Below, piece by piece: positions 1 to 64,000 of a stretch of 64,000 nucleotides of DNA. Every line of letters starts with the position of its first letter. Within the stretch, counting starts at the first letter, position 1. The notes beneath the pieces are model-generated. The model was not told the DNA's origin. It saw nothing but the letters and a program-made list of their open reading frames with translations, and did no database searches. The translations under genes and the position numbers were made by a program. The DNA comes from Brachyspira murdochii DSM 12563 (GTDB taxonomy: Bacteria; Spirochaetota; Brachyspiria; Brachyspirales; Brachyspiraceae): NCBI RefSeq assembly GCF_000092845.1, contig NC_014150.1, positions 620,001 to 684,000 on the forward strand, given 5' to 3'.

Positions 1-88
1 CTTTCAATTAAAATAAACACATGTTAAAATGATTATATATTTCAATTCTGCATATATTCATAAATAAAAATTATTAAAGGATATATAA

Positions 89-1359
89 ATGAAAAACAAT
101 AAAATTAATCAAAGATATAGAAATATAAGAAGACAAAATATTAATAAAAAAAGACAATACAATAAAAAAAATATAATACAAAAAGTATAAAAACTAATAA
201 ATTAAAAGAATTTCAAGAAAATATTTCAAATAAAGCTAAAGAATATATAAATGATGAAAATATAAAAAAAATTAAAGATTCAGCTGAAAAGGGATTTCAA
301 AAAGCTAAAAATTTCACATCAGATAATATAGACAAATTTCAAAAATATATTGATGAAAAAGATATAAGAGGAAAAGTTAAAAATATTACAAATGCTGGTA
401 TTGATAAAATAAAAGAGCATTCAAAAAAGAAATATATAACTAGATTTTTAAAATTTATTCATAGATATTATATATTAACTTTTTTAATTCTTTTTATAAT
501 ATCAATTTTAGTATTTAGAAATATATATATCACTCATAATGAGAAAATAGAAAACTCTCTTAATTATTCAATTACAAATTTTGCTCCATCATTAAATAAT
601 ATTATAATAGCAAGAGAAGATTATTACACAAATATTATAATAAGTAAAATATCAAGCAATAAAAATATAACAAATAATATAATACTAAAAAGCACATCTT
701 TAGACAATTTAGAAACTTCATTAAAAAATATTTTGGATAATTATAATATAAGACTTCAAACTTCATTAAATGAAACTGTAAAATCTTCTAATAATCTTAT
801 TAATTTTTGGTTTGCATTTTTAACTGTTATAATAATAGTATTTACATTGATAACATTAATAATAAATAATAATATATTAAAAAAATCAAAAAGAAAAATA
901 AAAGTATTTAATAATAACTATAATAAAAAATTAAAAGAAATAAAAATACATATTAAAAACTTTGAAAAATTAAAAAAAGAAAATGATAAAACTATAGAAA
1001 TAAATACTCTTTATAACTTAGCAAATACTCTATTTGACTTAAAAGACTATAATAATTCGATTTACTATTATGATAAGGTGCTGGAATTATATAATAATTT
1101 TATTTACGGTATTTATAACAAGGCAGTATCATACTATTATATAAATGACTATGATAAATGTGCAGATAGCTTTATATATTTATACAATAAAGAAATCTCA
1201 ATAAAAGACTTGGTACTAAAAAATATTATAGAACTTGCAAATAAAAATATAGAAAAAGCTATTCAGTTTTGCCGCAATGAAAATATAGATTATAAATCAT
1301 TGCAGCAAAAGGAAGAAAAAATATCTATATTCGATAGAATAAGAAATATTTTATACTAA
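89..1359 (+). pseudogene. Frameshifted TPR-containing membrane protein
   Basis: An ATG at 89 with an AAAGG ribosome site 8 bases upstream opens a Lys/Asn-rich frame that stops at 188-190. The frame one base back is open from 166 to 1359 without a stop and continues the same composition. Joined, they give about 420 residues: a basic amphipathic N-terminus, a hydrophobic helix encoded near 472-517, a second helix near 800-870, a coiled-coil-like Lys/Glu stretch, then TPR-like helices (NLANTLFDLKDYNNSIYYYD and the following repeat). The break lies at or near a run of eight A at 164-171. A one-base loss there, a slippage site or a sequencing error would explain it. The TTG at 733 is only an internal codon of this frame. 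No function is assigned beyond membrane-anchored TPR scaffold. Confidence 0.6.
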
Positions 1360-1519
1360 AAATTTTTAAGTTTGTAAATTTTTTGGTTCTTTGTGCCAAC
1401 AAAAGAACTGTGATGCAGCAAGACTGTGTGCCTGCAATATTTTAAATTAAAAAAAATTATTTTTTGACAAATTATAGTCGTTTAGGTATATACTAATAAT
1501 TTTTATAAAAAATTAATAA
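1360..1519. other. Intergenic segment with a short GC-richer patch
   Basis: About 1380-1440 is richer in G+C than its surroundings and holds a small inverted pair (GGTTCTTT and AAAGAAC-like arms around TGTGCCAAC). No gene is evident. It resembles patches near 23,160-23,235 and 48,770-48,835 in composition and in short shared words such as GTGCCTGC, so it may be part of a dispersed repeat family. Confidence 0.3.
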
Positions 1520-2197
1520 TTATTTAAAAATATCATTAGTGGCATCATACCAAAATACAAAGTCCAAATATTCCATAGGTATTTTTTCGCTTTTTGAATA
1601 TTCAACCAAATTCGATTCGCAGCTAAGATAATTATTTTTTGTAAGGCTTGTTTTTGGCGTCATACCTTCAGGCAGAATGCTTAACTTATCCATTACACGC
1701 ATTATATGTCTGTCAAGTATAGCAATTTTTTGACCGAAACCTATATTTCTAAGAAAATGGCTAGCCTCTTTAAGTCCGTATCCTTTAACTTCTTTTGCTA
1801 ATTCATTTCTTAATTCTACCATAGTATCATTTTTTAAAGCTTCATTGATTCTATCTTTCAATACAAACTTCTCATTAGGAAAATAAATCTTTCTAGCAAG
1901 CACTATATTTTCAGCCTTCATATTATGAAATCTTACATGTTTTATTAGTATATTAGCTACTTTTTCAGCACTTCCTTTGAAAAGCAAATTATTATTATAC
2001 AAATCAATTATAGCAGCAGCCCCGCTTCTAGCCTTTGTCTGAGGCGTACATATACAAAATGCAAGTTCAGCAAAAAGTCTTTTATCATTATCTCTTTTAA
2101 AAACCCTCTCAAAATATTCAAGTCTTCTTTTCATTCTCTCATGAAGAACTTTATCTTTATATATACCCATCAAATGTTTAGCATATTCTTTATCCAT
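1520..2197 (-). CDS. 8-oxoguanine DNA glycosylase/AP lyase, Ogg2 type
   Basis: Base-excision repair enzyme of the HhH-GPD superfamily that removes 8-oxoguanine and nicks the abasic site. The 225-residue protein matches the small Ogg2 class best known from archaea such as Methanocaldococcus jannaschii. A helix-hairpin-helix segment VKGYGLKEASHFLRN (about 137-151) carries the candidate Schiff-base lysine K143, and AILDRHIMR carries the catalytic Asp D162. The 19-residue spacing matches what I recall for the archaeal enzyme. The start at 2197 has AGAGG just upstream. It stands alone, with the lipoprotein gene upstream on the same strand about 80 bp away. A role in oxidative-damage repair fits an anaerobe that also has catalase in this window. 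Confidence 0.85.
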   Translation of the reverse strand: MDKEYAKHLMGIYKDKVLHERMKRRLEYFERVFKRDNDKRLFAELAFCICTPQTKARSGAAAIIDLYNNNLLFKGSAEKVANILIKHVRFHNMKAENIVLARKIYFPNEKFVLKDRINEALKNDTMVELRNELAKEVKGYGLKEASHFLRNIGFGQKIAILDRHIMRVMDKLSILPEGMTPKTSLTKNNYLSCESNLVEYSKSEKIPMEYLDFVFWYDATNDIFK

Positions 2198-2276
2198 AAT
2201 CAGCCTCTAAAACTAAAATATTATTAGAGTGATGATACTACTATATAAATTAAATTTCAATATATAAAATACTTTA

Positions 2277-4001
2277 TTAATATTTAAACTCCACAGTATA
2301 ATGCGTAACAGCCTCATCGGGCATAATATATTCTCTGTTATTCATTAAAAGCTCAAGCATATCAGCCCTAGCATCATACTCCATACCAGCACGTACATTT
2401 TTTACATAATTATTGACAAAAGGATCAAAATAAGTTCCATCTCTTAATTCTTTTGCTGTTTTTCTCAAATCATTTATTACAATAGAATAATCTTTAATAG
2501 TATTATACATATATTCTATTTGCTTATAGTCTACAAGCTGCACTGCTTTATTATTAATATTAAGCATAACATTTTCACCGCCGCTTTGCCATACCATTAA
2601 TTTATCTGTATAATCTATAGGAGTGATAACTGTCCAATCTTCATCTTTATTAGGCTCTTTATCTTTGGTTAAAAACTGATTAAGACCAGCACTTTTTATA
2701 TGAGCTTCTGTGATAGTAAAATATTCCTGCCCGCTGTCATAAGCAGCTCTTATTTCTTCATAAGGAGGAATAGGAACATAATAAGTTTTATTATTTATTG
2801 TATAAGTTGAATAAGGAGAATTGTCAGATTTATAATATCTTCCATTATCTAATCTTACCCAATTAGGCTCTTCAGGAGTTCTTATCTTTTTTTGTATAGG
2901 TGGTAAATCTCCTCCAACATATTGATCATAAGAATATACCGAATTAGCATTATCATAAGCTGAGGAATTAGGCTCTATATTCCAAATTACGCCGTCGCTG
3001 CTTGACCATATAGTACTATCATTTTCAAAAGACTCTTTTTGAGAAGTCCAATAAGGAGGGCTTATCCATTCCCAATATGATCTTTCGCCTTTTGTAACAT
3101 ATATTTTATCTTTATCATAGCGAACACCAAGATAGCTTCTTTGTCCCCAAGGAGTATTAATCTTCTCCCAATTAGCACCTATAGATGTATCTTTATTTTT
3201 ATATATTCTGTAATAAATGTTCTTGCTTGTTTTAAATGGTCCCTGACTTTCATTTCGGCATCCGCTTGGATTTTGCTCATCAAAATCTTCTTCTAAACCT
3301 ATTAAATATATATAATCCTTAAACTCTACAATTTTATAATATTTAGCTCCGAATCTTCCTTGAAAGCTAGCATTAGGGTCTGTACTTACTGAAGGAAAAG
3401 TTTTATAAACATTATCATCAGAACCTTCTGTTGTCCAATTTATTAAATCTGATGATGTTCTTACTTCATTATTAAAAGTTATGCCTGTGCGAAATGAATG
3501 ATAACCTTCTTCACCTTTACAGTCTTTAGTAGTAAAAGAACTTGAAGAATATGAATACTTTCCATAATAAGAATCTTCATATAAAACTCTGTTTTCTTCT
3601 ATTACATTCATTCTTAATAAATCATCATATCCTTTACTGTCTTTATCATAAACTACTATATTTCCGCTCTCATCTATTTGAAGTATTATATCTTCAGCTT
3701 TTTTATTTAATGCTTTGCTTTTAGTATCATAATCATACATATAGTCAGCCAATATATACCATTTGCCTTGATATTTGAACTTTCTTCTAAAACTTCCGAA
3801 AACTTCTCCGTCTTTAGCGGGTACTGGATTAACATCAACATGACTTGGTATTGTGTCTTCAGGCAATGTAAAATCAGTTGGAGGCGGTATATGTGTAGGG
3901 CTTAAAATATTAATCTTCTTACAGGATATTATCATCACTATTATTAAAATCAATAAAAGAAGTAAAAAATAAATTTTCTTGTTAATAAAATGATTTTTCA
4001 T
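2277..4001 (-). CDS. Large surface lipoprotein, paralogue of the 28.9-30.6 kb gene
   Basis: A 574-residue protein with a lipoprotein signal (hydrophobic residues 10-26, lipobox IISC, mature Cys27), then a Pro-rich tether containing SPTHIPPPTDF. The body shows VFGSFRRKFKYQGKWYILAD and two Asp-box-like motifs, SSDLINW and SSDGVIW, of the kind found on beta-propeller blades; the fold is inference. It ends PDEAVTHYTVEFKY. The 586-residue gene at 28868-30628 has the same layout, tether (HIPPPTEF) and ending (PDRAVTHYTFDIN), so the two are paralogues. The start is supported by AAAGG 7 bases upstream. A candidate promoter (TTGCCT, 17 bases, TATATC) lies at 4136-4164 on this strand, about 40 bp from the GGCTT repeat tract. 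Function unknown; likely a membrane-anchored surface protein. Confidence 0.75.
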   Translation of the reverse strand: MKNHFINKKIYFLLLLLILIIVMIISCKKINILSPTHIPPPTDFTLPEDTIPSHVDVNPVPAKDGEVFGSFRRKFKYQGKWYILADYMYDYDTKSKALNKKAEDIILQIDESGNIVVYDKDSKGYDDLLRMNVIEENRVLYEDSYYGKYSYSSSSFTTKDCKGEEGYHSFRTGITFNNEVRTSSDLINWTTEGSDDNVYKTFPSVSTDPNASFQGRFGAKYYKIVEFKDYIYLIGLEEDFDEQNPSGCRNESQGPFKTSKNIYYRIYKNKDTSIGANWEKINTPWGQRSYLGVRYDKDKIYVTKGERSYWEWISPPYWTSQKESFENDSTIWSSSDGVIWNIEPNSSAYDNANSVYSYDQYVGGDLPPIQKKIRTPEEPNWVRLDNGRYYKSDNSPYSTYTINNKTYYVPIPPYEEIRAAYDSGQEYFTITEAHIKSAGLNQFLTKDKEPNKDEDWTVITPIDYTDKLMVWQSGGENVMLNINNKAVQLVDYKQIEYMYNTIKDYSIVINDLRKTAKELRDGTYFDPFVNNYVKNVRAGMEYDARADMLELLMNNREYIMPDEAVTHYTVEFKY

Positions 4002-4135
4002 AGAGAAACCTTTAAATAATTTTTTTATTACTGGAATTATAAATATGTTTAAAATGAGATGTTTATTTATAGCTTTAAAAATTATTCTATTATTTAAAAT
4101 TATATACTTATTAATTTTATATGCATTCTTGATGT

Positions 4136-4164
4136 GATATAATATTTTGAATAAAATTAGGCAA
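4136..4164 (-). promoter_or_regulatory. Candidate promoter of the 2277-4001 lipoprotein
   Basis: On the minus strand TTGCCT (4164-4159) and TATATC (4141-4136) are separated by 17 bases. The GGCTT repeat begins 42 bp upstream, where a change in tract length could alter upstream promoter context. The match is moderate, and A+T-rich DNA produces chance -10 boxes. Confidence 0.35.
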
Positions 4165-4205
4165 ATTTTTTTTGATAACTTATAATAAGCTGAGTTTATA
4201 TCATT

Positions 4206-4295
4206 GGCTTGGCTTGGCTTGGCTTGGCTTGGCTTGGCTTGGCTTGGCTTGGCTTGGCTTGGCTTGGCTTGGCTTGGCTTGGCTTGGCTTGGCTT
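4206..4295 (+). repeat. GGCTT pentanucleotide tract, 18 copies
   Basis: Eighteen perfect head-to-tail copies of GGCTT (90 bp) lie in the 528-bp region between two divergent genes, the lipoprotein (start 4001) and the metallophosphoesterase (start 4530). Perfect copies and high G+C against an A+T-rich background mark it as a slippage-prone simple repeat. A frame through it from a TTG at 4172 would encode repeated LAWLG units, but only a poorly spaced AGG lies upstream, so I do not call it a gene. Confidence 0.95.
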
Positions 4296-4445
4296 GGAAC
4301 CTTAAGCAGAAATTATTTAATAACAAATTATACATACTCTTATTCTATAATATAAATATGATTTTTTCAACTTTTATTATATATTTTTTGTATAATTAAT
4401 AATTAAATATAATAACATAATTCATAACTCTAATAATAACTAATA

Positions 4446-4474
4446 TTGATTAATTAATATATTTAATTTATAAT
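4446..4474 (+). promoter_or_regulatory. Promoter for the metallophosphoesterase
   Basis: TTGATT (4446-4451), a 17-base spacer and TATAAT (4469-4474) lie 55 bp before the ATG at 4530. The spacing and perfect -10 make this a good sigma-70-type promoter. The GGCTT tract ends 150 bp upstream of it. Confidence 0.6.
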
Positions 4475-4529
4475 ATAAAAATACAGTTTTAAAAAATTTT
4501 AATTATATTAAATAAAGAGAAATTTTATT

Positions 4530-5597
4530 ATGCCTAAATTATTAATATCAAGCGACCTGCATTTAAGCCTTCAGGAAAAAGAATACTCGCTTTCAGTATT
4601 AGATGAAATATTAGAACAAGCAGAAAATTATGATGCACTTCTTTTACTTGGGGATACTTTTAATACATTTGAAGATTTGCAGGAACTAAAAGATACATTC
4701 TCTAAAAAAATAGAAAACTATAATAAAAATGTATACCTGCTTAAAGGCAATCATGAAAACCTAAAATCAAAAGGAATAACATTAAATAAATTAAAGTTTC
4801 CCGATAACTTAATAGTAATAGAAGATATAAGTTTTTTTAATATAGATAATTTAGATATAGTAGCATTGCCTTATAGTGAAAAATATATTATAGATAATGA
4901 ATTAAATAAAAAAATAGAAAATCTAAATGCTGATAATAGAATAGTAATAGCACATGGTATAGTAGAAGGCACATTATGGGCTATAGAAGAAAATGAAGAG
5001 GCAGCAAGCATACCTATAGATATAATAAAAAAAATAGAGCCTAATATAGCAGTGGTGGGACATATTCATAAACAAATGGAAGTTAATATTGAAAATATAG
5101 AAATAATATACACAGGTTCTGCAAGAGTATGGAGAAGAACAAAATCAGAAATGGGTGAAAGAAGATGTTTGGCTATTGATATACAAAATAACTCTATAAA
5201 TAAAAGTTTTATCAATATAAAAAATGCAGGCGAATACAGAGTATATGAAAGTAATATTTATAATATATCAAATTTAGAACAAAAAGCCTCTGAATGGAAT
5301 ATAAATGATATTATAGATATTAATATTTATGGAATAGCTGAAGATGAAAATGAGCTTGAAGAAAAGATAAACAGCATAAAAAATAAATATTCAAAATATG
5401 TACGTGATATTAATATAAAAACTAAAGAATTATTCCTGCTTGAAAATGCCCACAATGAAAGCATAATAAAAGAGTTTTTAGCTATAGCAGAAGAACATGA
5501 ATTTGCTACTAATAATGAAGAAGACCTAGAGATAGTAGAAATTGCCAAACGTATAGGAATAGAAAAAATATATTCTGCTTTGCAAAATAAGAGATGA
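4530..5597 (+). CDS. Calcineurin-like metallophosphoesterase (SbcD/Mre11-like)
   Basis: A 355-residue two-metal phosphoesterase. All family motifs are present in order: DLH (D9, H11), GD (41-42), GNHE (73-76), AHG with H142, and GHIH (177-180). A C-terminal region of about 150 residues with extended strands and charged helices resembles the capping part of SbcD/Mre11-type DNA repair exonucleases. SbcD proteins normally sit next to an SbcC ATPase, and none is adjacent here, so a nuclease role is inference. Other phosphodiesterase functions are possible. The gene is a single transcription unit: the converging GT9 gene ends 8 bp downstream on the other strand. Confidence 0.75.
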   Translation: MPKLLISSDLHLSLQEKEYSLSVLDEILEQAENYDALLLLGDTFNTFEDLQELKDTFSKKIENYNKNVYLLKGNHENLKSKGITLNKLKFPDNLIVIEDISFFNIDNLDIVALPYSEKYIIDNELNKKIENLNADNRIVIAHGIVEGTLWAIEENEEAASIPIDIIKKIEPNIAVVGHIHKQMEVNIENIEIIYTGSARVWRRTKSEMGERRCLAIDIQNNSINKSFINIKNAGEYRVYESNIYNISNLEQKASEWNINDIIDINIYGIAEDENELEEKINSIKNKYSKYVRDINIKTKELFLLENAHNESIIKEFLAIAEEHEFATNNEEDLEIVEIAKRIGIEKIYSALQNKR

Positions 5598-5605
5598 TAT
5601 AAACT

Positions 5606-6643
5606 TTATATTTTTTTTATTAATCTTTCAGCAAGAAGTTTTGCATCAATATTTTCTATGCATATATGATTATTAGGGCAATTTTTTCTTTTATAGCATC
5701 TAGCACATTCTAAATTTTCAACTCTTATAGTCTCGGAGTTTTTTGCTATAGGACCAACTCGTACTTCACTTGTAGGACCGAATACTGCTATTAATGGTTT
5801 TTGAAATGCACATCCTGTATGCATTGGAAATGAATCTACTGTAACCATTCCCTTTGATTTTTTTATTAAATACGCTAATTCTGGTAAATTAAAAAGCCCA
5901 GAACTATTTAAAACATTATCAAATCCTTTCACTATTTCCAAACATTCTTTATCATAATCTGATGTGGCTGACAGTATTATCTGTATATCCTTTAATTTTT
6001 GTATCTCTTTGATTATTTCTCTTGATTTATTTACTGATAAATCTTTAGTATCCCATCTTGAAAATGGAGAAAAAACTATGTACTCTTTATCTATATTAAA
6101 ATTACTGTTTATGCTGTACTTTATATGTTCTATTTTTTTATTAAAATCAGCTTCTATAGTATCAGGTAAAAAATAGTCCAAATCAGTACCGTCATTAGGA
6201 CAATCAATAAACTTCAAAAAAGATATAAGCCCCTCTATAGCATTTATATCTTTATAATAATTACTTTTTACTCCAATCCATTTACCCTTAGCATATTTCT
6301 TTTTAGCATGACATAAATATAAAAATATTATGCTTCTCTCAAGTCCCTGCAAATCCATAGCTATATCATAACTCTCTTTTCTTACTTCAGATATATGAGA
6401 AATAAACTCTCTTATAGTAGAAAAAAATAATAAAGGAGATTTAAATATTTCTTTTTCATATCTGTATATATCCAAAACATACAATTTGTTTATATAAGGA
6501 TTATTTTCTAATATACCTAATGCTCTTTTATCTGTTACTACATCTATTTGACAGTCAGCCTTCCATTTCTTCAATGCCCTTATAACAGGTGTCATATGAA
6601 GAACATCTCCTAAAGAAGTTTGCTTTATTAAAAGTATTTTCAT
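5606..6643 (-). CDS. Glycosyltransferase family 9 (heptosyltransferase-like)
   Basis: A GT-B fold enzyme of 345 residues related to ADP-heptose:LPS heptosyltransferases. The N-terminus MKILLIKQTSLGDVLHMTPV is the typical GT9 start, and the C-terminal donor-site region shows GMVTVDSFPMHTGCAF followed by KPLIAVFGPTSE. A Cys-rich tail (CARCYKRKNCPNNHIC) is common in spirochaete and other GT9 proteins. It probably adds a sugar to the core of the cell-envelope lipooligosaccharide; the sugar cannot be told from sequence. It is monocistronic, converging on the metallophosphoesterase with an 8-bp gap. Confidence 0.85.
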   Translation of the reverse strand: MKILLIKQTSLGDVLHMTPVIRALKKWKADCQIDVVTDKRALGILENNPYINKLYVLDIYRYEKEIFKSPLLFFSTIREFISHISEVRKESYDIAMDLQGLERSIIFLYLCHAKKKYAKGKWIGVKSNYYKDINAIEGLISFLKFIDCPNDGTDLDYFLPDTIEADFNKKIEHIKYSINSNFNIDKEYIVFSPFSRWDTKDLSVNKSREIIKEIQKLKDIQIILSATSDYDKECLEIVKGFDNVLNSSGLFNLPELAYLIKKSKGMVTVDSFPMHTGCAFQKPLIAVFGPTSEVRVGPIAKNSETIRVENLECARCYKRKNCPNNHICIENIDAKLLAERLIKKI

Positions 6644-6744
6644 AAAATCATATAGCCTGCTTTATTATAATATAATAATCATATAATAATTTTATAATAT
6701 ATCAATAAAAAATTATAAAAATAAAAAAATTACTATAAGCAGTA

Positions 6745-6789
6745 TTGACAAATATTACTTTATATAGTAATATTACTACATAAAGTAAT
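6745..6789 (+). promoter_or_regulatory. Promoter with 36-bp palindromic operator
   Basis: TTGACA (6745-6750), 17 bases, and TAATAT (6768-6773) form a strong promoter for the substrate-binding protein at 6824. A palindrome at 6754-6789 is centred on the -10: outer arms ATTACTTTAT and ATAAAGTAAT, inner core AGTAATATTACT, with 17 of 18 base pairs matching. It covers roughly -26 to +10, the position of a repressor operator. No regulator gene is adjacent. Confidence 0.7.
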
Positions 6790-6823
6790 TATATACTTGA
6801 ACATTTTAATAAAGGAAATAACA

Positions 6824-7813
6824 ATGAAAAAAAATCATATTATAATTTTTATATTAATAGCAGTATTCGTATTAGTAGGAGCATTCGGTATAAGCAGGCA
6901 TGAAAATGATAAAAAGACAAACGCATCAAATGATAAGGTAGTAAAGATAGGTATAAGCCAGATGATAGAGCATGATGCATTAGATTTGATATATAAGGGA
7001 ATAGAAGATGAACTTAATAAATACTATAATAACAGAAGTAAAAAAATAGTAATAGACTATAAAAATGCTCAGGGAGAGCAGGCAAATTGTAATACTATAG
7101 CACAAAAGTTTGTTAATGATAAAAGCGATATCATAATAGCAATAGGCACTCCAGCAGCTCAGTCGGCTGTAAATCTCACCAAAGACATACCAATAATAGC
7201 TTCGGGCATAGGCGATCCAATAGGTGCAAAATTGGTAACCAATCTTAATAAACCTAATGTAAATGTAACAGGCACCATAAATCTTCCTCCTATAGAAAAA
7301 CAAATAGAACTCATGCATACACTACTTCCTAATGCCAAAAAAATAGGACTTTTATACTGCTCAAGCGAAATTAATTCATTATATCAGATAAAATTAGCAA
7401 AAGAAAAATTAGATTCATTAGGACTTGAATATATAGACTTGACTGTTGCAAATGCAAATGAAATACAGCAGATGATGATAAGTGCTGCCGATAAAGTCGA
7501 TGCTATATTTTCACCTACTGATAATATTATAGCAAATAGTATGGCAAATGTGGCTATGATAGAAGAAAGCGAAAAACTTCCAGTTATATGTGCTGATGCT
7601 GGAATGACAAAAATAGGCGGTACTGTAACATATTCGGTTGATTATTATGATATGGGAGTTCTTACTGCTAAAAAAGCAATAGAAGTTTTGGAAGGAATTA
7701 AAGATATAAAAAACATACCTCTTGAAACAGTTGACAGCTACAATTTCGTTGTAAATACAAATATGATAAATAGATTGGGACTTACTATACCTAATGATAT
7801 ATATATGAATTAA
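6824..7813 (+). CDS. ABC transporter substrate-binding protein (TrpX-like family)
   Basis: Periplasmic binding component of the ABC_sub_bind family (Pfam PF04392), which includes tryptophan/tyrosine binding proteins such as TrpX. The ATG at 6824 has AAAGG upstream and gives an N-terminal hydrophobic segment (MKKNHIIIFILIAVFVLVGA) with no lipobox Cys, so it is a signal peptide or anchor; an ATG at 6797 in frame lacks a ribosome site. Family motifs include VVKIGISQMIEHDALD at the mature start, IIAIGTPAAQSAVN and IPIIASGIGDP. The permease and ATPase that normally follow are absent: an intrinsic terminator lies just downstream. The ligand is unknown. Confidence 0.8.
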   Translation: MKKNHIIIFILIAVFVLVGAFGISRHENDKKTNASNDKVVKIGISQMIEHDALDLIYKGIEDELNKYYNNRSKKIVIDYKNAQGEQANCNTIAQKFVNDKSDIIIAIGTPAAQSAVNLTKDIPIIASGIGDPIGAKLVTNLNKPNVNVTGTINLPPIEKQIELMHTLLPNAKKIGLLYCSSEINSLYQIKLAKEKLDSLGLEYIDLTVANANEIQQMMISAADKVDAIFSPTDNIIANSMANVAMIEESEKLPVICADAGMTKIGGTVTYSVDYYDMGVLTAKKAIEVLEGIKDIKNIPLETVDSYNFVVNTNMINRLGLTIPNDIYMN

Positions 7814-7848
7814 AACAACTTACATTTTAGATACTACATAACACTAAA

Positions 7849-7880
7849 CCTGCAGTTTAATGCTGCAGGTGTTTATTTTA
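7849..7880 (+). terminator. Rho-independent terminator after the substrate-binding protein
   Basis: Arms CCTGCAG (7849-7855) and CTGCAGG (7863-7869) are followed by TGTTTATTTTAT. It ends the 6824-7813 unit and, with A-rich flanks, may also serve the convergent radical SAM gene. Confidence 0.75.
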
Positions 7881-7896
7881 TAAAAATAAAAAACTA

Positions 7897-9357
7897 TTAA
7901 GCAAAGTCTTTTAAGTGTCCAGATGATACTTTTTTGAAAGCTCTTAAATAATATTTAATATCGTCCAAATCTCTTATAGATAATACCTTATGCATCAAAA
8001 ACTGGGGAGTAAAACTCAAATTATAAAGTTTTTGTACCCATTCTTTTATTTTATCTTCTCCTACATCAGTTTTCATTATAGCTTTACGCATATCATAATC
8101 TTCCCAATTTTCTGTAGTAAGCCAATTTTCTTTTTTGCATTGATTAAATAACTCTGTTCCCGGATAAGGAATTATAATCGTAGCCTGCATAGTTTTGGCA
8201 TATCCTTTAAGAAGAAGTTTTTTAGTAAGCTCATAAGTTTTTTCAATATCCTCTTCAGTTTCCCAAGGATAGCCAAGCATTACAGTTACATGAGGAGAAA
8301 GTCCTGCATCGGAAGCTGCTTTACAAGATGGAAGGATTTCTTCAACCTTATTTCCTTTTTTAAGCCTGTCTAATGTATTTTGACTTGCCGATTCCAAACC
8401 AAATAATAAAAATCTAAATCCAGCCTTTTTCATAAGTCTGTACTCATCTTCATTGCATGCTCCGAAACGCATATTGCAGTCTATATTAACTTTTTTATTA
8501 AGCTTTTTATCTATCATAAAATTGCAAAAATCATTAAGCCATTTTTTTACTGGAAAACAGCCTGTATCGTCCATTATCTCTCTAATATTGTATTTGTTAT
8601 AAAGAAACTCCACCTCATCAACAACATTTTCAGCAGTTCTAGCACGGAAATTTGTATATATGCCAGTCCAAGAACAGAAAGTGCATCTATGATGCCAGCA
8701 GTCCCTTCCAGCCATTATATATGTACCCGGTATTCTTTTAAAGTTGCCATTATCATAGGCATACCTCTGCCACTGAGTTAAATCTCTGTCTATAAACGGA
8801 AGACTTTTTAAATCATGTCTTAATTCAAAAAATCCTGTATTTTTTATATTATTATTTTCTCTGTAGTATATGCCTTTTTCTAACTGTGCTTTTCCATTAA
8901 GATATTCTATTAAATTCAAAAGAAGAAAATCATAATCACCGCCTGTAAGCAAATAATCAACTTTGCAGTTATTCATAGTCTCTTCCGGCATAGCAGTAAC
9001 ATGGTCTCCTGCAATAACCACTATCATATTTGGGTATTTAGCTTTCAAGTCATTAACTATTTTCCAAGCCTTATATATAACTGGAGTTTTTACCTCAAAG
9101 AATAATAAATCAGGTGTTTTCTCATCTAAATATTTATACCATTGTTCTATTGTCATATTTCTAGCAATGGCATCAACAAAGTCAACTTCATAACCTGCAT
9201 TTTTTATCATAGTTGCTGCAGTTGCAGGCACTACAGGATAAATATATGTAGGGCTTTTAAACCATTGAAACTGTCTGTTTTGGGACAATAATGCCACTCC
9301 TCTGTCACTTTCAAATGGAGGATAGCCTATATATATATTATTTATTTTATTACTCAT
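7897..9357 (-). CDS. B12-binding-domain radical SAM protein
   Basis: A 486-residue protein with an N-terminal cobalamin-binding-like Rossmann domain (about 1-160) and a radical SAM barrel. The cluster motif is C220-W-H-H-R-C225-T-F-C228, i.e. C-x4-C-x2-C rather than the common C-x3-C-x2-C. I recall this spacing in some B12-binding radical SAM families (CYWxxCxFC types), so it is unusual but not unprecedented. Later blocks FRFLLFGLESASQNTLDRLK and TVMLGYPWETEED are typical of the barrel. No DxHxxG cobalamin motif is obvious. Substrate unknown; candidates are methylation or other modification of a lipid or secondary metabolite. It lies 94 bp downstream of the SDR gene on the same strand. Confidence 0.8.
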   Translation of the reverse strand: MSNKINNIYIGYPPFESDRGVALLSQNRQFQWFKSPTYIYPVVPATAATMIKNAGYEVDFVDAIARNMTIEQWYKYLDEKTPDLLFFEVKTPVIYKAWKIVNDLKAKYPNMIVVIAGDHVTAMPEETMNNCKVDYLLTGGDYDFLLLNLIEYLNGKAQLEKGIYYRENNNIKNTGFFELRHDLKSLPFIDRDLTQWQRYAYDNGNFKRIPGTYIMAGRDCWHHRCTFCSWTGIYTNFRARTAENVVDEVEFLYNKYNIREIMDDTGCFPVKKWLNDFCNFMIDKKLNKKVNIDCNMRFGACNEDEYRLMKKAGFRFLLFGLESASQNTLDRLKKGNKVEEILPSCKAASDAGLSPHVTVMLGYPWETEEDIEKTYELTKKLLLKGYAKTMQATIIIPYPGTELFNQCKKENWLTTENWEDYDMRKAIMKTDVGEDKIKEWVQKLYNLSFTPQFLMHKVLSIRDLDDIKYYLRAFKKVSSGHLKDFA

Positions 9358-9451
9358 AAATTAATTTGCCTTTTTACTAAATTACTAAATATTAAAAAAT
9401 TATTATACTTTAATAAGTAAAAATGTAAATAAGTTTATAATGTAAAAAATA

Positions 9452-10255
9452 TTATCCTTTCTTTCCGCCCATATCCATATACTGACTGTACATAGGTGAA
9501 GGAAGTCCAAATCCTCCAGCTACAGGCATAGTTTCTCCTGTTATAAATGATGAATAATCGCTTGCAAAGAAAAGTACTGCATTAGCAATATCTTCAGGCT
9601 CTGCTGGTCTGTTTAATGGAACATTTTTCAAAAACAATTTAAAAAAATCTTCTGACATATTTTCCATAGCTGCATCAGTTGCAACAAATCCCGGAAGTAC
9701 AGCATTGCATCTTATATTTTGTCTTGCATACTGAACAGCAATATTTTTTGTAAGAAAATTGATTGCTGATTTTGATATGCCGTATGCTAGTCTTGACATA
9801 TCTGGAAATATTCCTCCTACTGAAGAAATATTAATTATGCTTCCTCCTCCGGTATTAATCATATGCTTAACAGCAGCCTTTGAAGGAAGATAAACACTTT
9901 TTAAGTTTTCATTAACTATATTAAAAAATGCCTCAGTATCGCCGTTAATTAAATCAAAATCTTTATTAGTATCAGTAGTACCGAAATTATTAACTAGTAT
10001 ATCTATTCTATTTTCTTTTTTTACTGTCTCTTCAATCATAGAAGTAAAAGTTTCTTCTTTAGATGCGTCAAAATATACTGTATCAGCCTCTCCTCCATTT
10101 TTTATAATTTCATCTGCTATCTTTTTACCCGCATCAAGTCTTCTTACAGCTAAATAAACCTTTGCTCCATTTTCAGCTAGTTTCTTTGAACATGCTAAAC
10201 CTATACCTCTAGTTGCTGATGTTACTAATGCTATTTTTTTATTCAAGAGTTTCAT
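9452..10255 (-). CDS. SDR oxidoreductase, probable 7-alpha-hydroxysteroid dehydrogenase
   Basis: A 267-residue classical short-chain dehydrogenase. The cofactor loop is TSATRGIG (12-19), with R38-R39 after the second strand favouring NADP(H). NN (89-90) and the catalytic Ser (144/145), Tyr158 and Lys162 in YGISK are present. From memory the protein resembles the Clostridium scindens 7-alpha-HSDH more than generic FabG: GDTEAFFNIVNENLKSVYLP, QYARQNIRCNAVLPG, VPLNRPAEPEDIANAVLFFA and a long C-terminal tail after VAGGF. That enzyme oxidises the 7-alpha hydroxyl of primary bile acids, plausible for a gut spirochaete. The start at 10255 has AAGGAGA upstream. It follows the MATE gene by 78 bp on the same strand. 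Substrate remains inference. Confidence 0.75.
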   Translation of the reverse strand: MKLLNKKIALVTSATRGIGLACSKKLAENGAKVYLAVRRLDAGKKIADEIIKNGGEADTVYFDASKEETFTSMIEETVKKENRIDILVNNFGTTDTNKDFDLINGDTEAFFNIVNENLKSVYLPSKAAVKHMINTGGGSIINISSVGGIFPDMSRLAYGISKSAINFLTKNIAVQYARQNIRCNAVLPGFVATDAAMENMSEDFFKLFLKNVPLNRPAEPEDIANAVLFFASDYSSFITGETMPVAGGFGLPSPMYSQYMDMGGKKG

Positions 10256-10333
10256 TTACTTAAATCTCCTTTTTATAATGTTTATGCTAAATAATTATAT
10301 TATATTTAATAATTATTTCTATAAAATATATAA

Positions 10334-11647
10334 TTATTTTAAAGTTCTATATCTTATGAAAAATACTGCTGTTACGATGAAAGTTAGAACTTCTGTAATA
10401 GGCATAACATACCATATACTCTCTCTTACAAATATTAAAGGCATTACAAATATTAAAATACCGCTTATTATAAGCCCTCTTAATACTGCTATTATAAATG
10501 ATGCAGTTGGTTTCATTATAGCCTGAAAATAGTATGTAGCATATATATTAAATGGAAGTATTAAAAATGATATAAAATAGGCTCTCATAATATTTTTTGA
10601 CATACTTAAAGCTTCATCTGAAGGCTTCATAAATGCTTTCATTAAAAAGTCAGTATTAAAGTATGTAAATAAAGTAGATATTATAGCCAATATTAAGGCT
10701 GTAAATATACCATATTTTACTGCTGATTTTATTCTATTCATATTGCCTGCCCCCAGATTGGCAGATATTATAGGCTGTGATGCTTGTCCTATTGCATAAG
10801 CTGATGACTGAACTAATATATTAATATTAATTATAACAGAGTACACCGCCAATGCAGAAGAGTTAAAATATTTCATTATCTGATTATTAAACATTAAAGC
10901 TAGTATTCCCATTGCTATATCTATAAAAAATGTTGAAAAACCTATTGATACAGTATTCTTTGATAATGAAAATAATTTATTTACTTTTACAAATTTTAAA
11001 GTATTCTTTTTTGTAAATAGATGAGATATTAAAATTGAAGCAGTTATAACCTGTCCTATAGCAGTGGCAAGCCCGGCACCAAATATACCCATATCGCATA
11101 CAAATACAAAAAAGTAATCCCCAAATATATTAAATATCCCGCCAGCCATAACGGCAATAGTTGCCTTCATAGGGGCATTATCATTTCTAAGATATGCAGC
11201 AAAAAATTGGCTAAATGAAAATAAAGGAAGAATTATTTTTATAGGAAGAAAATATATTTTAGCTAATCTTAAAAGTACATCATCAGCCCCGAAAAAATAA
11301 AGTATATTATCTTCAAATACTATTGATAAAATCCAAACTATAAATATAACTATTGACAAAGCAATGAATGAAGAAGTAAAAAAAATATTTGATTTTTTAT
11401 AATCTCCAGAACCTCTTGCCTTACTAAAAAGAACAGAACCTCCTATACCAAATAACATGCCTATGCTGTATATTATATTCCATATAGGAGCAAATACCGC
11501 CAAAGCAGCAGCCCCGTTATCACCCTCATACTGACCAACCATAGCAACGTCCACTATAGAATAAATTGCAGCTATTAAAGCACTCCCAAAACTAGCATAT
11601 AAATACTTGAAAAATATTTTTTTTACATCAGTCTTAAGAATATCCAT
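10334..11647 (-). CDS. MATE family efflux transporter
   Basis: A 437-residue polytopic protein with about twelve hydrophobic helices in two homologous halves. The family pattern is clear in IAAIYSIVDVAMVGQYEGDN, ALAVFAPIWNIIYSIGMLFG, and the second-half IGQASQPIISANLGAGN. MATE proteins export cationic drugs, dyes and toxic metabolites by Na+ or H+ antiport at the inner membrane. The ATG has AAGGG 8 bases upstream. The roughly 109-nt leader carries a translatable short ORF overlapping a terminator stem (listed separately), suggesting induction by ribosome stalling. The SDR gene follows 78 bp downstream, possibly co-transcribed. Confidence 0.85.
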   Translation of the reverse strand: MDILKTDVKKIFFKYLYASFGSALIAAIYSIVDVAMVGQYEGDNGAAALAVFAPIWNIIYSIGMLFGIGGSVLFSKARGSGDYKKSNIFFTSSFIALSIVIFIVWILSIVFEDNILYFFGADDVLLRLAKIYFLPIKIILPLFSFSQFFAAYLRNDNAPMKATIAVMAGGIFNIFGDYFFVFVCDMGIFGAGLATAIGQVITASILISHLFTKKNTLKFVKVNKLFSLSKNTVSIGFSTFFIDIAMGILALMFNNQIMKYFNSSALAVYSVIININILVQSSAYAIGQASQPIISANLGAGNMNRIKSAVKYGIFTALILAIISTLFTYFNTDFLMKAFMKPSDEALSMSKNIMRAYFISFLILPFNIYATYYFQAIMKPTASFIIAVLRGLIISGILIFVMPLIFVRESIWYVMPITEVLTFIVTAVFFIRYRTLK

Positions 11648-11670
11648 AAAACAAACCCTTACAGAAAATA

Positions 11671-11717
11671 AAAGGCTGGAAAAGAAATCTAATAATTAGA
11701 CATCTTATCCAACCTTT
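11671..11717 (-). terminator. Leader terminator (attenuator) of the MATE gene
   Basis: On the minus strand AAAGGTTGGA (11717-11708) pairs with TCCAGCCTTT (11680-11671) over 10 bp with one G-U pair. The 27-nt loop holds a small TCTAA/TTAGA hairpin. A T-rich run TTTTATTTT follows the stem, 20-30 nt before the MATE ATG. The 5' arm lies inside the leader peptide codons. Confidence 0.65.
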
Positions 11718-11736
11718 GGTATTTTTTTATTTCCAA
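11689..11736 (-). CDS. Leader peptide of the MATE gene
   Basis: A TTG at 11736-11734 with GGAGG (11747-11743) six bases upstream opens a 15-codon frame, MEIKKYQRLDKMSNY, ending in TAG at 11689. Its Tyr-Gln-Arg-Leu-Asp codons overlap the 5' arm of the terminator stem. A ribosome stalled there would mask the arm and allow read-through into the pump gene, the logic known for leader peptides of antibiotic-resistance and efflux genes. The ribosome site is among the best in the window, which argues for real translation. Stalling by any drug is inference. Confidence 0.55.
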   Translation of the reverse strand: MEIKKYQRLDKMSNY

Positions 11737-11762
11737 ATAAGTCCTCCGATGAACTTGACTAT

Positions 11763-11790
11763 ATTATATCATATACCGTTTAAAAGTCAA
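11763..11790 (-). promoter_or_regulatory. Promoter of the MATE leader transcript
   Basis: TTGACT (11790-11785), 16 bases, and TATAAT (11768-11763) on the minus strand. The transcript would start near 11756, giving a leader of about 109 nt that contains the leader peptide and terminator. Confidence 0.65.
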
Positions 11791-11916
11791 ATTTAGGACT
11801 AATAACATACTATATTTCTAATAGTTATAATAATTTATTTATTAATATTATTTATTGATATTTTTTTGTATTAAGTGTATTATAAGAATATAAATACTAT
11901 GGAAGATTTTTAATAT

Positions 11917-12663
11917 ATGAGAAAATTAATTTTTATATTTATATTAATGTCTGTATTATCAGCATTAGCTTATTCTTTTCCATATAAGATGTATACTGGA
12001 ATGACAGGTGCATTGCGTTTGGGCGGTACTATTTATGTTAATAATGATAGAATAGGTACTAAAAAATATACCTTATCAAGTCCTATTATGATTAACTTTG
12101 GTATATTTAGAAACTTTGATATATTTGCAAGAGTGCTTCCTATGACGTATCTTCCAGAATTGGGCGTTGGAGTAGAGGGAGAGCCTCAGTTTTCAATAAT
12201 GCCTAGATTTCAGTTTTTTAATGGTTTTATAGGGGCTGTTGAAGTATTATTTCCCGGTTCATCGAAACAAAAATTCGGTCTTAATCCTCAAATACATTAT
12301 TTAATAGGATTAGGAGATTTTTTAACTATGTATGCCAATTTAGAAGTTCCTATGTATTTTAATGATCCTAGAGGCGTAGTAGAATCTTTAAGGCTTAAAA
12401 TGGCTTTAGGAGTATATCCGGGTGCTTTATTCGGATTTTCTCTTGCCGGTATATATTTAGAGTATCATATAGCCTATGATTTCTACAATAGTGCATTTTT
12501 ATATCTTAATCATTTGGGGTTGGGTCTTTATCTTGTACTTAACAGTGATGCTAGTCTTTCATTAAACTTTACTCCTTATTTGGAACAGCTTGCAAGCGGT
12601 TTTTATTTTGGTATAGGTGTATCGTTGTCGTATACTTTTGATTTTAATAAGCTGAGAAGATAA
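11917..12663 (+). CDS. Outer-membrane beta-barrel protein, unassigned
   Basis: A 248-residue protein with a signal peptide (MRKLIFIFILMSVLSALAYS) and no lipobox. The mature part alternates hydrophobic and polar residues in short strands with Gly and aromatic residues (GFIGAVEVLFPG, LGLGLYLVLNSDASLSLNF) and ends in SLSYTFDFNKLRR, the look of a small barrel with a C-terminal aromatic strand. I do not recognise a named family. It is encoded alone; the BatD-like gene follows after 38 bp with its own promoter. Outer-membrane placement is inference from the strand pattern. Confidence 0.6.
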   Translation: MRKLIFIFILMSVLSALAYSFPYKMYTGMTGALRLGGTIYVNNDRIGTKKYTLSSPIMINFGIFRNFDIFARVLPMTYLPELGVGVEGEPQFSIMPRFQFFNGFIGAVEVLFPGSSKQKFGLNPQIHYLIGLGDFLTMYANLEVPMYFNDPRGVVESLRLKMALGVYPGALFGFSLAGIYLEYHIAYDFYNSAFLYLNHLGLGLYLVLNSDASLSLNFTPYLEQLASGFYFGIGVSLSYTFDFNKLRR

Positions 12664-12666
12664 GTA

Positions 12667-12693
12667 TTGACTTTTTTTACGTTTTTATATAAT
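12667..12693 (+). promoter_or_regulatory. Promoter of the BatD-like/MoxR pair
   Basis: TTGACT (12667-12672), 15 bases, TATAAT (12688-12693). The ATG at 12702 begins only 8 bases after the -10, so the mRNA would have almost no leader, and no ribosome site is visible in between. This suggests leaderless translation of the first gene. Confidence 0.45.
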
Positions 12694-12701
12694 CTACTTC
12701 A

Positions 12702-13238
12702 ATGATTAAATACTATATTTTTTTAATAATGATAATAACAAATGTACTATTATACCCTATAGTAATAGTAGAAGATAAAGTTAATAAAAAAAGTATGTAT
12801 GAATGGGAAAATATAGAATATTCTCTTCTTTATACTGGAGATGCTGGTAAGTTTAAACCTTCCGGCATAAATGAAAATGCTATAAGCGATTTTGAAGTTA
12901 TTAATAAAGAAATAGAAATGGAAACTATACATAAAGACAATGAAGTTCCTACTATGAATTATAAAATAACTTATACACTAAAGCCCATTAGAAAAGGAAA
13001 ATTAAAAATACCTGAACTAGAAGCTGCATACTATAATGTGGAAAGAGGAAACAGTTTAGTGCCTCATGAACAATTAATTAAAGAATATAATATAAGAGTT
13101 TTCAGTTCTTGGTTTATATTAATTATGATAGGGCAATGGGCTGTTATTATTCTTATAGCTTTTTTAATATTTAAGTTTATAAAAGAACAGCATAATTTTA
13201 ATAAAAAAGCATTTGAAAATAAAAAAACTATAAAATAG
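12702..13238 (+). CDS. Small BatD-like membrane protein
   Basis: A 178-residue protein with an N-terminal signal segment, an immunoglobulin-like extracytoplasmic domain, one transmembrane helix (SSWFILIMIGQWAVIILIAF) and a short basic tail. The domain ends in LKPIRKGKLKIPELEAAYYN, the strand pattern seen in BatD (aerotolerance) domains. BatD proteins are much longer, so this looks like a one-domain version. It is immediately followed (9 bp) by a MoxR ATPase, the usual neighbour of Bat genes, which supports the call. The von Willebrand factor A proteins BatA/BatB and the DUF58 gene are missing here. Likely role: periplasmic partner in MoxR-dependent folding or stress tolerance, inferred. Confidence 0.5.
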   Translation: MIKYYIFLIMIITNVLLYPIVIVEDKVNKKSMYEWENIEYSLLYTGDAGKFKPSGINENAISDFEVINKEIEMETIHKDNEVPTMNYKITYTLKPIRKGKLKIPELEAAYYNVERGNSLVPHEQLIKEYNIRVFSSWFILIMIGQWAVIILIAFLIFKFIKEQHNFNKKAFENKKTIK

Positions 13239-13247
13239 GAAGTTGAC

Positions 13248-14237
13248 ATGACAGAAAATAATTCTTTGCAGGCTATTTCTGAAGCTTCAAAAATGGCACT
13301 TGATGTTGTACAGGCTATAAAAAGCGAAATAAAAAAAGTAATAATCGGTCAGGAAAATATGATAGACAAACTTCTTTTGGGTATTATATGTGATGGGCAT
13401 GTACTATTAGAAGGAGTACCCGGTCTTGCTAAAACTTTAACTGTAAAATCATTGGCAAGCACTATAGATGCAAGCTACAAAAGAATACAGTTTACACCCG
13501 ATTTGCTTCCTGCTGATATTGTTGGAACAGAAATTTACGATATAAAAAACTCGGCATTTGTTCCAAAACAAGGACCTATATTTTCAAATATAATATTGGC
13601 AGATGAAATAAACCGTTCTCCGGCTAAAGTACAGTCAGCACTCTTAGAAGCTATGGGTGAACATCAGGTTACTATAGGTGATACCACTTATCAGCTGCCA
13701 GATGTATTTTTGGTACTTGCAACTCAAAACCCTATAGAACAGGAAGGTACTTATCCATTACCTGAGGCACAGGTTGACAGATTTATGCTTAAAGTAATAG
13801 TAAAATACCCTACAAAAAGCGAAGAGAAAACTATTATAAAAAATATGTCCTCTTCAAAACCAGAAGAATTAAAATCAATAACTACTATAGAAACTATAGA
13901 AAAATTAAGAAAATTGGCTAATCAAATACATATAGAAGAAAGATTAATTGATTATATAGTTAATATTATAGATGCTACTAGAAACCCAAAAGAATATAAA
14001 TTACAAAGCGAATATATAGAATACGGTGCCTCTCCAAGGGCTGGAATATACCTTACAAAAGCAGCAAAAGCTAATGCCATGATGCAGGGAAGAGGATTTG
14101 TTATGCCTGAAGATATAAGAGCAGTTGCTTATGAAATATTAAGGCATAGAATAAGTATAACTTATGAAGCACAAGCAGAAAATATTAACAGTGATATGAT
14201 CATAGAAAACCTGCTTGCTAATATCAATGTACCTTAA
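13248..14237 (+). CDS. MoxR family AAA+ ATPase
   Basis: A 329-residue AAA+ protein. Walker A is GVPGLAKT (about 56-63), Walker B is ILADEINR (about 115-122), with sensor 1 in LATQNPIEQEGTYPLPEAQ and a C-terminal lid with GASPRAGIYL. This is the full MoxR length. MoxR ATPases act as chaperones in assembling metalloenzymes or surface proteins together with vWA-domain partners. It sits 9 bp after the BatD-like gene and ends at a strong terminator, so the unit has two genes and lacks the usual DUF58 and vWA partners. Confidence 0.9.
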   Translation: MTENNSLQAISEASKMALDVVQAIKSEIKKVIIGQENMIDKLLLGIICDGHVLLEGVPGLAKTLTVKSLASTIDASYKRIQFTPDLLPADIVGTEIYDIKNSAFVPKQGPIFSNIILADEINRSPAKVQSALLEAMGEHQVTIGDTTYQLPDVFLVLATQNPIEQEGTYPLPEAQVDRFMLKVIVKYPTKSEEKTIIKNMSSSKPEELKSITTIETIEKLRKLANQIHIEERLIDYIVNIIDATRNPKEYKLQSEYIEYGASPRAGIYLTKAAKANAMMQGRGFVMPEDIRAVAYEILRHRISITYEAQAENINSDMIIENLLANINVP

Positions 14238-14259
14238 TTAAAACAGATTAAAAAATAAA

Positions 14260-14292
14260 AGCCTATATAATAATTTTATATAGGCTTTTTTA
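14260..14292 (+). terminator. Terminator after moxR
   Basis: Arms AGCCTATATA (14260-14269) and TATATAGGCT (14277-14286) form a perfect 10-bp stem followed by TTTTTTA. Confidence 0.85.
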
Positions 14293-14790
14293 TGAGCTAA
14301 GAATTTATTAAAAATAATAAAAACAAACTAAAGCCGCTTTGAACCACCATAAACCTCCAAAATGTCCAAAGCAGCCTTATATGCATAACACTTTAAAATC
14401 ATGAAATTTAGTTTACATCATTAAAAGTCTTAAGCAGAAAATAACCTCCTTTTTTAAAAATTTAACATAAACCTCCAAAATTATTTAATTTTATAAAGCA
14501 GCTCTATTTAATTTATTAGACGTATGAATATATAAAAAGTTCCCGTTATAAATAAAAAATTAAAAACATATATAATTATTTAGCGTTCTTAAAAACTTAA
14601 CATCATCACTAAATAAGTTTTATCTGTTTTTATATTAAAACTTTTAAAAGTTTTATAATGAATGCATATGCCTTTAATTTAACACAAATCTCCAAAACTA
14701 TATAATCATATATCTATTTTACATATTAGAGGCATAAATCTTAAAAAAGTTTCATATTATAATACAAAATAATAAAAAAATTATAATTAA
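14293..14790 (-). repeat. Decayed repeat copies carrying ribosome-site/start cassettes
   Basis: This 500-bp gene-free stretch holds three diverged copies of a module best read on the minus strand: TTTTGGAGGTTTATG at 14363-14349 and 14481-14467 and TTTTGGAGATTTGTG near 14696-14682. The last two share further upstream words (ACTTTTTATATATTCATACG against ACTTTTTTAAGATTTATGCC). The first cassette opens a 17-codon hydrophobic frame (MVVQSGFSLFLLFLINS); the others stop after 3-4 codons. It may be remnants of a duplicated small-ORF element. No larger gene is seen. Confidence 0.35.
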
Positions 14791-14793
14791 GCC

Positions 14794-14822
14794 TTGAAAT
14801 AATATATATTATTTAGTATAAT
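14794..14822 (+). promoter_or_regulatory. Catalase promoter with spacer palindrome
   Basis: TTGAAA (14794-14799), 17 bases, TATAAT (14817-14822). The spacer region holds a perfect 16-bp palindrome AATAATATATATTATT (14798-14813), a possible site for a peroxide- or metal-responsive repressor. The A+T bias makes chance palindromes likely, so operator function is tentative. Confidence 0.6.
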
Positions 14823-14862
14823 ATATTTATTAATAATTAATACTAATAAGGAGATTTTTAAT

Positions 14863-16314
14863 ATGTCTGATAAAAAATTAACAACTGAATTTGGGGCTCC
14901 AGTTGAAAACAATCAAAACTCAATTACAGCAGGACCTAGAGGACCTATGCTTCTTCAAGATGTATGGTTTATGGAGAAAATGGCACATTTTGACAGAGAG
15001 GTAATACCAGAAAGAAGAATGCATGCAAAGGGATCTGGTGCATACGGTACATTTACAGTTACACATGATATAACACAGTATACTAAAGCAAAAATATTTT
15101 CTGAAATTGGAAAGAAAACTGATTTATTTGTAAGATTTTCTACAGTAGCTGGAGAGAGAGGAGCTGCTGATGCTGAGAGAGATATTAGAGGATTTGCAAT
15201 TAAATTCTATACAGAAGAAGGAAACTGGGACTTGGTAGGAAATAATACTCCAGTATTTTATTTCAGAGATCCTTTAAAATTTCCGGATTTAAACCATGCT
15301 GTAAAAAGAGATCCTAAAACAAATATGAGAAGTGCTCAAAATAAATGGGATTTTCTAACTTCTTTACCTGAAGCCATTCATCAAATAACAATAGATATGA
15401 GCGACAGAGGAATACCTTATAGCTACAGATATATGCATGGTTTCAGCAGTCATGCTTATAGTTTTATAAATAAAGATAATAAAAGATTTTGGGTAAAATT
15501 CCATTTCAAAACTCAGCAGGGTATCAAAAATCTTACAGATGAGGAGGCAGCAGCTATAATAGCAAAAGATAGAGAAAGCTCTCAAAAAGATTTATTTGAA
15601 GCTATAGAAAGAGGCGATTATCCAAGATGGAATATGAAGATTCAGATAATGACAGAAGAACAAGCTAATGCCAGTAAGAGAAATCCTTTTGATTTAACTA
15701 AAACTTGGTCTCAGAAAGAATATCCTTTAATTGATGTAGGAGTGCTAGAATTAAATAAAAATCCTGAAAACTACTTTGCCGAGGTAGAACAATCAGCATT
15801 CAGCCCATCTACAATAATTCCGGGAATTGGATTTTCTCCAGATAGAATGCTTCAAGGAAGACTATTCTCATATACTGATACTCAGAGATATAGATTGGGT
15901 GTTAATTATGCAAGTATTCCTGTTAATGCACCAAGATGTCCGTTTCATTCATTTCATAAAGACGGATATATGAGAGTAGACACAAATAATGGAGCAAAAA
16001 CTCCTTATGAGCCAAACTCTAATGGAGAATGGAAAGAGCAGAAAGAATATGCAGAACCTCCTCTAAAATTATACGGAGATGCTTTCAGATATGATCATAG
16101 AGAAGATGATGATGATTACTACACTGATGCAAGAGCTTTATTTAATCTTATGAGTGATGAGCAGAAAAAAGTATTGTTTGAAAACACAGCAAGAGATATG
16201 AATGGTGTTACTAAAGAAGTAAAATTAAGACATATTAAAAATTGTATGAATGTAGACAAAGCCTATGGATTGGGTGTACTTAAAGCTTTAGGCATTGATG
16301 AGAAAGATATATGA
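14863..16314 (+). CDS. katA: Monofunctional haem catalase
   Basis: Breaks down hydrogen peroxide. At 483 residues it is a small-subunit (clade 3 type) catalase. The distal His54 is in [11 protein letters not shown], the distal Asn127 in [10 protein letters not shown], and the proximal haem-ligand Tyr is in [20 protein letters not shown] lies 9 bases before the ATG. The gene is complete, monocistronic, and flanked by its own promoter and terminator. In an anaerobic spirochaete it protects against host- or oxygen-derived peroxide. Codon use looks like its neighbours, so I see no sign of recent transfer. Confidence 0.95.
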
Positions 16315-16367
16315 TAATTTTTTAATATAACAATTAAAAAATATAAAAACAATCAAACTATTATTAC

Positions 16368-16402
16368 AGCTAATATCTTTTTAATAAAGGTATTAGCTTT
16401 TA
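16368..16402 (+). terminator. Terminator after katA
   Basis: Arms AGCTAATA (16368-16375) and TATTAGCT (16391-16398) followed by TTTATTT. Confidence 0.65.
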
Positions 16403-16423
16403 TTTATAAAACATAATAAATAT

Positions 16424-16460
16424 AATAAAAGAGAGCCGTAAAAAATAGCCCTCTTTTATT
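16424..16460 (-). terminator. Terminator for the aminotransferase gene
   Basis: AATAAAAGAG and CTCTTTTATT arms surround a GCC/GGC-containing loop between the convergent katA and aminotransferase genes. It can work on both strands. Confidence 0.6.
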
Positions 16461-16499
16461 AATGTTATCAATATTTTTATTATAAAAAAGTAATAATAC

Positions 16500-17696
16500 T
16501 TATTTTTCTACTTCTTTATATTTAATCAATGCTTCTTTCAATATATTCATAGCTTTTTTCAAATCATTAGAATCTAAAGCATAAGAAATTCTCACTTCAT
16601 CTTTACCCAAGCCTTCAGTGGCATAAAAACCTTCAGCCGGAGCAAACATAACAGTCTCTCCATTAATATTAAAATCTTTCAAAAGCCATATAATGAAATC
16701 TTCAGCATTTTTTACAGGGAGTTTTGCAAGTACATAAAAAGCTCCTTCAGGCTCTCTTGCAACAACACCTTCCATTTTATTAAGCTCTTCAAATATGATT
16801 CTTCTTCTGTAATCATACTCTTTTAAAGCCGCATCAAAATAATGATCTGGAAGTTCATACAAAGCAACAGCTCCAAGCATATCCAAAGTAGGAAGAGAAA
16901 GTCTTGCCTGACATTCTCTAAATACTGCTGTCATTAATTTTTTATTTTTGCTTATAAGACATCCTATTCTAGCTCCGCATGCAGAAAACCTTTTTGATAT
17001 AGAATCTATTATAACAACATTTTCTTCTATGTCTTTGTACGTTCCAAAACTAATTGCTGTTCTGTCTCCGTAAACAAACTCTCTATAAACCTCATCGCTT
17101 ATCAAAAATAAATCATATTTTTTTACTATGTATGCTATATCATCCATCTCTCTTTTAGTGTATACAACACCAGTAGGGTTAGAAGGATTAGCAAGCATAA
17201 ATGCTTTAGTTTTAGGTGTAATATGTTTTTCTATCTCCTCACGGCTAGGCAAATGGAAGCCGTCTTCAGCATAAGTTCTAACAGCATTATATTTAATATC
17301 AAATACATCATAGAAACTTTTATAATTAGCATACAAAGGCTCTGAAACTAATATTTCATCACCCTCATCAAATATGGCAAGCATAGCAAATGATATAGCC
17401 TCAGAACCTCCGCTAGTAATAACTATATCCTCTACATCATAATGAATACCTAATTTTTCATAATATTTTTGTATTCTATCAATGAGCAAAGCCAATCCTC
17501 TTGAATGCTCATATCTAAGGGTTGTACCGTTATATTTAGAAATAGCTTCAAAAAATATCTTAGGAGTTTCTATATCTGGCTGACCAATATTAAGATGATA
17601 AATCTTAATTCCTCTCTTTACTGCATCTTCTGCATAAGGGTTTAATTTTCTAACAGGCGAAACTTTTAATCTTTGAATTCTTTTAGATATATCCAT
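16500..17696 (-). CDS. Class I/II PLP-dependent aminotransferase (aspartate aminotransferase-like)
   Basis: A 398-residue fold-type I aminotransferase. Motifs seen: IYHLNIGQPDIETP near the N-terminus, ITSGGSEAISFA for cofactor phosphate binding, LANPSNPTGVVYT, ISDEVYREF, and the PLP lysine in DSISKRFSACGARIGCLIS. Length and motifs fit the AspB/PatA subgroup that transfers amino groups between aspartate or aromatic amino acids and 2-oxoglutarate. The exact substrate cannot be set by eye. It is monocistronic, convergent with katA. Confidence 0.85.
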   Translation of the reverse strand: MDISKRIQRLKVSPVRKLNPYAEDAVKRGIKIYHLNIGQPDIETPKIFFEAISKYNGTTLRYEHSRGLALLIDRIQKYYEKLGIHYDVEDIVITSGGSEAISFAMLAIFDEGDEILVSEPLYANYKSFYDVFDIKYNAVRTYAEDGFHLPSREEIEKHITPKTKAFMLANPSNPTGVVYTKREMDDIAYIVKKYDLFLISDEVYREFVYGDRTAISFGTYKDIEENVVIIDSISKRFSACGARIGCLISKNKKLMTAVFRECQARLSLPTLDMLGAVALYELPDHYFDAALKEYDYRRRIIFEELNKMEGVVAREPEGAFYVLAKLPVKNAEDFIIWLLKDFNINGETVMFAPAEGFYATEGLGKDEVRISYALDSNDLKKAMNILKEALIKYKEVEK

Positions 17697-18164
17697 AACA
17701 CTTCTCCAATAATTATTATATATAGTAATCTAAAAATAAAAGATATATCAAATCACAAAAATTGTCAATATTTTAATCAAAAAAATAAATAAAAAAATTA
17801 TAATATATAAAAAATTATAATCTTAATAAATTTCATGTAAATTATTTTAGTAACTTTATAATAAATATAAAGTGAATATAAACTATAATAAAAATTTGTA
17901 TAAATCATATTTTAAGAACACAACCTATTTTACAAATATATAAAATGCCTCAGATACATACAAAATAAAAAATACACATTTACAAATTACACAGCATATA
18001 AAATATTTATTTATATAATTAATATAAAATATACTATAAAGTTATCTGTAAACATGTTTTGAAACAAATATATTGATATTTACAAAAACAAATTATAAAA
18101 TAAATGCTATTGATAAAAGATGTTTTTTAATATAGAATTAATAATAAAAATTAAAACGGAATAT
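17697..18164. other. A+T-rich intergenic region
   Basis: This stretch separates the divergent aminotransferase and PEGA-protein genes and must hold promoters for both. I see no convincing additional gene, RNA hairpin or repeat in it. Many chance TATAAT-like words are present and cannot be ranked. Confidence 0.5.
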
Positions 18165-19763
18165 ATGTATAGAAAAAAAATTATAAAATTACTATTAATA
18201 TTATTATTCTCATCATTATCCCTCTATCCATTTGGAGGAAAACCAATAAGAATAGAGGAAGTAAGACCATATTATACAAGTACAGAGACTGCCAAAATAG
18301 ATATCTACATATATACAAATATAGGAGATAATACAAACTACAATTATATTACATTTGCTGTAGCAGATGCAATAGCCAATCAGCTTGAGTATAATAAAAC
18401 TATAAGACTTCAGTCCGAAACAAATTATACAATTACTCCAATAGACTTTGAAAGAGCATATGACTATAAAGTATTTCAATTTACAAATATAACATATACA
18501 AGCAGACAAGAGGGAACAAATATTACTATAGTTACAAATTATGAATATACAACCTATACCAACTGGGGAGACGTACGCAGCAATGTAAAATTAATAACGC
18601 CTGAAACTAAAGGATTTATACTTCAGACTAATGAAATGATATTTGATTATAACGGCACTAATGTAATATTAAAAGGTACTAATGATTTTATTCAAAAAGT
18701 AGATATAGGAAAAAACTATTATGAATATTTCGGAGATGATATAAAAAAATATGTATTTACTAGAAACTCTGATATAGCAATATTCGGAACTGTTGAATAT
18801 AAAAGACCAAATATTAATATAGTAACATATGTAGCATACATAAAAGATAGAAAGATAAATTCATATTCTATGACTGTACCTGAGGCAAGAATAGATGAAC
18901 AGGTTCCAAACTACGCATTAGAAATAGCAAATAGAATAAGCTATTTAGATAAAACTGGAATTATAGCCATAGATGTAAGCCCTCCGGATTCTTTTGTTTA
19001 TGTAGATGATATATTTGTAGGAAAAAGCGGCGATACATTATATGTTCCGGCACTTACAACAAATAATCATAGATTTACTATAAAAAAAGAATCTTATGAA
19101 ACTATAGATACTATGCTTTCATTTGAAAATCCTAATGAAAATATACTTCTTCAGTTCAAATTAGACGAACTTACAAATGCCGCAAGAGTACAGATAAATA
19201 TACCGGGAGAAGAGGCTAGTTCTGTAGTTATAAATGGCGTAAAGGAAACTCCAACAAATGTAATAAATAGATATTTTGGGTTTGGTACATATTCTCTAAA
19301 AATAACAAATAAAAATTATATAGATTATTATGGTACATTTACTGTAAACAGCACCAATTCTCTTAATCTTACCCCAAATATGAAGAAATTTAAAGAACCT
19401 ACACTAGCTGATAAAATATTTAAAAATTATGAAAGAAACACAAAAATATTTTTCGGACTAACTATAGCAAGTGCAATATTTTCAATAGGTACTTATGTAT
19501 ATGCAGGTGAAATATTAGATTCTACAATGGTAAAATATTATAATCAATATCAAAATGCTCTTAACAGACCGGAAGTAGATTTGAGGAACTATAATACTGC
19601 TATGAATATATATATAGCTGGAATGGTGCTTACTGGAGCATTTGCCCTAACTACAGGTATATATTATATGCTTTGGATAAATGAAAGCAACTTTGCTGTA
19701 GAGGAACTATCATTTAATGCAGGATATAGCGGAGCAAATATTATGTATTCATGGCGGTGGTAG
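18165..19763 (+). CDS. PEGA-domain envelope protein
   Basis: I place the start at the ATG at 18165, which has ACGGA just upstream and begins a clear signal peptide (MYRKKIIKLLLILLFSSLSL); an in-frame ATG at 18120 has no ribosome site. The product has about 532 residues. The first half, Asn/Thr/Tyr-rich, resembles spirochaete proteins that bind or sense the envelope. A PEGA domain (IAIDVSPPDSFVYVDDIFVG and following) occurs around residues 265-330 and a second related repeat follows. Two transmembrane helices near the C-terminus (FFGLTIASAIFSIGTYVYAG and IYIAGMVLTGAFALTTGIYY) place the tail in a membrane. Function unknown; an envelope structural or sensory role is inference. Confidence 0.6.
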   Translation: MYRKKIIKLLLILLFSSLSLYPFGGKPIRIEEVRPYYTSTETAKIDIYIYTNIGDNTNYNYITFAVADAIANQLEYNKTIRLQSETNYTITPIDFERAYDYKVFQFTNITYTSRQEGTNITIVTNYEYTTYTNWGDVRSNVKLITPETKGFILQTNEMIFDYNGTNVILKGTNDFIQKVDIGKNYYEYFGDDIKKYVFTRNSDIAIFGTVEYKRPNINIVTYVAYIKDRKINSYSMTVPEARIDEQVPNYALEIANRISYLDKTGIIAIDVSPPDSFVYVDDIFVGKSGDTLYVPALTTNNHRFTIKKESYETIDTMLSFENPNENILLQFKLDELTNAARVQINIPGEEASSVVINGVKETPTNVINRYFGFGTYSLKITNKNYIDYYGTFTVNSTNSLNLTPNMKKFKEPTLADKIFKNYERNTKIFFGLTIASAIFSIGTYVYAGEILDSTMVKYYNQYQNALNRPEVDLRNYNTAMNIYIAGMVLTGAFALTTGIYYMLWINESNFAVEELSFNAGYSGANIMYSWRW

Positions 19764-19807
19764 CAATATTAATCATATAATAAATAACATTATTTTTTAA
19801 AATAAAT

Positions 19808-19835
19808 TTGACAAAAATGTATTATTTACTATACT
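19808..19835 (+). promoter_or_regulatory. adk promoter
   Basis: TTGACA (19808-19813), 16 bases, TATACT (19830-19835), about 30 bp before the adk start at 19867. Confidence 0.6.
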
Positions 19836-19866
19836 ACTAATAATAATGCTTTTTAGGAGTTGTAAT

Positions 19867-20424
19867 ATGCTTAATATAATTTTTATAGGAGCTCCCGGCG
19901 TAGGTAAAGGAACTCAATCTGCTTTAATAGAAAAAGATTATTCTATAGCACATATTGCTACAGGCGATATGTTAAGAGAAAATATTTCTAATGGTACAGA
20001 ACTAGGTAAAACTGCCAAATCATATATGGACAAAGGTGAATTAGTACCAGATAGTTTAGTTATTGATATGCTTAAAGCTAGAATAACTAAAGATGATTGT
20101 AAAAATGGCTTTATGCTTGACGGATTCCCTAGAACTATGGAACAGGCAAAAGAATTATCATCTATACTTGACAGCTTAAATTATAAAATCAGTGCTGTTA
20201 TAGATATATTTGCTTCTGAAGAGATAATAATAGACAGACTTTTAAAAAGAGGACGTGCTGATGATAATGAAGAAACTATAAAAAATAGATTAAAAGTATT
20301 TGAAAGTCAAAGTAAACCTGTGCTTGATTACTATAACGGCAAAGCAAAAATAATAAAAATAGAAAGTGTAGGAACACCAGAAGAAGTGTATGCTAGAATA
20401 AAAAAAGAATTAGATTCACTGTAA
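19867..20424 (+). CDS. adk: Adenylate kinase, short-lid form
   Basis: Interconverts ATP + AMP and 2 ADP. The start is the ATG at 19867, with AGGAG 7 bases upstream; an upstream in-frame ATG at 19846 would precede the ribosome site. The 185-residue product starts [18 protein letters not shown] with the P-loop GAPGVGKGT, followed by the AMP-binding [10 protein letters not shown], the DGFPRT motif and the lid [15 protein letters not shown]. The lid lacks the 30-residue zinc or hydrogen-bond insertion of long bacterial enzymes. It forms a single-gene unit with its own promoter and terminator. Confidence 0.93.
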
Positions 20425-20445
20425 TATATAATTATTTAATCGTTA

Positions 20446-20478
20446 AGGCTGTAGTTTTTTATACTGCAGCCTTTTTTA
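20446..20478 (+). terminator. Terminator after adk
   Basis: Arms AGGCTGTAGT (20446-20455) and ACTGCAGCCT (20463-20472), ten pairs with one G-U, then TTTTT. Confidence 0.85.
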
Positions 20479-20620
20479 TTAAAAAAAATATTCATCAATT
20501 TTAGATATTTTTTTAATAAATAAAAATATTAGGCAAAATCATTTTTATAATATATATTCCGAAAATCTTTAAAAAGATAAAAAATATAGAAGAAAATTAT
20601 TAATTTATAGGTTTATAAAT

Positions 20621-21184
20621 ATGTCTGAAGAAAAAGAGATAAATAATATTGAAAACACAGAAAACACAAATGAAGAAGCTGTTTCAGATAATGCTCCTAG
20701 AAAAGTAGTAAAAAAGAAAATGATAGTCAAATCTAAAAATAAAGAAAATATTAAAGATTTAGATTTATCTGCTTACGGAGCTAGAAGGCAGGCAAGAATA
20801 TATGCTGTAATGTCTTTATATTCTTATGAAATTAATGAAAGAAAAATAAGTATAAATAATATTTTAGATTTTGATTATGATAAAAAAATACCTGAAAATA
20901 TATTTGCATTTACAAGAAATTTAGTTGAAGGAACTATAAAAAATTTAGAAAGAATAGACAGCTTAATAGAAAAATATTCTAATAACTGGGATATAAAGAG
21001 AATACAATATGTAGACAAATCTATTATTAGAATGTCAATATATTCTTTAATATTTTTAAAAGACATACCTAAATCTGTAGTAATAGATGAGGCAGTCGAA
21101 ATTGCTAAAATATTTAGCGATAAAGATTCTTATAAATTTGTTAATGGGATTTTAGATGGTATACAGGAAGAAGACATACAATAG
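20621..21184 (+). CDS. nusB: Transcription antitermination factor NusB
   Basis: RNA-binding protein of the boxA/NusE complex that helps RNA polymerase read through rRNA operons. The 187-residue product has a charged, disordered N-terminal extension of about 50 residues (Glu/Asn-rich, then a Lys-rich KKKMIVKSKNKENIK) before the helical NusB domain, which starts at ARRQARIYAVMSLYSYE and ends with SVVIDEAVEIAKIFSDKDS followed by YKFVNGILDGI. The extension is unusual compared with typical NusB of about 140 residues. The stop overlaps the next gene by 29 bp, implying translational coupling. Confidence 0.9.
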   Translation: MSEEKEINNIENTENTNEEAVSDNAPRKVVKKKMIVKSKNKENIKDLDLSAYGARRQARIYAVMSLYSYEINERKISINNILDFDYDKKIPENIFAFTRNLVEGTIKNLERIDSLIEKYSNNWDIKRIQYVDKSIIRMSIYSLIFLKDIPKSVVIDEAVEIAKIFSDKDSYKFVNGILDGIQEEDIQ

Positions 21185-23051
21185 AAGACTAGCTAAATAT
21201 AAAAATCTTCAAATGGTGGTTTTTATATTATGCATAGGTGCTTTAGGTTTTATAGCTATAATATCATTAAATGTAGCAATAATGCAGGGTAAAGTAAGGT
21301 TAAACTATCAGTCTGCTGATGATTATACCTTGGCAAAAGAATATTATAAAAATAAAGACTACAATAAAGCTAAATCAATACTAAAAAAAGAGATAAGTAC
21401 AACTATAGACCCTAAAAAACAGTATGAAGCAAATATACTGCTTGGTCAAATATATAATGAAACTGAAGATTATGATAATGCTATAAAAATATTTAATACT
21501 ATGACCAATTCATTGTATTTAGATGAAAAGCTTAAACATAATTTAGGAATATCATATTTAGAAAAAGAGATGTATGATGAAGCCTTAACATCATTAGAAA
21601 CATCTTTATCTATAAACAGTAATTATATACCTAGCCTTCTTACTTTGGGACGTTTTTATATGGAAAGAAACTTGCCTCGTTTGGCAAAAGGATATTATGA
21701 AAGAGTATTATCTTTAGAAGAAAGCGATGAAGCATTATTTTATGTTGGCTTAATAGCACTTAATGAAGGTTTTCAAAGTGTTGCTTATGATACTTTAAGT
21801 AAATTAGTAAGAAGAAGCAAAGGCGAATATGCTGATAAAGCTGCTACAATACTTGGAGATATTTATGTAATATCTGGAGATACTGACAGTGCTATAGAAA
21901 TGTATTTAAAAAGTTTAGTTAATTCTGATACTAAGCCGGACTCTATAAGAAGACTTGTAAAAATATACGAACAGGTTGAAGACTATGACGGTATAAAAAA
22001 AGTGTATGAACAAATACTTGAACAAAATCCCAATGATATTGATACTATACTAGCTTTAGGTGAATTATACGAAAAAGAAAATGCATATGACAGAGCTATT
22101 AAATATTATCTAAAATTAACAAAAATGAAAGACTATACTAATACTTATGAAGCTATAGGACTTCTTGCCAACTCTTACTATAAAGGAAGTATGCTTAAAG
22201 AGGCAGAGGCTAATTATAAAAAAATTCTAATGGCTGACAATAAAGATGATCTCTATAAAACAGCATTAGAAAGACTTGGCGATATAACATACAGACAAAA
22301 AGATTTTATGCCTTCTCTTAAATATTATCAGGAAATATATAAAATAGAAACTAATAATGCTATATTTATGCCTAGACTTGGAGAATTGGAATTATATTAC
22401 GGTAATTCTGACAGGGGAATCAAATTATTAAAAGATTCTATTGCAGAAGATGTTGGGAATGCTTTTCCAAGCAGAACACTTGCTATTTACTATGAAAGCA
22501 TAGGCAATATTAATGAAGCATTAAATTACTATAATTATACACTTTCAAAATATCCTAAAGATAGAGAAAGTATATACAGAGCCGGAATGCTTTATTATAA
22601 AACTAAAAATTATGAAAAATCAAAAGAGTCATTACTTATAGCAGCAAATGATGAAAACAATACAACATTAGTAAGAGAGAATGCTTGGGTAACTCTTGCT
22701 GCAATGATGGAAGAGATACGCTCTTATAATGATGCTGCTGCTTATTACAGACAGCTTGTGGAAATGTCTCCTAGTGTAGAAAACTTTATGCTTTATGGTG
22801 CTTTCTCTTATAGAAGACTACAGTATAACGATGCTATATATGCTTATAATGAGGCTTTAAACTTGGCATCTTCAAAGAGAGACTTATTTGATATTAATTT
22901 AGCTTTGGGTAAATGTTATTATAGAATGAATGAACTTGATAATGCAGAAGAAAGCTACAGAAATGCATTAAGCTATAACGGAGGTGATTCTCAGGCTAAA
23001 GACGGCTTAAGACAGGTTTTGACAAAAAAAGAACTTATGTATAATAATTGA
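21156..23051 (+). CDS. Membrane-anchored TPR protein
   Basis: A 631-residue protein with a basic N-terminus, one transmembrane helix (LQMVVFILCIGALGFIAIIS, about 18-40), and then tetratricopeptide repeats over almost the entire remainder (for example DDYTLAKEYYKNKDYNKAKS, LGISYLEKEMYDEALTSLE, LGKCYYRMNELDNAEESYRN). Around fifteen repeats are visible. The helix orientation suggests the TPR region is periplasmic or cytoplasmic; this is not resolved. The ATG at 21156 lies inside nusB, without a strong ribosome site, so expression may depend on nusB translation. Likely a scaffold for envelope protein assembly; no partner is shown by context. Confidence 0.75.
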   Translation: MVYRKKTYNRRLAKYKNLQMVVFILCIGALGFIAIISLNVAIMQGKVRLNYQSADDYTLAKEYYKNKDYNKAKSILKKEISTTIDPKKQYEANILLGQIYNETEDYDNAIKIFNTMTNSLYLDEKLKHNLGISYLEKEMYDEALTSLETSLSINSNYIPSLLTLGRFYMERNLPRLAKGYYERVLSLEESDEALFYVGLIALNEGFQSVAYDTLSKLVRRSKGEYADKAATILGDIYVISGDTDSAIEMYLKSLVNSDTKPDSIRRLVKIYEQVEDYDGIKKVYEQILEQNPNDIDTILALGELYEKENAYDRAIKYYLKLTKMKDYTNTYEAIGLLANSYYKGSMLKEAEANYKKILMADNKDDLYKTALERLGDITYRQKDFMPSLKYYQEIYKIETNNAIFMPRLGELELYYGNSDRGIKLLKDSIAEDVGNAFPSRTLAIYYESIGNINEALNYYNYTLSKYPKDRESIYRAGMLYYKTKNYEKSKESLLIAANDENNTTLVRENAWVTLAAMMEEIRSYNDAAAYYRQLVEMSPSVENFMLYGAFSYRRLQYNDAIYAYNEALNLASSKRDLFDINLALGKCYYRMNELDNAEESYRNALSYNGGDSQAKDGLRQVLTKKELMYNN

Positions 23052-23096
23052 TTTTTATAAGGTTAAATATTTTAATCCTACAATCTTTTAATAATG

Positions 23097-23138
23097 GGCT
23101 TTAATAATTATTAAACATTATTAAAGCCTCTTATTTTT
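23097..23138 (+). terminator. Terminator after the nusB-TPR unit
   Basis: Perfect 12-bp arms GGCTTTAATAAT (23097-23108) and ATTATTAAAGCC (23117-23128) followed by TCTTATTTTTT. Confidence 0.85.
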
Positions 23139-23361
23139 TATATTAGACTTGTTTCAAAACTAATTTTCTTTATTAATCGTGGAACAGCACTGCTAAGTAC
23201 ACCCGCACTTCTTTTATGACGCTGTCCCCTTTGGCTACAGCCGACTACATATTTATATACTGAAAAGATAAATTTTACAGCATGTAAAACATCGTATTTT
23301 ATAATTTTTAAATTAAATAATTTAATATTTAACCTTGTTAAGTAATTTTTTAACAAATCTA
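23139..23361. repeat. GC-richer segment, probable dispersed-repeat remnant
   Basis: About 23,160-23,235 is unusually G+C-rich for this DNA and contains GGCTGTAGCC-type and GTGTACTT words on the minus strand. It has a frame with KRSAGVLSSAVPR that does not look like a conserved protein. From memory, Brachyspira genomes carry dispersed intergenic sequences with similar words. I treat it as a remnant of such an element, not a gene. Confidence 0.35.
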
Positions 23362-25242
23362 TTAATTCTTTTTTCTATGTATCAAATAATATATAAAATT
23401 TATAACTATAATTACAGCCAATAAAACAGAAACAGCTATATACGAATAAAAAGAAACATCATTAGCCGTGTAAAATATTTTAGGAAGTTTCCAATCTACT
23501 TTTTTAAATGAAGCAAATTTTTCTAAATCATCTTTTTGTTCTAAGCTAAACCCTGTAAACTGTTTATAATTATCATCAAAAAATATTAAACTGTTTGGGT
23601 GAGTAAAATTATAATAATTATTATTTGTTTTGTAAATAGATCCTTCTTCTTTAGACTCAAAAGTTTCAAGTCCGTAACCGTATATTGGTTCATAAGGAAA
23701 TCTGCTTGAATGCAAATTATAATCATTACTTAAAAACTGTTCTAATATTTTACCCTCGCCCTCTTCTGATATTTCTGTTATTTTATAATTATTATTACTT
23801 CCTAAATCATTAATTTTATTCCAAACTTCCATACCGATTTTTAAATCTACATTTCTAAAAGGCTCTCCATAATAAAAATTGTCCGCATGTTTATATACAA
23901 AAAAGAATATCGTATATATATTTAATAAAAGCATTACTGCCGCAAATTTTCTCTTATCAAATAATTTGTATTTATTTAAAAGATAAGATAAAAATATAGA
24001 AAAAGGAAGTATTAATACAGAACATATCCTTAATCTTAAATTCATTTTCTTTAAGAAAGGAAATAAACTATTAATTATACCATTATCATAATGAATATCA
24101 AAAACCAAATAAAACCATATAATAAAAAGAATAATTTTTAATTTATCAAATTTACTTAAATTAATAATATACTCTTTAATATCTTTTCTATTGATAATAA
24201 TTATTGCTATAATTATAGGAAGCATCATAAAAGGAAGTGATATATCTCTCTCCCATATCCCTCTATATTGGATATTAAAAAATAAATTCAATGAAAATAA
24301 CTTCTCTATAAAACCAACAACAGATAAAATTAAATTATAATAAATTACTTCAAATACTTTATAAAAAGGAACATTATCAACCATAAGTCTTCCCCTATCT
24401 ATTTTTGAAGCCAAAATAAATATAGGAATAAGCCTTGATAAACTTAAAACAAAAGATAATAATACAGAAAGTATTACAGCTATACATTTTTTTACAAAAT
24501 CAAAATCCAGTTTAAAAAATATTACAGCAGCACCCAATAATACAAAACAAGTATAGAAAAATATTGTGTGAATTGCTCCTCCGAATATCATGGCAGAAAA
24601 TACAAAAGCACCAGAAAATACTCTAATAATAAAACTAAACTTTAATTTTGATATAGTATTAGAAAAAAATATAAAAACAATAAATGCAGTTAATGGATGA
24701 TATATAAATGTCCAATGCCCTACTTTAAGATGATAAATATAATAACCAGTGCAGGAAAAAAATACAGCCCCAGTTAAAGAACTGATAAAATTAAAATTAA
24801 AATCTTTTTTAAGAAGAATATACACAGATATAAAACCAATAATAGAAAACAAAAAAGTAAGTACATTATAACTATACCAAAAAGGCATAATTAAAGTAAG
24901 AAAATATAAAGGCGAATACTGATGCCAATTAGGATTAGCATAACTTAAAAGCCCGCCTCCAAATAAAGGAGAAGCCCATTCTATATCAAGTCCATTATTC
25001 TGATAATATAAAAACATACTCATAGCCCTAGCCTCTATTTGGGAATAATCATGTCCTATATAAGGATAATTGCTATTTAAAAGTATAATTTGTGATATTG
25101 AAGAAGCTAAACAAAATAATATTAAAATAAATTTTTCTTTTTTACTATTTAAAGCTATATTAAAAATATCTTTATCAGATTTAATTATATATACAAATGA
25201 AACTATAAATAATATAGTTATTAAATAAAATAATATTATCAT
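23362..25242 (-). CDS. Polytopic membrane protein, YfhO/GT-C-like
   Basis: A 626-residue protein with about twelve hydrophobic helices and a C-terminal soluble part of about 150 residues before a last helix. The first large loop holds YIGHDYSQIEARAMSMFLYY and later ANPNWHQYSPLYFLTLIMPF, the type of acidic/aromatic loop found in GT-C sugar transferases and YfhO-like proteins. Third gene of the GT2 operon. Inferred role: transfer of a lipid-linked sugar onto a surface polymer. An SD-like AGGAAAG precedes the ATG. Upstream of it lies a 44-bp fragment identical to the 3' end of the GT2 gene. Confidence 0.55.
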   Translation of the reverse strand: MIILFYLITILFIVSFVYIIKSDKDIFNIALNSKKEKFILILFCLASSISQIILLNSNYPYIGHDYSQIEARAMSMFLYYQNNGLDIEWASPLFGGGLLSYANPNWHQYSPLYFLTLIMPFWYSYNVLTFLFSIIGFISVYILLKKDFNFNFISSLTGAVFFSCTGYYIYHLKVGHWTFIYHPLTAFIVFIFFSNTISKLKFSFIIRVFSGAFVFSAMIFGGAIHTIFFYTCFVLLGAAVIFFKLDFDFVKKCIAVILSVLLSFVLSLSRLIPIFILASKIDRGRLMVDNVPFYKVFEVIYYNLILSVVGFIEKLFSLNLFFNIQYRGIWERDISLPFMMLPIIIAIIIINRKDIKEYIINLSKFDKLKIILFIIWFYLVFDIHYDNGIINSLFPFLKKMNLRLRICSVLILPFSIFLSYLLNKYKLFDKRKFAAVMLLLNIYTIFFFVYKHADNFYYGEPFRNVDLKIGMEVWNKINDLGSNNNYKITEISEEGEGKILEQFLSNDYNLHSSRFPYEPIYGYGLETFESKEEGSIYKTNNNYYNFTHPNSLIFFDDNYKQFTGFSLEQKDDLEKFASFKKVDWKLPKIFYTANDVSFYSYIAVSVLLAVIIVINFIYYLIHRKKN

Positions 25243-25267
25243 AATACTTTCCTATTTTATATTTTTC

Positions 25268-25311
25268 TTAATAATATATTCAGGTCTTTTTTTGATTTCA
25301 TTAAATATATT
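25268..25311 (-). repeat. 44-bp copy of the GT2 3' end (recombination scar)
   Basis: Identical to 26918-26961, where it encodes NIFNEIKKRPEYIIK near the C-terminus of the GT2 protein. Here it sits one base past the stop codon of the 25313-26884 gene and just upstream of the next ribosome site, without an attached gene. It is most simply the residue of a second GT2 copy lost or rearranged. Confidence 0.85.
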
Positions 25312-25312
25312 A

Positions 25313-26884
25313 TTAATCTTTCATATATCTGTAAACAGCTAAAACATCATCTCCCCATATCTTTACAGCATCTTCTGGTATAGGCTTATTTTTTCCTTCT
25401 TTTACATCAGTCCATTTACCTGTAAAAAAGTACATATCTCTATTAAAAATAAAATATGTTAATTTTGCTTCTTCATTCATATTCCATTCATCAGATATTC
25501 CATACATAATAGATGCAAATTTATACATTTCTTTAATAGTTGAAATAGTTCTTATTGTATTTAAATCAAAATCTTCTCCATTAGAATCATTTATTATTGA
25601 CTGCATTAATGCCTTGTGATTATCATAACTATATTGTTTTGTATACAGATTTATTGTCCTAAAAATATGTAAAGAAAGAGCAATACTTACAAAAATGGCA
25701 AATATAGGTAAAAAAGTTTTTAATTTCATAAAACGTCCTTCCTCTATATATTTTGTTAATATTAATATAGGAACAAATGATAAAGCAAATGCATTATAAA
25801 TATAATGAAAAGTACCGGGTTTTGATTTAGCTATAAAAAACACTAGTAATGTTGTAGGTATATATATTAAATATAATATCATACTTTCTCTTAGCATTAT
25901 ATCTCTAACATCAAGAGATTGATTATTTTTTGTAAACACTTTTTTGGCAGAAAAAACAAAAGCAGTTATAGAAAAAGCTGCTGTGAGTAAAAGCATTAAT
26001 GCCATAAAAACTAAAAAAGGATTATCTTTAAACCAAAAATAAAGTATAGCATTAGTTCTTCCGTAAAAGATAGACATTTCTGTTGTAGGGTATATTAGCA
26101 TGCAGTAAATTTGAGGAAGACCTACTAATTTTCCTCCTTCCCTAAATGAAAGCATTGATAATGTATTTGAAAAACCATTGTTAATTTCACTAATCAAATA
26201 AGGTAAATACAATAAAAAAGATATAAATACACTTATTAATAGCGGAACTATATATTTCTTTGTAAGTGTTTTAAATCTTATGATATGGTAAACTATTAAT
26301 GACGGCACTATCGAAAAAAATACAGCAAAATGACACTGAGCCATTAAAGCAATAATAGGAAACATAAATAATGCTGAAACATATGAATATTTTCCATCTG
26401 ATACATATTCGCAAAATAATATTAGTAATATAAATGATAAATATATCATTGGATTTGGATTATAAATATCTATACTAGCAAAAAATAAATAAGCATTGCA
26501 TAATAATAAGGCAGTAAATACAGCAGTTATATATTTTCCAAACCTTTTATAAAGCCACAATAAAAATACAAATAAAACTACAAAACATAGAAACATAAAC
26601 ACAATACGTGAAATAAAAAAATTATCATTTGTTATTCTATAAATGAATGTATACAATATATAATAAAACCCGCCCGGCATTCTAGGGGTATAGTCAGCAT
26701 CAGCATTCCACATTTTTGTACCTAAAACTGGTATGGAATTCATATTATATAAAGTTACCATGTCATCATACTGTTTAAATTGATCAAAATCGGCTTTTGC
26801 CCTTGGAAATCCATATATATGTATTATTATTGTAAGTATAATAGGAATTATAAATGCACTATATAATATGATATTCTTTTTCAT
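25313..26884 (-). CDS. GT-C family glycosyltransferase (PMT/GT39-like)
   Basis: A 523-residue polytopic protein with about eleven hydrophobic helices. The first periplasmic loop contains ADFDQFKQYDDMV and ADADYTPRMPGGFYYILYTF, resembling the acidic loop and PPL-type motif of dolichyl/polyprenyl-phosphate-sugar transferases. A soluble C-terminal domain of about 100 residues ends the protein. It lies 17 bp downstream of the GT2 gene, with AAGGA before the ATG. GT2 enzymes of this kind make polyprenyl-phosphate sugars which GT-C enzymes then use, so the pair is a coherent two-step pathway. Acceptor unknown. Confidence 0.7.
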   Translation of the reverse strand: MKKNIILYSAFIIPIILTIIIHIYGFPRAKADFDQFKQYDDMVTLYNMNSIPVLGTKMWNADADYTPRMPGGFYYILYTFIYRITNDNFFISRIVFMFLCFVVLFVFLLWLYKRFGKYITAVFTALLLCNAYLFFASIDIYNPNPMIYLSFILLILFCEYVSDGKYSYVSALFMFPIIALMAQCHFAVFFSIVPSLIVYHIIRFKTLTKKYIVPLLISVFISFLLYLPYLISEINNGFSNTLSMLSFREGGKLVGLPQIYCMLIYPTTEMSIFYGRTNAILYFWFKDNPFLVFMALMLLLTAAFSITAFVFSAKKVFTKNNQSLDVRDIMLRESMILYLIYIPTTLLVFFIAKSKPGTFHYIYNAFALSFVPILILTKYIEEGRFMKLKTFLPIFAIFVSIALSLHIFRTINLYTKQYSYDNHKALMQSIINDSNGEDFDLNTIRTISTIKEMYKFASIMYGISDEWNMNEEAKLTYFIFNRDMYFFTGKWTDVKEGKNKPIPEDAVKIWGDDVLAVYRYMKD

Positions 26885-26901
26885 TTTGTTATCCTTAAAA
26901 A

Positions 26902-27831
26902 TTATTCTATTGTTTTTTTAATAATATATTCAGGTCTTTTTTTGATTTCATTAAATATATTGGCTAAATACTCACTAATAACAGACAGTGAAATTAGCTG
27001 AAAACCACCCATAAAAAGAATTGTAATTATAATAGAAGCCCAGCCTTTTACTAGAGTCTCTGGATTAAATAAATACAAATAAAACACTCTGATAGAAAAA
27101 GCTAAAGCAATAAATATAGCGAGTATACCTAAAAATAATGATATTCTTAAAGGCTTAACAGAAAATGATAAAATTCCTGTAAGAGCCAACTTAAGCATTT
27201 TCTTAAAAGTATATTTTGTATGCCCTGCTGCTCTTGCATCTCTCTCATATTCGAAAGCTCTCTGTTCAAAACCAGTCCAGCTTATTAAACCTCTTATGTA
27301 TTTTGGATTTTCACTAAAAGATTTATACGCTTCTATAACATTTTTATCTATAAGTCTAAAGTCTCCAGTATCAACTGGGAACTTTACTTCTGAGAGCAAA
27401 TTTATCAAACGGTAAAATAATGATGCTGTTAGTTTCTTAAATATACTCTCACCCTTCCTTGAAACTCTTTTACCATAAATAATAGGTGTTTTGGTTTTTT
27501 CATATTCTTTTATCATATCCGGTATAATTTCAGGAGGGTCTTGTAAGTCAGCATCTATTATTACAGCTATATCCCCTTTAGAGTTATGTATTCCGCAGCT
27601 TACTGCAGCCTGATGTCCAAAGTTGCGTGAAAAAGAAAAAAGTTTTACTCTGCTGTCTTTTTTATTTAATTCTTCTATTATCTGTTCGGTTTTATCTTTA
27701 CTGCCGTCATTAACAAAAATAAATTCGCATTCATAGTCTGATAATTTTTTAGAAACATTATTTATTCTTTCATAGAGTGTATTTAAAACTTCTTCTTCAT
27801 TATAGCAGGGTATTATTATACTAATTTTCAT
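26902..27831 (-). CDS. Glycosyltransferase family 2, polyprenyl-phosphate sugar synthase (GtrB/DPM1-like)
   Basis: A 309-residue inner-membrane enzyme. The GT-A catalytic domain (1-230) starts MKISIIIPCYNEEEVLNTLY, with FVNDGSKDKTE, FGHQAAVSCGI, the metal-binding DAD in IIDADLQDPPEI, and KPLRISLF before two C-terminal transmembrane helices. This arrangement matches GtrB/ArnC-type proteins that transfer a sugar from a nucleotide to undecaprenyl phosphate. It is the first gene of a three-gene operon. Its own ribosome site (GGCGGTG) is weak, and a translated leader ORF containing 24 heptanucleotide repeats lies upstream and may control it by coupling. Confidence 0.85.
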   Translation of the reverse strand: MKISIIIPCYNEEEVLNTLYERINNVSKKLSDYECEFIFVNDGSKDKTEQIIEELNKKDSRVKLFSFSRNFGHQAAVSCGIHNSKGDIAVIIDADLQDPPEIIPDMIKEYEKTKTPIIYGKRVSRKGESIFKKLTASLFYRLINLLSEVKFPVDTGDFRLIDKNVIEAYKSFSENPKYIRGLISWTGFEQRAFEYERDARAAGHTKYTFKKMLKLALTGILSFSVKPLRISLFLGILAIFIALAFSIRVFYLYLFNPETLVKGWASIIITILFMGGFQLISLSVISEYLANIFNEIKKRPEYIIKKTIE

Positions 27832-27878
27832 AATACACCGCCATAAATATATTTTTTTTGCAATGACAATAGATTATA

Positions 27879-28064
27879 TTATTTATTAATATACTGATTT
27901 CTGATTTCTGATTTCTGATTTCTGATTTCTGATTTCTGATTTCTGATTTCTGATTTCTGATTTCTGATTTCTGATTTCTGATTTCTGATTTCTGATTTCT
28001 GATTTCTGATTTCTGATTTCTGATTTCTGATTTCTGATTTCTGATTTCTGATTTCTGATTTCAT
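27879..28064 (-). CDS. Repeat-containing leader ORF upstream of GT2
   Basis: ATG at 28064-28062 with AAGGA (28075-28071) six bases upstream, behind a strong promoter. The frame encodes M, then eight KSEIRNQ units, then YINK, 61 residues. Twenty-four copies of a 7-bp unit make the frame (three units = seven codons). The signals for transcription and translation are good, but such a peptide has no evident function. Its likely meaning is regulatory: unit gain or loss changes the reading frame at its end relative to the GT2 start. Confidence 0.4.
   Translation of the reverse strand: MKSEIRNQKSEIRNQKSEIRNQKSEIRNQKSEIRNQKSEIRNQKSEIRNQKSEIRNQYINK
27894..28061 (-). repeat. 24-copy heptanucleotide tandem repeat (AAATCAG)
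   Basis: 168 bp of perfect CTGATTT (AAATCAG on the coding strand) between the promoter and first gene of the glycan operon. Perfect units of a length not divisible by three are the classic substrate for slipped-strand phase variation. Confidence 0.95.
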
Positions 28065-28093
28065 AAATCTTCCTTAAAAACTAATACCATTTT

Positions 28094-28122
28094 ATTATAC
28101 ATCATAATAATATAAATTTCAA
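28094..28122 (-). promoter_or_regulatory. Promoter of the GT2 operon
   Basis: TTGAAA (28122-28117), 17 bases, TATAAT (28099-28094) on the minus strand. Transcription would start near 28087, just before the leader ORF and its repeat tract. Confidence 0.7.
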
Positions 28123-28222
28123 TATTTTTACTAAATAAAGTATTTATATTATTACAATTTATGTTATACTAGATTAAACATTATTTAAATTTAGTGTTAA
28201 TTTTAAACGGAGTATTTAATTT

Positions 28223-28780
28223 ATGGCTAGAGTTAAATTTATGGAATATGAAGAAGCCCAAGGTAAAGTGAAAGAGGCTTTCGATTATCAATTAAAAAAA
28301 AGCGGCAATGTTACAAATATGAAAAAAGCATTATTAAATGACTATGCAACTTATGAAGCATTTATGGGGTGGTATACTTCTTTTGACAGATTGGTAGAAG
28401 TAGTTGGTAAAAGAGCAGCTATGATACTAGCACATTCTGTTTCTACTACTAATGGTTGTATGCTTTGTTCTTTATTCTTTATAAGAGATTTAAAAGCTAT
28501 AGGAGAAGACCCTAAAAACCTTAAACTAGATGAAAAAGAACAGCTATTATCACAATTAGGTATGCAGATGGTAAAAGACCCTAATGCTGTAAGTGATGAG
28601 CTAATTAACAATCTTAAAAAACATTTTAACGATTCTGAAATAGTTACTATAGTAGGTTTTGCAGCTCAGATGATGGCTACTAATAATTTTAATGCTGTAC
28701 TAAAAATAGATTTAGATGAATCTTTAGTACCTATACAGGGTGAGTTTGAAAAAGAAACTTGGAGAGCTAAAAATAATTAA
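28223..28780 (+). CDS. Carboxymuconolactone decarboxylase/AhpD-like protein
   Basis: A 185-residue all-helical protein. The AhpD-type active-site segment is HSVSTTNGCMLCSLFFIRDL (about 73-92), where Cys-x-x-Cys and a downstream aromatic/charged helix replace the usual EELC..HC pattern. Members of this family act as alkylhydroperoxidases or as decarboxylases. The nearby residue pattern (NNFNAVLKIDL at the C-terminus) fits the peroxidase-related subgroup. Function is therefore family-level only. It is a single-gene unit divergent from the glycan operon and ends at a bidirectional terminator. Confidence 0.75.
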   Translation: MARVKFMEYEEAQGKVKEAFDYQLKKSGNVTNMKKALLNDYATYEAFMGWYTSFDRLVEVVGKRAAMILAHSVSTTNGCMLCSLFFIRDLKAIGEDPKNLKLDEKEQLLSQLGMQMVKDPNAVSDELINNLKKHFNDSEIVTIVGFAAQMMATNNFNAVLKIDLDESLVPIQGEFEKETWRAKNN

Positions 28781-28816
28781 TCATTAACTTATTATAGCAA
28801 ATATAAATTTAAAAAA

Positions 28817-28846
28817 ACAAGAGGCATATACACTCTTGTTTTTTTA
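28817..28846 (+). terminator. Bidirectional terminator
   Basis: Arms ACAAGAG (28817-28823) and CTCTTGT (28833-28839), with A7 before and T7 after. It can end both the AhpD-like gene and the convergent lipoprotein gene. Confidence 0.8.
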
Positions 28847-28867
28847 TTTATAAAAAATAAAAAAATG

Positions 28868-30628
28868 TTAATTAATATCAAATGTATAATGTGTAACTGC
28901 CCTATCCGGAAGAAAATAATCATTACCCTTATCTTTTATCATTTTAAGCATATCAGCCATAGTTTTATAATATAGAAAATAGTAATCATACTTTTTAAAA
29001 TCAGACATAGAAGATTTTAAAAGTAAATTATAATATTTCTCTGAAAGATTCAAAGCTGTTTCATATTGACTATCTAATTTAAACTGTCTGTCATAATCGG
29101 CCAAACGTACTATTTTGCTGTTTAATGTAAATAAATCAGCTCCGCCGCTTCCCCAAGCAATAGCAGAAGTTATTTCATTATTAGGTACAATATTAGCCCA
29201 ATCAGATTCTAAAGCTTTATCCGGAGAAACAGAGGATACCTGCAATTGATATGAACCAGAGTTTTTTATATGCTCTTCTGTAATTGTAAAATTAGTTTCA
29301 AATCTGTCAGCTGCCTCAAGTATTTCTTTAATAGGCGGTATAGGATATGTATTTTTTAATGCTCTGTAATATTTACCATTTAATTCAGTATATGAAGGCT
29401 CTAAAGGTGTACCGTCTTCTTTTACTTCATATCCGCCAACTACATCAATTTTTTCCTGATTAGCATTATAATAATAATTATCTAATTTACTTATATCTAT
29501 GTTATTTTCTTCTTTCCAATTTATACCGTCTTCTGTTGACCATACGCCGTCTTTATCGGTAAACTCTCTATCTTTAGTCCAAGTCCAATATCCGCCTTTA
29601 TACTCATAATGTGATGATATTCCGCCATATATATATATTTTATCTAATTTATTTCTATCATACTTTATAATAAACTGCTGTCTTTTTTCTGGGAAAGGAA
29701 ATTCATATTTTACCCAATTATCATTATTCAAAATATCTTTTGTAATATCAACTGCATAGTAATCTTTTGAGTCGTCTGTATATTCGGAAGATTGATAACT
29801 TCTATATCCATTAGGGTTATCATCTGCAAAAGATTTCTGCCCTGTAATAAATAATTTACCTTTAATATAAAATAAAGCAGAAAAATCCAAAGTTTCCATA
29901 CCATATACTCCCTGTATACTAGGATCATAATCATTCGGCATAGGAATAGAGTAATTTGCTTTTTCTATTTCATCAGAAGAATCAGACCAATTTATAAGAC
30001 TTTGAGATTCTCTATATATGGAATAAATAATTAAGTTTCCATAGCATGCAAAGTCATAATAAGGAGGAGGATTAGTAGTATAAAAATTCGCCCTATCTAA
30101 TCTGCGTGGATATTTTGGAAAATTAATAGTTTTTTGCATTGCTTTTGATGATGGTATTGTTACTTTATCTGATTCTATAACTAATTGTTTTGAGTTTAAA
30201 TTCTTCCAATATTCAGTATTTTCTAAATCACCAGCTAATGATAAACTATAAATTTTAGTTATTGTACTTCCATCATTATTAATTTTTAATAATGCACCTT
30301 TTCCTGAAGGAGTAAGATTTTTTGTGTTAATATCATATTGATATTCATTGGTAGCCAAAACATACCACTCATTTTTGTATTTGAATCTTCTTCCATAACC
30401 TCCAAAAACGGTACCGTCTGCAACTACTTCTGGTTTTATTTCTATATAACTTTCCTCTATATTTTCCGGAGGTATAGGGGAAGGTAATATATAATCAGGC
30501 ATTTCATCAGAAACTAGAAACTCCGTAGGAGGCGGTATATGAGAAGGACGCAATAGATTTATTTTTTCACATGAAATAATAAAAGCTGTAGAAATTAAAC
30601 ATATAATTAAATAAACTTTATTTTTCAA
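28868..30628 (-). CDS. Large surface lipoprotein, paralogue of the 2.3-4.0 kb gene
   Basis: A 586-residue protein with a short signal and lipobox (FIISC, mature Cys20), then a Pro-rich tether (LRPSHIPPPTEF). The start is TTG at 30628 with GAGG 8 bases upstream. Body motifs VFGGYGRRFKYKNEWYVLA, an Asp-box-like SQSLINW and STEDGINW, and the ending PDRAVTHYTFDIN all align with the 2277-4001 protein. The two differ mainly in loop regions. Two copies 25 kb apart suggest an expanding surface-lipoprotein family. Function unknown. Confidence 0.75.
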   Translation of the reverse strand: MKNKVYLIICLISTAFIISCEKINLLRPSHIPPPTEFLVSDEMPDYILPSPIPPENIEESYIEIKPEVVADGTVFGGYGRRFKYKNEWYVLATNEYQYDINTKNLTPSGKGALLKINNDGSTITKIYSLSLAGDLENTEYWKNLNSKQLVIESDKVTIPSSKAMQKTINFPKYPRRLDRANFYTTNPPPYYDFACYGNLIIYSIYRESQSLINWSDSSDEIEKANYSIPMPNDYDPSIQGVYGMETLDFSALFYIKGKLFITGQKSFADDNPNGYRSYQSSEYTDDSKDYYAVDITKDILNNDNWVKYEFPFPEKRQQFIIKYDRNKLDKIYIYGGISSHYEYKGGYWTWTKDREFTDKDGVWSTEDGINWKEENNIDISKLDNYYYNANQEKIDVVGGYEVKEDGTPLEPSYTELNGKYYRALKNTYPIPPIKEILEAADRFETNFTITEEHIKNSGSYQLQVSSVSPDKALESDWANIVPNNEITSAIAWGSGGADLFTLNSKIVRLADYDRQFKLDSQYETALNLSEKYYNLLLKSSMSDFKKYDYYFLYYKTMADMLKMIKDKGNDYFLPDRAVTHYTFDIN

Positions 30629-30742
30629 TATAAAAACCTCAATATAAAATTAATACAATATATACTAAGAATACATTATAATATATTTATTTCAATAGTT
30701 TTAATTAATTATTTAAATATGCGGTTAAATTGAAATAATATA

Positions 30743-31300
30743 TTATTTATTCTGAAGTTCTTTACTCTTATTTTTTATATCAAGTACTATTTCTTCAACA
30801 GCACTCTTATTTATAAAATCTATCTTTTTACCGTAATTTTCTAATAATAATTTTTCATCTTCTGTTTTCACTGCTTTAGCTGATATTATCCTTCTCAACA
30901 TATGCATCATCAAAGCATGATGAAGTTTTAATTTATCAAAATCTACCCCGCCTCTTAAAAAATAAAATTTCATGTGATCTTTTATATCAGATTTAAAATT
31001 TTGATTAACAGCATTATTATATAGTTCCTTATCATTAGTATCCCCAAGCCCGACTATAACACAATACAAATGCTTATCACCTTTTAACTTATTAAAAAAC
31101 TGTTTTATCCTCTTAGCAGAAGAAAGTTTACCAGCATATAAAGCACCTGCAAATACGATAAAGTCATAATTATTTAAATTCTCAATAGTTACATTATCAA
31201 TACCGTATAAATCCCCATGAACTTTGTCTGCTATCCATTTAGCATAAGTTCTTGTTGTTCCGTATTTACTTTTATAAAGCACTGCAATATTAGTTGACAT
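30743..31300 (-). CDS. Flavodoxin-domain protein (HemG-like)
   Basis: A 185-residue FMN-binding protein. The phosphate loop is YKSKYGTTRTYAKWIA near the N-terminus, followed by YDFIVFAGALYAGKLSS and the FMN-contact VGLGDTND. A C-terminal helical extension (LHHALMMHMLRRIISAK) is typical of the Flavodoxin_5 / menaquinone-dependent protoporphyrinogen oxidase group. No haem genes are adjacent, so a role as a general low-potential electron carrier or a HemG-like oxidase cannot be separated. It is preceded by a hairpin terminator at 31358-31397 and is therefore its own unit. Confidence 0.75.
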   Translation of the reverse strand: MSTNIAVLYKSKYGTTRTYAKWIADKVHGDLYGIDNVTIENLNNYDFIVFAGALYAGKLSSAKRIKQFFNKLKGDKHLYCVIVGLGDTNDKELYNNAVNQNFKSDIKDHMKFYFLRGGVDFDKLKLHHALMMHMLRRIISAKAVKTEDEKLLLENYGKKIDFINKSAVEEIVLDIKNKSKELQNK

Positions 31301-31353
31301 AATATTTCCCCTATATTAATTTTTCGTAATTATAATTTTATATTATTAAAAAT

Positions 31354-31402
31354 AAAAACTTGTGAGCATTTAGTAAATTCGCAGAATGCGAACAAGTTTT
31401 TT
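31354..31402. terminator. Long imperfect hairpin, bidirectional terminator
   Basis: Outer arms ACTTGT/ACAAGT (31358-31363, 31392-31397) and inner GCATT/AATGC (31366-31370, 31385-31389) are separated by tandem G-A mismatches. AAAAA precedes and TTTTTTA follows. It lies downstream of the decayed nuclease gene on the minus strand. Confidence 0.55.
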
Positions 31403-31487
31403 ATGTATAAACAATATCAAACATTTACGCTCTCTTTTTGTATAAGTTTAAGTTCATATATCTAAATGAAAATTTATTAAACTAATA

Positions 31488-31839
31488 CTAATGGTTTATA
31501 CCAATGTACAAATCACTTACTTTTAATTCAAAAGCTATATTTTTTGCAATATAATACAATATTCTTTTTATAAAATTGTTGTTGTCTACTAATTGTATAT
31601 CAACAAGTACTTTTTAGCATTTTTAGTTTTTGCTTTAACATCACCTTCGGTGGAATAGACTCTTTTAAATTTTCATTTTCTGCCAAATTATAAGGATTAA
31701 TAATTTTTAGATTTCCTACATACTCAAAACCTGCATCGTTTAAAACGGCATTAACAATATTTTCTAATATATCTCCATCACTCTCAGTACCAATTAGATA
31801 TCGTACAAATAAATCATTAAGTCTATTAATCTCTTTCAT
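31488..31839 (-). pseudogene. Decayed Rpn/PD-(D/E)XK nuclease-family transposase-like gene
   Basis: The first 60 codons, MKEINRLNDLFVRYLIGTES onward to NPYNLAENENLKES, are typical of the N-terminus of Rpn-type (recombination-promoting) PD-(D/E)XK nuclease family proteins. The frame then shifts. Reading the next frame restores DVKAKTKNAKK, and after a second shift VLVDIQLVDNNNFIKRILYY and IAKNIAFELK, the expected active-site region. It then stops at 31488. Two frameshifts and a missing C-terminal half mean the gene is dead. The 79-codon frame at 31600-31839 is only its first part. A second fragment of the same family lies at 60,039-60,236. Confidence 0.8.
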
Positions 31840-31966
31840 AGCTTTATTATACTAAAAAGTAATAAATTGTCAAAGTTTATATAAAAATAGTATTAAGTAT
31901 AATTTGCAAAAAATATAAATTGTTTTATTATTTATATATATAAAATTTTCACTAGGATTTTTATCT

Positions 31967-32431
31967 ATGATAGAAGAGTTTAAAAAATTTATTATGCGTG
32001 GTAATATATTGGACATGGCAATAGGTATAGTTATTGGGGCTTCATTTACAAAAATAGTTAATTCTTTTGTTGAAGATATATTAATGCCTCCTATAGGACT
32101 AATATTAAGCGGAATAGACTTCTCTAATATATTTATAGTAATTAAAAAAGGTATTTCTGACGCTGGTCCTTATACTTCAATAGAAGCAGCAAAACAAGCT
32201 GGTGCTGTTGTTATAGGTTTTGGTGTTTTTATTAATACTATAATAAGTTTTTTTATAACTGCTTTGGCAATATTTATGATAATAAAAATATTTAATAAAA
32301 TGAGAGAAAAAATGGTAAAAAAAGAAAAAGAAGATAAAGAAGCAGAAGAAAAAATATGCCCTTACTGCTGTTCTTCTGTCAATATAAAAGCAGTAAAATG
32401 CCCTCACTGCACTTCAGATTTAGATAAATAA
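31967..32431 (+). CDS. mscL: Large-conductance mechanosensitive channel with zinc-ribbon tail
   Basis: Inner-membrane channel that opens under osmotic down-shock. The 154-residue protein has the MscL N-terminus ([20 protein letters not shown]), helix 1 with the pore-lining pattern, a periplasmic loop, and helix 2 ([20 protein letters not shown]). After a Lys/Glu-rich cytoplasmic helix comes a zinc-ribbon-like end: C131-P-Y-C134 and C145-P-H-C148. I recall such tails in some bacterial MscL proteins. It may bind metal or stabilise the cytoplasmic bundle. Stand-alone gene, convergent with the ABC transporter ATPase gene. Confidence 0.93.
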
Positions 32432-32453
32432 ATTTGTATGCATGACAAAATTA

Positions 32454-33227
32454 TTATGACCACCTTAAAAAAGAATTATGCATATACTCAAAAACATCTA
32501 TATCGTATATATAGTTTAATAATGAAACATCAAAATTATTGGTACTTCCGAAATATTTAGAGCCGCCTTCTTTTAAAACTAATAATTTATCTGCGAAATT
32601 TAATGCTGCATTTATATCATGAAGCACAGCAATAATACATCTATCTCCATTTTTCACCCATTCTTTTAAATTATAAATTAATTCTATCTGACTATTTAAA
32701 TCCAAATGATTTGTAGGCTCGTCCATCAATATAATACTAGGATTTTGTACTAAAGTTCTCGCTAAAAAAACTCTTTGAAGCTCTCCCCCAGAAAGTTCTG
32801 TTATCAATTTATCTTTTAAATGCATTAACTTTAATTTTTCCATATAATGAATAACAAAATCCTTATCTTCTTTACTTGGCATAGATAATAATTTATCTTT
32901 ATAATTGGCATATCTTCCCATCATTATTGTATCATAAGAAGTATATCCAAAATAAATAGAAGACATTTGACTCATAATTGCTATAGCTTTATAAGTATCT
33001 ATTTTTCTTATATCTTTATTATTAATAAATATATTACCTTCAAAATCTATTATTCTGCAAAGCGATTTTAACAAAGTACTCTTTCCGCATCCATTAGGTC
33101 CTATAATGCATAAACTTTCATTCTGAGATACTTCAAATGATATATTTTTTAATACTTCTTTTTTATTTATATTATTTTTATAATACAAAGATACATTTTC
33201 CGCTTTTACCATAACAGTTTTATTCAT
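32454..33227 (-). CDS. FecE/BtuD-type ABC transporter ATPase
   Basis: A 257-residue ATP-binding subunit. Walker A is GPNGCGKST, the signature is LSGGELQR, Walker B is IILMDEPTNHLD, and the switch His is in VLHDINAAL. It belongs to the importers of siderophores, haem and cobalamin. It is the last gene of the three-gene unit binding protein, permease, ATPase, starting 1 bp after the permease stop. The metal-chelate ligand is not fixed by the sequence. Confidence 0.9.
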   Translation of the reverse strand: MNKTVMVKAENVSLYYKNNINKKEVLKNISFEVSQNESLCIIGPNGCGKSTLLKSLCRIIDFEGNIFINNKDIRKIDTYKAIAIMSQMSSIYFGYTSYDTIMMGRYANYKDKLLSMPSKEDKDFVIHYMEKLKLMHLKDKLITELSGGELQRVFLARTLVQNPSIILMDEPTNHLDLNSQIELIYNLKEWVKNGDRCIIAVLHDINAALNFADKLLVLKEGGSKYFGSTNNFDVSLLNYIYDIDVFEYMHNSFLRWS

Positions 33228-33228
33228 A

Positions 33229-34233
33229 TTACATTCCGTTATTTTTATTTGATATAAATATATACAAAAAGAAAGGAGCTCCTATAACAGCAGTAACTAT
33301 CCCTATCGGTATATTAGAACCCTGAACTATAATCCTAGAAAATATATCAGAAACATTAAGAAGAAGCCCTCCAATTAAAGCAGATGCGGGAAAAACTATA
33401 ATATGCTTAGCCCCAAATATTTTTCTTGCTATATGAGGAGATACCAAATCAACAAAACCTATTACTCCAGTAAAAGCAACTAATACCGCTGTTATAAATG
33501 AAGATATTAATATAAAAAATATCCTCATTTTTTTTACATCTACACCAAGCGACAAGCTAGTTTCATCTCCAAAAGTTATTATATCAAGCACACTGGAATA
33601 TTTAATAAGTATTAATAAAAATAATAATGTCATTGAAATAATAATCAAAATATCTATTTTATTTCTTACAAATAAACTTCCAAGCTGCCAAAGTATTATT
33701 TTGTTTGAGTATTTAGGAAACATATACGATAAAAAACTCATAACTGAACTTAAAAATAATGATATCACTATTCCAGCAAGTATTATAGAATTGCTGCTCA
33801 TATATTTATCTATTTTTTTTGATATAAATAGTATAAACAATATAGTAATAAAAGCAAATATCATTGAAACACCTATGAAAAAGTATTGATTAAATGATAT
33901 ATTCATTACTATAAGTAAGGAAGCCCCAAGTCCGGCTCCAGATGATACACCAAGATTATATGCAGAAGCAAGAGGGTTTCTCAATATAGACTGTATCACA
34001 ACGCCTGTCATAGATAAAGAAGCTCCTACAAATAATGATAATACAGAATGCTGAAGCCTTATATTTATAATGTCAGAGTTTATTTTATTTATATGAATGA
34101 GTTCTATGCTAGAGACTTTATATATAAGTATGCATATTATTTCTTTAGGAGATATAAAAACACTTCCAATGCATACTGATAGTATTGATGAGATAAAAAC
34201 TAATATTAAAATTATTATAATTTTTTTTATCAT
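33229..34233 (-). CDS. FecCD/BtuC-type ABC permease
   Basis: A 334-residue permease with about ten transmembrane helices. Family signatures include LRLQ-type IRLQHSVLSLFVGASLSMTG, VIQSILRNPLASAYNLGVSS and GFVDLVSPHIARKIFGAKH near the ATPase-coupling loop. It imports iron-siderophore, haem or cobalamin into the cytoplasm together with the flanking ATPase and lipoprotein. Gene gap to the upstream binding-protein gene is 7 bp. Confidence 0.9.
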   Translation of the reverse strand: MIKKIIIILILVFISSILSVCIGSVFISPKEIICILIYKVSSIELIHINKINSDIINIRLQHSVLSLFVGASLSMTGVVIQSILRNPLASAYNLGVSSGAGLGASLLIVMNISFNQYFFIGVSMIFAFITILFILFISKKIDKYMSSNSIILAGIVISLFLSSVMSFLSYMFPKYSNKIILWQLGSLFVRNKIDILIIISMTLLFLLILIKYSSVLDIITFGDETSLSLGVDVKKMRIFFILISSFITAVLVAFTGVIGFVDLVSPHIARKIFGAKHIIVFPASALIGGLLLNVSDIFSRIIVQGSNIPIGIVTAVIGAPFFLYIFISNKNNGM

Positions 34234-34240
34234 CTTATTG

Positions 34241-35185
34241 TCAATTCCTAATTATTTGAACATCTTTATATTCATTAGGATAAATATATTTAGCCATATC
34301 TAATAGTGCATATATAATATTATGAGTAGGCAAAGATGATGATGATATATAATATACATCTTTATTTTTTAAAGCATTTATATTTTGCCAAGACTGACGG
34401 CTTAATATTTCTTCTTCAGGATTATCTACATAATCCACACTTGTAAATATTATGTCTGGATTAGAAAAAAGTACATTTTCTTCAGATACTGCTATCCAAG
34501 AGTTTCTATCTTTAAATATATTCTCAGCACCTATAATATTAATCATATCATCTAAATAAACATTAGTACCAAATGAATAAAGATTAGGCAAAGCAGCTAT
34601 TTCAAAATACACTTTTTTATTATTAGTTATAGTATTTCCTATGGATTTTATTTTTTCTACATTTAAGTCCATAATATTTACAATATTTGAAGCTTCATAA
34701 TTTTTATTTAAAACATGCCCTATAAAATATATATCATCTTCTATTGATTTTATAGTATCGCTATTTGGTATAACTGCTGTACATATTCCAGAAGCATTTA
34801 TAGAATCAATAGAGTTTTTACCAGAAAATACGCTGAAATTATTAACAAATAAAATATCAGGATTAATTGATATCATCTTTTCAGAATCAGGATTCATCAT
34901 ATCAAAAACAGATATGTTAGAAATATCTATATTATTAGTTTGTAAGATTTCTTTTGAAGCTGCATCTGAAGCTATTATTTTCTCTGAAAACCCTAAAGCT
35001 ATTATAATATCTGTAACAGCAGGAGATAAAGATGCTATAGTATTTATACTGTCTGGTAATATTATACTATTTCCAGCTCTGTCTTTAAGCGTATTATCAA
35101 AAGTATTTGAAGCATTGCATGAAAGTAAAAATATATTAAAAATGATTAATAGTATTATTTTAATTTTTTTCATAAATATAAACAT
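34241..35185 (-). CDS. Metal-chelate ABC transporter substrate-binding lipoprotein (BtuF/FepB-like)
   Basis: A 314-residue class III binding protein with a lipobox (IFLLSC) placing the mature Cys at residue 23. The family pattern is DRAGNSIILPDSINTIASLS, then GFSEKIIASD, NPDILFVNN and NPDIIFTSVD. It captures an iron-siderophore, haem or cobalamin complex and docks on the permease encoded next. The ATG at 35185 has AGAG very close; an ATG at 35173 is an alternative. A strong promoter lies about 50-80 bp upstream. An ExbB-like gene precedes on the same strand, suggesting energised outer-membrane uptake of the same ligand. Confidence 0.8.
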   Translation of the reverse strand: MFIFMKKIKIILLIIFNIFLLSCNASNTFDNTLKDRAGNSIILPDSINTIASLSPAVTDIIIALGFSEKIIASDAASKEILQTNNIDISNISVFDMMNPDSEKMISINPDILFVNNFSVFSGKNSIDSINASGICTAVIPNSDTIKSIEDDIYFIGHVLNKNYEASNIVNIMDLNVEKIKSIGNTITNNKKVYFEIAALPNLYSFGTNVYLDDMINIIGAENIFKDRNSWIAVSEENVLFSNPDIIFTSVDYVDNPEEEILSRQSWQNINALKNKDVYYISSSSLPTHNIIYALLDMAKYIYPNEYKDVQIIRN

Positions 35186-35236
35186 TTCTCTTATTTTTTA
35201 TATTAAAAACTTTTATATAAACATTTATTTTTTATG

Positions 35237-35264
35237 ATTATAAACTTAGATATATAATTGTCAA
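35237..35264 (-). promoter_or_regulatory. Promoter of the metal-chelate ABC operon
   Basis: TTGACA (35264-35259), 16 bases, TATAAT (35242-35237) on the minus strand, between the ExbB-like gene and the binding-protein gene. No clear Fur-type 19-bp palindrome was found on it. Confidence 0.65.
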
Positions 35265-35325
35265 TAAAATCATATCATTAAAGAATTTTTTATTATTAAT
35301 GCATACAAACTTTATAAACTAATTC

Positions 35326-35955
35326 TTATTTATCAATTTCATTATTCTGACTTATTATATAATCAGATATTTCATTAGATAAGTTTTCCATAAAAAGTAT
35401 TCTTGCATTAATAGTATTTACAAAATAATTATAAAATATAACAGCAGGTATGGCAATAATAAGTCCGGCAGCAGTTGTAAGTAAAGCATTAGCTATACCA
35501 GAAGCCAAAGCAGTAGGTTTTCCGCTTCCTACAACTGAAATCACAGCAAATGACTGTATCATACCAAGTATAGTACCTAAAAGACCTAAAAGCGGTGCTA
35601 TTGTAGATATAGTAGAAAGTGCCGAAATAAATCTTTCAAGTCTTGGAAGTTCTTTATTTGAAGCACTTTGCATAAACTCTTTCGGAGCATTAATATTTTT
35701 AAGTCCGGACATTATAATATTTGATAATGGCGATTTAGAAGCCTCGCATAATGCAATAGCTGCTTTTATTTCTTTTTCTTTAACTAAAGAAATTAATTTT
35801 GGAGCTAATGAATTATCCTCTGATTTTATTCTTGTAAAATATATAAATCTATCTACTATTATAGTTAAAGCTAATACTGAAGATATGAGAAGCCCTATCC
35901 AGCAAACAGTCATAGCTGAGTTTAAAAGACTTTCAGAACCGAATATATTATCCAT
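35326..35955 (-). CDS. ExbB/TolQ/MotA-family proton channel protein
   Basis: A 209-residue inner-membrane protein with three helices: WIGLLISSVLALTIIVDRFI near the N-terminus and ISTIAPLLGLLGTILGMIQS and IANALLTTAAGLIIAIPAVI in the second half. These are the channel-forming signatures of ExbB/TolQ. ExbB works with ExbD and TonB to energise outer-membrane transport, but no ExbD or TonB gene follows here. GAGGC lies 9 bases upstream of the ATG. The neighbouring metal-chelate ABC genes make a TonB-linked role plausible; TolQ-like envelope maintenance is the alternative. Confidence 0.85.
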   Translation of the reverse strand: MDNIFGSESLLNSAMTVCWIGLLISSVLALTIIVDRFIYFTRIKSEDNSLAPKLISLVKEKEIKAAIALCEASKSPLSNIIMSGLKNINAPKEFMQSASNKELPRLERFISALSTISTIAPLLGLLGTILGMIQSFAVISVVGSGKPTALASGIANALLTTAAGLIIAIPAVIFYNYFVNTINARILFMENLSNEISDYIISQNNEIDK

Positions 35956-36067
35956 ATATAAAATGCCTCATATAAATATCGTTATTGGTTAAAACATTAT
36001 AATTGTAAGAATATAAAAAATCAATAATTAAAAATATATTTTATTTTAAAAATAAATATAAAAATCC

Positions 36068-36095
36068 TTGACATTTTTTATTATTTATAATAGTA
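36068..36095 (+). promoter_or_regulatory. Candidate arg operon promoter
   Basis: TTGACA at 36068-36073 with a 17-base spacer to TAGTAT (36091-36096); a TATAAT two codons earlier is at only 12 bases. Either would start transcription just before the Arg leader ORF. Confidence 0.5.
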
Positions 36096-36131
36096 TTTTT
36101 GCAGACAGTAAAATGTTTTAGGAAAAATAAA

Positions 36132-36182
36132 ATGTATAATATAAATTATAATTTGTTTTTAAACTATCTTTCAAGGCGTTAA
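36132..36182 (+). CDS. Arginine leader peptide
   Basis: ATG at 36132 with AGGA (36120-36123) eight bases upstream opens a 16-codon frame, MYNINYNLFLNYLSRR, stopping at 36180-36182, about 107 bp before argC. The last two codons are AGG CGT, both Arg and both uncommon here, where AGA dominates. Ending in tandem codons of the pathway end-product is the hallmark of attenuation leaders. AGGC/GCCT (36174-36177 and 36183-36186) can form a small stem over the stop. No strong terminator stem is visible, so the mechanism could be translational or weaker than classical attenuation. Confidence 0.5.
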   Translation: MYNINYNLFLNYLSRR

Positions 36183-36289
36183 GCCTCCAAATTTCTTTTC
36201 ATAAAAATAATTTCATAAAAAATAATTTTAAACAAAAATTTTTAATAAAAATATATTCTTACTAAGAAATATCAGAGGAGTATTGTATT

Positions 36290-37348
36290 ATGATAAAAGT
36301 ATCTGTTATAGGTGCAACCGGTTATGCAGGAATAGAATTAATAAGACTATTATTATCGCATAGTAAAGTAGAATTAAAAAATCTTTCTTCAAAAAGTTTT
36401 GTAGGTAAAAACATTAATGAAATATATGCTAATCTAAACAAAAATTGTGATAAAATATTAGCAGATGAAAATGAAATATTTGAAGATACTGATGTAGTAT
36501 TTGCTTCGCTTCCTGCAGGATTAAGCGATGACATTGCAAATAAATGCTTTGAAAAAAATATTTTGTTTATAGATTTGGGTGCTGATTTCAGACTAGACAA
36601 TGAGGAAGATTATAAAAAATGGTACGGCAAAGAATATAAGTACAAAAATATACATAAAGAAGCAATATATTCAATACCAGAAATAATTAAATACGATAGT
36701 GTATATAATAAAAAAGATTTAAAAAAAGCAAAAATTATAGGAAATCCGGGCTGCTACCCTACTTCTATAGGTTTAGCATTAGCTCCGGCATTGGTAAAAA
36801 AAATAATATTAAAAGATGATATTATAATAGATTCAAAATCGGGAGCTACAGGTGCAGGACGTGAATTAAAATTAAATACTCATTTTACAGAATGTAATGA
36901 GGCTTTCTCTCCATATAAAGTTGCAGAACATAGACATACACCAGAAATAGAACAAACATTATCAAATATATACGGAGAAGATATAAAAGTAACTTTTGTT
37001 CCGCACTTGCTTCCATTAAACAGAGGAATAATTTCAACGATATATGCTAAATTAGAAAATAAAAATGATACATTAGAAAATATACACAGTATTTATAAAG
37101 AGTTTTATAAGGATTCAAAGTTTGTAAGGGTGCTTAATATAGGAGAGACTGCCAATTTAAAATATGTTAAATACTCAAACTACTGTGATATATCTTTGCA
37201 TATGGACAGCAGAACAAATAAATTAATAATAGTATCAGCAATAGATAATATGGTAAAAGGAGCAGCAGGACAGGCAATACAAAACATGAATATAGCATTA
37301 GGATTAAAAGAAGATGAGGGATTGAATATAATTCCTCCAGCTTTTTAA
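36290..37348 (+). CDS. argC: N-acetyl-gamma-glutamyl-phosphate reductase
   Basis: Third step of arginine synthesis: NADPH-dependent reduction of N-acetylglutamyl phosphate to the semialdehyde. 352 residues. N-terminal dinucleotide fold VIGATGYAGIELIRLLLSH, catalytic Cys in KIIGNPGCYPTSIG (about residue 155), and the His-bearing VAEHRHTPEIEQTL are intact. AGAGGAG precedes the ATG. First gene of argC-argJ-argB-argD, behind a leader with an Arg-Arg peptide. Confidence 0.95.
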   Translation: MIKVSVIGATGYAGIELIRLLLSHSKVELKNLSSKSFVGKNINEIYANLNKNCDKILADENEIFEDTDVVFASLPAGLSDDIANKCFEKNILFIDLGADFRLDNEEDYKKWYGKEYKYKNIHKEAIYSIPEIIKYDSVYNKKDLKKAKIIGNPGCYPTSIGLALAPALVKKIILKDDIIIDSKSGATGAGRELKLNTHFTECNEAFSPYKVAEHRHTPEIEQTLSNIYGEDIKVTFVPHLLPLNRGIISTIYAKLENKNDTLENIHSIYKEFYKDSKFVRVLNIGETANLKYVKYSNYCDISLHMDSRTNKLIIVSAIDNMVKGAAGQAIQNMNIALGLKEDEGLNIIPPAF

Positions 37349-37364
37349 TAAATAATTATTTTAA

Positions 37365-37790
37365 TAAAAAGTAATTTTAAGCTATAAGCAAGCATCTGAT
37401 AAATTGTGAAGGAAGTTGTCAGCTGATTAAAAGCGAGTTTATAGCTAGCAACAAAAAAATAATTTTAAAGCTATAAGCAAGCATCTGATAAATTGTGAAG
37501 GAAGTTGTCAGCTGATTAAAAGCGAGTTTATAGCTAGCAACAAAAAAATAATTTTAAAGCTATAAACGAACAGCTGATAACTGGAAGTTGTCAGCTGATT
37601 AAAAGCGAGTTTATAGCTAGCAACAAAAAAATAATTTTAAAGCTATAAACGAACAGCTGATAACTGGAAGTTGTCAGCTAATTTAAAGCGAGTTTATAGC
37701 TAGCAACAAAAAAATAATTTTAAAGCTATAAACGAGCAGCTGATAACTGGAAGTTGTCAGCTAATTTAAAGCGAGTTTATAGCTAGCAAC
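37365..37790 (+). repeat. Five tandem hairpin repeats between argC and argJ
   Basis: Five head-to-tail units: 37365-37452, 37453-37541, 37542-37624, 37625-37707 and 37708-37790, of 88, 89, 83, 83 and 83 bp. Each starts with an A-run and ends TTATAGCTAGCAAC. Within each unit AGCTATAAAC-type and GTTTATAGCT arms enclose an inner pair, CAGCTGATAACT with AGTTGTCAGCTG (one G-U), so each can fold into a nested hairpin. Two sub-types exist: units 1-2 (GCATCTGATAAATTGTGAAG loop) and units 3-5. The last unit ends 6 bp before the AGGAG of argJ. Confidence 0.95.
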
Positions 37791-37805
37791 AATAGGAGAT
37801 TATAA

Positions 37806-39038
37806 ATGTATAGTTTTAAACAAATTGAAGGCGGTGTATGTGCTGCTAAAGGCTTCAAAGCAAATGGAGTACATGCTGGTATAAAGAAAAATAGTGAAAA
37901 AAAAGATTTAGCAATAATTTACAGTGAAAGTTTATGTTCAGTAGGAGCTGTATATACACAGAATAAAGCCTGCGGAGCGAATATCACTGTAAGTAAAGAG
38001 CATTTAAAAGATGGAAAAGCAAAAGCTGTTATATGCAATTCTGGAAATGCTAATACCTGCAATAGAGACGGAGTTGAAAAAGCAAAAGAAATGTGTAAAC
38101 TAGCAGCAGAAGTTTTGGGCATTGATGAAAAAGATGTTGCCGTTGCTTCTACTGGCGTTATAGGTGTGCCTCTCAATATAGAGCCTATACAAAAAAATAT
38201 AAAAACATTAATAGATAATCTAGGTAATTCTAAAGAACATGCCCAAAATGCAGCAGCAGCTATAATGACAACTGATACATTTATGAAAGAAATTGCTTAT
38301 GAATTTGAAATTGACGGAAAAATAGTTCATATAGGAGGAATGTCAAAAGGAAGCGGTATGATTCACCCTAATATGGCTACTATGCTTGCATTTGTAACTA
38401 CTGACTGTAATATTACAAGTGAAATGCTGCAAAAGGCATTAAGCGAGGATGTAAAATCTACTTATAATATGGTTAGTGTTGATGGAGATACTTCTACCAA
38501 TGACATGTGTGTAGTGCTTGCTAATGGAGAAGCTAAAAATAATATAATAGATAAAGAAGATGATAATTATAAAATATTTTGTAAAGCATTAAATATGGTC
38601 AATACATATTTATCAAAACAAATGGCCAAAGACGGAGAAGGTGCTACCAAATTAATAGAATGCGAAGTAATAAATGCAAGCGATATAAAATTGGCTAGAA
38701 AAATAGCAAAATCTGTAATTACTTCAAATTTGGTAAAAGCTGCAATGTTCGGATGCGATATGAACTGGGGACGTATTTCTTGTGCTATAGGCTATACTGA
38801 AGACGCTGATTTTGATATCAATAAAGTATCTATAAATGTGGGTTCTAAATACGGTGAGATGAATGTTTATAAAGACGGATACGGTGTAGAGTTCAGCGAA
38901 GAAGAGGCTTTAAAAATATTAAAAGAAGATGAAATAAAAATTACAATAGATATGAACTCTGGCACAAGTAAAGCTGTTGCTTGGGGCTGTGATTTAACTT
39001 ATGATTATGTAAAAATTAACGGCTCTTACAGAAGTTAA
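37806..39038 (+). CDS. argJ: Bifunctional ornithine acetyltransferase/N-acetylglutamate synthase
   Basis: Recycles the acetyl group from N-acetylornithine to glutamate. 410 residues. The autocleavage site is the Thr in PNMATMLAFVTTDCN (about residues 192-206), which splits the precursor into alpha and beta chains; GAVYTQNKACGANITVSKEH and KGSGMIHP are further family blocks. Start ATG has AGGAG 7 bases upstream. Whether it is mono- or bifunctional cannot be decided by eye, but no separate argA or argE is adjacent, which favours a cyclic pathway. The gene follows the hairpin array. Confidence 0.93.
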   Translation: MYSFKQIEGGVCAAKGFKANGVHAGIKKNSEKKDLAIIYSESLCSVGAVYTQNKACGANITVSKEHLKDGKAKAVICNSGNANTCNRDGVEKAKEMCKLAAEVLGIDEKDVAVASTGVIGVPLNIEPIQKNIKTLIDNLGNSKEHAQNAAAAIMTTDTFMKEIAYEFEIDGKIVHIGGMSKGSGMIHPNMATMLAFVTTDCNITSEMLQKALSEDVKSTYNMVSVDGDTSTNDMCVVLANGEAKNNIIDKEDDNYKIFCKALNMVNTYLSKQMAKDGEGATKLIECEVINASDIKLARKIAKSVITSNLVKAAMFGCDMNWGRISCAIGYTEDADFDINKVSINVGSKYGEMNVYKDGYGVEFSEEEALKILKEDEIKITIDMNSGTSKAVAWGCDLTYDYVKINGSYRS

Positions 39039-39076
39039 AAATCAGAATTAAAAAAATAAAAAACTAGGAAATAAAA

Positions 39077-39943
39077 ATGGAAAATATTTCAAACAGAGAT
39101 AAAGCATTTATATTAAATCAGGCACTTCCATATATGCAAAGATACACTGGAAAAACCGTTGTTATAAAATATGGGGGAAGTGCTATGGAAAATCCAGAAT
39201 TAAAAAAGAAAGTTATGAGTGATGTTGCTCTAATTTCCACTTTGGGAATAAGAGTTATAGTAGTTCATGGAGGCGGTAAAGATATTACTGCTATGCTTAA
39301 TAAAATTGGTAAAGAATCAAAGTTTGTAAATGGGCTTAGATACACAGATAAAGAAACTGCTGAAGTAGTAAAAATGGTGCTTGCTGGAAAGGTTAATAAA
39401 GATTTAGCAGCTTCGCTTGAAAACTGCGGCGGAAAATGTTTGGGTATATGCGGTATTGACGGAGGTATGTTTAAGGTAAGTAAATACAAAGGCGATGATG
39501 ATTTAGGATTCGTTGGAGATGTTGATTCTGTGGATACTGATTTATTAAACACAATTATAACAAATAAATACATTCCAATAGTTGCAACTGTCGGATGTGA
39601 TAGTGAAGGAAATGTATATAATATTAATGCCGATACTGCAGCTGCCAAAATAGCAGAAAGCCTTAAAGCAGAAACTTTAATATATATGACTGATACTCCC
39701 GGACTTTTAAAAGATAAAGATAATGAAAACTCTCTAATAAGCCAAATAAATATTAAAGATATAGATAATTTAATAAAAGACGGCACTATATCAGGGGGAA
39801 TGATACCTAAAGTTAAACATTGTATAGAGGCTGTTGAAAATGGAGTGTCAAGAGTGTTTATAATAGACGGAAGATTATGCCATTCATTATTAATAGAAAT
39901 GTTTACCGATGAAGGTATAGGAACTATGTTTTATAAAGACTAA
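39077..39943 (+). CDS. argB: N-acetylglutamate kinase
   Basis: Phosphorylates N-acetylglutamate, usually the arginine-feedback step of cyclic pathways. 288 residues. Amino-acid-kinase motifs VVIKYGGSAM, VIVVHGGGKDI, VVKMVLAGKVNKDLAASL and GTISGGMIPKVKHC are present. An N-terminal helix before the kinase core (ISNRDKAFILNQALPYMQRY) matches the extension of arginine-sensitive hexameric enzymes, so feedback inhibition is likely. 38 bp after argJ. Confidence 0.93.
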   Translation: MENISNRDKAFILNQALPYMQRYTGKTVVIKYGGSAMENPELKKKVMSDVALISTLGIRVIVVHGGGKDITAMLNKIGKESKFVNGLRYTDKETAEVVKMVLAGKVNKDLAASLENCGGKCLGICGIDGGMFKVSKYKGDDDLGFVGDVDSVDTDLLNTIITNKYIPIVATVGCDSEGNVYNINADTAAAKIAESLKAETLIYMTDTPGLLKDKDNENSLISQINIKDIDNLIKDGTISGGMIPKVKHCIEAVENGVSRVFIIDGRLCHSLLIEMFTDEGIGTMFYKD

Positions 39944-39980
39944 AAATAATAATAAATAAAATATAAATGAGGGTAAAAAT

Positions 39981-41219
39981 ATGCCATGCAAAAAAACAAA
40001 TAAACAAAATACTGAAAATAATGATAAATCAAAATTAAAAAAAGAATATATAAACAACAGTAAAAAATACGTTGCTAATACTTATGCTAGATTTGATTTA
40101 GTTTTAGAATCCGGAAACGGAGCAAAATTAAAAGATATAGAAGGAAAAGAATATATTGATTTAGGAAGCGGAATAGGAGTTAATAGCATAGGATACGGTA
40201 ATAAAAGCTGGATTAATGCTGTAAATAGTCAGGCAAAAACTCTTCAGCATACTTCAAATTTGTACTATACAAAACCTTATATAGATTTGGCTAAAAAATT
40301 ATGCTCTATAACAAAATATGATAAAGTATTTTTCTGCAATTCTGGTGCTGAGGCTAATGAAGCTGCTATAAAATGTGCAAGAAAATACTCTTTTGATAAA
40401 TATGCCAATGATGATAAAGAATATAAAAGAAATAAAATAGTAACATTAAAAAACTCTTTTCATGGCAGAACTATGGCTACCCTATCGGCTACTGGTCAGG
40501 AAGTTTTTCATAATTACTTTTTTCCATTTTTGGAAGGATTTTCATTTGCAGAGGCTAACAATTATGAAGATACTGTTTCAAAACTAGAAGATAATGCATG
40601 TGCTGTAATGATGGAGCTTATACAGGGAGAAGGAGGAGTTATACCTCTTGATAAAGAATATGTACAAAAAATAAAAAAATACTGCGAAGAAAATGATATA
40701 CTTTTTATAGCTGATGAAGTACAGACTGGTGTTGGAAGAACAGGTAAATTTTTATGCTCAGAGCATTTCGGTATAAAACCAGATATAACTACATTAGCTA
40801 AAGGCTTAGGAGGAGGTCTTCCTATAGGGGCAATGCTTATGAATAAAACTTGTTCTAATGTATTTAATAATGGAGATCATGGCTCTACATTCGGTGCTAA
40901 TCCTATAGCGGCAAGCGGGGCTTTGGAAGTATTAAACATTATAGATAAAGACTTATTAAAAGAAGTAAGCAAAAAATCAAAATATATAAAAGATAAATTA
41001 ATGAAACTTGATAATGTAGAAAGCGTTGACGGTATAGGATTAATGCTTGGTATAAAACTTAAAGAAGGTTTAAATGCTAAAGAGATAGTAGAAAAATGTA
41101 TAAGCAAAGGTGCTATTCCATTAACAGCTAAAACAAAAATAAGACTTCTTCCTCCTCTCACAATAACAGATAAAGAGCTTGAAAAGGCTGTTTCTATACT
41201 CTGTGAATGCATAGGATAA
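39981..41219 (+). CDS. argD: Acetylornithine aminotransferase
   Basis: PLP-dependent conversion of N-acetylglutamate semialdehyde to N-acetylornithine. 412 residues, class III aminotransferase: FFCNSGAEANEAAIKCARKY for phosphate binding, FHGRTMATLSATGQ, IADEVQTGVGRTGKF, and the PLP lysine in TLAKGLGGGLPIGAML. A Lys/Asn-rich N-terminal stretch of about 25 residues precedes the core and is dispensable-looking. It closes the arg operon and is followed by a terminator; argF, argG and argH are not in the window. Confidence 0.9.
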   Translation: MPCKKTNKQNTENNDKSKLKKEYINNSKKYVANTYARFDLVLESGNGAKLKDIEGKEYIDLGSGIGVNSIGYGNKSWINAVNSQAKTLQHTSNLYYTKPYIDLAKKLCSITKYDKVFFCNSGAEANEAAIKCARKYSFDKYANDDKEYKRNKIVTLKNSFHGRTMATLSATGQEVFHNYFFPFLEGFSFAEANNYEDTVSKLEDNACAVMMELIQGEGGVIPLDKEYVQKIKKYCEENDILFIADEVQTGVGRTGKFLCSEHFGIKPDITTLAKGLGGGLPIGAMLMNKTCSNVFNNGDHGSTFGANPIAASGALEVLNIIDKDLLKEVSKKSKYIKDKLMKLDNVESVDGIGLMLGIKLKEGLNAKEIVEKCISKGAIPLTAKTKIRLLPPLTITDKELEKAVSILCECIG

Positions 41220-41248
41220 TTTGATTAATTTATAAAAAATTAAAAATA

Positions 41249-41281
41249 AAAGCTTTACTTTTTAGTAAGGCTTTTTTATTT
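41249..41281 (+). terminator. Terminator after argD
   Basis: Arms AAAGCTTTAC (41249-41258) and GTAAGGCTTT (41265-41274), ten pairs with one G-U, then TTTTATTT. Confidence 0.8.
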
Positions 41282-41644
41282 CTTATGTTTATAATAACAA
41301 ATAAAAAATATTATAAACTTTATTAAAATTAGTTTTATTTATGATTCATATTTAAACATAACACTATAACAAGTTTCTTTGCAGATTTAGAAAATACTGC
41401 ATATTACTGAATTTAGTATCAAGCAAAAAAACATACTGAAAATATACTGACTTCAGATTTTATATTTTCAAATGATATAATTTCGGTTGATGAAGTAATT
41501 AGTTAGTATTGTAATAATGCATAAATTATAATTACTAAAAAATAATTAATACTTGAATATATATTTCCGCTATGCAAAATATATTGACTTATTAATTTTT
41601 TTCATGTAACCTATTACAGTAATATAATAGTTTTGGAGCAAGTT
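41282..41644. other. Intergenic region before the symporter gene
   Basis: About 360 bp with no supportable gene. TTGACT at 41584-41589 is a possible -35 but lacks a good -10 at the right distance. Repeated short words (ATACTG...AATATACTGACT) occur at 41,390-41,460 without clear structure. Confidence 0.4.
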
Positions 41645-42856
41645 ATGAATATTTTAAAAAACTATAGATTTTCATTTATATTAATTTTTGCAATAATATT
41701 AGGTGCTGTTATAGGAGCAGTATTTGGAGAAAAAGCAGCTGTACTTCAGCCTATAGCAGATGTGTTTTTGAATTTACTTTACTGCTGTGTTGTACCTATG
41801 ATATTTGTTTCATTAGTGTATTCTATATCAAATATGGAAAATACAAATAAATTAGGAAAAGTACTCTCTGTTATGATTATCATTTTTTTATTAGCAGAGA
41901 TAATAGCTTCAATTTACATGCTTGTAATAACTATAATATTTAATCCGGCAGAAGGTGCTAATATAGTAATGAATGAAACTATAAGTAATATTAAAAGCAA
42001 TTCAAATATACTAGCTATGTTTACTGTAAGTGATTTTAATCTTTTATGGTCAAGACAAAACTTAATGGCATTAATAGTATTTGCAATGTTTGTAGGAATT
42101 GCAGCGGTTAAATCTGGAGAAGCTGGTAAACCTGTAATAAAACTGTTTGGTTCTTTAACAGCCATTATATCAAAAGTAGTTTCATATGTCATGTATTTAG
42201 CTCCTATAGGACTAGGTGCTTTTTTTGCTGTATTGGTTGGACAAAATGGTGCTGCATTATCAGGACCTTTATCTAGGGCTTTAATCATATATTTTATAGC
42301 TGCTATTGTATTTTATTTTTTATCAAATACAATATTCGCATACCTCGGTGCTGGAATAAAAGGAATAAAACTATTTTGGAAATATATTATACCCCCTTCT
42401 TTAGTATCGCTTGGAACATGCTCTTCAGCGGCTACAATACCTACTAATTTGATAGCTGGAAGAAATATAGGAATACCAGATGATATTAATGACTTAACTA
42501 TCCCTATGGGCTGCAATCTTCATAAATCTGGAGCTGCTTTGATAACTGTATTAAAAATTACTTTTATGTGCAGTATGTTTAATGTTAATATATTAGAGCC
42601 TCAAAATATTATTACTGCTATATTAGTATCGGTGCTTGCTGCTTCAGTTATGGGAGCAATACCTGCAGGAGGATATGTAGGAGAGATTTTTATAATATCA
42701 GCGTTCAATTTTCCTCAGGAGGCTATACCTATAATGGTATTAATAGGAACAATAACAGATGCCCCAGCTACAACAATAAATGCTACTAATGATGTAGGTG
42801 TTGGAATGCTTATGGCTAGAATATTTAAAGGAAAAAATTGGCTAAAACAAAATTAA
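41645..42856 (+). CDS. Dicarboxylate/amino acid:cation symporter (DAACS family)
   Basis: Secondary transporter for glutamate, aspartate, serine or C4-dicarboxylates driven by Na+ or H+. The ATG at 41645 has GGAG (41635-41638) six bases upstream; an in-frame TTG at 41633 overlaps that ribosome site and is rejected. About 403 residues with eight helices and re-entrant loops. The Ser-rich hairpin 1 is PSLVSLGTCSSAATIPTNL, and the substrate/cation region includes DDINDLTIPMGCNLHKSGAA and ITDAPATTINATNDVGVGM. The Cys-containing SSAATIP pattern resembles SstT/GltT subgroups. Substrate not resolved. Confidence 0.88.
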   Translation: MNILKNYRFSFILIFAIILGAVIGAVFGEKAAVLQPIADVFLNLLYCCVVPMIFVSLVYSISNMENTNKLGKVLSVMIIIFLLAEIIASIYMLVITIIFNPAEGANIVMNETISNIKSNSNILAMFTVSDFNLLWSRQNLMALIVFAMFVGIAAVKSGEAGKPVIKLFGSLTAIISKVVSYVMYLAPIGLGAFFAVLVGQNGAALSGPLSRALIIYFIAAIVFYFLSNTIFAYLGAGIKGIKLFWKYIIPPSLVSLGTCSSAATIPTNLIAGRNIGIPDDINDLTIPMGCNLHKSGAALITVLKITFMCSMFNVNILEPQNIITAILVSVLAASVMGAIPAGGYVGEIFIISAFNFPQEAIPIMVLIGTITDAPATTINATNDVGVGMLMARIFKGKNWLKQN

Positions 42857-42876
42857 ATAAATTAAAAGGTACAAAA

Positions 42877-43359
42877 ATGGAAATAATAAAATACGAAAAA
42901 AAATATCTTAAAGAAGCATTAAATATATGGAATGAGATAATAAAAGAAGGAATATATTTTCCTCAAATAGAAACTCTAACAAATGAAGAAGAGGCTCATA
43001 AATACTTTAGCTCGCAGGATTATACAGGTATTGCCTATGAAGACAATAAAATATACGGAGTTTATATACTTCACCCAAACAATATAGGAAGATGCGGACA
43101 TATATCTAATGCTTCATATGCTGTGAGTAAAGATGCAAGAGGAAAAGGTATAGGAGAGGCTTTAGTAAGAGATTCTATAAAAAAAGGTGCTGAGCTTGGA
43201 TATAAAATACTTCAGTTTAATGCCGTTGTAATATCCAATAATGCAGCACACAAACTATATGAAAAAATTGGGTTTAATAAAATAGGAATAGTAAAAAATG
43301 GATATCTTAATAAAAATAATGAATACGAAGATATTGTGCTTTATTATATAGATTTATGA
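42877..43359 (+). CDS. GNAT family N-acetyltransferase
   Basis: Start ATG at 42877 with AAAGG 7 bases upstream; an ATG at 42838 would overlap the symporter gene and lacks a site. About 160 residues with the acetyl-CoA loop KDARGKGIGEALVRDSI and the C-terminal NNAAHKLYEKIGFNKIGIVK, typical of phosphinothricin-acetyltransferase-like GNAT enzymes. Substrate unknown. Its 3' part (from 43151) lies in the first copy of a 439-bp tandem duplication but this copy remains intact. Confidence 0.85.
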   Translation: MEIIKYEKKYLKEALNIWNEIIKEGIYFPQIETLTNEEEAHKYFSSQDYTGIAYEDNKIYGVYILHPNNIGRCGHISNASYAVSKDARGKGIGEALVRDSIKKGAELGYKILQFNAVVISNNAAHKLYEKIGFNKIGIVKNGYLNKNNEYEDIVLYYIDL

Positions 43360-43376
43360 TTTAAGGATAAAATTTT

Positions 43377-43592
43377 ATGGATTTAAAAAAAGTAAAAATA
43401 GAAATATATATACCAGAAGAATATACTGATAAATTAAGAGAGGCTTTAAATAGTATAGGGGCTTTAGGTGTTGGTAACTATGATAATGTTATGTCTGTAA
43501 CAAAAATTACTGGATATTGGCGTCCTTTAGAAGGAGCTAATCCTTTTGACGGAGAAGTTGATAAAATATCAAAAGCTCCTGAAGATAAATAG
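43377..43592 (+). pseudogene. Truncated YqfO-like gene created by the duplication
   Basis: Identical to the first 71 codons of the intact gene at 43816-44163, then stopped by a TAG formed at the duplication junction. It keeps the ribosome site and start, so a 71-residue fragment lacking the HPYEEP half of the domain may still be made. It is probably unstable or inactive. Confidence 0.9.
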
Positions 43593-43798
43593 GAGAGGCT
43601 TTAGTAAGAGATTCTATAAAAAAAGGTGCTGAGCTTGGATATAAAATACTTCAGTTTAATGCCGTTGTAATATCCAATAATGCAGCACACAAACTATATG
43701 AAAAAATTGGGTTTAATAAAATAGGAATAGTAAAAAATGGATATCTTAATAAAAATAATGAATACGAAGATATTGTGCTTTATTATATAGATTTATGA
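43590..43798 (+). pseudogene. GNAT 3' fragment in the second duplication copy
   Basis: Carries the codons for GEALVRDSIKKGAELG through the C-terminus of the GNAT protein but no start or N-terminal half. It matches 43151-43359. Not expected to be translated. Confidence 0.9.
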
Positions 43799-43815
43799 TT
43801 TAAGGATAAAATTTT

Positions 43816-44163
43816 ATGGATTTAAAAAAAGTAAAAATAGAAATATATATACCAGAAGAATATACTGATAAATTAAGAGAGGCTTTAAATAGTATAGGAG
43901 CTTTAGGTGTTGGTAACTATGATAATGTTATGTCTGTAACAAAAATTACTGGATATTGGCGTCCTTTAGAAGGAGCTAATCCTTTTGACGGAGAAGTTGA
44001 TAAAATATCAAAAGCTCCTGAAGATAAAGTAGAGTTTTCAACCGATATAAAAAATGTGGAAAATATTATTAAGGTTATGAAAGAAGTTCACCCATATGAA
44101 GAGCCCGTGATGAATATAATACCATTAATCAATGACAGATTTAATATTGTATTAAATTATTAA
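43816..44163 (+). CDS. Stand-alone YqfO/NIF3 insert-domain protein (CutA/PII-like fold)
   Basis: A 115-residue protein equal to the domain that is inserted in YqfO-type NIF3 proteins. Core motifs are YIPEEYTDKLREALNSIGAL, GNYDNV, YWRPLEGANPFDGEVDK and the ending VHPYEEPVMNIIPL. The domain has a CutA/PII-like ferredoxin fold and is found free in many bacteria. Molecular role is unclear; metal or nucleotide binding has been suggested for relatives. This is the intact copy after the tandem duplication. Confidence 0.8.
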   Translation: MDLKKVKIEIYIPEEYTDKLREALNSIGALGVGNYDNVMSVTKITGYWRPLEGANPFDGEVDKISKAPEDKVEFSTDIKNVENIIKVMKEVHPYEEPVMNIIPLINDRFNIVLNY

Positions 44164-44185
44164 TATAAAAAAATACAATAAAAAA

Positions 44186-44222
44186 ACAAGAGCTATAATT
44201 ATTAAACTCTTGTTTTTTTTAT
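44186..44222. terminator. Bidirectional terminator
   Basis: Arms ACAAGAG (44186-44192) and CTCTTGT (44207-44213) with an A6 run before and T8 after, between the YqfO-like gene and convergent rnfB. It uses the same arm sequences as the terminator at 28817-28846. Confidence 0.8.
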
Positions 44223-44239
44223 TTACAAATTAATTAATT

Positions 44240-45100
44240 TTATGCCTGTTTAACTTCTGAAAGATCTTTTACAGCATTTACTCTTTCATTAGTAATAGCT
44301 TTAGTAGGACATTTAGCTATACTTTCATTTGTGATAGAATAATCATCATAATTAACTATAGCAAGATAATTATCTATTTTCATACCGCCCTCTTTAGTAG
44401 CTTTAACACAAATACTGCATCCTATACAAGCTCTGTCGCAAGCCTTTTTAGCAATAGGACCTTTATCTTTTGACTTACAGTATACATGGAACTCTTGAGA
44501 AACAGGGTGTATTTCTATAAGTTTTTGAGGACAAGCTTTAACACAAGCATTGCATGATACACATTTATCTTCAACAATAACAGGCATTCCAGTTTTTTCA
44601 TCTTTAATAATAGCACCAAACTCACATGCCTTCATACAATCATAAAAACCAACACAACCATAAGAACAGTTTTTATTTCCTCCAGCCATAACAGCAGAAA
44701 CACAAGTATCAGCACCATTATATACTTTATCAGATTTAGCTATACCATTATGTCCATGACAGAATATATAAGCTCTTGTTCTCTCTTTTTGAGCAGGTGC
44801 CACTTTACCCAAAAAGTCCGCAACTTTAGAAGCAGTATCAGCTCCACCCACAGAACAACCGTCTACAGGAGCTTTGTCATCAACTAAAGCCTTAGCAAAC
44901 TGAGCACAACCCGGAAAACCGCATCCTCCGCAGTTAGCACCCGGAAGCATTTCAGTTAATTGAGTAACTCTCTCATCAACTTCAACTTTAAAAATTTTAG
45001 AAGAAAATATCAATAAAACAGCCAATATCAAAGCAATTAAGCCTGAAGATATTGAAGCTACCAAAACAGATGTCATCATTTTTATTATCCTTTTAAACAA
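44240..45100 (-). CDS. rnfB: Rnf complex subunit B, iron-sulfur protein
   Basis: Ferredoxin-oxidising subunit of the Rnf complex, which couples electron flow from ferredoxin to NAD+ with ion pumping. 286 residues: an N-terminal membrane helix (SSGLIALILAVLLIFSSKIF), the Fes domain LPGANCGGCGFPGCAQFAKA, and several 4Fe-4S motifs, including CVSCNACVKACPQ and CIGCSICVKA. Last of the rnfE-rnfA-rnfB set. The usual rnfC, rnfD and rnfG are not in the window. Confidence 0.92.
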   Translation of the reverse strand: MFKRIIKMMTSVLVASISSGLIALILAVLLIFSSKIFKVEVDERVTQLTEMLPGANCGGCGFPGCAQFAKALVDDKAPVDGCSVGGADTASKVADFLGKVAPAQKERTRAYIFCHGHNGIAKSDKVYNGADTCVSAVMAGGNKNCSYGCVGFYDCMKACEFGAIIKDEKTGMPVIVEDKCVSCNACVKACPQKLIEIHPVSQEFHVYCKSKDKGPIAKKACDRACIGCSICVKATKEGGMKIDNYLAIVNYDDYSITNESIAKCPTKAITNERVNAVKDLSEVKQA

Positions 45101-45120
45101 CTTCTAACACACTAATATAA

Positions 45121-45702
45121 TCATATTTTGATTATACCAGAGAAACCATAGAATATAAGAGCAAGTATTCCTGCAGTTATGAAAGGCATAGCAGGTCCTT
45201 TGAAAGCCTCAGGTATATCAGCAGTCATTAAGCGTTCTCTTATACTAGCCATTATAACCAATGCCAATGTAAAGCCTACTCCTGCTCCCAAAGCAAATAC
45301 TATATTCTGTATAAAATTATATTTGTATAATACTCCAAATAAAGCCAAACCTAATACACAGCAGTTAGTAGTAATAAGAGGAAGATAAATACCTAATGAC
45401 AAATACAAACTCTCACTAGTTTTTCTAACAACCATCTCTACAAACTGAACCAAAGCAGCTATAACTATAATAAATAATATAGTTTGGAGGAATTCAATTT
45501 TAAAAGGAACTAGTATATAGTATTGAATCATCCAGCTTACAGCGGCAGTAAGTACAAGTACAAAAGTAACAGCGATACCCATACTTATTGCAGAATCTAA
45601 TTTATTTGATACACCCAAAAAAGGACATATACCCAAAAATTTAGTTAATACAAAATTATTAACCAATACAGTAGCAACAAAAAGTAAAATTAAATTAACC
45701 AT
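45121..45702 (-). CDS. rnfA: Rnf complex subunit A
   Basis: Six-helix membrane subunit. The start is the ATG at 45702, with GGAGGA 8 bases upstream, so it overlaps the rnfE stop by 8 bp (ATGGTTAA); an upstream in-frame ATG at 45723 is inside that site. About 193 residues. The half-channel motif NFVLTKFLGICPFLGVS carries the Cys that binds an intramembrane 2Fe-2S cluster together with the Cys of rnfE, and ITTNCCVLGLALFG is the second conserved block. Confidence 0.92.
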   Translation of the reverse strand: MVNLILLFVATVLVNNFVLTKFLGICPFLGVSNKLDSAISMGIAVTFVLVLTAAVSWMIQYYILVPFKIEFLQTILFIIVIAALVQFVEMVVRKTSESLYLSLGIYLPLITTNCCVLGLALFGVLYKYNFIQNIVFALGAGVGFTLALVIMASIRERLMTADIPEAFKGPAMPFITAGILALIFYGFSGIIKI

Positions 45703-46354
45703 TAGCTTTTCCTCCTCTAGCATCTATAGCTCTTTTTATAGCGATTAAAGTACCCAAAGTAAAGAAAGCACCCGGAGCCATAATCATAACAACCCAAGGA
45801 GTTGTAATTTCATTATAAGCATTCAAAGCAAAAGGCATAGCAGATTCTACAAAACCTCTTATGCTTCCTACTATATCAAAACCAAGCCAAGTACCGTTTC
45901 CCAATATCTCTCTAATAGAAGCAAGTAATGTTAAAGCTATAAAGAAACCTACTCCATTACCTAAAGCATCAAATATACTAGGTATAATACCGTTTTTATT
46001 TGCAAAAGCCTCAGCTCTTCCCAATATAATACAGTTTACAACTATAAGAGGAATATAAGGACCTAAAGCTAAAGACAAAGTATAAAACTTAGCTTTCATA
46101 ACTATATCAGTTAAAGTAACAAAAGCTGCTATAACTACAATGTATCCCATAATTCTAACTTCATTAGCATAAATCTTTTTTATAAGTGAAATTAAAGCAG
46201 ATGAGCATACTAATACAAAGATAGTAGCTGCTGACATACCTATAGCATTCATAACGCTGCTGGTTACTGCTAAGCTGGGACACATACCAAGAACCTGAAC
46301 GAAGGTTGGATTATTTTTCCATACACCTTCCATAAACACTTGAGAATTTTTCAT
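45695..46354 (-). CDS. rnfE: Rnf complex subunit E
   Basis: Six-helix membrane subunit paralogous to rnfA. 219 residues with NNPTFVQVLGMCPSLAVTSS and IVVNCIILGRAEAFA, the matching cysteine blocks. It starts the E-A-B unit and is separated from an upstream chemoreceptor gene by 120 bp, so the promoter is presumably in that gap. Complete Rnf needs RnfC, D and G from elsewhere. Confidence 0.92.
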   Translation of the reverse strand: MKNSQVFMEGVWKNNPTFVQVLGMCPSLAVTSSVMNAIGMSAATIFVLVCSSALISLIKKIYANEVRIMGYIVVIAAFVTLTDIVMKAKFYTLSLALGPYIPLIVVNCIILGRAEAFANKNGIIPSIFDALGNGVGFFIALTLLASIREILGNGTWLGFDIVGSIRGFVESAMPFALNAYNEITTPWVVMIMAPGAFFTLGTLIAIKRAIDARGGKANG

Positions 46355-46474
46355 AATAATTTAACCTTGATTTAATTAAGATTATACACTTATATATTAT
46401 ATCATAAACTTCAATATTTTTCAAGTAATATCACAAATATATACACATTATAGGTACTTTTTATTAATTATTCT

Positions 46475-48388
46475 CTATTTTAACTTAAAAAATGATACTG
46501 CTTCCTCTAAATTTATAGATAATTCTTCAAGTTCCTTAGAAATTTCGCTTACATCTTCTGCCAATTTTGTATTATTTTTTGAACTTTTTTCTATGTCGCT
46601 TATATGCATACTTATGGAATCTATACCTTCTTTTTGAAGTTTCAAAGCCTCTGTGAAATTAGATAAAAGCGAATATGTTTTTTCTATTTTGTCTTTCATA
46701 TCAGAAAATAATTCTTTTGATTTATTTACAGAATCAGCAGCAAGTTCTATACGTTTCTGGCTTTCTTCTATAAGAGAAGATATATCCTTAACTGAACCTG
46801 ATGTATTTTGTGCTAAATTTCTAACCTCATTAGCAACTACTGAAAATCCTCTGCCGTTCTCTCCCGCACGTGCCGCCTCTACTGAAGCATTCAAAGCTAA
46901 TATATTAGTTTGAAAAGCTATATGCTCTATAACTTTAGTAATATCTTTTATTTTATTACTTACCTCACTTACTGAATTAGAATTATCGGCTGCCTCGCTT
47001 ATACTGCTATCAGCCATATCTATATAGGCATTAGCTTCTTTCATTATATCTATAAGTTCATTAGCATAATTTGAAGTTTCTGATACAGAATTGCCTATAT
47101 TATTAGTAATATCAAAAGCGGTATGCATCTTATCAAAATTATTTTCTGTTTCACTATGAAGTTTATCATTTTTTGAAGATATCTCTTCAGCCCTATTTTT
47201 TGCCTCTGATGAAATAGCATTTACTGTATTAACAGCATTTGTGAGTGCACCTTTCATATTATAAAAACTGCACATCAAATTACCTATCTCATCTTTTCTA
47301 GTACTGCAGGTAACATCATTACTTATTAATATATAGCCATTAGATATATCGTTAGCCTCCTTTACAACCATATTCAAAGGTTTTATTATTGATTTTGCTA
47401 TTAATCTTCCTATTAGACAAATTATAATAGACATAATCAAAGCTATGACTATAACTATTTTTGTAAGCCTATTTTTATCACCGTAAATTTCATCTTGACT
47501 GTAGCTTACTATTAAATAGCAAGGAGTATTATTTATAGGATTAAATAAAGATATTTCTGACACATTATTATCATCTACATATTCTAAAATACCTTCTTTA
47601 TTATCCAAAACATACTGAAAAAATTTATCCTCTCTTTCTCTTATAGTTTCTGGTTTTCTCTCATAAGCTGATGTTCCTATTATATTACTTTCATATATAT
47701 AGAGTTTATTTGTATCATTATGTGCTATTATATTTTTATTTTTGTCTATAATAGCTATAGAACCTGTGCGTCCTAATTGGCTTGGTGTAATATAATCGGC
47801 TATAAACTTCATCCAATTAATAGAGCTGTTTAATACACCTACGACATTACCATTCTCATCTTTAATGCCTTTCCATATAACACATATAGCATTAAGAGGA
47901 TTAGCTGAAGAAGGCTGTATCAAATCCCTTCCTGCAAAATCGTATCCTGTTTCTTTAAATCTAGTCCAGTCAGATGAATTAGCCCCATAATTAATATGGA
48001 GAAGTTTTCCGCCTATAGAATCAAGTATTATATTTGCATTAAAGTTTACTAATGAATAATTATAAAAAACTTCTGTATCAGCTACTTCTCTTGTAAACTC
48101 TTTCAAAGAAGCCTCAGCAGCAAGTCTATTTTCTTCTGTGGGATTAACTAAATATCTTGCTAAATTGGGATCTTTAGAGTATAAATCCATAACAAGTCTC
48201 TTCTCTGAAAAATATAAATCAATCATATCAGAATACGACTTGGCAGCAACTCTTAATCCCTTTATAGCTGTATCTTCTATAGATTTTGAGCTTACTATTG
48301 TAATTATAAGCACTATAACAAACATACATAATATAAATGTAATTGAAATTATAAAAGGTATTCTAAAAGAAAGATTATTTATTTTCAT
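46475..48388 (-). CDS. Methyl-accepting chemotaxis protein (dCache-type)
   Basis: A 637-residue transmembrane chemoreceptor. An N-terminal helix (about 10-32) is followed by a periplasmic Cache-like sensor of about 270 residues, a second helix ([20 protein letters not shown], about 308-328), a HAMP region, and the signalling coiled coil with hairpin tip [20 protein letters not shown] and [20 protein letters not shown]. The tip is canonical and should bind CheA/CheW at the cell pole to steer flagellar rotation. The ligand cannot be told from sequence. Single gene. Confidence 0.92.
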
Positions 48389-48941
48389 AATACATTAACC
48401 ACATAAAAATAAACTAAAAAAAATTTAGATATTTTTAAAAAAACTAATTTTTTTTCATACAGTATAATATAATACAAAAAACACAAAAAATCAAATAATT
48501 AAAATAATATTTTAGTTCTAATAAGTAAAAAATATATTACAAACAATTTAATATAATAAAAAATAAATTTAATACTATAATTAATCACAAATAATTTAGT
48601 AATTATTACATAAATTTAAAAAAGCTATATCAGGCATTATATTTTATAATATAAAAAATAATTAATTAGAAAATATAAAGGTGAAAATTAGAATATAGCC
48701 AAATAAATATAGTTCATCAAAAATAAAATCATGTTTTATTTTTAATATCTTTGGTTTTGCCATTATCTGAGTGCAGACAAAGTACACCTCGCGAAGCGTG
48801 CCTGCTAGCATTAACATGACAAATCCGCAGCAAAAAAGTTTATAATCCTGTATAAAGTAAATCAGCTAATAAAATAAAATTGTTTAATCATATTATAATT
48901 GTAGAGTAAAACATAAAACAATAAAGATTTTTTCATAAAGA
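48389..48941. other. Intergenic region with a GC-richer repeat-like patch
   Basis: The first 350 bp are A+T-rich without a gene. At about 48,765-48,835 lies a GC-richer patch with AAGTACACCTCGCGAAGCG and GTGCCTGC, containing a CGCGAAGCG inverted core. From memory, such words recur in Brachyspira intergenic DNA. No reading frame is convincing. Confidence 0.4.
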
Positions 48942-49646
48942 CTATTTATCAATATTAAATTTCTGTTTTATCAAAGATACAAATTCTATTCTTCTATCAA
49001 TATGCTGTCCAATGACCCCTATGACTTTTCCCATTGTAAAAGCAGCAAGTACAGTACCTATTCCAAGTCCTTTTATATGCCCTAAAAATACAAATGTAAT
49101 TACACCAGTAGTTAAAAGACAAGTTACATCAAAAATTATCTTTACTTTGGAATATGGAACATTAATTATATTTGAAAGCTCTCTTGGAAATAAATCAGTA
49201 GGTATAATCGGTAATTTACATCTATTTGATAAAGCTATTCCAAAACATAAAAGAAAATAACTTATTATAAAATATATTATTCTATATGTAACAGTTAATG
49301 GAAGATGACTTATCCATAATTCATGTATATCAATAAATTTTCCAAAACAAAACCCTACTGCAAAACTAAATAAATATTCAGCTACAAACTTTTTTCTGAG
49401 AAGCATAAGAACTAATACCAATATACCCTGAAAAATATATGTAAAAGTGCCAAGAGATATATTTGTTATTACTTCAGAAAAAGCATAAGGAACACTTGAA
49501 ATAGCTGATATTCCGGAACCTGAATAAAGCATTAAAACTACACTAAAACTATTAATAATAACAACAATAATTAAAGCTAATTCTCCGCTTATTATAAAGT
49601 TTCTATTTTGTTTATGAAATGAGATATCATTTTCTGCAGCAGTCAT
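48942..49646 (-). CDS. YczE/DUF6198-type membrane protein
   Basis: A 234-residue inner-membrane protein with about five helices. Blocks that fit the YczE/YyaS/YitT-related group are ALIIVVIINSFSVVLMLYSG, GISAISSVPYAFSE, FSFAVGFCFGKFIDIHELWI, LPIIPTDLFPRE and GHIKGLGIGTVLAAFTMGKV. The N-terminal soluble part is about 20 residues. No function is established for the family to my knowledge. It stands alone; nothing in the context suggests a substrate. Confidence 0.6.
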   Translation of the reverse strand: MTAAENDISFHKQNRNFIISGELALIIVVIINSFSVVLMLYSGSGISAISSVPYAFSEVITNISLGTFTYIFQGILVLVLMLLRKKFVAEYLFSFAVGFCFGKFIDIHELWISHLPLTVTYRIIYFIISYFLLCFGIALSNRCKLPIIPTDLFPRELSNIINVPYSKVKIIFDVTCLLTTGVITFVFLGHIKGLGIGTVLAAFTMGKVIGVIGQHIDRRIEFVSLIKQKFNIDK

Positions 49647-49834
49647 ACATTTACCTCTATTTACTACGTATAGTTATTATTTTTTAACGCTAGTATTATA
49701 TAACTAACAGCATATTAATCAATAGCAATATTAATAATTAGATAAAATAATTTAATGATTTTTATTGCTTCAAAAAATAGGAACTATAAAATACTGCTTT
49801 ATTTAAAATTATGATGACTTAATTTTATTTAATG

Positions 49835-49877
49835 CCATTTTTTATTATTACTAGCTATAAATATAGCTAAAAAATGG
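49835..49877. other. Nested hairpin between YczE-like gene and rsgA
   Basis: CCATTTTTTA and TAAAAAATGG-type outer arms enclose TAGCTATA/TATAGCTA. It sits 45 bp beyond the rsgA stop on the minus strand and may act as its terminator, although the trailing U-run is poor. Confidence 0.4.
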
Positions 49878-49921
49878 ATTATACTTCATTTCTCGCTTAT
49901 AAAATGTTCGTATATAGAATA

Positions 49922-51013
49922 CTACTTATTATTTTTTTTATTTCTATTTCCATATTTAGTTATTTTTTTTAAAGCTATCTTTCTATCTTTTCTTATCTCT
50001 ATAGAACTTTTTTGTAACTCTCTGTTTTCATTAAGAAGTGTTATATAAGCATCATATCTTTCATAAGGTATTTCATCATTTTCAAGAAGTTCTAATATAT
50101 AGCAGTCCGGTTCATGCTGATGCGTACAGTCTTTAAACTTACATCTTTTAGCATATTCTTCTAAATCTTCAAAAGTTTTTTTTATTCCCTTGTCATCTTC
50201 CCAAAGACCTAAATTTCTTAGTCCCGGAGTATCTATGACTACCCCTCCGCTATCTAATACTAAAAGCTCTCTATGTGTAGTAGTATGCATTCCTTTAAAA
50301 TCATACTCTCTTACCTCTTGAGTTTTCATTCTCTCATCTTTTAAAAGATAATTAATAATAGTAGATTTTCCAGCTCCTGATGCTCCTATAAATACTGATG
50401 ATGTGTCTTTTTTAATATATTTTAAAAATGTATTTGTATTCTTAGCAGTTTTTGAACTATAGGCAAAAGCTGTTTCATTGGGATAAGTTTCTTTTATAGC
50501 TGCTAATAATTCTTTATATTCTTCATCTTCATATAAATCAATCTTACTTATGGCAATTATTGGCTTTATACCCGAAGTATGAACTACAGACAAATATCTT
50601 GCTATAGCAGACATTGGCATTTCATTATCAATACCTACTATGATAAATGCATAATCAATATTGCTTACTATAGCCTGAATATCATTTTTTTTAATATTAG
50701 CTTTTCTGTACAAAATATTTTTTCTAGTGAGTATTGTATCAATAAAGGCATTATTATCTGACTTTTTCATAAGCACCCAATCACCTACAACTGGAAGCTC
50801 GCTTTGTATTTCAGAATTATATCTAATTTTTCCCTTAATTCTAGCCAAAAACTCTCCTTCATCAGAAAAAAGAGTATAGTATCTTTTATTAATCCTTATA
50901 ACTCTTGCAGGCACAAGCTCTTCATTATTAATCTCCTCTAAAGAATTAACTTTTAAAGCCTCTAATGCCAAATTTTCAAAATATTCATCAAAGCCTATAT
51001 CTTTTATTTTCAA
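49922..51013 (-). CDS. rsgA: Ribosome small-subunit biogenesis GTPase RsgA
   Basis: Circularly permuted GTPase that helps late maturation of the 30S subunit. I prefer the TTG at 51013 (GAGG upstream), giving 363 residues; an upstream in-frame ATG at 51076 adds 21 hydrophobic residues not expected in the family. An OB-fold-like N-terminus (VPARVIRINKRYYTLFSDEG) is followed by ISKIDLY (G4), FIGASGAGKSTIINYLL (G1), GMHTTTHREL, DTPGLRNLGLW (G3), and the zinc site C-x4-C-x-H-x5-C in CKFKDCTHQHEPDC. Monocistronic. Confidence 0.9.
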   Translation of the reverse strand: MKIKDIGFDEYFENLALEALKVNSLEEINNEELVPARVIRINKRYYTLFSDEGEFLARIKGKIRYNSEIQSELPVVGDWVLMKKSDNNAFIDTILTRKNILYRKANIKKNDIQAIVSNIDYAFIIVGIDNEMPMSAIARYLSVVHTSGIKPIIAISKIDLYEDEEYKELLAAIKETYPNETAFAYSSKTAKNTNTFLKYIKKDTSSVFIGASGAGKSTIINYLLKDERMKTQEVREYDFKGMHTTTHRELLVLDSGGVVIDTPGLRNLGLWEDDKGIKKTFEDLEEYAKRCKFKDCTHQHEPDCYILELLENDEIPYERYDAYITLLNENRELQKSSIEIRKDRKIALKKITKYGNRNKKNNK

Positions 51014-51163
51014 TATTAATAACCTCAAAATAAATATAATTAAGTATATAATACTAAATATAAAAATATTTGTCAATTTTTTAATATTATGAATTAATAT
51101 TAAAATAGAGATGCATATATAAAATACACATCTCTATAGAATTTTTTTAATATTATTTATCAA

Positions 51164-53107
51164 TTAATGCCCGCAATCACAGTCAGTTACTTTTATATCG
51201 CAGACTTTAGTATCAGCATTAATATTTTCAGTTTTTTCACCCAAAGGATAAAGAAGCCTTAAAGCATTTAATACTACTATCACAGTTACTCCAGTATCAG
51301 CAAATATAGCAAGCCACATACTAGCAAGCCCTAAAGCACCCAATATAATAGCTCCGAATTTTATTACCAATGCTAAAAGTATATTCTGCCATACTACAAT
51401 ATTATTCTTTTTGGCAAGTTTTATAACAGAAGCAACTTTTGAAGGCTTATCGTCCATAATAACAACATCGGCATTCTCAATAGCAGCATCAGAACCAAGA
51501 CCTCCCATAGCTATGCCTATATCAGCACGTGCCAAAGAAGGAGCATCATTAATACCATCGCCTACAAATATTGAAGCTTTGGAATCTTTCATCATATCTT
51601 CTAATACATTAACTTTATCTTCAGGCAAACAGCCTCCTTTAAATGATTGTATATTCATCTCTTTAGCAAATTCTTCTACTCTATTAACATTATCTCCGCT
51701 AATCAATGCAGTCTTTATATTCATAGAGTTTAATAATGATATAGCTTCTTTTGTATCATCTTTCACACTATCATCAATTAAAAAACCTCCTGCATATTTT
51801 GAATCTATAGCTATATGAACATTAATATTTTCTTTATAATTAGAAGTATCAATATTATTCTGCTTTAATAAATTAATACCCCCTACAAGTATATTCTTAT
51901 TTTCTACTACAGCAGAAGCTCCTTTGCCGCTAATATCTTTATGAGATGAAATCAGACTATCATTTATAGTACCATTATGATGTTTTTTATAATGTTCTAC
52001 TATAGATACTGCAATGGGGTGAGAAGAACCTGTTTCAGCATAAGCTGCATATTTAATCATAGCTTCATCATCGTATACACCAGTATTGTATATTTCTTTT
52101 ATAGCAAACTCACCTTTTGTAAGAGTACCTGTTTTATCAAAAATTACTTTATCAGTCTTAGCAAGCAAATCTAAAAATACACCTCCTTTAACCATTACCC
52201 CTAATTTTGAAGCCCTTCCTATAGAAGCAAAATATGTTAAAGGAATACCCACCATAAAAGCACAAGGACAAGACACTACAAGCAAAGTTAAAGAACGCTG
52301 AAACCAATTGGCAAAAACCTCTTTACCGTATATAAGTGTAGGTATCACTGTGAGGAAAATTGCCCCAAATACCACTATAGGAGTATAAACACCAGCAAAC
52401 TTACTTATAAACTGCTCAATATTAGCCTTTCTGTTTTGAGAATCCTGAACCAATTTAAGTATTTTAGCAATGGAAGACTCAGCATACGCTCTTACAACTT
52501 TTGCTTTAATAGTGTTATCACCATTTATAGTACCAGCCAAAATTTCATCATTAACCTTAACACTTCTAGGCATACTCTCACCTGTCAATGCCTTAGTATC
52601 AATCCAGCTTTCACCCTCATATATAACAGAGTCAAGAGGTACTTTCTCAAAAGGGTTAATTATTATATTATCCCCAATATGAACCTCTGATATATCTGCT
52701 TTTTCAATATTTCCGTTTTCTCTTATAATGTTTGCTGAGTCTGGTCTTATTGCCATTAATGCTGCTATTGTACGTTTTGATTTATCAACAGCCATATCCT
52801 CAAAATAATCACCGACCCTATAAAACATAAGTACAGCCAAAGCCTCCGGAAGCTGATGAAGTATAATAGCTCCTACTGTGGCAATGCTCATAAGAAAACT
52901 CTCACGCATGAACTTTCCCTTTATAAAATCTAAAGCAGCATTTTTAAAAACTTCTCTTCCCAAAATAAGATACGGTACAAAGAAAATAATATATTCTGTT
53001 ATGCCATGTATTTTATCATGCAAAGCATATAGTAATACTAAAACAATAAGCCCTAAAAAAATCTCAAGTAAAAATAAAAGCCTTTCTTTATTCTTTAACA
53101 TGTTCAT
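51164..53107 (-). CDS. Zn2+/Cd2+-exporting P-type ATPase (PIB-2 type)
   Basis: A 647-residue heavy-metal pump. The metal gate is C280-P281-C282, the phosphorylated Asp is D324 in DKTGTLT, and TGES and GDGINDAPSLA are intact. The last helices contain VIKFGAIILGALGLASMWLA then FADTGVTVI, with the Lys and Asp 21 residues apart as in E. coli ZntA, supporting zinc/cadmium/lead specificity. There is no N-terminal HMA domain, but the C-terminus ends CDIKVTDCDCGH, a likely metal-binding tail. It overlaps the upstream SmtB-like gene by 20 bp and is co-regulated with it. Confidence 0.9.
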   Translation of the reverse strand: MNMLKNKERLLFLLEIFLGLIVLVLLYALHDKIHGITEYIIFFVPYLILGREVFKNAALDFIKGKFMRESFLMSIATVGAIILHQLPEALAVLMFYRVGDYFEDMAVDKSKRTIAALMAIRPDSANIIRENGNIEKADISEVHIGDNIIINPFEKVPLDSVIYEGESWIDTKALTGESMPRSVKVNDEILAGTINGDNTIKAKVVRAYAESSIAKILKLVQDSQNRKANIEQFISKFAGVYTPIVVFGAIFLTVIPTLIYGKEVFANWFQRSLTLLVVSCPCAFMVGIPLTYFASIGRASKLGVMVKGGVFLDLLAKTDKVIFDKTGTLTKGEFAIKEIYNTGVYDDEAMIKYAAYAETGSSHPIAVSIVEHYKKHHNGTINDSLISSHKDISGKGASAVVENKNILVGGINLLKQNNIDTSNYKENINVHIAIDSKYAGGFLIDDSVKDDTKEAISLLNSMNIKTALISGDNVNRVEEFAKEMNIQSFKGGCLPEDKVNVLEDMMKDSKASIFVGDGINDAPSLARADIGIAMGGLGSDAAIENADVVIMDDKPSKVASVIKLAKKNNIVVWQNILLALVIKFGAIILGALGLASMWLAIFADTGVTVIVVLNALRLLYPLGEKTENINADTKVCDIKVTDCDCGH

Positions 53108-53456
53108 ACCCCCAAGTATAAATTTTTTCTATATGTTCATCATCAAGCCTATAAAATACATGAAGCCCTACTTTTCTTTTTTTCACTACCCTAGCCTGCC
53201 AAAGCATTTTTAAATGCTGGGAAACAGAAGGCTGCTTCATCTCAAGCAAAGATGATAATTCATGTACACATAATTCTTTTTCGCTTAATGCTGATATTAT
53301 TTTAAGTCTGGTAGGATCTGAAAACACAGAAAAAAATCCAGCCAAAAGCGAAAACTCTTCATCATTCGGAAGTTTTGGAATAAGTGATGATATATTCTCA
53401 TCTGCCGTTGTAACTTCGCAGTCATCATCATTATTTGTAATATTTTCTTTTCTCAT
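53088..53456 (-). CDS. ArsR/SmtB-family zinc-sensing repressor
   Basis: A 122-residue winged-helix metal sensor. The recognition region is ELSSLLEMKQPSVSQHLKML. The last helix, LDDEHIEKIYTWGYEHVKE, has D-x-H and H-x2-E with the two His 11 residues apart, the same pattern as the zinc-binding alpha5 site of SmtB. Cys63 in ELCVHEL and Cys13 are what is left of a CadC-like alpha3N thiol site; the second Cys of that motif is His65. Together this points to zinc sensing rather than cadmium/lead thiol sensing. It is the first gene of the pump operon behind a palindromic operator and probably represses its own transcription until zinc is bound. Confidence 0.85.
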   Translation of the reverse strand: MRKENITNNDDDCEVTTADENISSLIPKLPNDEEFSLLAGFFSVFSDPTRLKIISALSEKELCVHELSSLLEMKQPSVSQHLKMLWQARVVKKRKVGLHVFYRLDDEHIEKIYTWGYEHVKE

Positions 53457-53470
53457 TTAAGCCGACCTTT

Positions 53471-53520
53471 ATATAAGTATATTATAATATAATAATATAC
53501 TTATATAACTATTAAGTCAA
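53471..53520 (-). promoter_or_regulatory. Promoter and operator of the zinc-efflux operon
   Basis: TTGACT (53520-53515), 17 bases, TATTAT (53497-53492) on the minus strand. A perfect palindrome with 15-bp arms (ATATAAGTATATTAT at 53471-53485 and its complement at 53492-53506, 6-bp centre) overlaps the -10 and start site. This is the expected site for the SmtB-like repressor. Confidence 0.75.
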
Positions 53521-53839
53521 TATCAAAAAAATAATTTTTTTGAATATTTTTTACTATTTTTCAAAAAAATTGTGTAAAAAACAAAGTAAACATTATTTAA
53601 CAATAGCATCTATATTCATGAGTTTAACAAATAAAAATTACATAAGAATTTTTTTTAATATTTTATTTACAAGTGAAAAAATTATATTTTGATTATGATT
53701 TTAAAAAAATCAAAAAAAAATAAAATAATATTTTTATAAAAAATAAAAGAGAAATCAATTTTTTCTTTAATATCTAAAAAAACAGCTAGAAAAAAACTAA
53801 AAAAAATAATTTTTTTTATACAAAAACAATTGCTTGGTA
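53521..53839. other. A+T-rich spacer
   Basis: Long A and T runs between the zinc-efflux operator and the lipoprotein promoter. No gene or clear structure seen. Confidence 0.5.
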
Positions 53840-53868
53840 TTGACATAAAGGATAAAGCCCTCTAGCAT
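53840..53868 (+). promoter_or_regulatory. Promoter of the Thr-rich lipoprotein
   Basis: TTGACA (53840-53845), 17 bases, TAGCAT (53863-53868). Use of this promoter gives a leader of about 205 nt before the ATG at 54081. Confidence 0.5.
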
Positions 53869-53883
53869 TTAAGTATGATTAAA

Positions 53884-54013
53884 TTAGAAACATTGATAAA
53901 AAAGTTAGTAAAAAACTTTGTAAAGTTGAATTACAGAAATAGTAAAGAGAAAACTTTACAAATAAAAACAATCAAATCTATAATTTCTATCAATACATAT
54001 CAAAAGTTTCTAA
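53884..54013 (+). promoter_or_regulatory. Structured 5' leader of the Thr-rich lipoprotein
   Basis: Outer helix: TTAGAAAC (53884-53891) and TTGATA (53893-53898) pair with GTTTCTAA (54006-54013) and TATCAA (53998-54003). Inner helix: TTTGTAAAGTT (53917-53927) pairs perfectly with AACTTTACAAA (53952-53962). The nested 14-bp and 11-bp helices could form a regulatory RNA fold; no known riboswitch class was recognised. Confidence 0.4.
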
Positions 54014-54080
54014 TATTTTTAAAGCAGTAAACATTAACAATAATGTTTATAATAAAAAATTTTATAAAGGAGTTCACTAT

Positions 54081-54686
54081 ATGAACAAAAAGATTTTAAC
54101 ACTATTCTTAGTAGTTGCAGCATCAGCAATACTAGCAGTAAGCTGTAACAACAAAACAACAAACCCTGTAAAAGATAATACAGGAAGCACAACAACAACT
54201 ACACCTACAGGTCAAGAACCAACAACAACTACACCTGCAGGCGGTGCAGAAGAAGCTCAAAAAACAGCAATAAAAACAGATGAAATACAAAAAGTATTAG
54301 TAGCTTTAAATGAAAAAAAAGATAATGATAGCACTACTAAGGCTATAATGAAATTTGCCAAATCATCAGTTTCTGAAGATGGTAAAGTTTCAGGTGTAAC
54401 TGCAACTGGTAAATCTGATGAAGCAAAAGGACCTTCTATAGAAGGAGTAAAAAAGATAATTGCTACATTAAATACTAGTACATTAAAAATAGCAGGTGTA
54501 AAAGAAATTAAAGTTGCTGATGCTGGCATAACTTCATCAAAAGATAATAATGCTAAGTCTTTTACATTAACTCTTACTGCTGATGATAAATATGAATTTG
54601 CTAATAAGAAAAATGAGCTAGTCTTAACAGTTTCAATTGATCCTAAGAAAGGAAATGCTGATGAAGCTGTTGCTTGGGAAGATTAA
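54081..54686 (+). CDS. Thr-rich small lipoprotein
   Basis: A 201-residue lipoprotein: signal MNKKILTLFLVVAASAILAV then Cys22 in the lipobox AVSC. A low-complexity tether follows with two near-identical PTTTT/TTTPTG-type repeats (ACAACAACTACACCT at DNA level occurs twice). The body, from about residue 65, alternates charged helices and short strands and holds a Ca-independent-looking beta part near the end (KSFTLTLTADDKYEFANKKN). No family recognised. The strong ribosome site AAGGAG and a long leader suggest abundant, regulated expression. Probably a surface or periplasmic lipoprotein. Confidence 0.7.
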   Translation: MNKKILTLFLVVAASAILAVSCNNKTTNPVKDNTGSTTTTTPTGQEPTTTTPAGGAEEAQKTAIKTDEIQKVLVALNEKKDNDSTTKAIMKFAKSSVSEDGKVSGVTATGKSDEAKGPSIEGVKKIIATLNTSTLKIAGVKEIKVADAGITSSKDNNAKSFTLTLTADDKYEFANKKNELVLTVSIDPKKGNADEAVAWED

Positions 54687-55147
54687 TAAAAAACAGTAAG
54701 TTACTTTTTATGAAGTATGCTTGCCATACAAAAAATTGAATTTTAAGGTGTGGGCATATAGAATATGTGTCTGCACCTAATTAAAAAAGTAATTGGGATT
54801 TTATAAAAAACAGAAATAATAATTAAACCCTTTAATCATAATAAGACATTTAATTTCTTTCTTCAAAACATAGATTATTTTTACTGGCAGGTATATAATA
54901 TTATATCCCTGCCATACAAAAAATTGAATTGATTACATAATATAAGCTGTAACAAAAAAAGTCAATATCTTTATCAATTTTTCTTTAAATAAATAACATA
55001 TATAATAGCAAATTATTTACTTTCAATATATAATCTTTAATATTTTTCATTTTTTAACGATTTTCTAATTTTACAAAAAATTTACATAAATTTACAAAGT
55101 TAACATAATGATTAATAAATATATTATTAAAGGGAAATTTTTTAGTT
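54687..55147 (+). repeat. Intergenic region with two hairpins and a 21-bp direct repeat
   Basis: A 21-bp word beginning TGCCATACAAAAAATTG occurs at 54722-54742 and again at 54910-54930. After the first is a 13-bp hairpin with G-U pairs at 54747-54777 (GGTGTGGGCATAT arm), a possible terminator of the lipoprotein gene. Before the second is a hairpin with GGCAGG (54886-54891) and CCTGCC (54908-54913) arms. The pairing of hairpin and repeat suggests a small duplicated element. No gene seen. Confidence 0.6.
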
Positions 55148-57130
55148 ATGTACATTTTTAAAAAACAAGACAATGACTTTAGAAACCTTACCAATGAAGA
55201 GATTAACTTTCTAAAATCGCAGGGCTGTTCTTCTCAGTCTTGGGAAAAAATACTAATCAAAAACGTAGATTTAAGCAGAATAAAAGATGTTCAGTTTCAT
55301 GGAAGAGTAAAAATTAATGCTCTTAACGGAAATGTCAGATATCATAAAAAACTTAAAGTACCAGCCTCTATTAACAGAGCCACTTTAATAGATGTATTTA
55401 TAAATGGAAATGTGTATATAAATAATATAGGAAGATTTATAGCCAATTACAAAATAGAAAAAGGCGTTATAATAGAAAATGCAGGCTCTATATATATGGA
55501 AGGAAAAAGCAGTTTTGGTAATGGTGTAGAGACTTCACCTATTATGGAAGGAGACGGAAGAAGTGTTAAAATATTTAATAGGCTTAATTCACATATAGCA
55601 TATTTAGTTGCAATACATAGACATAAAAAATTAATGCGTGAAAAAATTAATACTATAATAGATGAATATGCAAACCAAAAAACAAGAAAATTCGGCAAAA
55701 TTAAAAAATACGCAAAAATTATTAATGCAAGACTTATAAAAAACTCATTAATAGATCCATACACTACTATAGAAAATACCGATGAAATTAATAATACAAC
55801 AGTAATCAGTACAAAAGAATGTCCTTCATATATAGGAACTTCTGTTATATTAAAAGATTCTATTGTACTTAAAGGTGCAGATATTACAGACAGCACGGTA
55901 ATAAAAAAGGCTTTTATAGGCGAAGGTGTAAGACTTGCAAGGCAGTTTTCATGCGAGGATTCACTTCTTTTTGCCAACTGCGAAGGCGAGCATGGAGAGA
56001 TGTTCTCTATATTTGCAGGTCCTTATACTGTTACACATCATAAAGCAACACTTTTAATAGCCAGTCATTTTTCATTTTTTAATGCTGGAAGCGGAACTAA
56101 TCAAAGTAATCATATGTACAAATTAGGACCTTATCATCATGGTTTTATGGAGAGAGGATGCAAAACTGGAAGTAATTCATACATTTTATGGCCTTCTTAT
56201 ATAGGAGCTTTTTCAACCGTTATAGGTGCACATTATGATAATGTTGATACTTCGGATTTTCCTTTCTCATATATAACCGAGCATGGATATCATCAGACAA
56301 GACTAATACCTGCATTAAATTTATTCGGTGTTGGGCTTTCAAGAGATGAAAATAAATGGAAAGACAGAGACAGAAGAAAAGGCGATAAAAAAGATTTGAT
56401 AATATTTGATGTGTTTAGCCCATATACTGTTTCAAGAATGATTAAGTCTGAAGAGATATTAAAAAATATTAAAAAAGAAAATAACCATGATGATAAAAAC
56501 TTTTTAACATACAAAAATATGATAATAAAAAAATCCTCTTTAGATAAATATTCAAAAAGATATTCTATAGCAATAGATTTATACTTGCATAACAAAATAC
56601 TTTCATATATAAAAAGTTCCAAAAATATAGATGAGATAATATCAAATTTAGAATATGATAAAAATAATGTATTTGATAATTGGTCTGATATTGGAGGGCT
56701 TATATGTGCTAAAGATAGAGTTGATAACATAATAAAAGACTTAGAAAATGACAAAATAAATGATATAAAAACTCTTACAGAAGCGTTTGAAAAATTATAC
56801 AATATATACTCTGAAGATGAAAAATCTTGGGTTATGAACTGTATTAAATCAAGATATAATATAGAAAGTATTAATAAAGATAATATAAAAAAATTATTAG
56901 ATGAGCATAAGATATTATTAGAAAAAGCATATGATATCTTTTATAAAGATGTTGAAAAAGAGTATGATATAGCAAAAATGGTTAGTGCGGGAATAGATGA
57001 TAAAACTATGATGGAAAAAGATTTTGAGGCTGTAAGAGGCACTGTCAATGAAAATACTTTTGTTGTAAAATATAAAAAAGACATGGAAAATAAAATAAAT
57101 GATATTAATAATTTAATTAATATATTATAA
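55148..57130 (+). CDS. DUF4954 family protein with left-handed beta-helix region
   Basis: A 660-residue protein. An N-terminal part (1-120) carries short periodic strands (NGNVRYHKKLKVPAS, IDVFINGNVYINN); the middle has a stretch typical of hexapeptide-repeat beta-helices (TVISTKECPSYIGTSVILKD, SIVLKGADITDSTVI), then a His/Gly-rich block (NQSNHMYKLGPYHHGFMERG, GAHYDNVDTSDFPF) that may be an active site. The C-terminal 200 residues are helical. The layout fits DUF4954, known mainly from Bacteroidetes and spirochaetes, with sugar-nucleotide or acyl transferase-like folds. Function is not established. It starts a probable unit with prmA and proA (25 and 41 bp gaps). Confidence 0.7.
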   Translation: MYIFKKQDNDFRNLTNEEINFLKSQGCSSQSWEKILIKNVDLSRIKDVQFHGRVKINALNGNVRYHKKLKVPASINRATLIDVFINGNVYINNIGRFIANYKIEKGVIIENAGSIYMEGKSSFGNGVETSPIMEGDGRSVKIFNRLNSHIAYLVAIHRHKKLMREKINTIIDEYANQKTRKFGKIKKYAKIINARLIKNSLIDPYTTIENTDEINNTTVISTKECPSYIGTSVILKDSIVLKGADITDSTVIKKAFIGEGVRLARQFSCEDSLLFANCEGEHGEMFSIFAGPYTVTHHKATLLIASHFSFFNAGSGTNQSNHMYKLGPYHHGFMERGCKTGSNSYILWPSYIGAFSTVIGAHYDNVDTSDFPFSYITEHGYHQTRLIPALNLFGVGLSRDENKWKDRDRRKGDKKDLIIFDVFSPYTVSRMIKSEEILKNIKKENNHDDKNFLTYKNMIIKKSSLDKYSKRYSIAIDLYLHNKILSYIKSSKNIDEIISNLEYDKNNVFDNWSDIGGLICAKDRVDNIIKDLENDKINDIKTLTEAFEKLYNIYSEDEKSWVMNCIKSRYNIESINKDNIKKLLDEHKILLEKAYDIFYKDVEKEYDIAKMVSAGIDDKTMMEKDFEAVRGTVNENTFVVKYKKDMENKINDINNLINIL

Positions 57131-57155
57131 TATATAAAAAATATTTGGAGTTGTT

Positions 57156-58025
57156 ATGCTGATATATTCATTATCTATAAAATTAGAAAGAGGGTTTGAG
57201 GATATAATAGAGGCTGTTATAGAAAGCGGTCAATTAAATATATTGGGTTTTAATATAGAGTTTCCTGTAGAAGACAGCAATTCATCTATAGTAAATATAT
57301 ATAATGAAAGCGAAAGTATATTAAAAAATAATCTCTCTATAATAGAAGAAAATATAAAAGATATCGCAAATTACACTTTAACTACAAAACAGCTAAAATC
57401 AGAGGAGTATTTAACTTCATATATAGAGTTCTTAAAACCTTTTGATATTGGAAATATAACTATAGTACCAAACTTAAAAGATTTTCATAATGAAGAAAGT
57501 GCTAATCCTCTTTATATAGCAAAACAGTATGCATTTGGAACAGGTACTCATGAAACTACTTCTCTTGCTCTTGAGATGATTAATGAATATGCTAATAATA
57601 ACGATATAGCCCCAAAGAGTATTGCTGATATTGGATGCGGAAGCGGTATATTATCATTATTTGCATACAAACTTGGTGCTAGAAATATTACTTCAATAGA
57701 TATAGACAATGACGCTGTTAATTGTACTCTTGATAATGCTTCATATAATGATATAAAAATAGATAATGTTATACTTGGAAATGCTAAAGATTTAATTAAT
57801 ATGAATCTTAAATTTGATTTGGTTATTGCCAATATAGAAACCGATATATTAATAGAAATACTTCCAGACTTAAAATCTTTATTAAAACAAGATTCTGATT
57901 TAATATTGTCCGGAATACTATTAGAAAAAGAATCATTTATGAAAAATGCTATAAGAGAAAATAAACTCAATATTATTTTAAGAAAATCAAAAAATGATTG
58001 GGTATCTTTAATGCTTAAACAATAA
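57156..58025 (+). CDS. prmA: Ribosomal protein L11 methyltransferase
   Basis: SAM-dependent trimethylation of ribosomal protein L11. 289 residues. The PrmA-specific YAFGTGTHETTSLALEMINE precedes motif I IADIGCGSGILSLFAYKLGA, and DLVIANIETDILIEILPDL is the catalytic-domain acidic block. The N-terminal substrate-binding domain is shorter and more divergent than in Proteobacteria. Between the DUF4954 gene and proA. Confidence 0.9.
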   Translation: MLIYSLSIKLERGFEDIIEAVIESGQLNILGFNIEFPVEDSNSSIVNIYNESESILKNNLSIIEENIKDIANYTLTTKQLKSEEYLTSYIEFLKPFDIGNITIVPNLKDFHNEESANPLYIAKQYAFGTGTHETTSLALEMINEYANNNDIAPKSIADIGCGSGILSLFAYKLGARNITSIDIDNDAVNCTLDNASYNDIKIDNVILGNAKDLINMNLKFDLVIANIETDILIEILPDLKSLLKQDSDLILSGILLEKESFMKNAIRENKLNIILRKSKNDWVSLMLKQ

Positions 58026-58066
58026 ATGATTAAAAAATAAAATAATAAAAATTTACGGAGTATATT

Positions 58067-59365
58067 ATGGAATTAATAGATTTAGTAAAAAATGCAAAAG
58101 AAGCAGCGTATATATTACAATCGCTTGATACTGATATAAAAAACAAAGCCTTACTTGAAATAGCTAAAAAAATAGAAGAAAATAAAGATAAAATATTTGA
58201 AGCTAATAAAAAAGATTTAGAATACGCTCAAAAACTTCTTTATGAAAATAAAATTTCTAAATCAATGTTCAACAGATTAAAACTAGATGAAAATAAATTA
58301 ATAGATGTTGTTTCTGGTATAAGAGATGTTGTAAAACTTGAAGACCCTATTAATAAAGTATTATTGGAAACTGAGCTTGACGATAATTTAATATTAAAAA
58401 AAATATCCTGCCCTATTGGATTAATCGCTGTAATATTTGAAGCCCGCCCAGACGTTATATCACAAATATCTTCTTTATGTATCAAATCTTCTAATGCTGT
58501 TATACTCAAAGGAGGAAGCGAGGGAGAAAATACTAATAAAGCGATATTTAATATAATAGAAGAAACTCTAAACAATATAAAAGAATTTCCAAAACACTCT
58601 GTTAATTTAGTATTCACAAGAGAGGATATAAAAGAATTATTATCAATGGACAAATATATTGATCTTATAATACCAAGAGGAGGCAACAGTTTAGTACAGT
58701 ATATAAAGTCAAATACCAATATACCTGTATTAGGACATGCTGACGGTATATGCCATTTATATATAGACGAATCTGCCAATCAGGAAAAGGCTTTAAAAAT
58801 ATGTTTGGACTCAAAGGCTCAGTATCCAAGTGCCTGCAATGCTGTTGAAACCATACTCGTAAATAAGAATATTGCTTCAGAATATTTGCCAAAACTTTAT
58901 AATTTATTCAAAGAAAATGAAATAAAGATGAACGGTGATGAAGAAGTAAAAAAAATACTCAATCAATCAGATGTAGGAGAAGTAAAAGAGTGGCATTTGG
59001 AATATGGAGACAAAGAAGTATCATTAAAAATAGTAGAAGATACAGAAGAAGCATACAATCATATAAACAAATACGGCTCTCATCATACAGACTCAATCAT
59101 ATCAGAAGATAAAAACAATATAGAAAAGTTTATGACATTTGTTGATTCTGCCAATGTGTACTCTAATGCTTCAACAAGATTTTCAGACGGATTTAGATAC
59201 GGTTTCGGTGCGGAAGTAGGAATATCTACAAATAAAACGCATGCAAGAGGTCCTGTAGGTTTAGAAGGTTTAACAATATACAAATACAAAATTTTTGGCA
59301 GCTATCAGATAGTTAATGATTACGTTAATCATAAATCTAGCTTCAAGCATAAGAGAATAAAATAA
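58067..59365 (+). CDS. proA: Gamma-glutamyl phosphate reductase
   Basis: NADPH-dependent reduction of gamma-glutamyl phosphate to glutamate semialdehyde in proline synthesis. 432 residues, aldehyde-dehydrogenase fold. The catalytic Cys lies in AQYPSACNAVETILVNK (about residue 255), with GLIAVIFEARPDVISQ, SNAVILKGGSEGENTN and a C-terminal GLEGLTIYKYKIFGSYQIV. proB is not adjacent. It ends the DUF4954-prmA-proA series at a strong terminator. Confidence 0.95.
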   Translation: MELIDLVKNAKEAAYILQSLDTDIKNKALLEIAKKIEENKDKIFEANKKDLEYAQKLLYENKISKSMFNRLKLDENKLIDVVSGIRDVVKLEDPINKVLLETELDDNLILKKISCPIGLIAVIFEARPDVISQISSLCIKSSNAVILKGGSEGENTNKAIFNIIEETLNNIKEFPKHSVNLVFTREDIKELLSMDKYIDLIIPRGGNSLVQYIKSNTNIPVLGHADGICHLYIDESANQEKALKICLDSKAQYPSACNAVETILVNKNIASEYLPKLYNLFKENEIKMNGDEEVKKILNQSDVGEVKEWHLEYGDKEVSLKIVEDTEEAYNHINKYGSHHTDSIISEDKNNIEKFMTFVDSANVYSNASTRFSDGFRYGFGAEVGISTNKTHARGPVGLEGLTIYKYKIFGSYQIVNDYVNHKSSFKHKRIK

Positions 59366-59383
59366 TCAAATAGAATATAAAAA

Positions 59384-59422
59384 ACAAGCTGATAACTTCA
59401 AAATTATCAGCTTGTTTTTATT
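59384..59422 (+). terminator. Terminator after proA
   Basis: Perfect 12-bp arms ACAAGCTGATAA (59384-59395) and TTATCAGCTTGT (59404-59415), then TTTTATTTTTT. The arms share AGCTGATAAC with the hairpin repeats before argJ. Confidence 0.9.
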
Positions 59423-59436
59423 TTTTAATATTTTAT

Positions 59437-59838
59437 TTAGCTTACTTTTTCAAAATAATAAGTTATGCCGGATACACTTCCATAACTTATTTCACATTCT
59501 CTATCACTTGTAAAATAAAATGTAATATTTCCTAAAATTGGAAGATTTGGTATAACTAACTCATAATAACTTTTTTCATTATACTTCTCATTATCCCAAT
59601 TATCAATATAATGAGTGCTATATGAGCCGTCATCGTTATAAAAAGTTAATATACCATAAGAAGAAATAGTAAATCTTTGTCTGTAATTATCATTATTTCT
59701 CCAAGTACCTCTTAAATCATAAGGTCTAAATTTTGATGCAGAGTTAAACAATGATGAGCATGATGTCAAAAATAAAGATGTTAATGAAAGAAGCAGCATT
59801 AACAATATAAATTTTACAATTCTTTTTTTATTAATCAT
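59437..59838 (-). CDS. Small lipoprotein
   Basis: A 133-residue protein with a basic/hydrophobic signal (RIVKFILLMLLLSLTSLFL) and lipobox LTSC (Cys27). The mature part, from LRGTWRNNDNYRQRFTISSYG, has alternating strands and aromatic residues like a small lipocalin-style or DUF-type domain; no name can be given. AGGAGG-like signal precedes the ATG. Convergent with proA. Confidence 0.6.
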   Translation of the reverse strand: MINKKRIVKFILLMLLLSLTSLFLTSCSSLFNSASKFRPYDLRGTWRNNDNYRQRFTISSYGILTFYNDDGSYSTHYIDNWDNEKYNEKSYYELVIPNLPILGNITFYFTSDRECEISYGSVSGITYYFEKVS

Positions 59839-60038
59839 ATATAAACCTCCTGTATATTGTTATAATACAATATACACTCCTATAATATATATTATAAAAA
59901 TTTTGTCAATACAGTAAAAAAAATATATAATCTAAGATAATTATATTATTTAACATAATGTAAATATTTCATACATAAAAATTCAACCCCATAAATACTT
60001 TTTATTAATATTATAATTAATCTAGTATAATAAAAATT

Positions 60039-60236
60039 ATGAAAGATTTAGAAAAATTGAAGTATATATTAAATGAACCTATAACTGTTAATAATTTAAA
60101 TAGAATTAATGATTACTTTATACGCTATCTGTTTTCTCATAGTAGAAATGAAAATATAGTTTTAAATTTTATTAATGAATTAACAGGTTGGTATAAAAGA
60201 AATAGAAGAACTATAATAAGTATAAAAAGGCAGTAG
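60039..60236 (+). pseudogene. Rpn-family nuclease N-terminal remnant
   Basis: A 65-codon frame. After a 20-residue leader its LNRINDYFIRYLFSHSRNEN and ivLNFINELT block matches the N-terminus of Rpn/PD-(D/E)XK transposase-like proteins, as does the pseudogene at 31488-31839. The sequence then diverges (WYKRNRRTIISIKRQ) and stops at a terminator hairpin, so the catalytic region is missing. Likely a remnant, or less likely a retained small protein. Confidence 0.55.
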
Positions 60237-60272
60237 ACTTTTATTAAATCTCCTGCCTTTCATTTTTTGACT
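60226..60272 (+). terminator. Hairpin terminator after the Rpn remnant
   Basis: Arms AAAGGCAG (60226-60233) and CTGCCTTT (60253-60260) followed by CATTTTTT. Confidence 0.65.
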
Positions 60273-60405
60273 TAAAAAGAATTATTAAAAAACTTACCTG
60301 TTAACTATATTAAATTAATATTATGAGCATTTCTATAACATTATTAGTATCAATTTCTAAATCACCTTTAATATTTCATAGTCAGAATTTACTTATGATA
60401 ATTTT

Positions 60406-60741
60406 TTAATTTGCAGCTACTTTAAATACCAAAACTACCAAAAGAACAACTATTAAAATTCCTATTACTCCTACTATTAATAGTCCCCATTTTATGAACT
60501 TTATTATTTTTCTTATGGAACTATTAGCCTCTACAACACCATTCTGTATGCCGTTAAGCCCTCCTGCCAAAAGAAATAATGCATCCTCAAACCAGCCTAA
60601 TACTGGCAAAACATCAGGCACTAAATCTACAGGCGAAACCATATATATACCTGCCAATATCAAAGGTATCCAAGGAACTACTCCAGACTGTGCAGGCTTA
60701 TCATTATTGTTAGTATTGTTAGTATTATCATAATCACTCAT
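60406..60741 (-). CDS. DUF1232 (YkvA-like) membrane protein
   Basis: A 111-residue protein. After an Asn-rich cytoplasmic tail comes the DUF1232 signature, AGIYMVSPVDLVPDVLPVLG followed by WFEDALFL, and a C-terminal hydrophobic helix (WGLLIVGVIGILIVVLLVVL). DUF1232 proteins are small, often membrane-linked, of unclear role. It is a single gene, divergent from parA. Confidence 0.8.
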   Translation of the reverse strand: MSDYDNTNNTNNNDKPAQSGVVPWIPLILAGIYMVSPVDLVPDVLPVLGWFEDALFLLAGGLNGIQNGVVEANSSIRKIIKFIKWGLLIVGVIGILIVVLLVVLVFKVAAN

Positions 60742-60896
60742 AAAATACTCCTATTTTAATTTATAATTAAATATACTTAAATTAAACAAAAATTAATTTA
60801 ATATATCATTAAATTAATATATATTATAATATAAATTTGTCAATACTTTATGTAAATTTTATATATTTTTAAGTATGAAATTAGATAATAAAAAAC

Positions 60897-60924
60897 TTGA
60901 TAAAATGCCCGATTTTGATATAAT
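60897..60924 (+). promoter_or_regulatory. parA promoter
   Basis: TTGATA (60897-60902), 16 bases, TATAAT (60919-60924), about 40 bp before the parA ATG. A weaker TTGTCA/TATATA pair is at 60837-60865. Confidence 0.6.
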
Positions 60925-60964
60925 AATGTAATTTCATGATAGTTTTTAGTTTAAGGATATATTT

Positions 60965-61729
60965 ATGTCTAAAGTTATAGCCATAGTAAATCAAAAAGGC
61001 GGAGTTGGAAAAACAACTACAGCAGTTAATCTAAGTGCAAGCATAGCAAAAATGGGTCATAAAACTCTTCTTATAGATATAGACCCTCAAGCCAATGCTT
61101 GTTTGGGTATCGGCATTACAAGAGATAAGATGAAAAAAAGTGTATACGACCTATTAATAGGAGAAGCTAGTACAAAAGAAGTGATAATGCCTACATATCA
61201 AGAAAATTTATTTCTAATACCTGCGGACTCCGATTTGGTTGGGGCTCAGATAGAACTTGTTAATGAAATAGCCAGAGAATACAAATTAAAAAAAGCTATA
61301 GAAACTGTAAAAAATGACTATGAATATATTATTATAGACTGTCCCCCTACTTTAGGTATACTAACTCTTAATGCTCTAACTGCTGCAGATTCTGTTCTTA
61401 TACCTATACAATGTGAGTTTTACGCTTTAGACGGAGTAGCTGAACTTAATAACACTATAGCACTTGTAAAAGAAAATCTTAATAAAGAATTAAAAATAGA
61501 GGGTGTACTTCTTACTATGTATGATGCTAGAACAAAATTAGCTTCTGATGTAGTAAAAGAGGTTGTAAATTTCTTTAAAGAAAAGACATATAAAACTATG
61601 ATACCTAGAAATGTGCGTTTAAGTGAAGCTCCTTCATACGGCAAGGCTATAAGTGATTATGATAAGGACTGTGTGGGAGCTAGGAGCTACAGAGAGTTTG
61701 CTAAAGAGTTTATTGAAAAATCTAAATAA
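60965..61729 (+). CDS. parA: Chromosome-partitioning ATPase ParA (Soj)
   Basis: A 254-residue deviant Walker-A ATPase that patterns on the nucleoid and moves ParB-parS complexes. KGGVGKTTTAVNLSASIA holds the signature lysine of the deviant P-loop; DIDPQANAC, YIIIDCPPTLGILTLNAL and IPIQCEFYALDGVAEL are also family blocks. AAGGA precedes the ATG. The chromosomal (short, no HTH) form. parB follows 102 bp downstream. Confidence 0.95.
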   Translation: MSKVIAIVNQKGGVGKTTTAVNLSASIAKMGHKTLLIDIDPQANACLGIGITRDKMKKSVYDLLIGEASTKEVIMPTYQENLFLIPADSDLVGAQIELVNEIAREYKLKKAIETVKNDYEYIIIDCPPTLGILTLNALTAADSVLIPIQCEFYALDGVAELNNTIALVKENLNKELKIEGVLLTMYDARTKLASDVVKEVVNFFKEKTYKTMIPRNVRLSEAPSYGKAISDYDKDCVGARSYREFAKEFIEKSK

Positions 61730-61831
61730 AAATATAAACAATAAAAAGTAAACAACAATAAAGTTTATTAAAAATAAAAAAATGATATAATTATTATGTT
61801 TACTAAAATTAAATAAATATAAGAGGGTTTT

Positions 61832-62770
61832 ATGAGCAGAAAAGGCGGACTTGGCGGTCAGGGTATGAATGCATTAATAAAATCTGCTGACAGTGAAATT
61901 AGAAAAGCAGCTGAAGAGGCAGAAAAAAGAGGAGTATTAGAAGTAAATATTTCACTTATAGATGTAAATCCAGACCAGCCTAGAAAAATATTCAATGAAG
62001 AAGAAATACAGGGACTTGCAGAATCTATAAGAGAGAACGGACTTATAAACCCTATTACTTTAAGAGAAAAAGACGGTCAGTATCAGATTATATCAGGCGA
62101 GCGAAGATTCAGAGCATTTAAATTTTTAAATAGAGATAAAGTACCTGCATTAGTGCTGGAAAATATAGATGACTCAAAAATGCTTGAACTTACGCTTGTA
62201 GAAAATATACAAAGAGCCGATTTAAATGCTATAGAAATAGCAAGAAGCTACAAAAAATTAATATACGATTTAAATATCAAACAGGAAGAATTGGCAAATC
62301 GTGTTGGAAAAAGCAGAAGCACAATATCAAATTCAATGCGTATATTAGATTTGAGTGAAAATATACAAAACTTAATATTAGAATCTAAAATTACAGAAGG
62401 TCATGCTAGAGCTATATTATCATTAACTGATGAAAATGAAAGAGAAGCATTTGCAAAAGAAATAGTAGAAAACGGATATTCAGTAAGAGAATGTGAAAAA
62501 ATAGCAAAAGAAAGAAAAAATGAAAATAACCAACAGGAAAATAATCAAAAAGATACAAAAAAAGAAATAAAAAAAGACCCTAATATAAGACAATTAGAAA
62601 ATGATTTGGAAAAAATATTTTCTACGAAAGTTAATGTTATAGATAAAAACGGCAAAGAAGGGAAAATAGTTATAGAATACTACAGCAGCGATGATTTATC
62701 AAGAATTATGGATATGCTTGATAAAATACATGAAAGAGAAAACAGTACAATACCTACTCTTGAATATTAG
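61832..62770 (+). CDS. parB: Chromosome-partitioning protein ParB (Spo0J)
   Basis: A 312-residue DNA-binding CTPase. The N-terminal ParB/Srx domain has VNPDQPRKIFNEEEIQGLAE, GERRFRAFKF and TLVENIQRADLNAIEIARSY; the helix-turn-helix is KQEELANRVGKSRSTISNSM; a Lys/Asn-rich linker (about 225-245) leads to a C-terminal dimerisation domain. No perfect parS (TGTTTCACGTGAAACA-like) was seen in the window. The next gene starts 9 bp downstream, probably co-transcribed. Confidence 0.94.
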   Translation: MSRKGGLGGQGMNALIKSADSEIRKAAEEAEKRGVLEVNISLIDVNPDQPRKIFNEEEIQGLAESIRENGLINPITLREKDGQYQIISGERRFRAFKFLNRDKVPALVLENIDDSKMLELTLVENIQRADLNAIEIARSYKKLIYDLNIKQEELANRVGKSRSTISNSMRILDLSENIQNLILESKITEGHARAILSLTDENEREAFAKEIVENGYSVRECEKIAKERKNENNQQENNQKDTKKEIKKDPNIRQLENDLEKIFSTKVNVIDKNGKEGKIVIEYYSSDDLSRIMDMLDKIHERENSTIPTLEY

Positions 62771-62779
62771 GGAGAAAAT

Positions 62780-64000
62780 TTGAAGTCAAAATTTTTTTTA
62801 TTATATATATTTCTTACATCATTATTAATAACATCAAGCCTTTATTCAAGGGAGAGAATGCCTATAGCAACTATAGACTTGGATCATAGTTTAAGAGCTA
62901 ATGAACCTTTAAGAAAAGAAATTGTGAGAACTATAAACAGATTTGCATATTTAAAACAAAAAAACTCTATATCAGTAGACAGAGAGAAAAAAAAATTATT
63001 CTCTACTAATGAATTAACACTTGAACAAGGATTAACAGTAGCTTCTAATCTTAATATAAAAGCAGCTATTATAATGGACAGCGAAAAAGTATTAAAAAAT
63101 ACAAATAATTCAATGTCAAATAATATGACAATTAATTCTACAATGCTTAGCAATTATAATATTACAAATAATATGGTAAGTAATGATATAGTTATTACAA
63201 ATGGTCTAACTCTCACGAATGAAATTAAAGATTTAGGAGATTTAATAGAATACGGCATAGGAAAAAAAACTGAAGGTACAGACAAAGCTGCTGATGAGAA
63301 GAGCGATGAAGAACTTTATGATATAAAATATAATTTTAAAGTTATTGATGTTGAAACTATGGAAACATTGAAAGAATATGAACTTAAAACATCATCAGAA
63401 ACCATATCTGTAATACAAGAAATATGCACATATTTAGAATTTTACTTTTCAAACTATATATTCAGTTCCTTTGAACCTCCTATAAATGGAATTAATTTAA
63501 CTTTAAGAATAGACAGAATATCATTAGAAAATAAAACCAACTCAATATATGAATCAGGAGAAATAATAGAAGGAGAATCATTTACATTAAACTTCAGATC
63601 AAACACAGAAGGATATATATACATATTTGCCTTTCAAAATGACGGCACTGTAATACTAATGCATCCTAACGATTTTAATAATTACATAGATAATCAATAT
63701 CATAATAAAATAGAAGCAAGAAAAAATTATATAATCCCTCCCAAAAACTCAATATTTAAAATAGTAAGCAGACCTCCTTTAGGCAAAGATTCATTTTACT
63801 GCATCTATACCAAAAAAGAACAGAAATGGATTACTGGAGTATATTTTTCAGGCGACGGATTTAAAATATGCAGTAAAAATAAAACAGCCGAGTTTACAGC
63901 CAAATTAAAATCTACACTTAAATATATGAATAAAGATAATTGGCAGATATCTTCAATTTATTTAAAATCTATAGCTGAAATACAAGAAACAGAAAAATAG
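62780..64000 (+). CDS. DUF4384-domain envelope protein
   Basis: Start is TTG at 62780 with AGGGAG 6 bases upstream. A 406-residue protein with a signal peptide (MKSKFFLLYIFLTSLLITSS). The middle has an Asn/Thr-rich low-complexity segment (about 110-155). The C-terminal 150 residues fit DUF4384: GESFTLNFRSNTEGYIYIFA, FQNDGTVILMHPNDFNNYID and FKIVSRPPLGKDSFYCIYTK. DUF4384 domains are found in exported proteins of spirochaetes and others, with no firm role. The stop TAG is the last codon of the window, so the gene is complete. Confidence 0.75.
   Translation: MKSKFFLLYIFLTSLLITSSLYSRERMPIATIDLDHSLRANEPLRKEIVRTINRFAYLKQKNSISVDREKKKLFSTNELTLEQGLTVASNLNIKAAIIMDSEKVLKNTNNSMSNNMTINSTMLSNYNITNNMVSNDIVITNGLTLTNEIKDLGDLIEYGIGKKTEGTDKAADEKSDEELYDIKYNFKVIDVETMETLKEYELKTSSETISVIQEICTYLEFYFSNYIFSSFEPPINGINLTLRIDRISLENKTNSIYESGEIIEGESFTLNFRSNTEGYIYIFAFQNDGTVILMHPNDFNNYIDNQYHNKIEARKNYIIPPKNSIFKIVSRPPLGKDSFYCIYTKKEQKWITGVYFSGDGFKICSKNKTAEFTAKLKSTLKYMNKDNWQISSIYLKSIAEIQETEK

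Follow-up and report, generated by a model that had tools for sequence, protein, structure and literature searches.

Promoter-spacing repeats of the Haemophilus hifA/hifB type lie upstream of the gene, and leaders of the ermC type act by attenuation with a sequestered start. In gtr operons the known phase variation is epigenetic (OxyR/Dam). The GtrB-GtrC and Pgf sets are built from a polyprenyl-phosphate GT2 glycosyltransferase followed by large membrane proteins. Contingency genes of Haemophilus, Neisseria and Campylobacter (lic, mod and others) carry simple repeats inside the gene (PMC2651432, PMC11868660), and the coat and lysis genes of phages are translationally coupled with a sequestered start (PMC9955659). 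The nearest precedent for the locus described here is the in-gene heptamer of NeuO in the Escherichia coli K1 prophage CUS-3, where phase variation depends on AAGACTC units (PMC13001214). The terms 'translational coupling', 'upstream open reading frame' and 'leader' are all absent from the 2025 review among these sources (of PMC2651432 and PMC11868660). The open-licence literature searched on Brachyspira yielded no report of repeat-driven phase variation; matches were confined to typing studies and unrelated contexts. Simple repeats and phase variation are unmentioned in the genome papers of B. pilosicoli and B. intermedia, and the genome paper of B. murdochii contains neither 'phase' nor any repeats but CRISPR (genome papers PMC3035287, PMC2897892 and PMC3163572). 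Leader-gated repeat switching of surface genes would apparently be an undescribed design.

The window, i.e., the whole stretch of DNA analysed, comprised 64,000 nt of Brachyspira murdochii DSM 12563 (GCF_000092845.1; NC_014150.1, positions 620,001–684,000, forward strand). Its minus strand reads, in order, TTGAAA-17-TATAAT, AAGGAAGA, ATG (at 28064), (AAATCAG)24, TATATTAATAAATAA and the GT2 gene, which begins at 27831 (Table 1). A sequence-only reading had described 24 perfect 7-bp units within a leader ORF with its own promoter and ribosome site, just ahead of GT2; TRF and an 11/12 promoter match confirmed this description. The array is a perfect tandem repeat of a non-triplet unit, as in contingency loci, and its 24 copies far exceed what chance could produce. 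Its sense strand has zero stop codons in all three frames, and the present leader ends in RNQYINK-TAA. The −35 and −10 elements are kept across orthologues, and the order of Shine-Dalgarno sequence, ATG and array was found again at other loci.

Table 1. Coordinates of features at the GT2 locus (positions within the window)
Feature	Position	Strand	Evidence or remark
626-aa membrane protein, third gene of putative operon	23362..25242	-	ORF; no family match
523-aa membrane protein, second gene of putative operon	25313..26884	-	ORF; no family match
GT2 glycosyltransferase, 309 aa, PgfS/ArnC-like (polyprenyl-phosphate sugar transferase type)	26902..27831	-	PF00535, E 7e-35
Predicted hairpin over GT2 ribosome site and start codon, −15 to +32	27800..27846	-	MFE −17.7 kcal/mol (111-nt region), z −1.9
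TAG ending the leader at +11 of GT2 if n = 2 mod 3	27821..27823	-	Frame reading
Spacer between array and GT2, 62 nt	27832..27893	-	Frame of n = 2 mod 3 open throughout; other two stop at −47 / −54
GT2 ribosome site GGCGGTG, inside predicted hairpin	27836..27842	-	Sequence and fold
TTGCAA motif	27858..27863	-	Recurs 3' of arrays
Leader ORF in present phase (24 units), 61 aa, MKSEIRNQ...YINK	27879..28064	-	TAA ends at −47 of GT2
(AAATCAG)24.1 array	27894..28062	-	TRF: CTGATTT x 24.1, 100% matches
Leader Shine-Dalgarno AAGGAAGA	28068..28075	-	Sequence
Predicted leader promoter TTGAAA-17-TATAAT	28094..28122	-	Consensus scan only, 11/12 matches

Unit number alters the translated outcome, as at contingency loci. 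The frame arithmetic proposed earlier held: the leader stops at −47 with 24 units, at −54 with 25 units, and with 23 or 26 units at a TAG ending at +11 of GT2 (the 'eight bases past' the ATG of the sequence-only reading). A stop just past the GT2 start in one phase is the geometry of translational coupling, and this leader–GT2 arrangement, also claimed beforehand, was found again in orthologues and, beyond them, at over 20 loci. NeuO and Brachyspira GT2 share a heptanucleotide array, a mod-3 frame, a surface-sugar gene and a wide copy range. However, the units of NeuO make up the 5' portion of its own coding sequence and the ON state is an in-frame fusion, whereas the Brachyspira leader is separate, out of frame and ends at the start codon; the own frame of GT2 is closed at −54, so the locus is not of the in-gene type (NeuO/Lic/Mod). 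Contingency genes of Haemophilus, Neisseria and Campylobacter likewise have slippage-prone tandem repeats governing surface glycan genes, but there the repeats sit in the gene or its promoter and not in a separate leader. Promoter-spacing phase variation was considered and rejected because the array lies downstream of the predicted promoter: it begins 32 nt past the predicted −10 element, within the translated leader, unlike arrays of the hifA/hifB type, with which it shares a position upstream of the gene.

No intrinsic terminator was found in the window spacer. Comparison of the locus with Rfam revealed no known RNA family (the sole match was a chance snoRNA below the cut-off), and PADLOC gave no defence-system match. 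A motif TC[AG]TTGCAA with an A/T run is located 24–75 nt past the array in the window spacer and in 15 other spacers; within the last 100 nt it was present in 12 of 27 spacers vs. 51 of 560 control regions.

The GT2 product belongs to the Glycos_transf_2 family (PF00535; 120.8 bits at a gathering score of 23.3). With 298 bits against NCBIfam PgfS (NF047588; curated cut-off 500) it is PgfS-like but not PgfS, and its nearest profiles, PgfS and the ArnC-type polyprenyl-phosphate sugar transferases, both scored under their curated cut-offs. The nearest named orthologue is that of B. innocens (97% identity). The gene for the 523-aa membrane protein is also found downstream of GT2 in another genome of the set, G008. 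A polyprenyl-phosphate GT2 with large membrane proteins after it resembles the GtrB-GtrC and Pgf glycan-modification sets; gtr operons switch epigenetically (OxyR/Dam), whereas Brachyspira GT2 would do so by repeats. The window GT2 likely has a role in surface glycan. Glycan-type targets had been suggested from the sequence, and the family assignment of GT2 agrees with this, as do other arrays that precede PMT_2 and GT87 genes; further array-led genes encode an RmlC-type epimerase, YidC-like proteins and lipoproteins.

Folding predictions placed the GT2 ribosome site and start codon within a hairpin. The ribosome site had been described as weak; the fold points instead to poor access, GGCGGTG being buried in the predicted structure. 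A downstream ribosome site sequestered in this way, as predicted at the window GT2, is characteristic of translational coupling. The predicted cost of opening the region −18 to +3 was 13.9 kcal/mol, at the 98th percentile of 441 control genes having a ribosome site. Array-led genes as a group had higher opening costs than controls (mean 10.3 vs. 5.4 kcal/mol, p 7e-8; per-family p 0.0035; median 11.8 vs. 5.0 kcal/mol). Among GT2 homologues, those with an array had opening costs of 11.7–15.0, G008 excepted, and those without (77–80% identity and more distant) only 2.8–7.9; the hairpin is therefore no by-product of conserved GT2 codons. The arm that buries the site varies among orthologues, being on the coding (downstream) side in B. 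murdochii (G000) and G024 and upstream in G017. The orthologue in G008 has no hairpin (opening cost 4.1) yet two open phases. Strong sequestration was also absent at loci 3, 6, 7, 10, 11, 13 and 16 and at the lipoprotein loci 20–22, so that an OFF state there requires another cause; the lipoprotein loci have neither a start hairpin nor a spacer terminator. By themselves, early leader stops would not turn off a gene that has a ribosome site of its own; at the window GT2 the predicted hairpin would supply the OFF state. Since one locus (L148, below) has a spacer terminator instead, Brachyspira may silence untranslated spacers by different means.

Among 26 Brachyspira genomes, AAATCAG arrays were found only ahead of orthologous GT2 genes, in five genomes; four have 24, 10, 16 and 13 units, and the fifth, whose array is cut by a contig end, has 11 or more. 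Two copies of the GT2 locus in G008 were considered and rejected, as the two contigs overlap identically and represent one locus. A second GT2 family, 65–67% identical and with one member at 79.9 kb on the same chromosome, has the same layout, but its unit is AAACAGC and its leader and spacer are unrelated to those of the AAATCAG locus; the unit numbers are 7, 31, 11, 10, 5 and at least 11. In every complete array of both families, some phase stops the leader at the GT2 start, with TGA at +4 inside ATGA, TAG at +11 or TAG at −10. Searches among relatives of GT2 outside Brachyspira (13 non-Brachyspira loci and one Spirochaetia MAG) revealed no such arrays. In the array-free orthologue of G025, the same promoter region lies directly 5' of GT2, whose ATG aligns with that of the leader in the arrayed orthologues; this adjacency is expected if the leader is a gate inserted between promoter and gene. 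At two loci (L097 and L100, in G002 and G020) the AAACAGC array and leader are kept and GT2 is lost, and a PMT-type transferase is next, 235 nt away.

Variable copy number among close relatives, which supports the sequence-only reading, was seen between genomes at the AAACAGC locus, where 7 and 31 units are embedded in flanks 99.5% identical on both sides. At two further loci, arrays of 8.0 vs. 15.4 and 12.7 vs. 13.7 units had flanks 93–98% identical. In these between-genome comparisons copy number outpaces flank change, as at contingency loci. Over all loci unit numbers ranged from about 5 to 43; counts from draft genomes may be wrong.

The genus-wide survey targeted arrays of 4–11 bp units not divisible by 3 in sampled 20-kb stretches, placed partly on a regular grid and partly at glycan genes, so its numbers are sample counts rather than a full census. 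Units included AAAC, AACAG, AGCAG, CCAAG, TACAA, CAAGC, AACTCAG, AACAGTC, AGCAACA, AGCAATC and others. In 24 of 25 arrays (4-, 5- and 7-bp units; nine Brachyspira genomes) some exit frame crossed the spacer without a stop, ending at most 25 nt short of the next start or past it. Dinucleotide shuffling gave an expectation of 6.2 of 25 (P 3e-23), and matched upstream regions of 970 genes from the same stretches gave 7.7 (P 5e-13). GT-C-like gene families share ancestry and the 25 loci are not fully independent; when each family was represented by a single locus, such a frame was still present in 15 of 16 (2.7 expected). At the sole exception, the GT2 that would separate the array from the next gene has been lost. 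Spacers were AT-rich and 62–282 nt long, and the open frame usually ended in ATGA, TGATG or a stop at +11. A leader ATG, mostly a few bases 5' of the array and often preceded by TTGAC...TATAAT-like and GGA-type sites, feeds the array in 22 of 25 cases, with units open in the sense frames; three arrays instead occupy the 3' end of a preceding gene. The downstream gene's own frame was closed in 23 of 25 arrays, and gene fusion is thus not the purpose of the arrangement. When the same arrays were read toward a divergent gene, a frame was open in only one of nine. A prediction (−25 to +14) was fixed before 400 kb of another genome was sampled, and two of three new arrays agreed with it, one of them with 282 nt open and ending in ATGA; the third had an open frame and no leader ATG. 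A few loci other than the window GT2 locus have two open phases. At their sequenced unit numbers, 8 of 23 loci are in an open phase, the proportion expected if one phase in three is open, and no pattern can be inferred.

Three loci from the same material had particular layouts. In the window, a (TTGGC)18.8 array at 4204–4297 has a minus-strand leader ATG 38 nt 5' of it, and one phase is open for 202 nt, in frame into a 574-aa lipoprotein-like gene (2277–4001); in its counterpart in G009 (L190) one phase ends at −10 instead. L148 (G000:C1:1335001-1355000) contains at 5687–7737 a tandem GT2 pair. The 3' end of the first gene carries (AACAG)15, and a perfect intrinsic terminator, translated through in one frame only, lies in the spacer before the second GT2; the same site in G005 has a single GT2 without the AACAG array. 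L151 has (ATCGC)11.4 at 5486–5542 with a leader ATG; 197 nt stay open in one frame, which stops 37 nt into a small ORF that has a strong SD.

We consider it probable that the leader array of GT2 is a phase-variable switch acting by translational coupling. One mRNA for leader and GT2 would arise from the predicted promoter, and ribosomes would begin at the leader ATG and read through the stop-free heptamers. Slipped-strand mispairing, presumed to occur in culture, would alter the unit number, and because 7 is not divisible by 3, every unit gained or lost would shift the exit frame. At n = 2 mod 3 (23, 26 and so on) ribosomes would traverse the spacer, melt the hairpin and stop at +11, turning GT2 ON by coupling. 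In the other phases, including the sequenced one of 24 units, their stops would lie at −54 or −47, leaving a gap of about 30 nt to the hairpin; the hairpin would stay closed, with GT2 OFF or low. GT2 would retain its own start codon and never be fused to the leader. The predicted hairpin starts at −15, so ribosomes halting at −47 or −54 should leave it intact, and those reaching +11 must melt it. The three expression states proposed earlier were therefore not retained: the −47 and −54 stops should be equivalent, and two states are expected at the window locus, a better fit than three. As in coat–lysis and ermC-type systems, translation of the upstream ORF to the next start would open a hairpin; in those systems the gate is constant or depends on a drug or protein, whereas in Brachyspira a heritable repeat number would set it. 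The anatomy, the frames, their recurrence, the between-genome change in copy number and the predicted folding bias are established; ON/OFF expression and an altered surface glycan would be the consequences.

Neutral slippage, by which a microsatellite expanded by chance and without function ahead of GT2, is very improbable. Taken alone, the window locus has an open frame that is within chance (shuffled versions of the 62-nt spacer have one in 48–72% of cases, dinucleotide shuffles in about half, a non-significant result), and G025 lives without an array. Nevertheless, the full layout recurs with unrelated units and spacers, the start codons behind it are predicted to be sequestered, and AAATCAG is confined to the GT2 locus. 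The wide range of unit numbers would suit gradual tuning of leader length, mRNA structure or stability, independent of frame. Such tuning would not require a frame that is open up to the following start codon, but 24 of the 25 loci possess such a frame, and at 22 of 25 the units are sense-open with an ATG feeding them; we regard gradual tuning as highly unlikely. Classical in-gene phase variation, with the leader as an N-terminal extension of GT2 at some copy numbers, is the kind of reading that the window TTGGC array and L187, where in-frame fusion is possible, would allow. A stop in the spacer closes the gene frame not only at the GT2 locus but in 23 of 25 arrays overall, for which in-frame fusion was ruled out on this ground, and in-gene variation is thus an extremely improbable account of the GT2 locus.

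An effect of the frame on transcription deserves more weight, although we think it unlikely. An untranslated spacer would permit Rho-dependent or intrinsic termination, and ribosomes in the open phase would block it. The terminator in the L148 spacer, traversed by the open frame only, fits this reading, and loci without a start hairpin require some such cause. Spacers also have more C than G (345 to 258) and controls less (4191 to 5732), but the same bias is expected from stop avoidance in one frame. The window spacer is without a terminator, spacers of 62–110 nt are short for Rho, and strong predicted hairpins at start codons favour an effect on initiation at the window locus. Translational coupling remains our preferred reading for GT2, and the same device, with other units and spacers, would operate ahead of many glycosyltransferase, membrane-protein and lipoprotein genes of the genus. 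On balance, though less firmly than for the single locus, we favour a Brachyspira-specific, genus-wide system of phase variation in which dozens of surface genes each have their own promoter, an unfused repeat-filled leader and a hairpin-locked start opened only by ribosomes in the right frame. As no repeat-driven phase variation turned up in the Brachyspira papers searched, many switchable surface genes may have gone unnoticed in these gut spirochetes, which live in pigs, birds and people. The switch would stand apart from the protein, the unit number leaving enzyme sequence and promoter untouched and setting only the arrival of leader ribosomes. Repeat-finding software restricted to genes or promoter elements would miss the design or call the leader a spurious ORF. 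The design predicts the ON/OFF state of each locus from its unit number, which is readable in long reads.

Two longer repeats were detected elsewhere in the window. An 83-bp unit is repeated 4.5 times at 37411–37792, between the genes 36290–37348 and 37806–39038, and has inverted-repeat character. At 43150–44028 there is a direct duplication of 439 bp (2.0 copies, 99% identity), seemingly inside a coding region.
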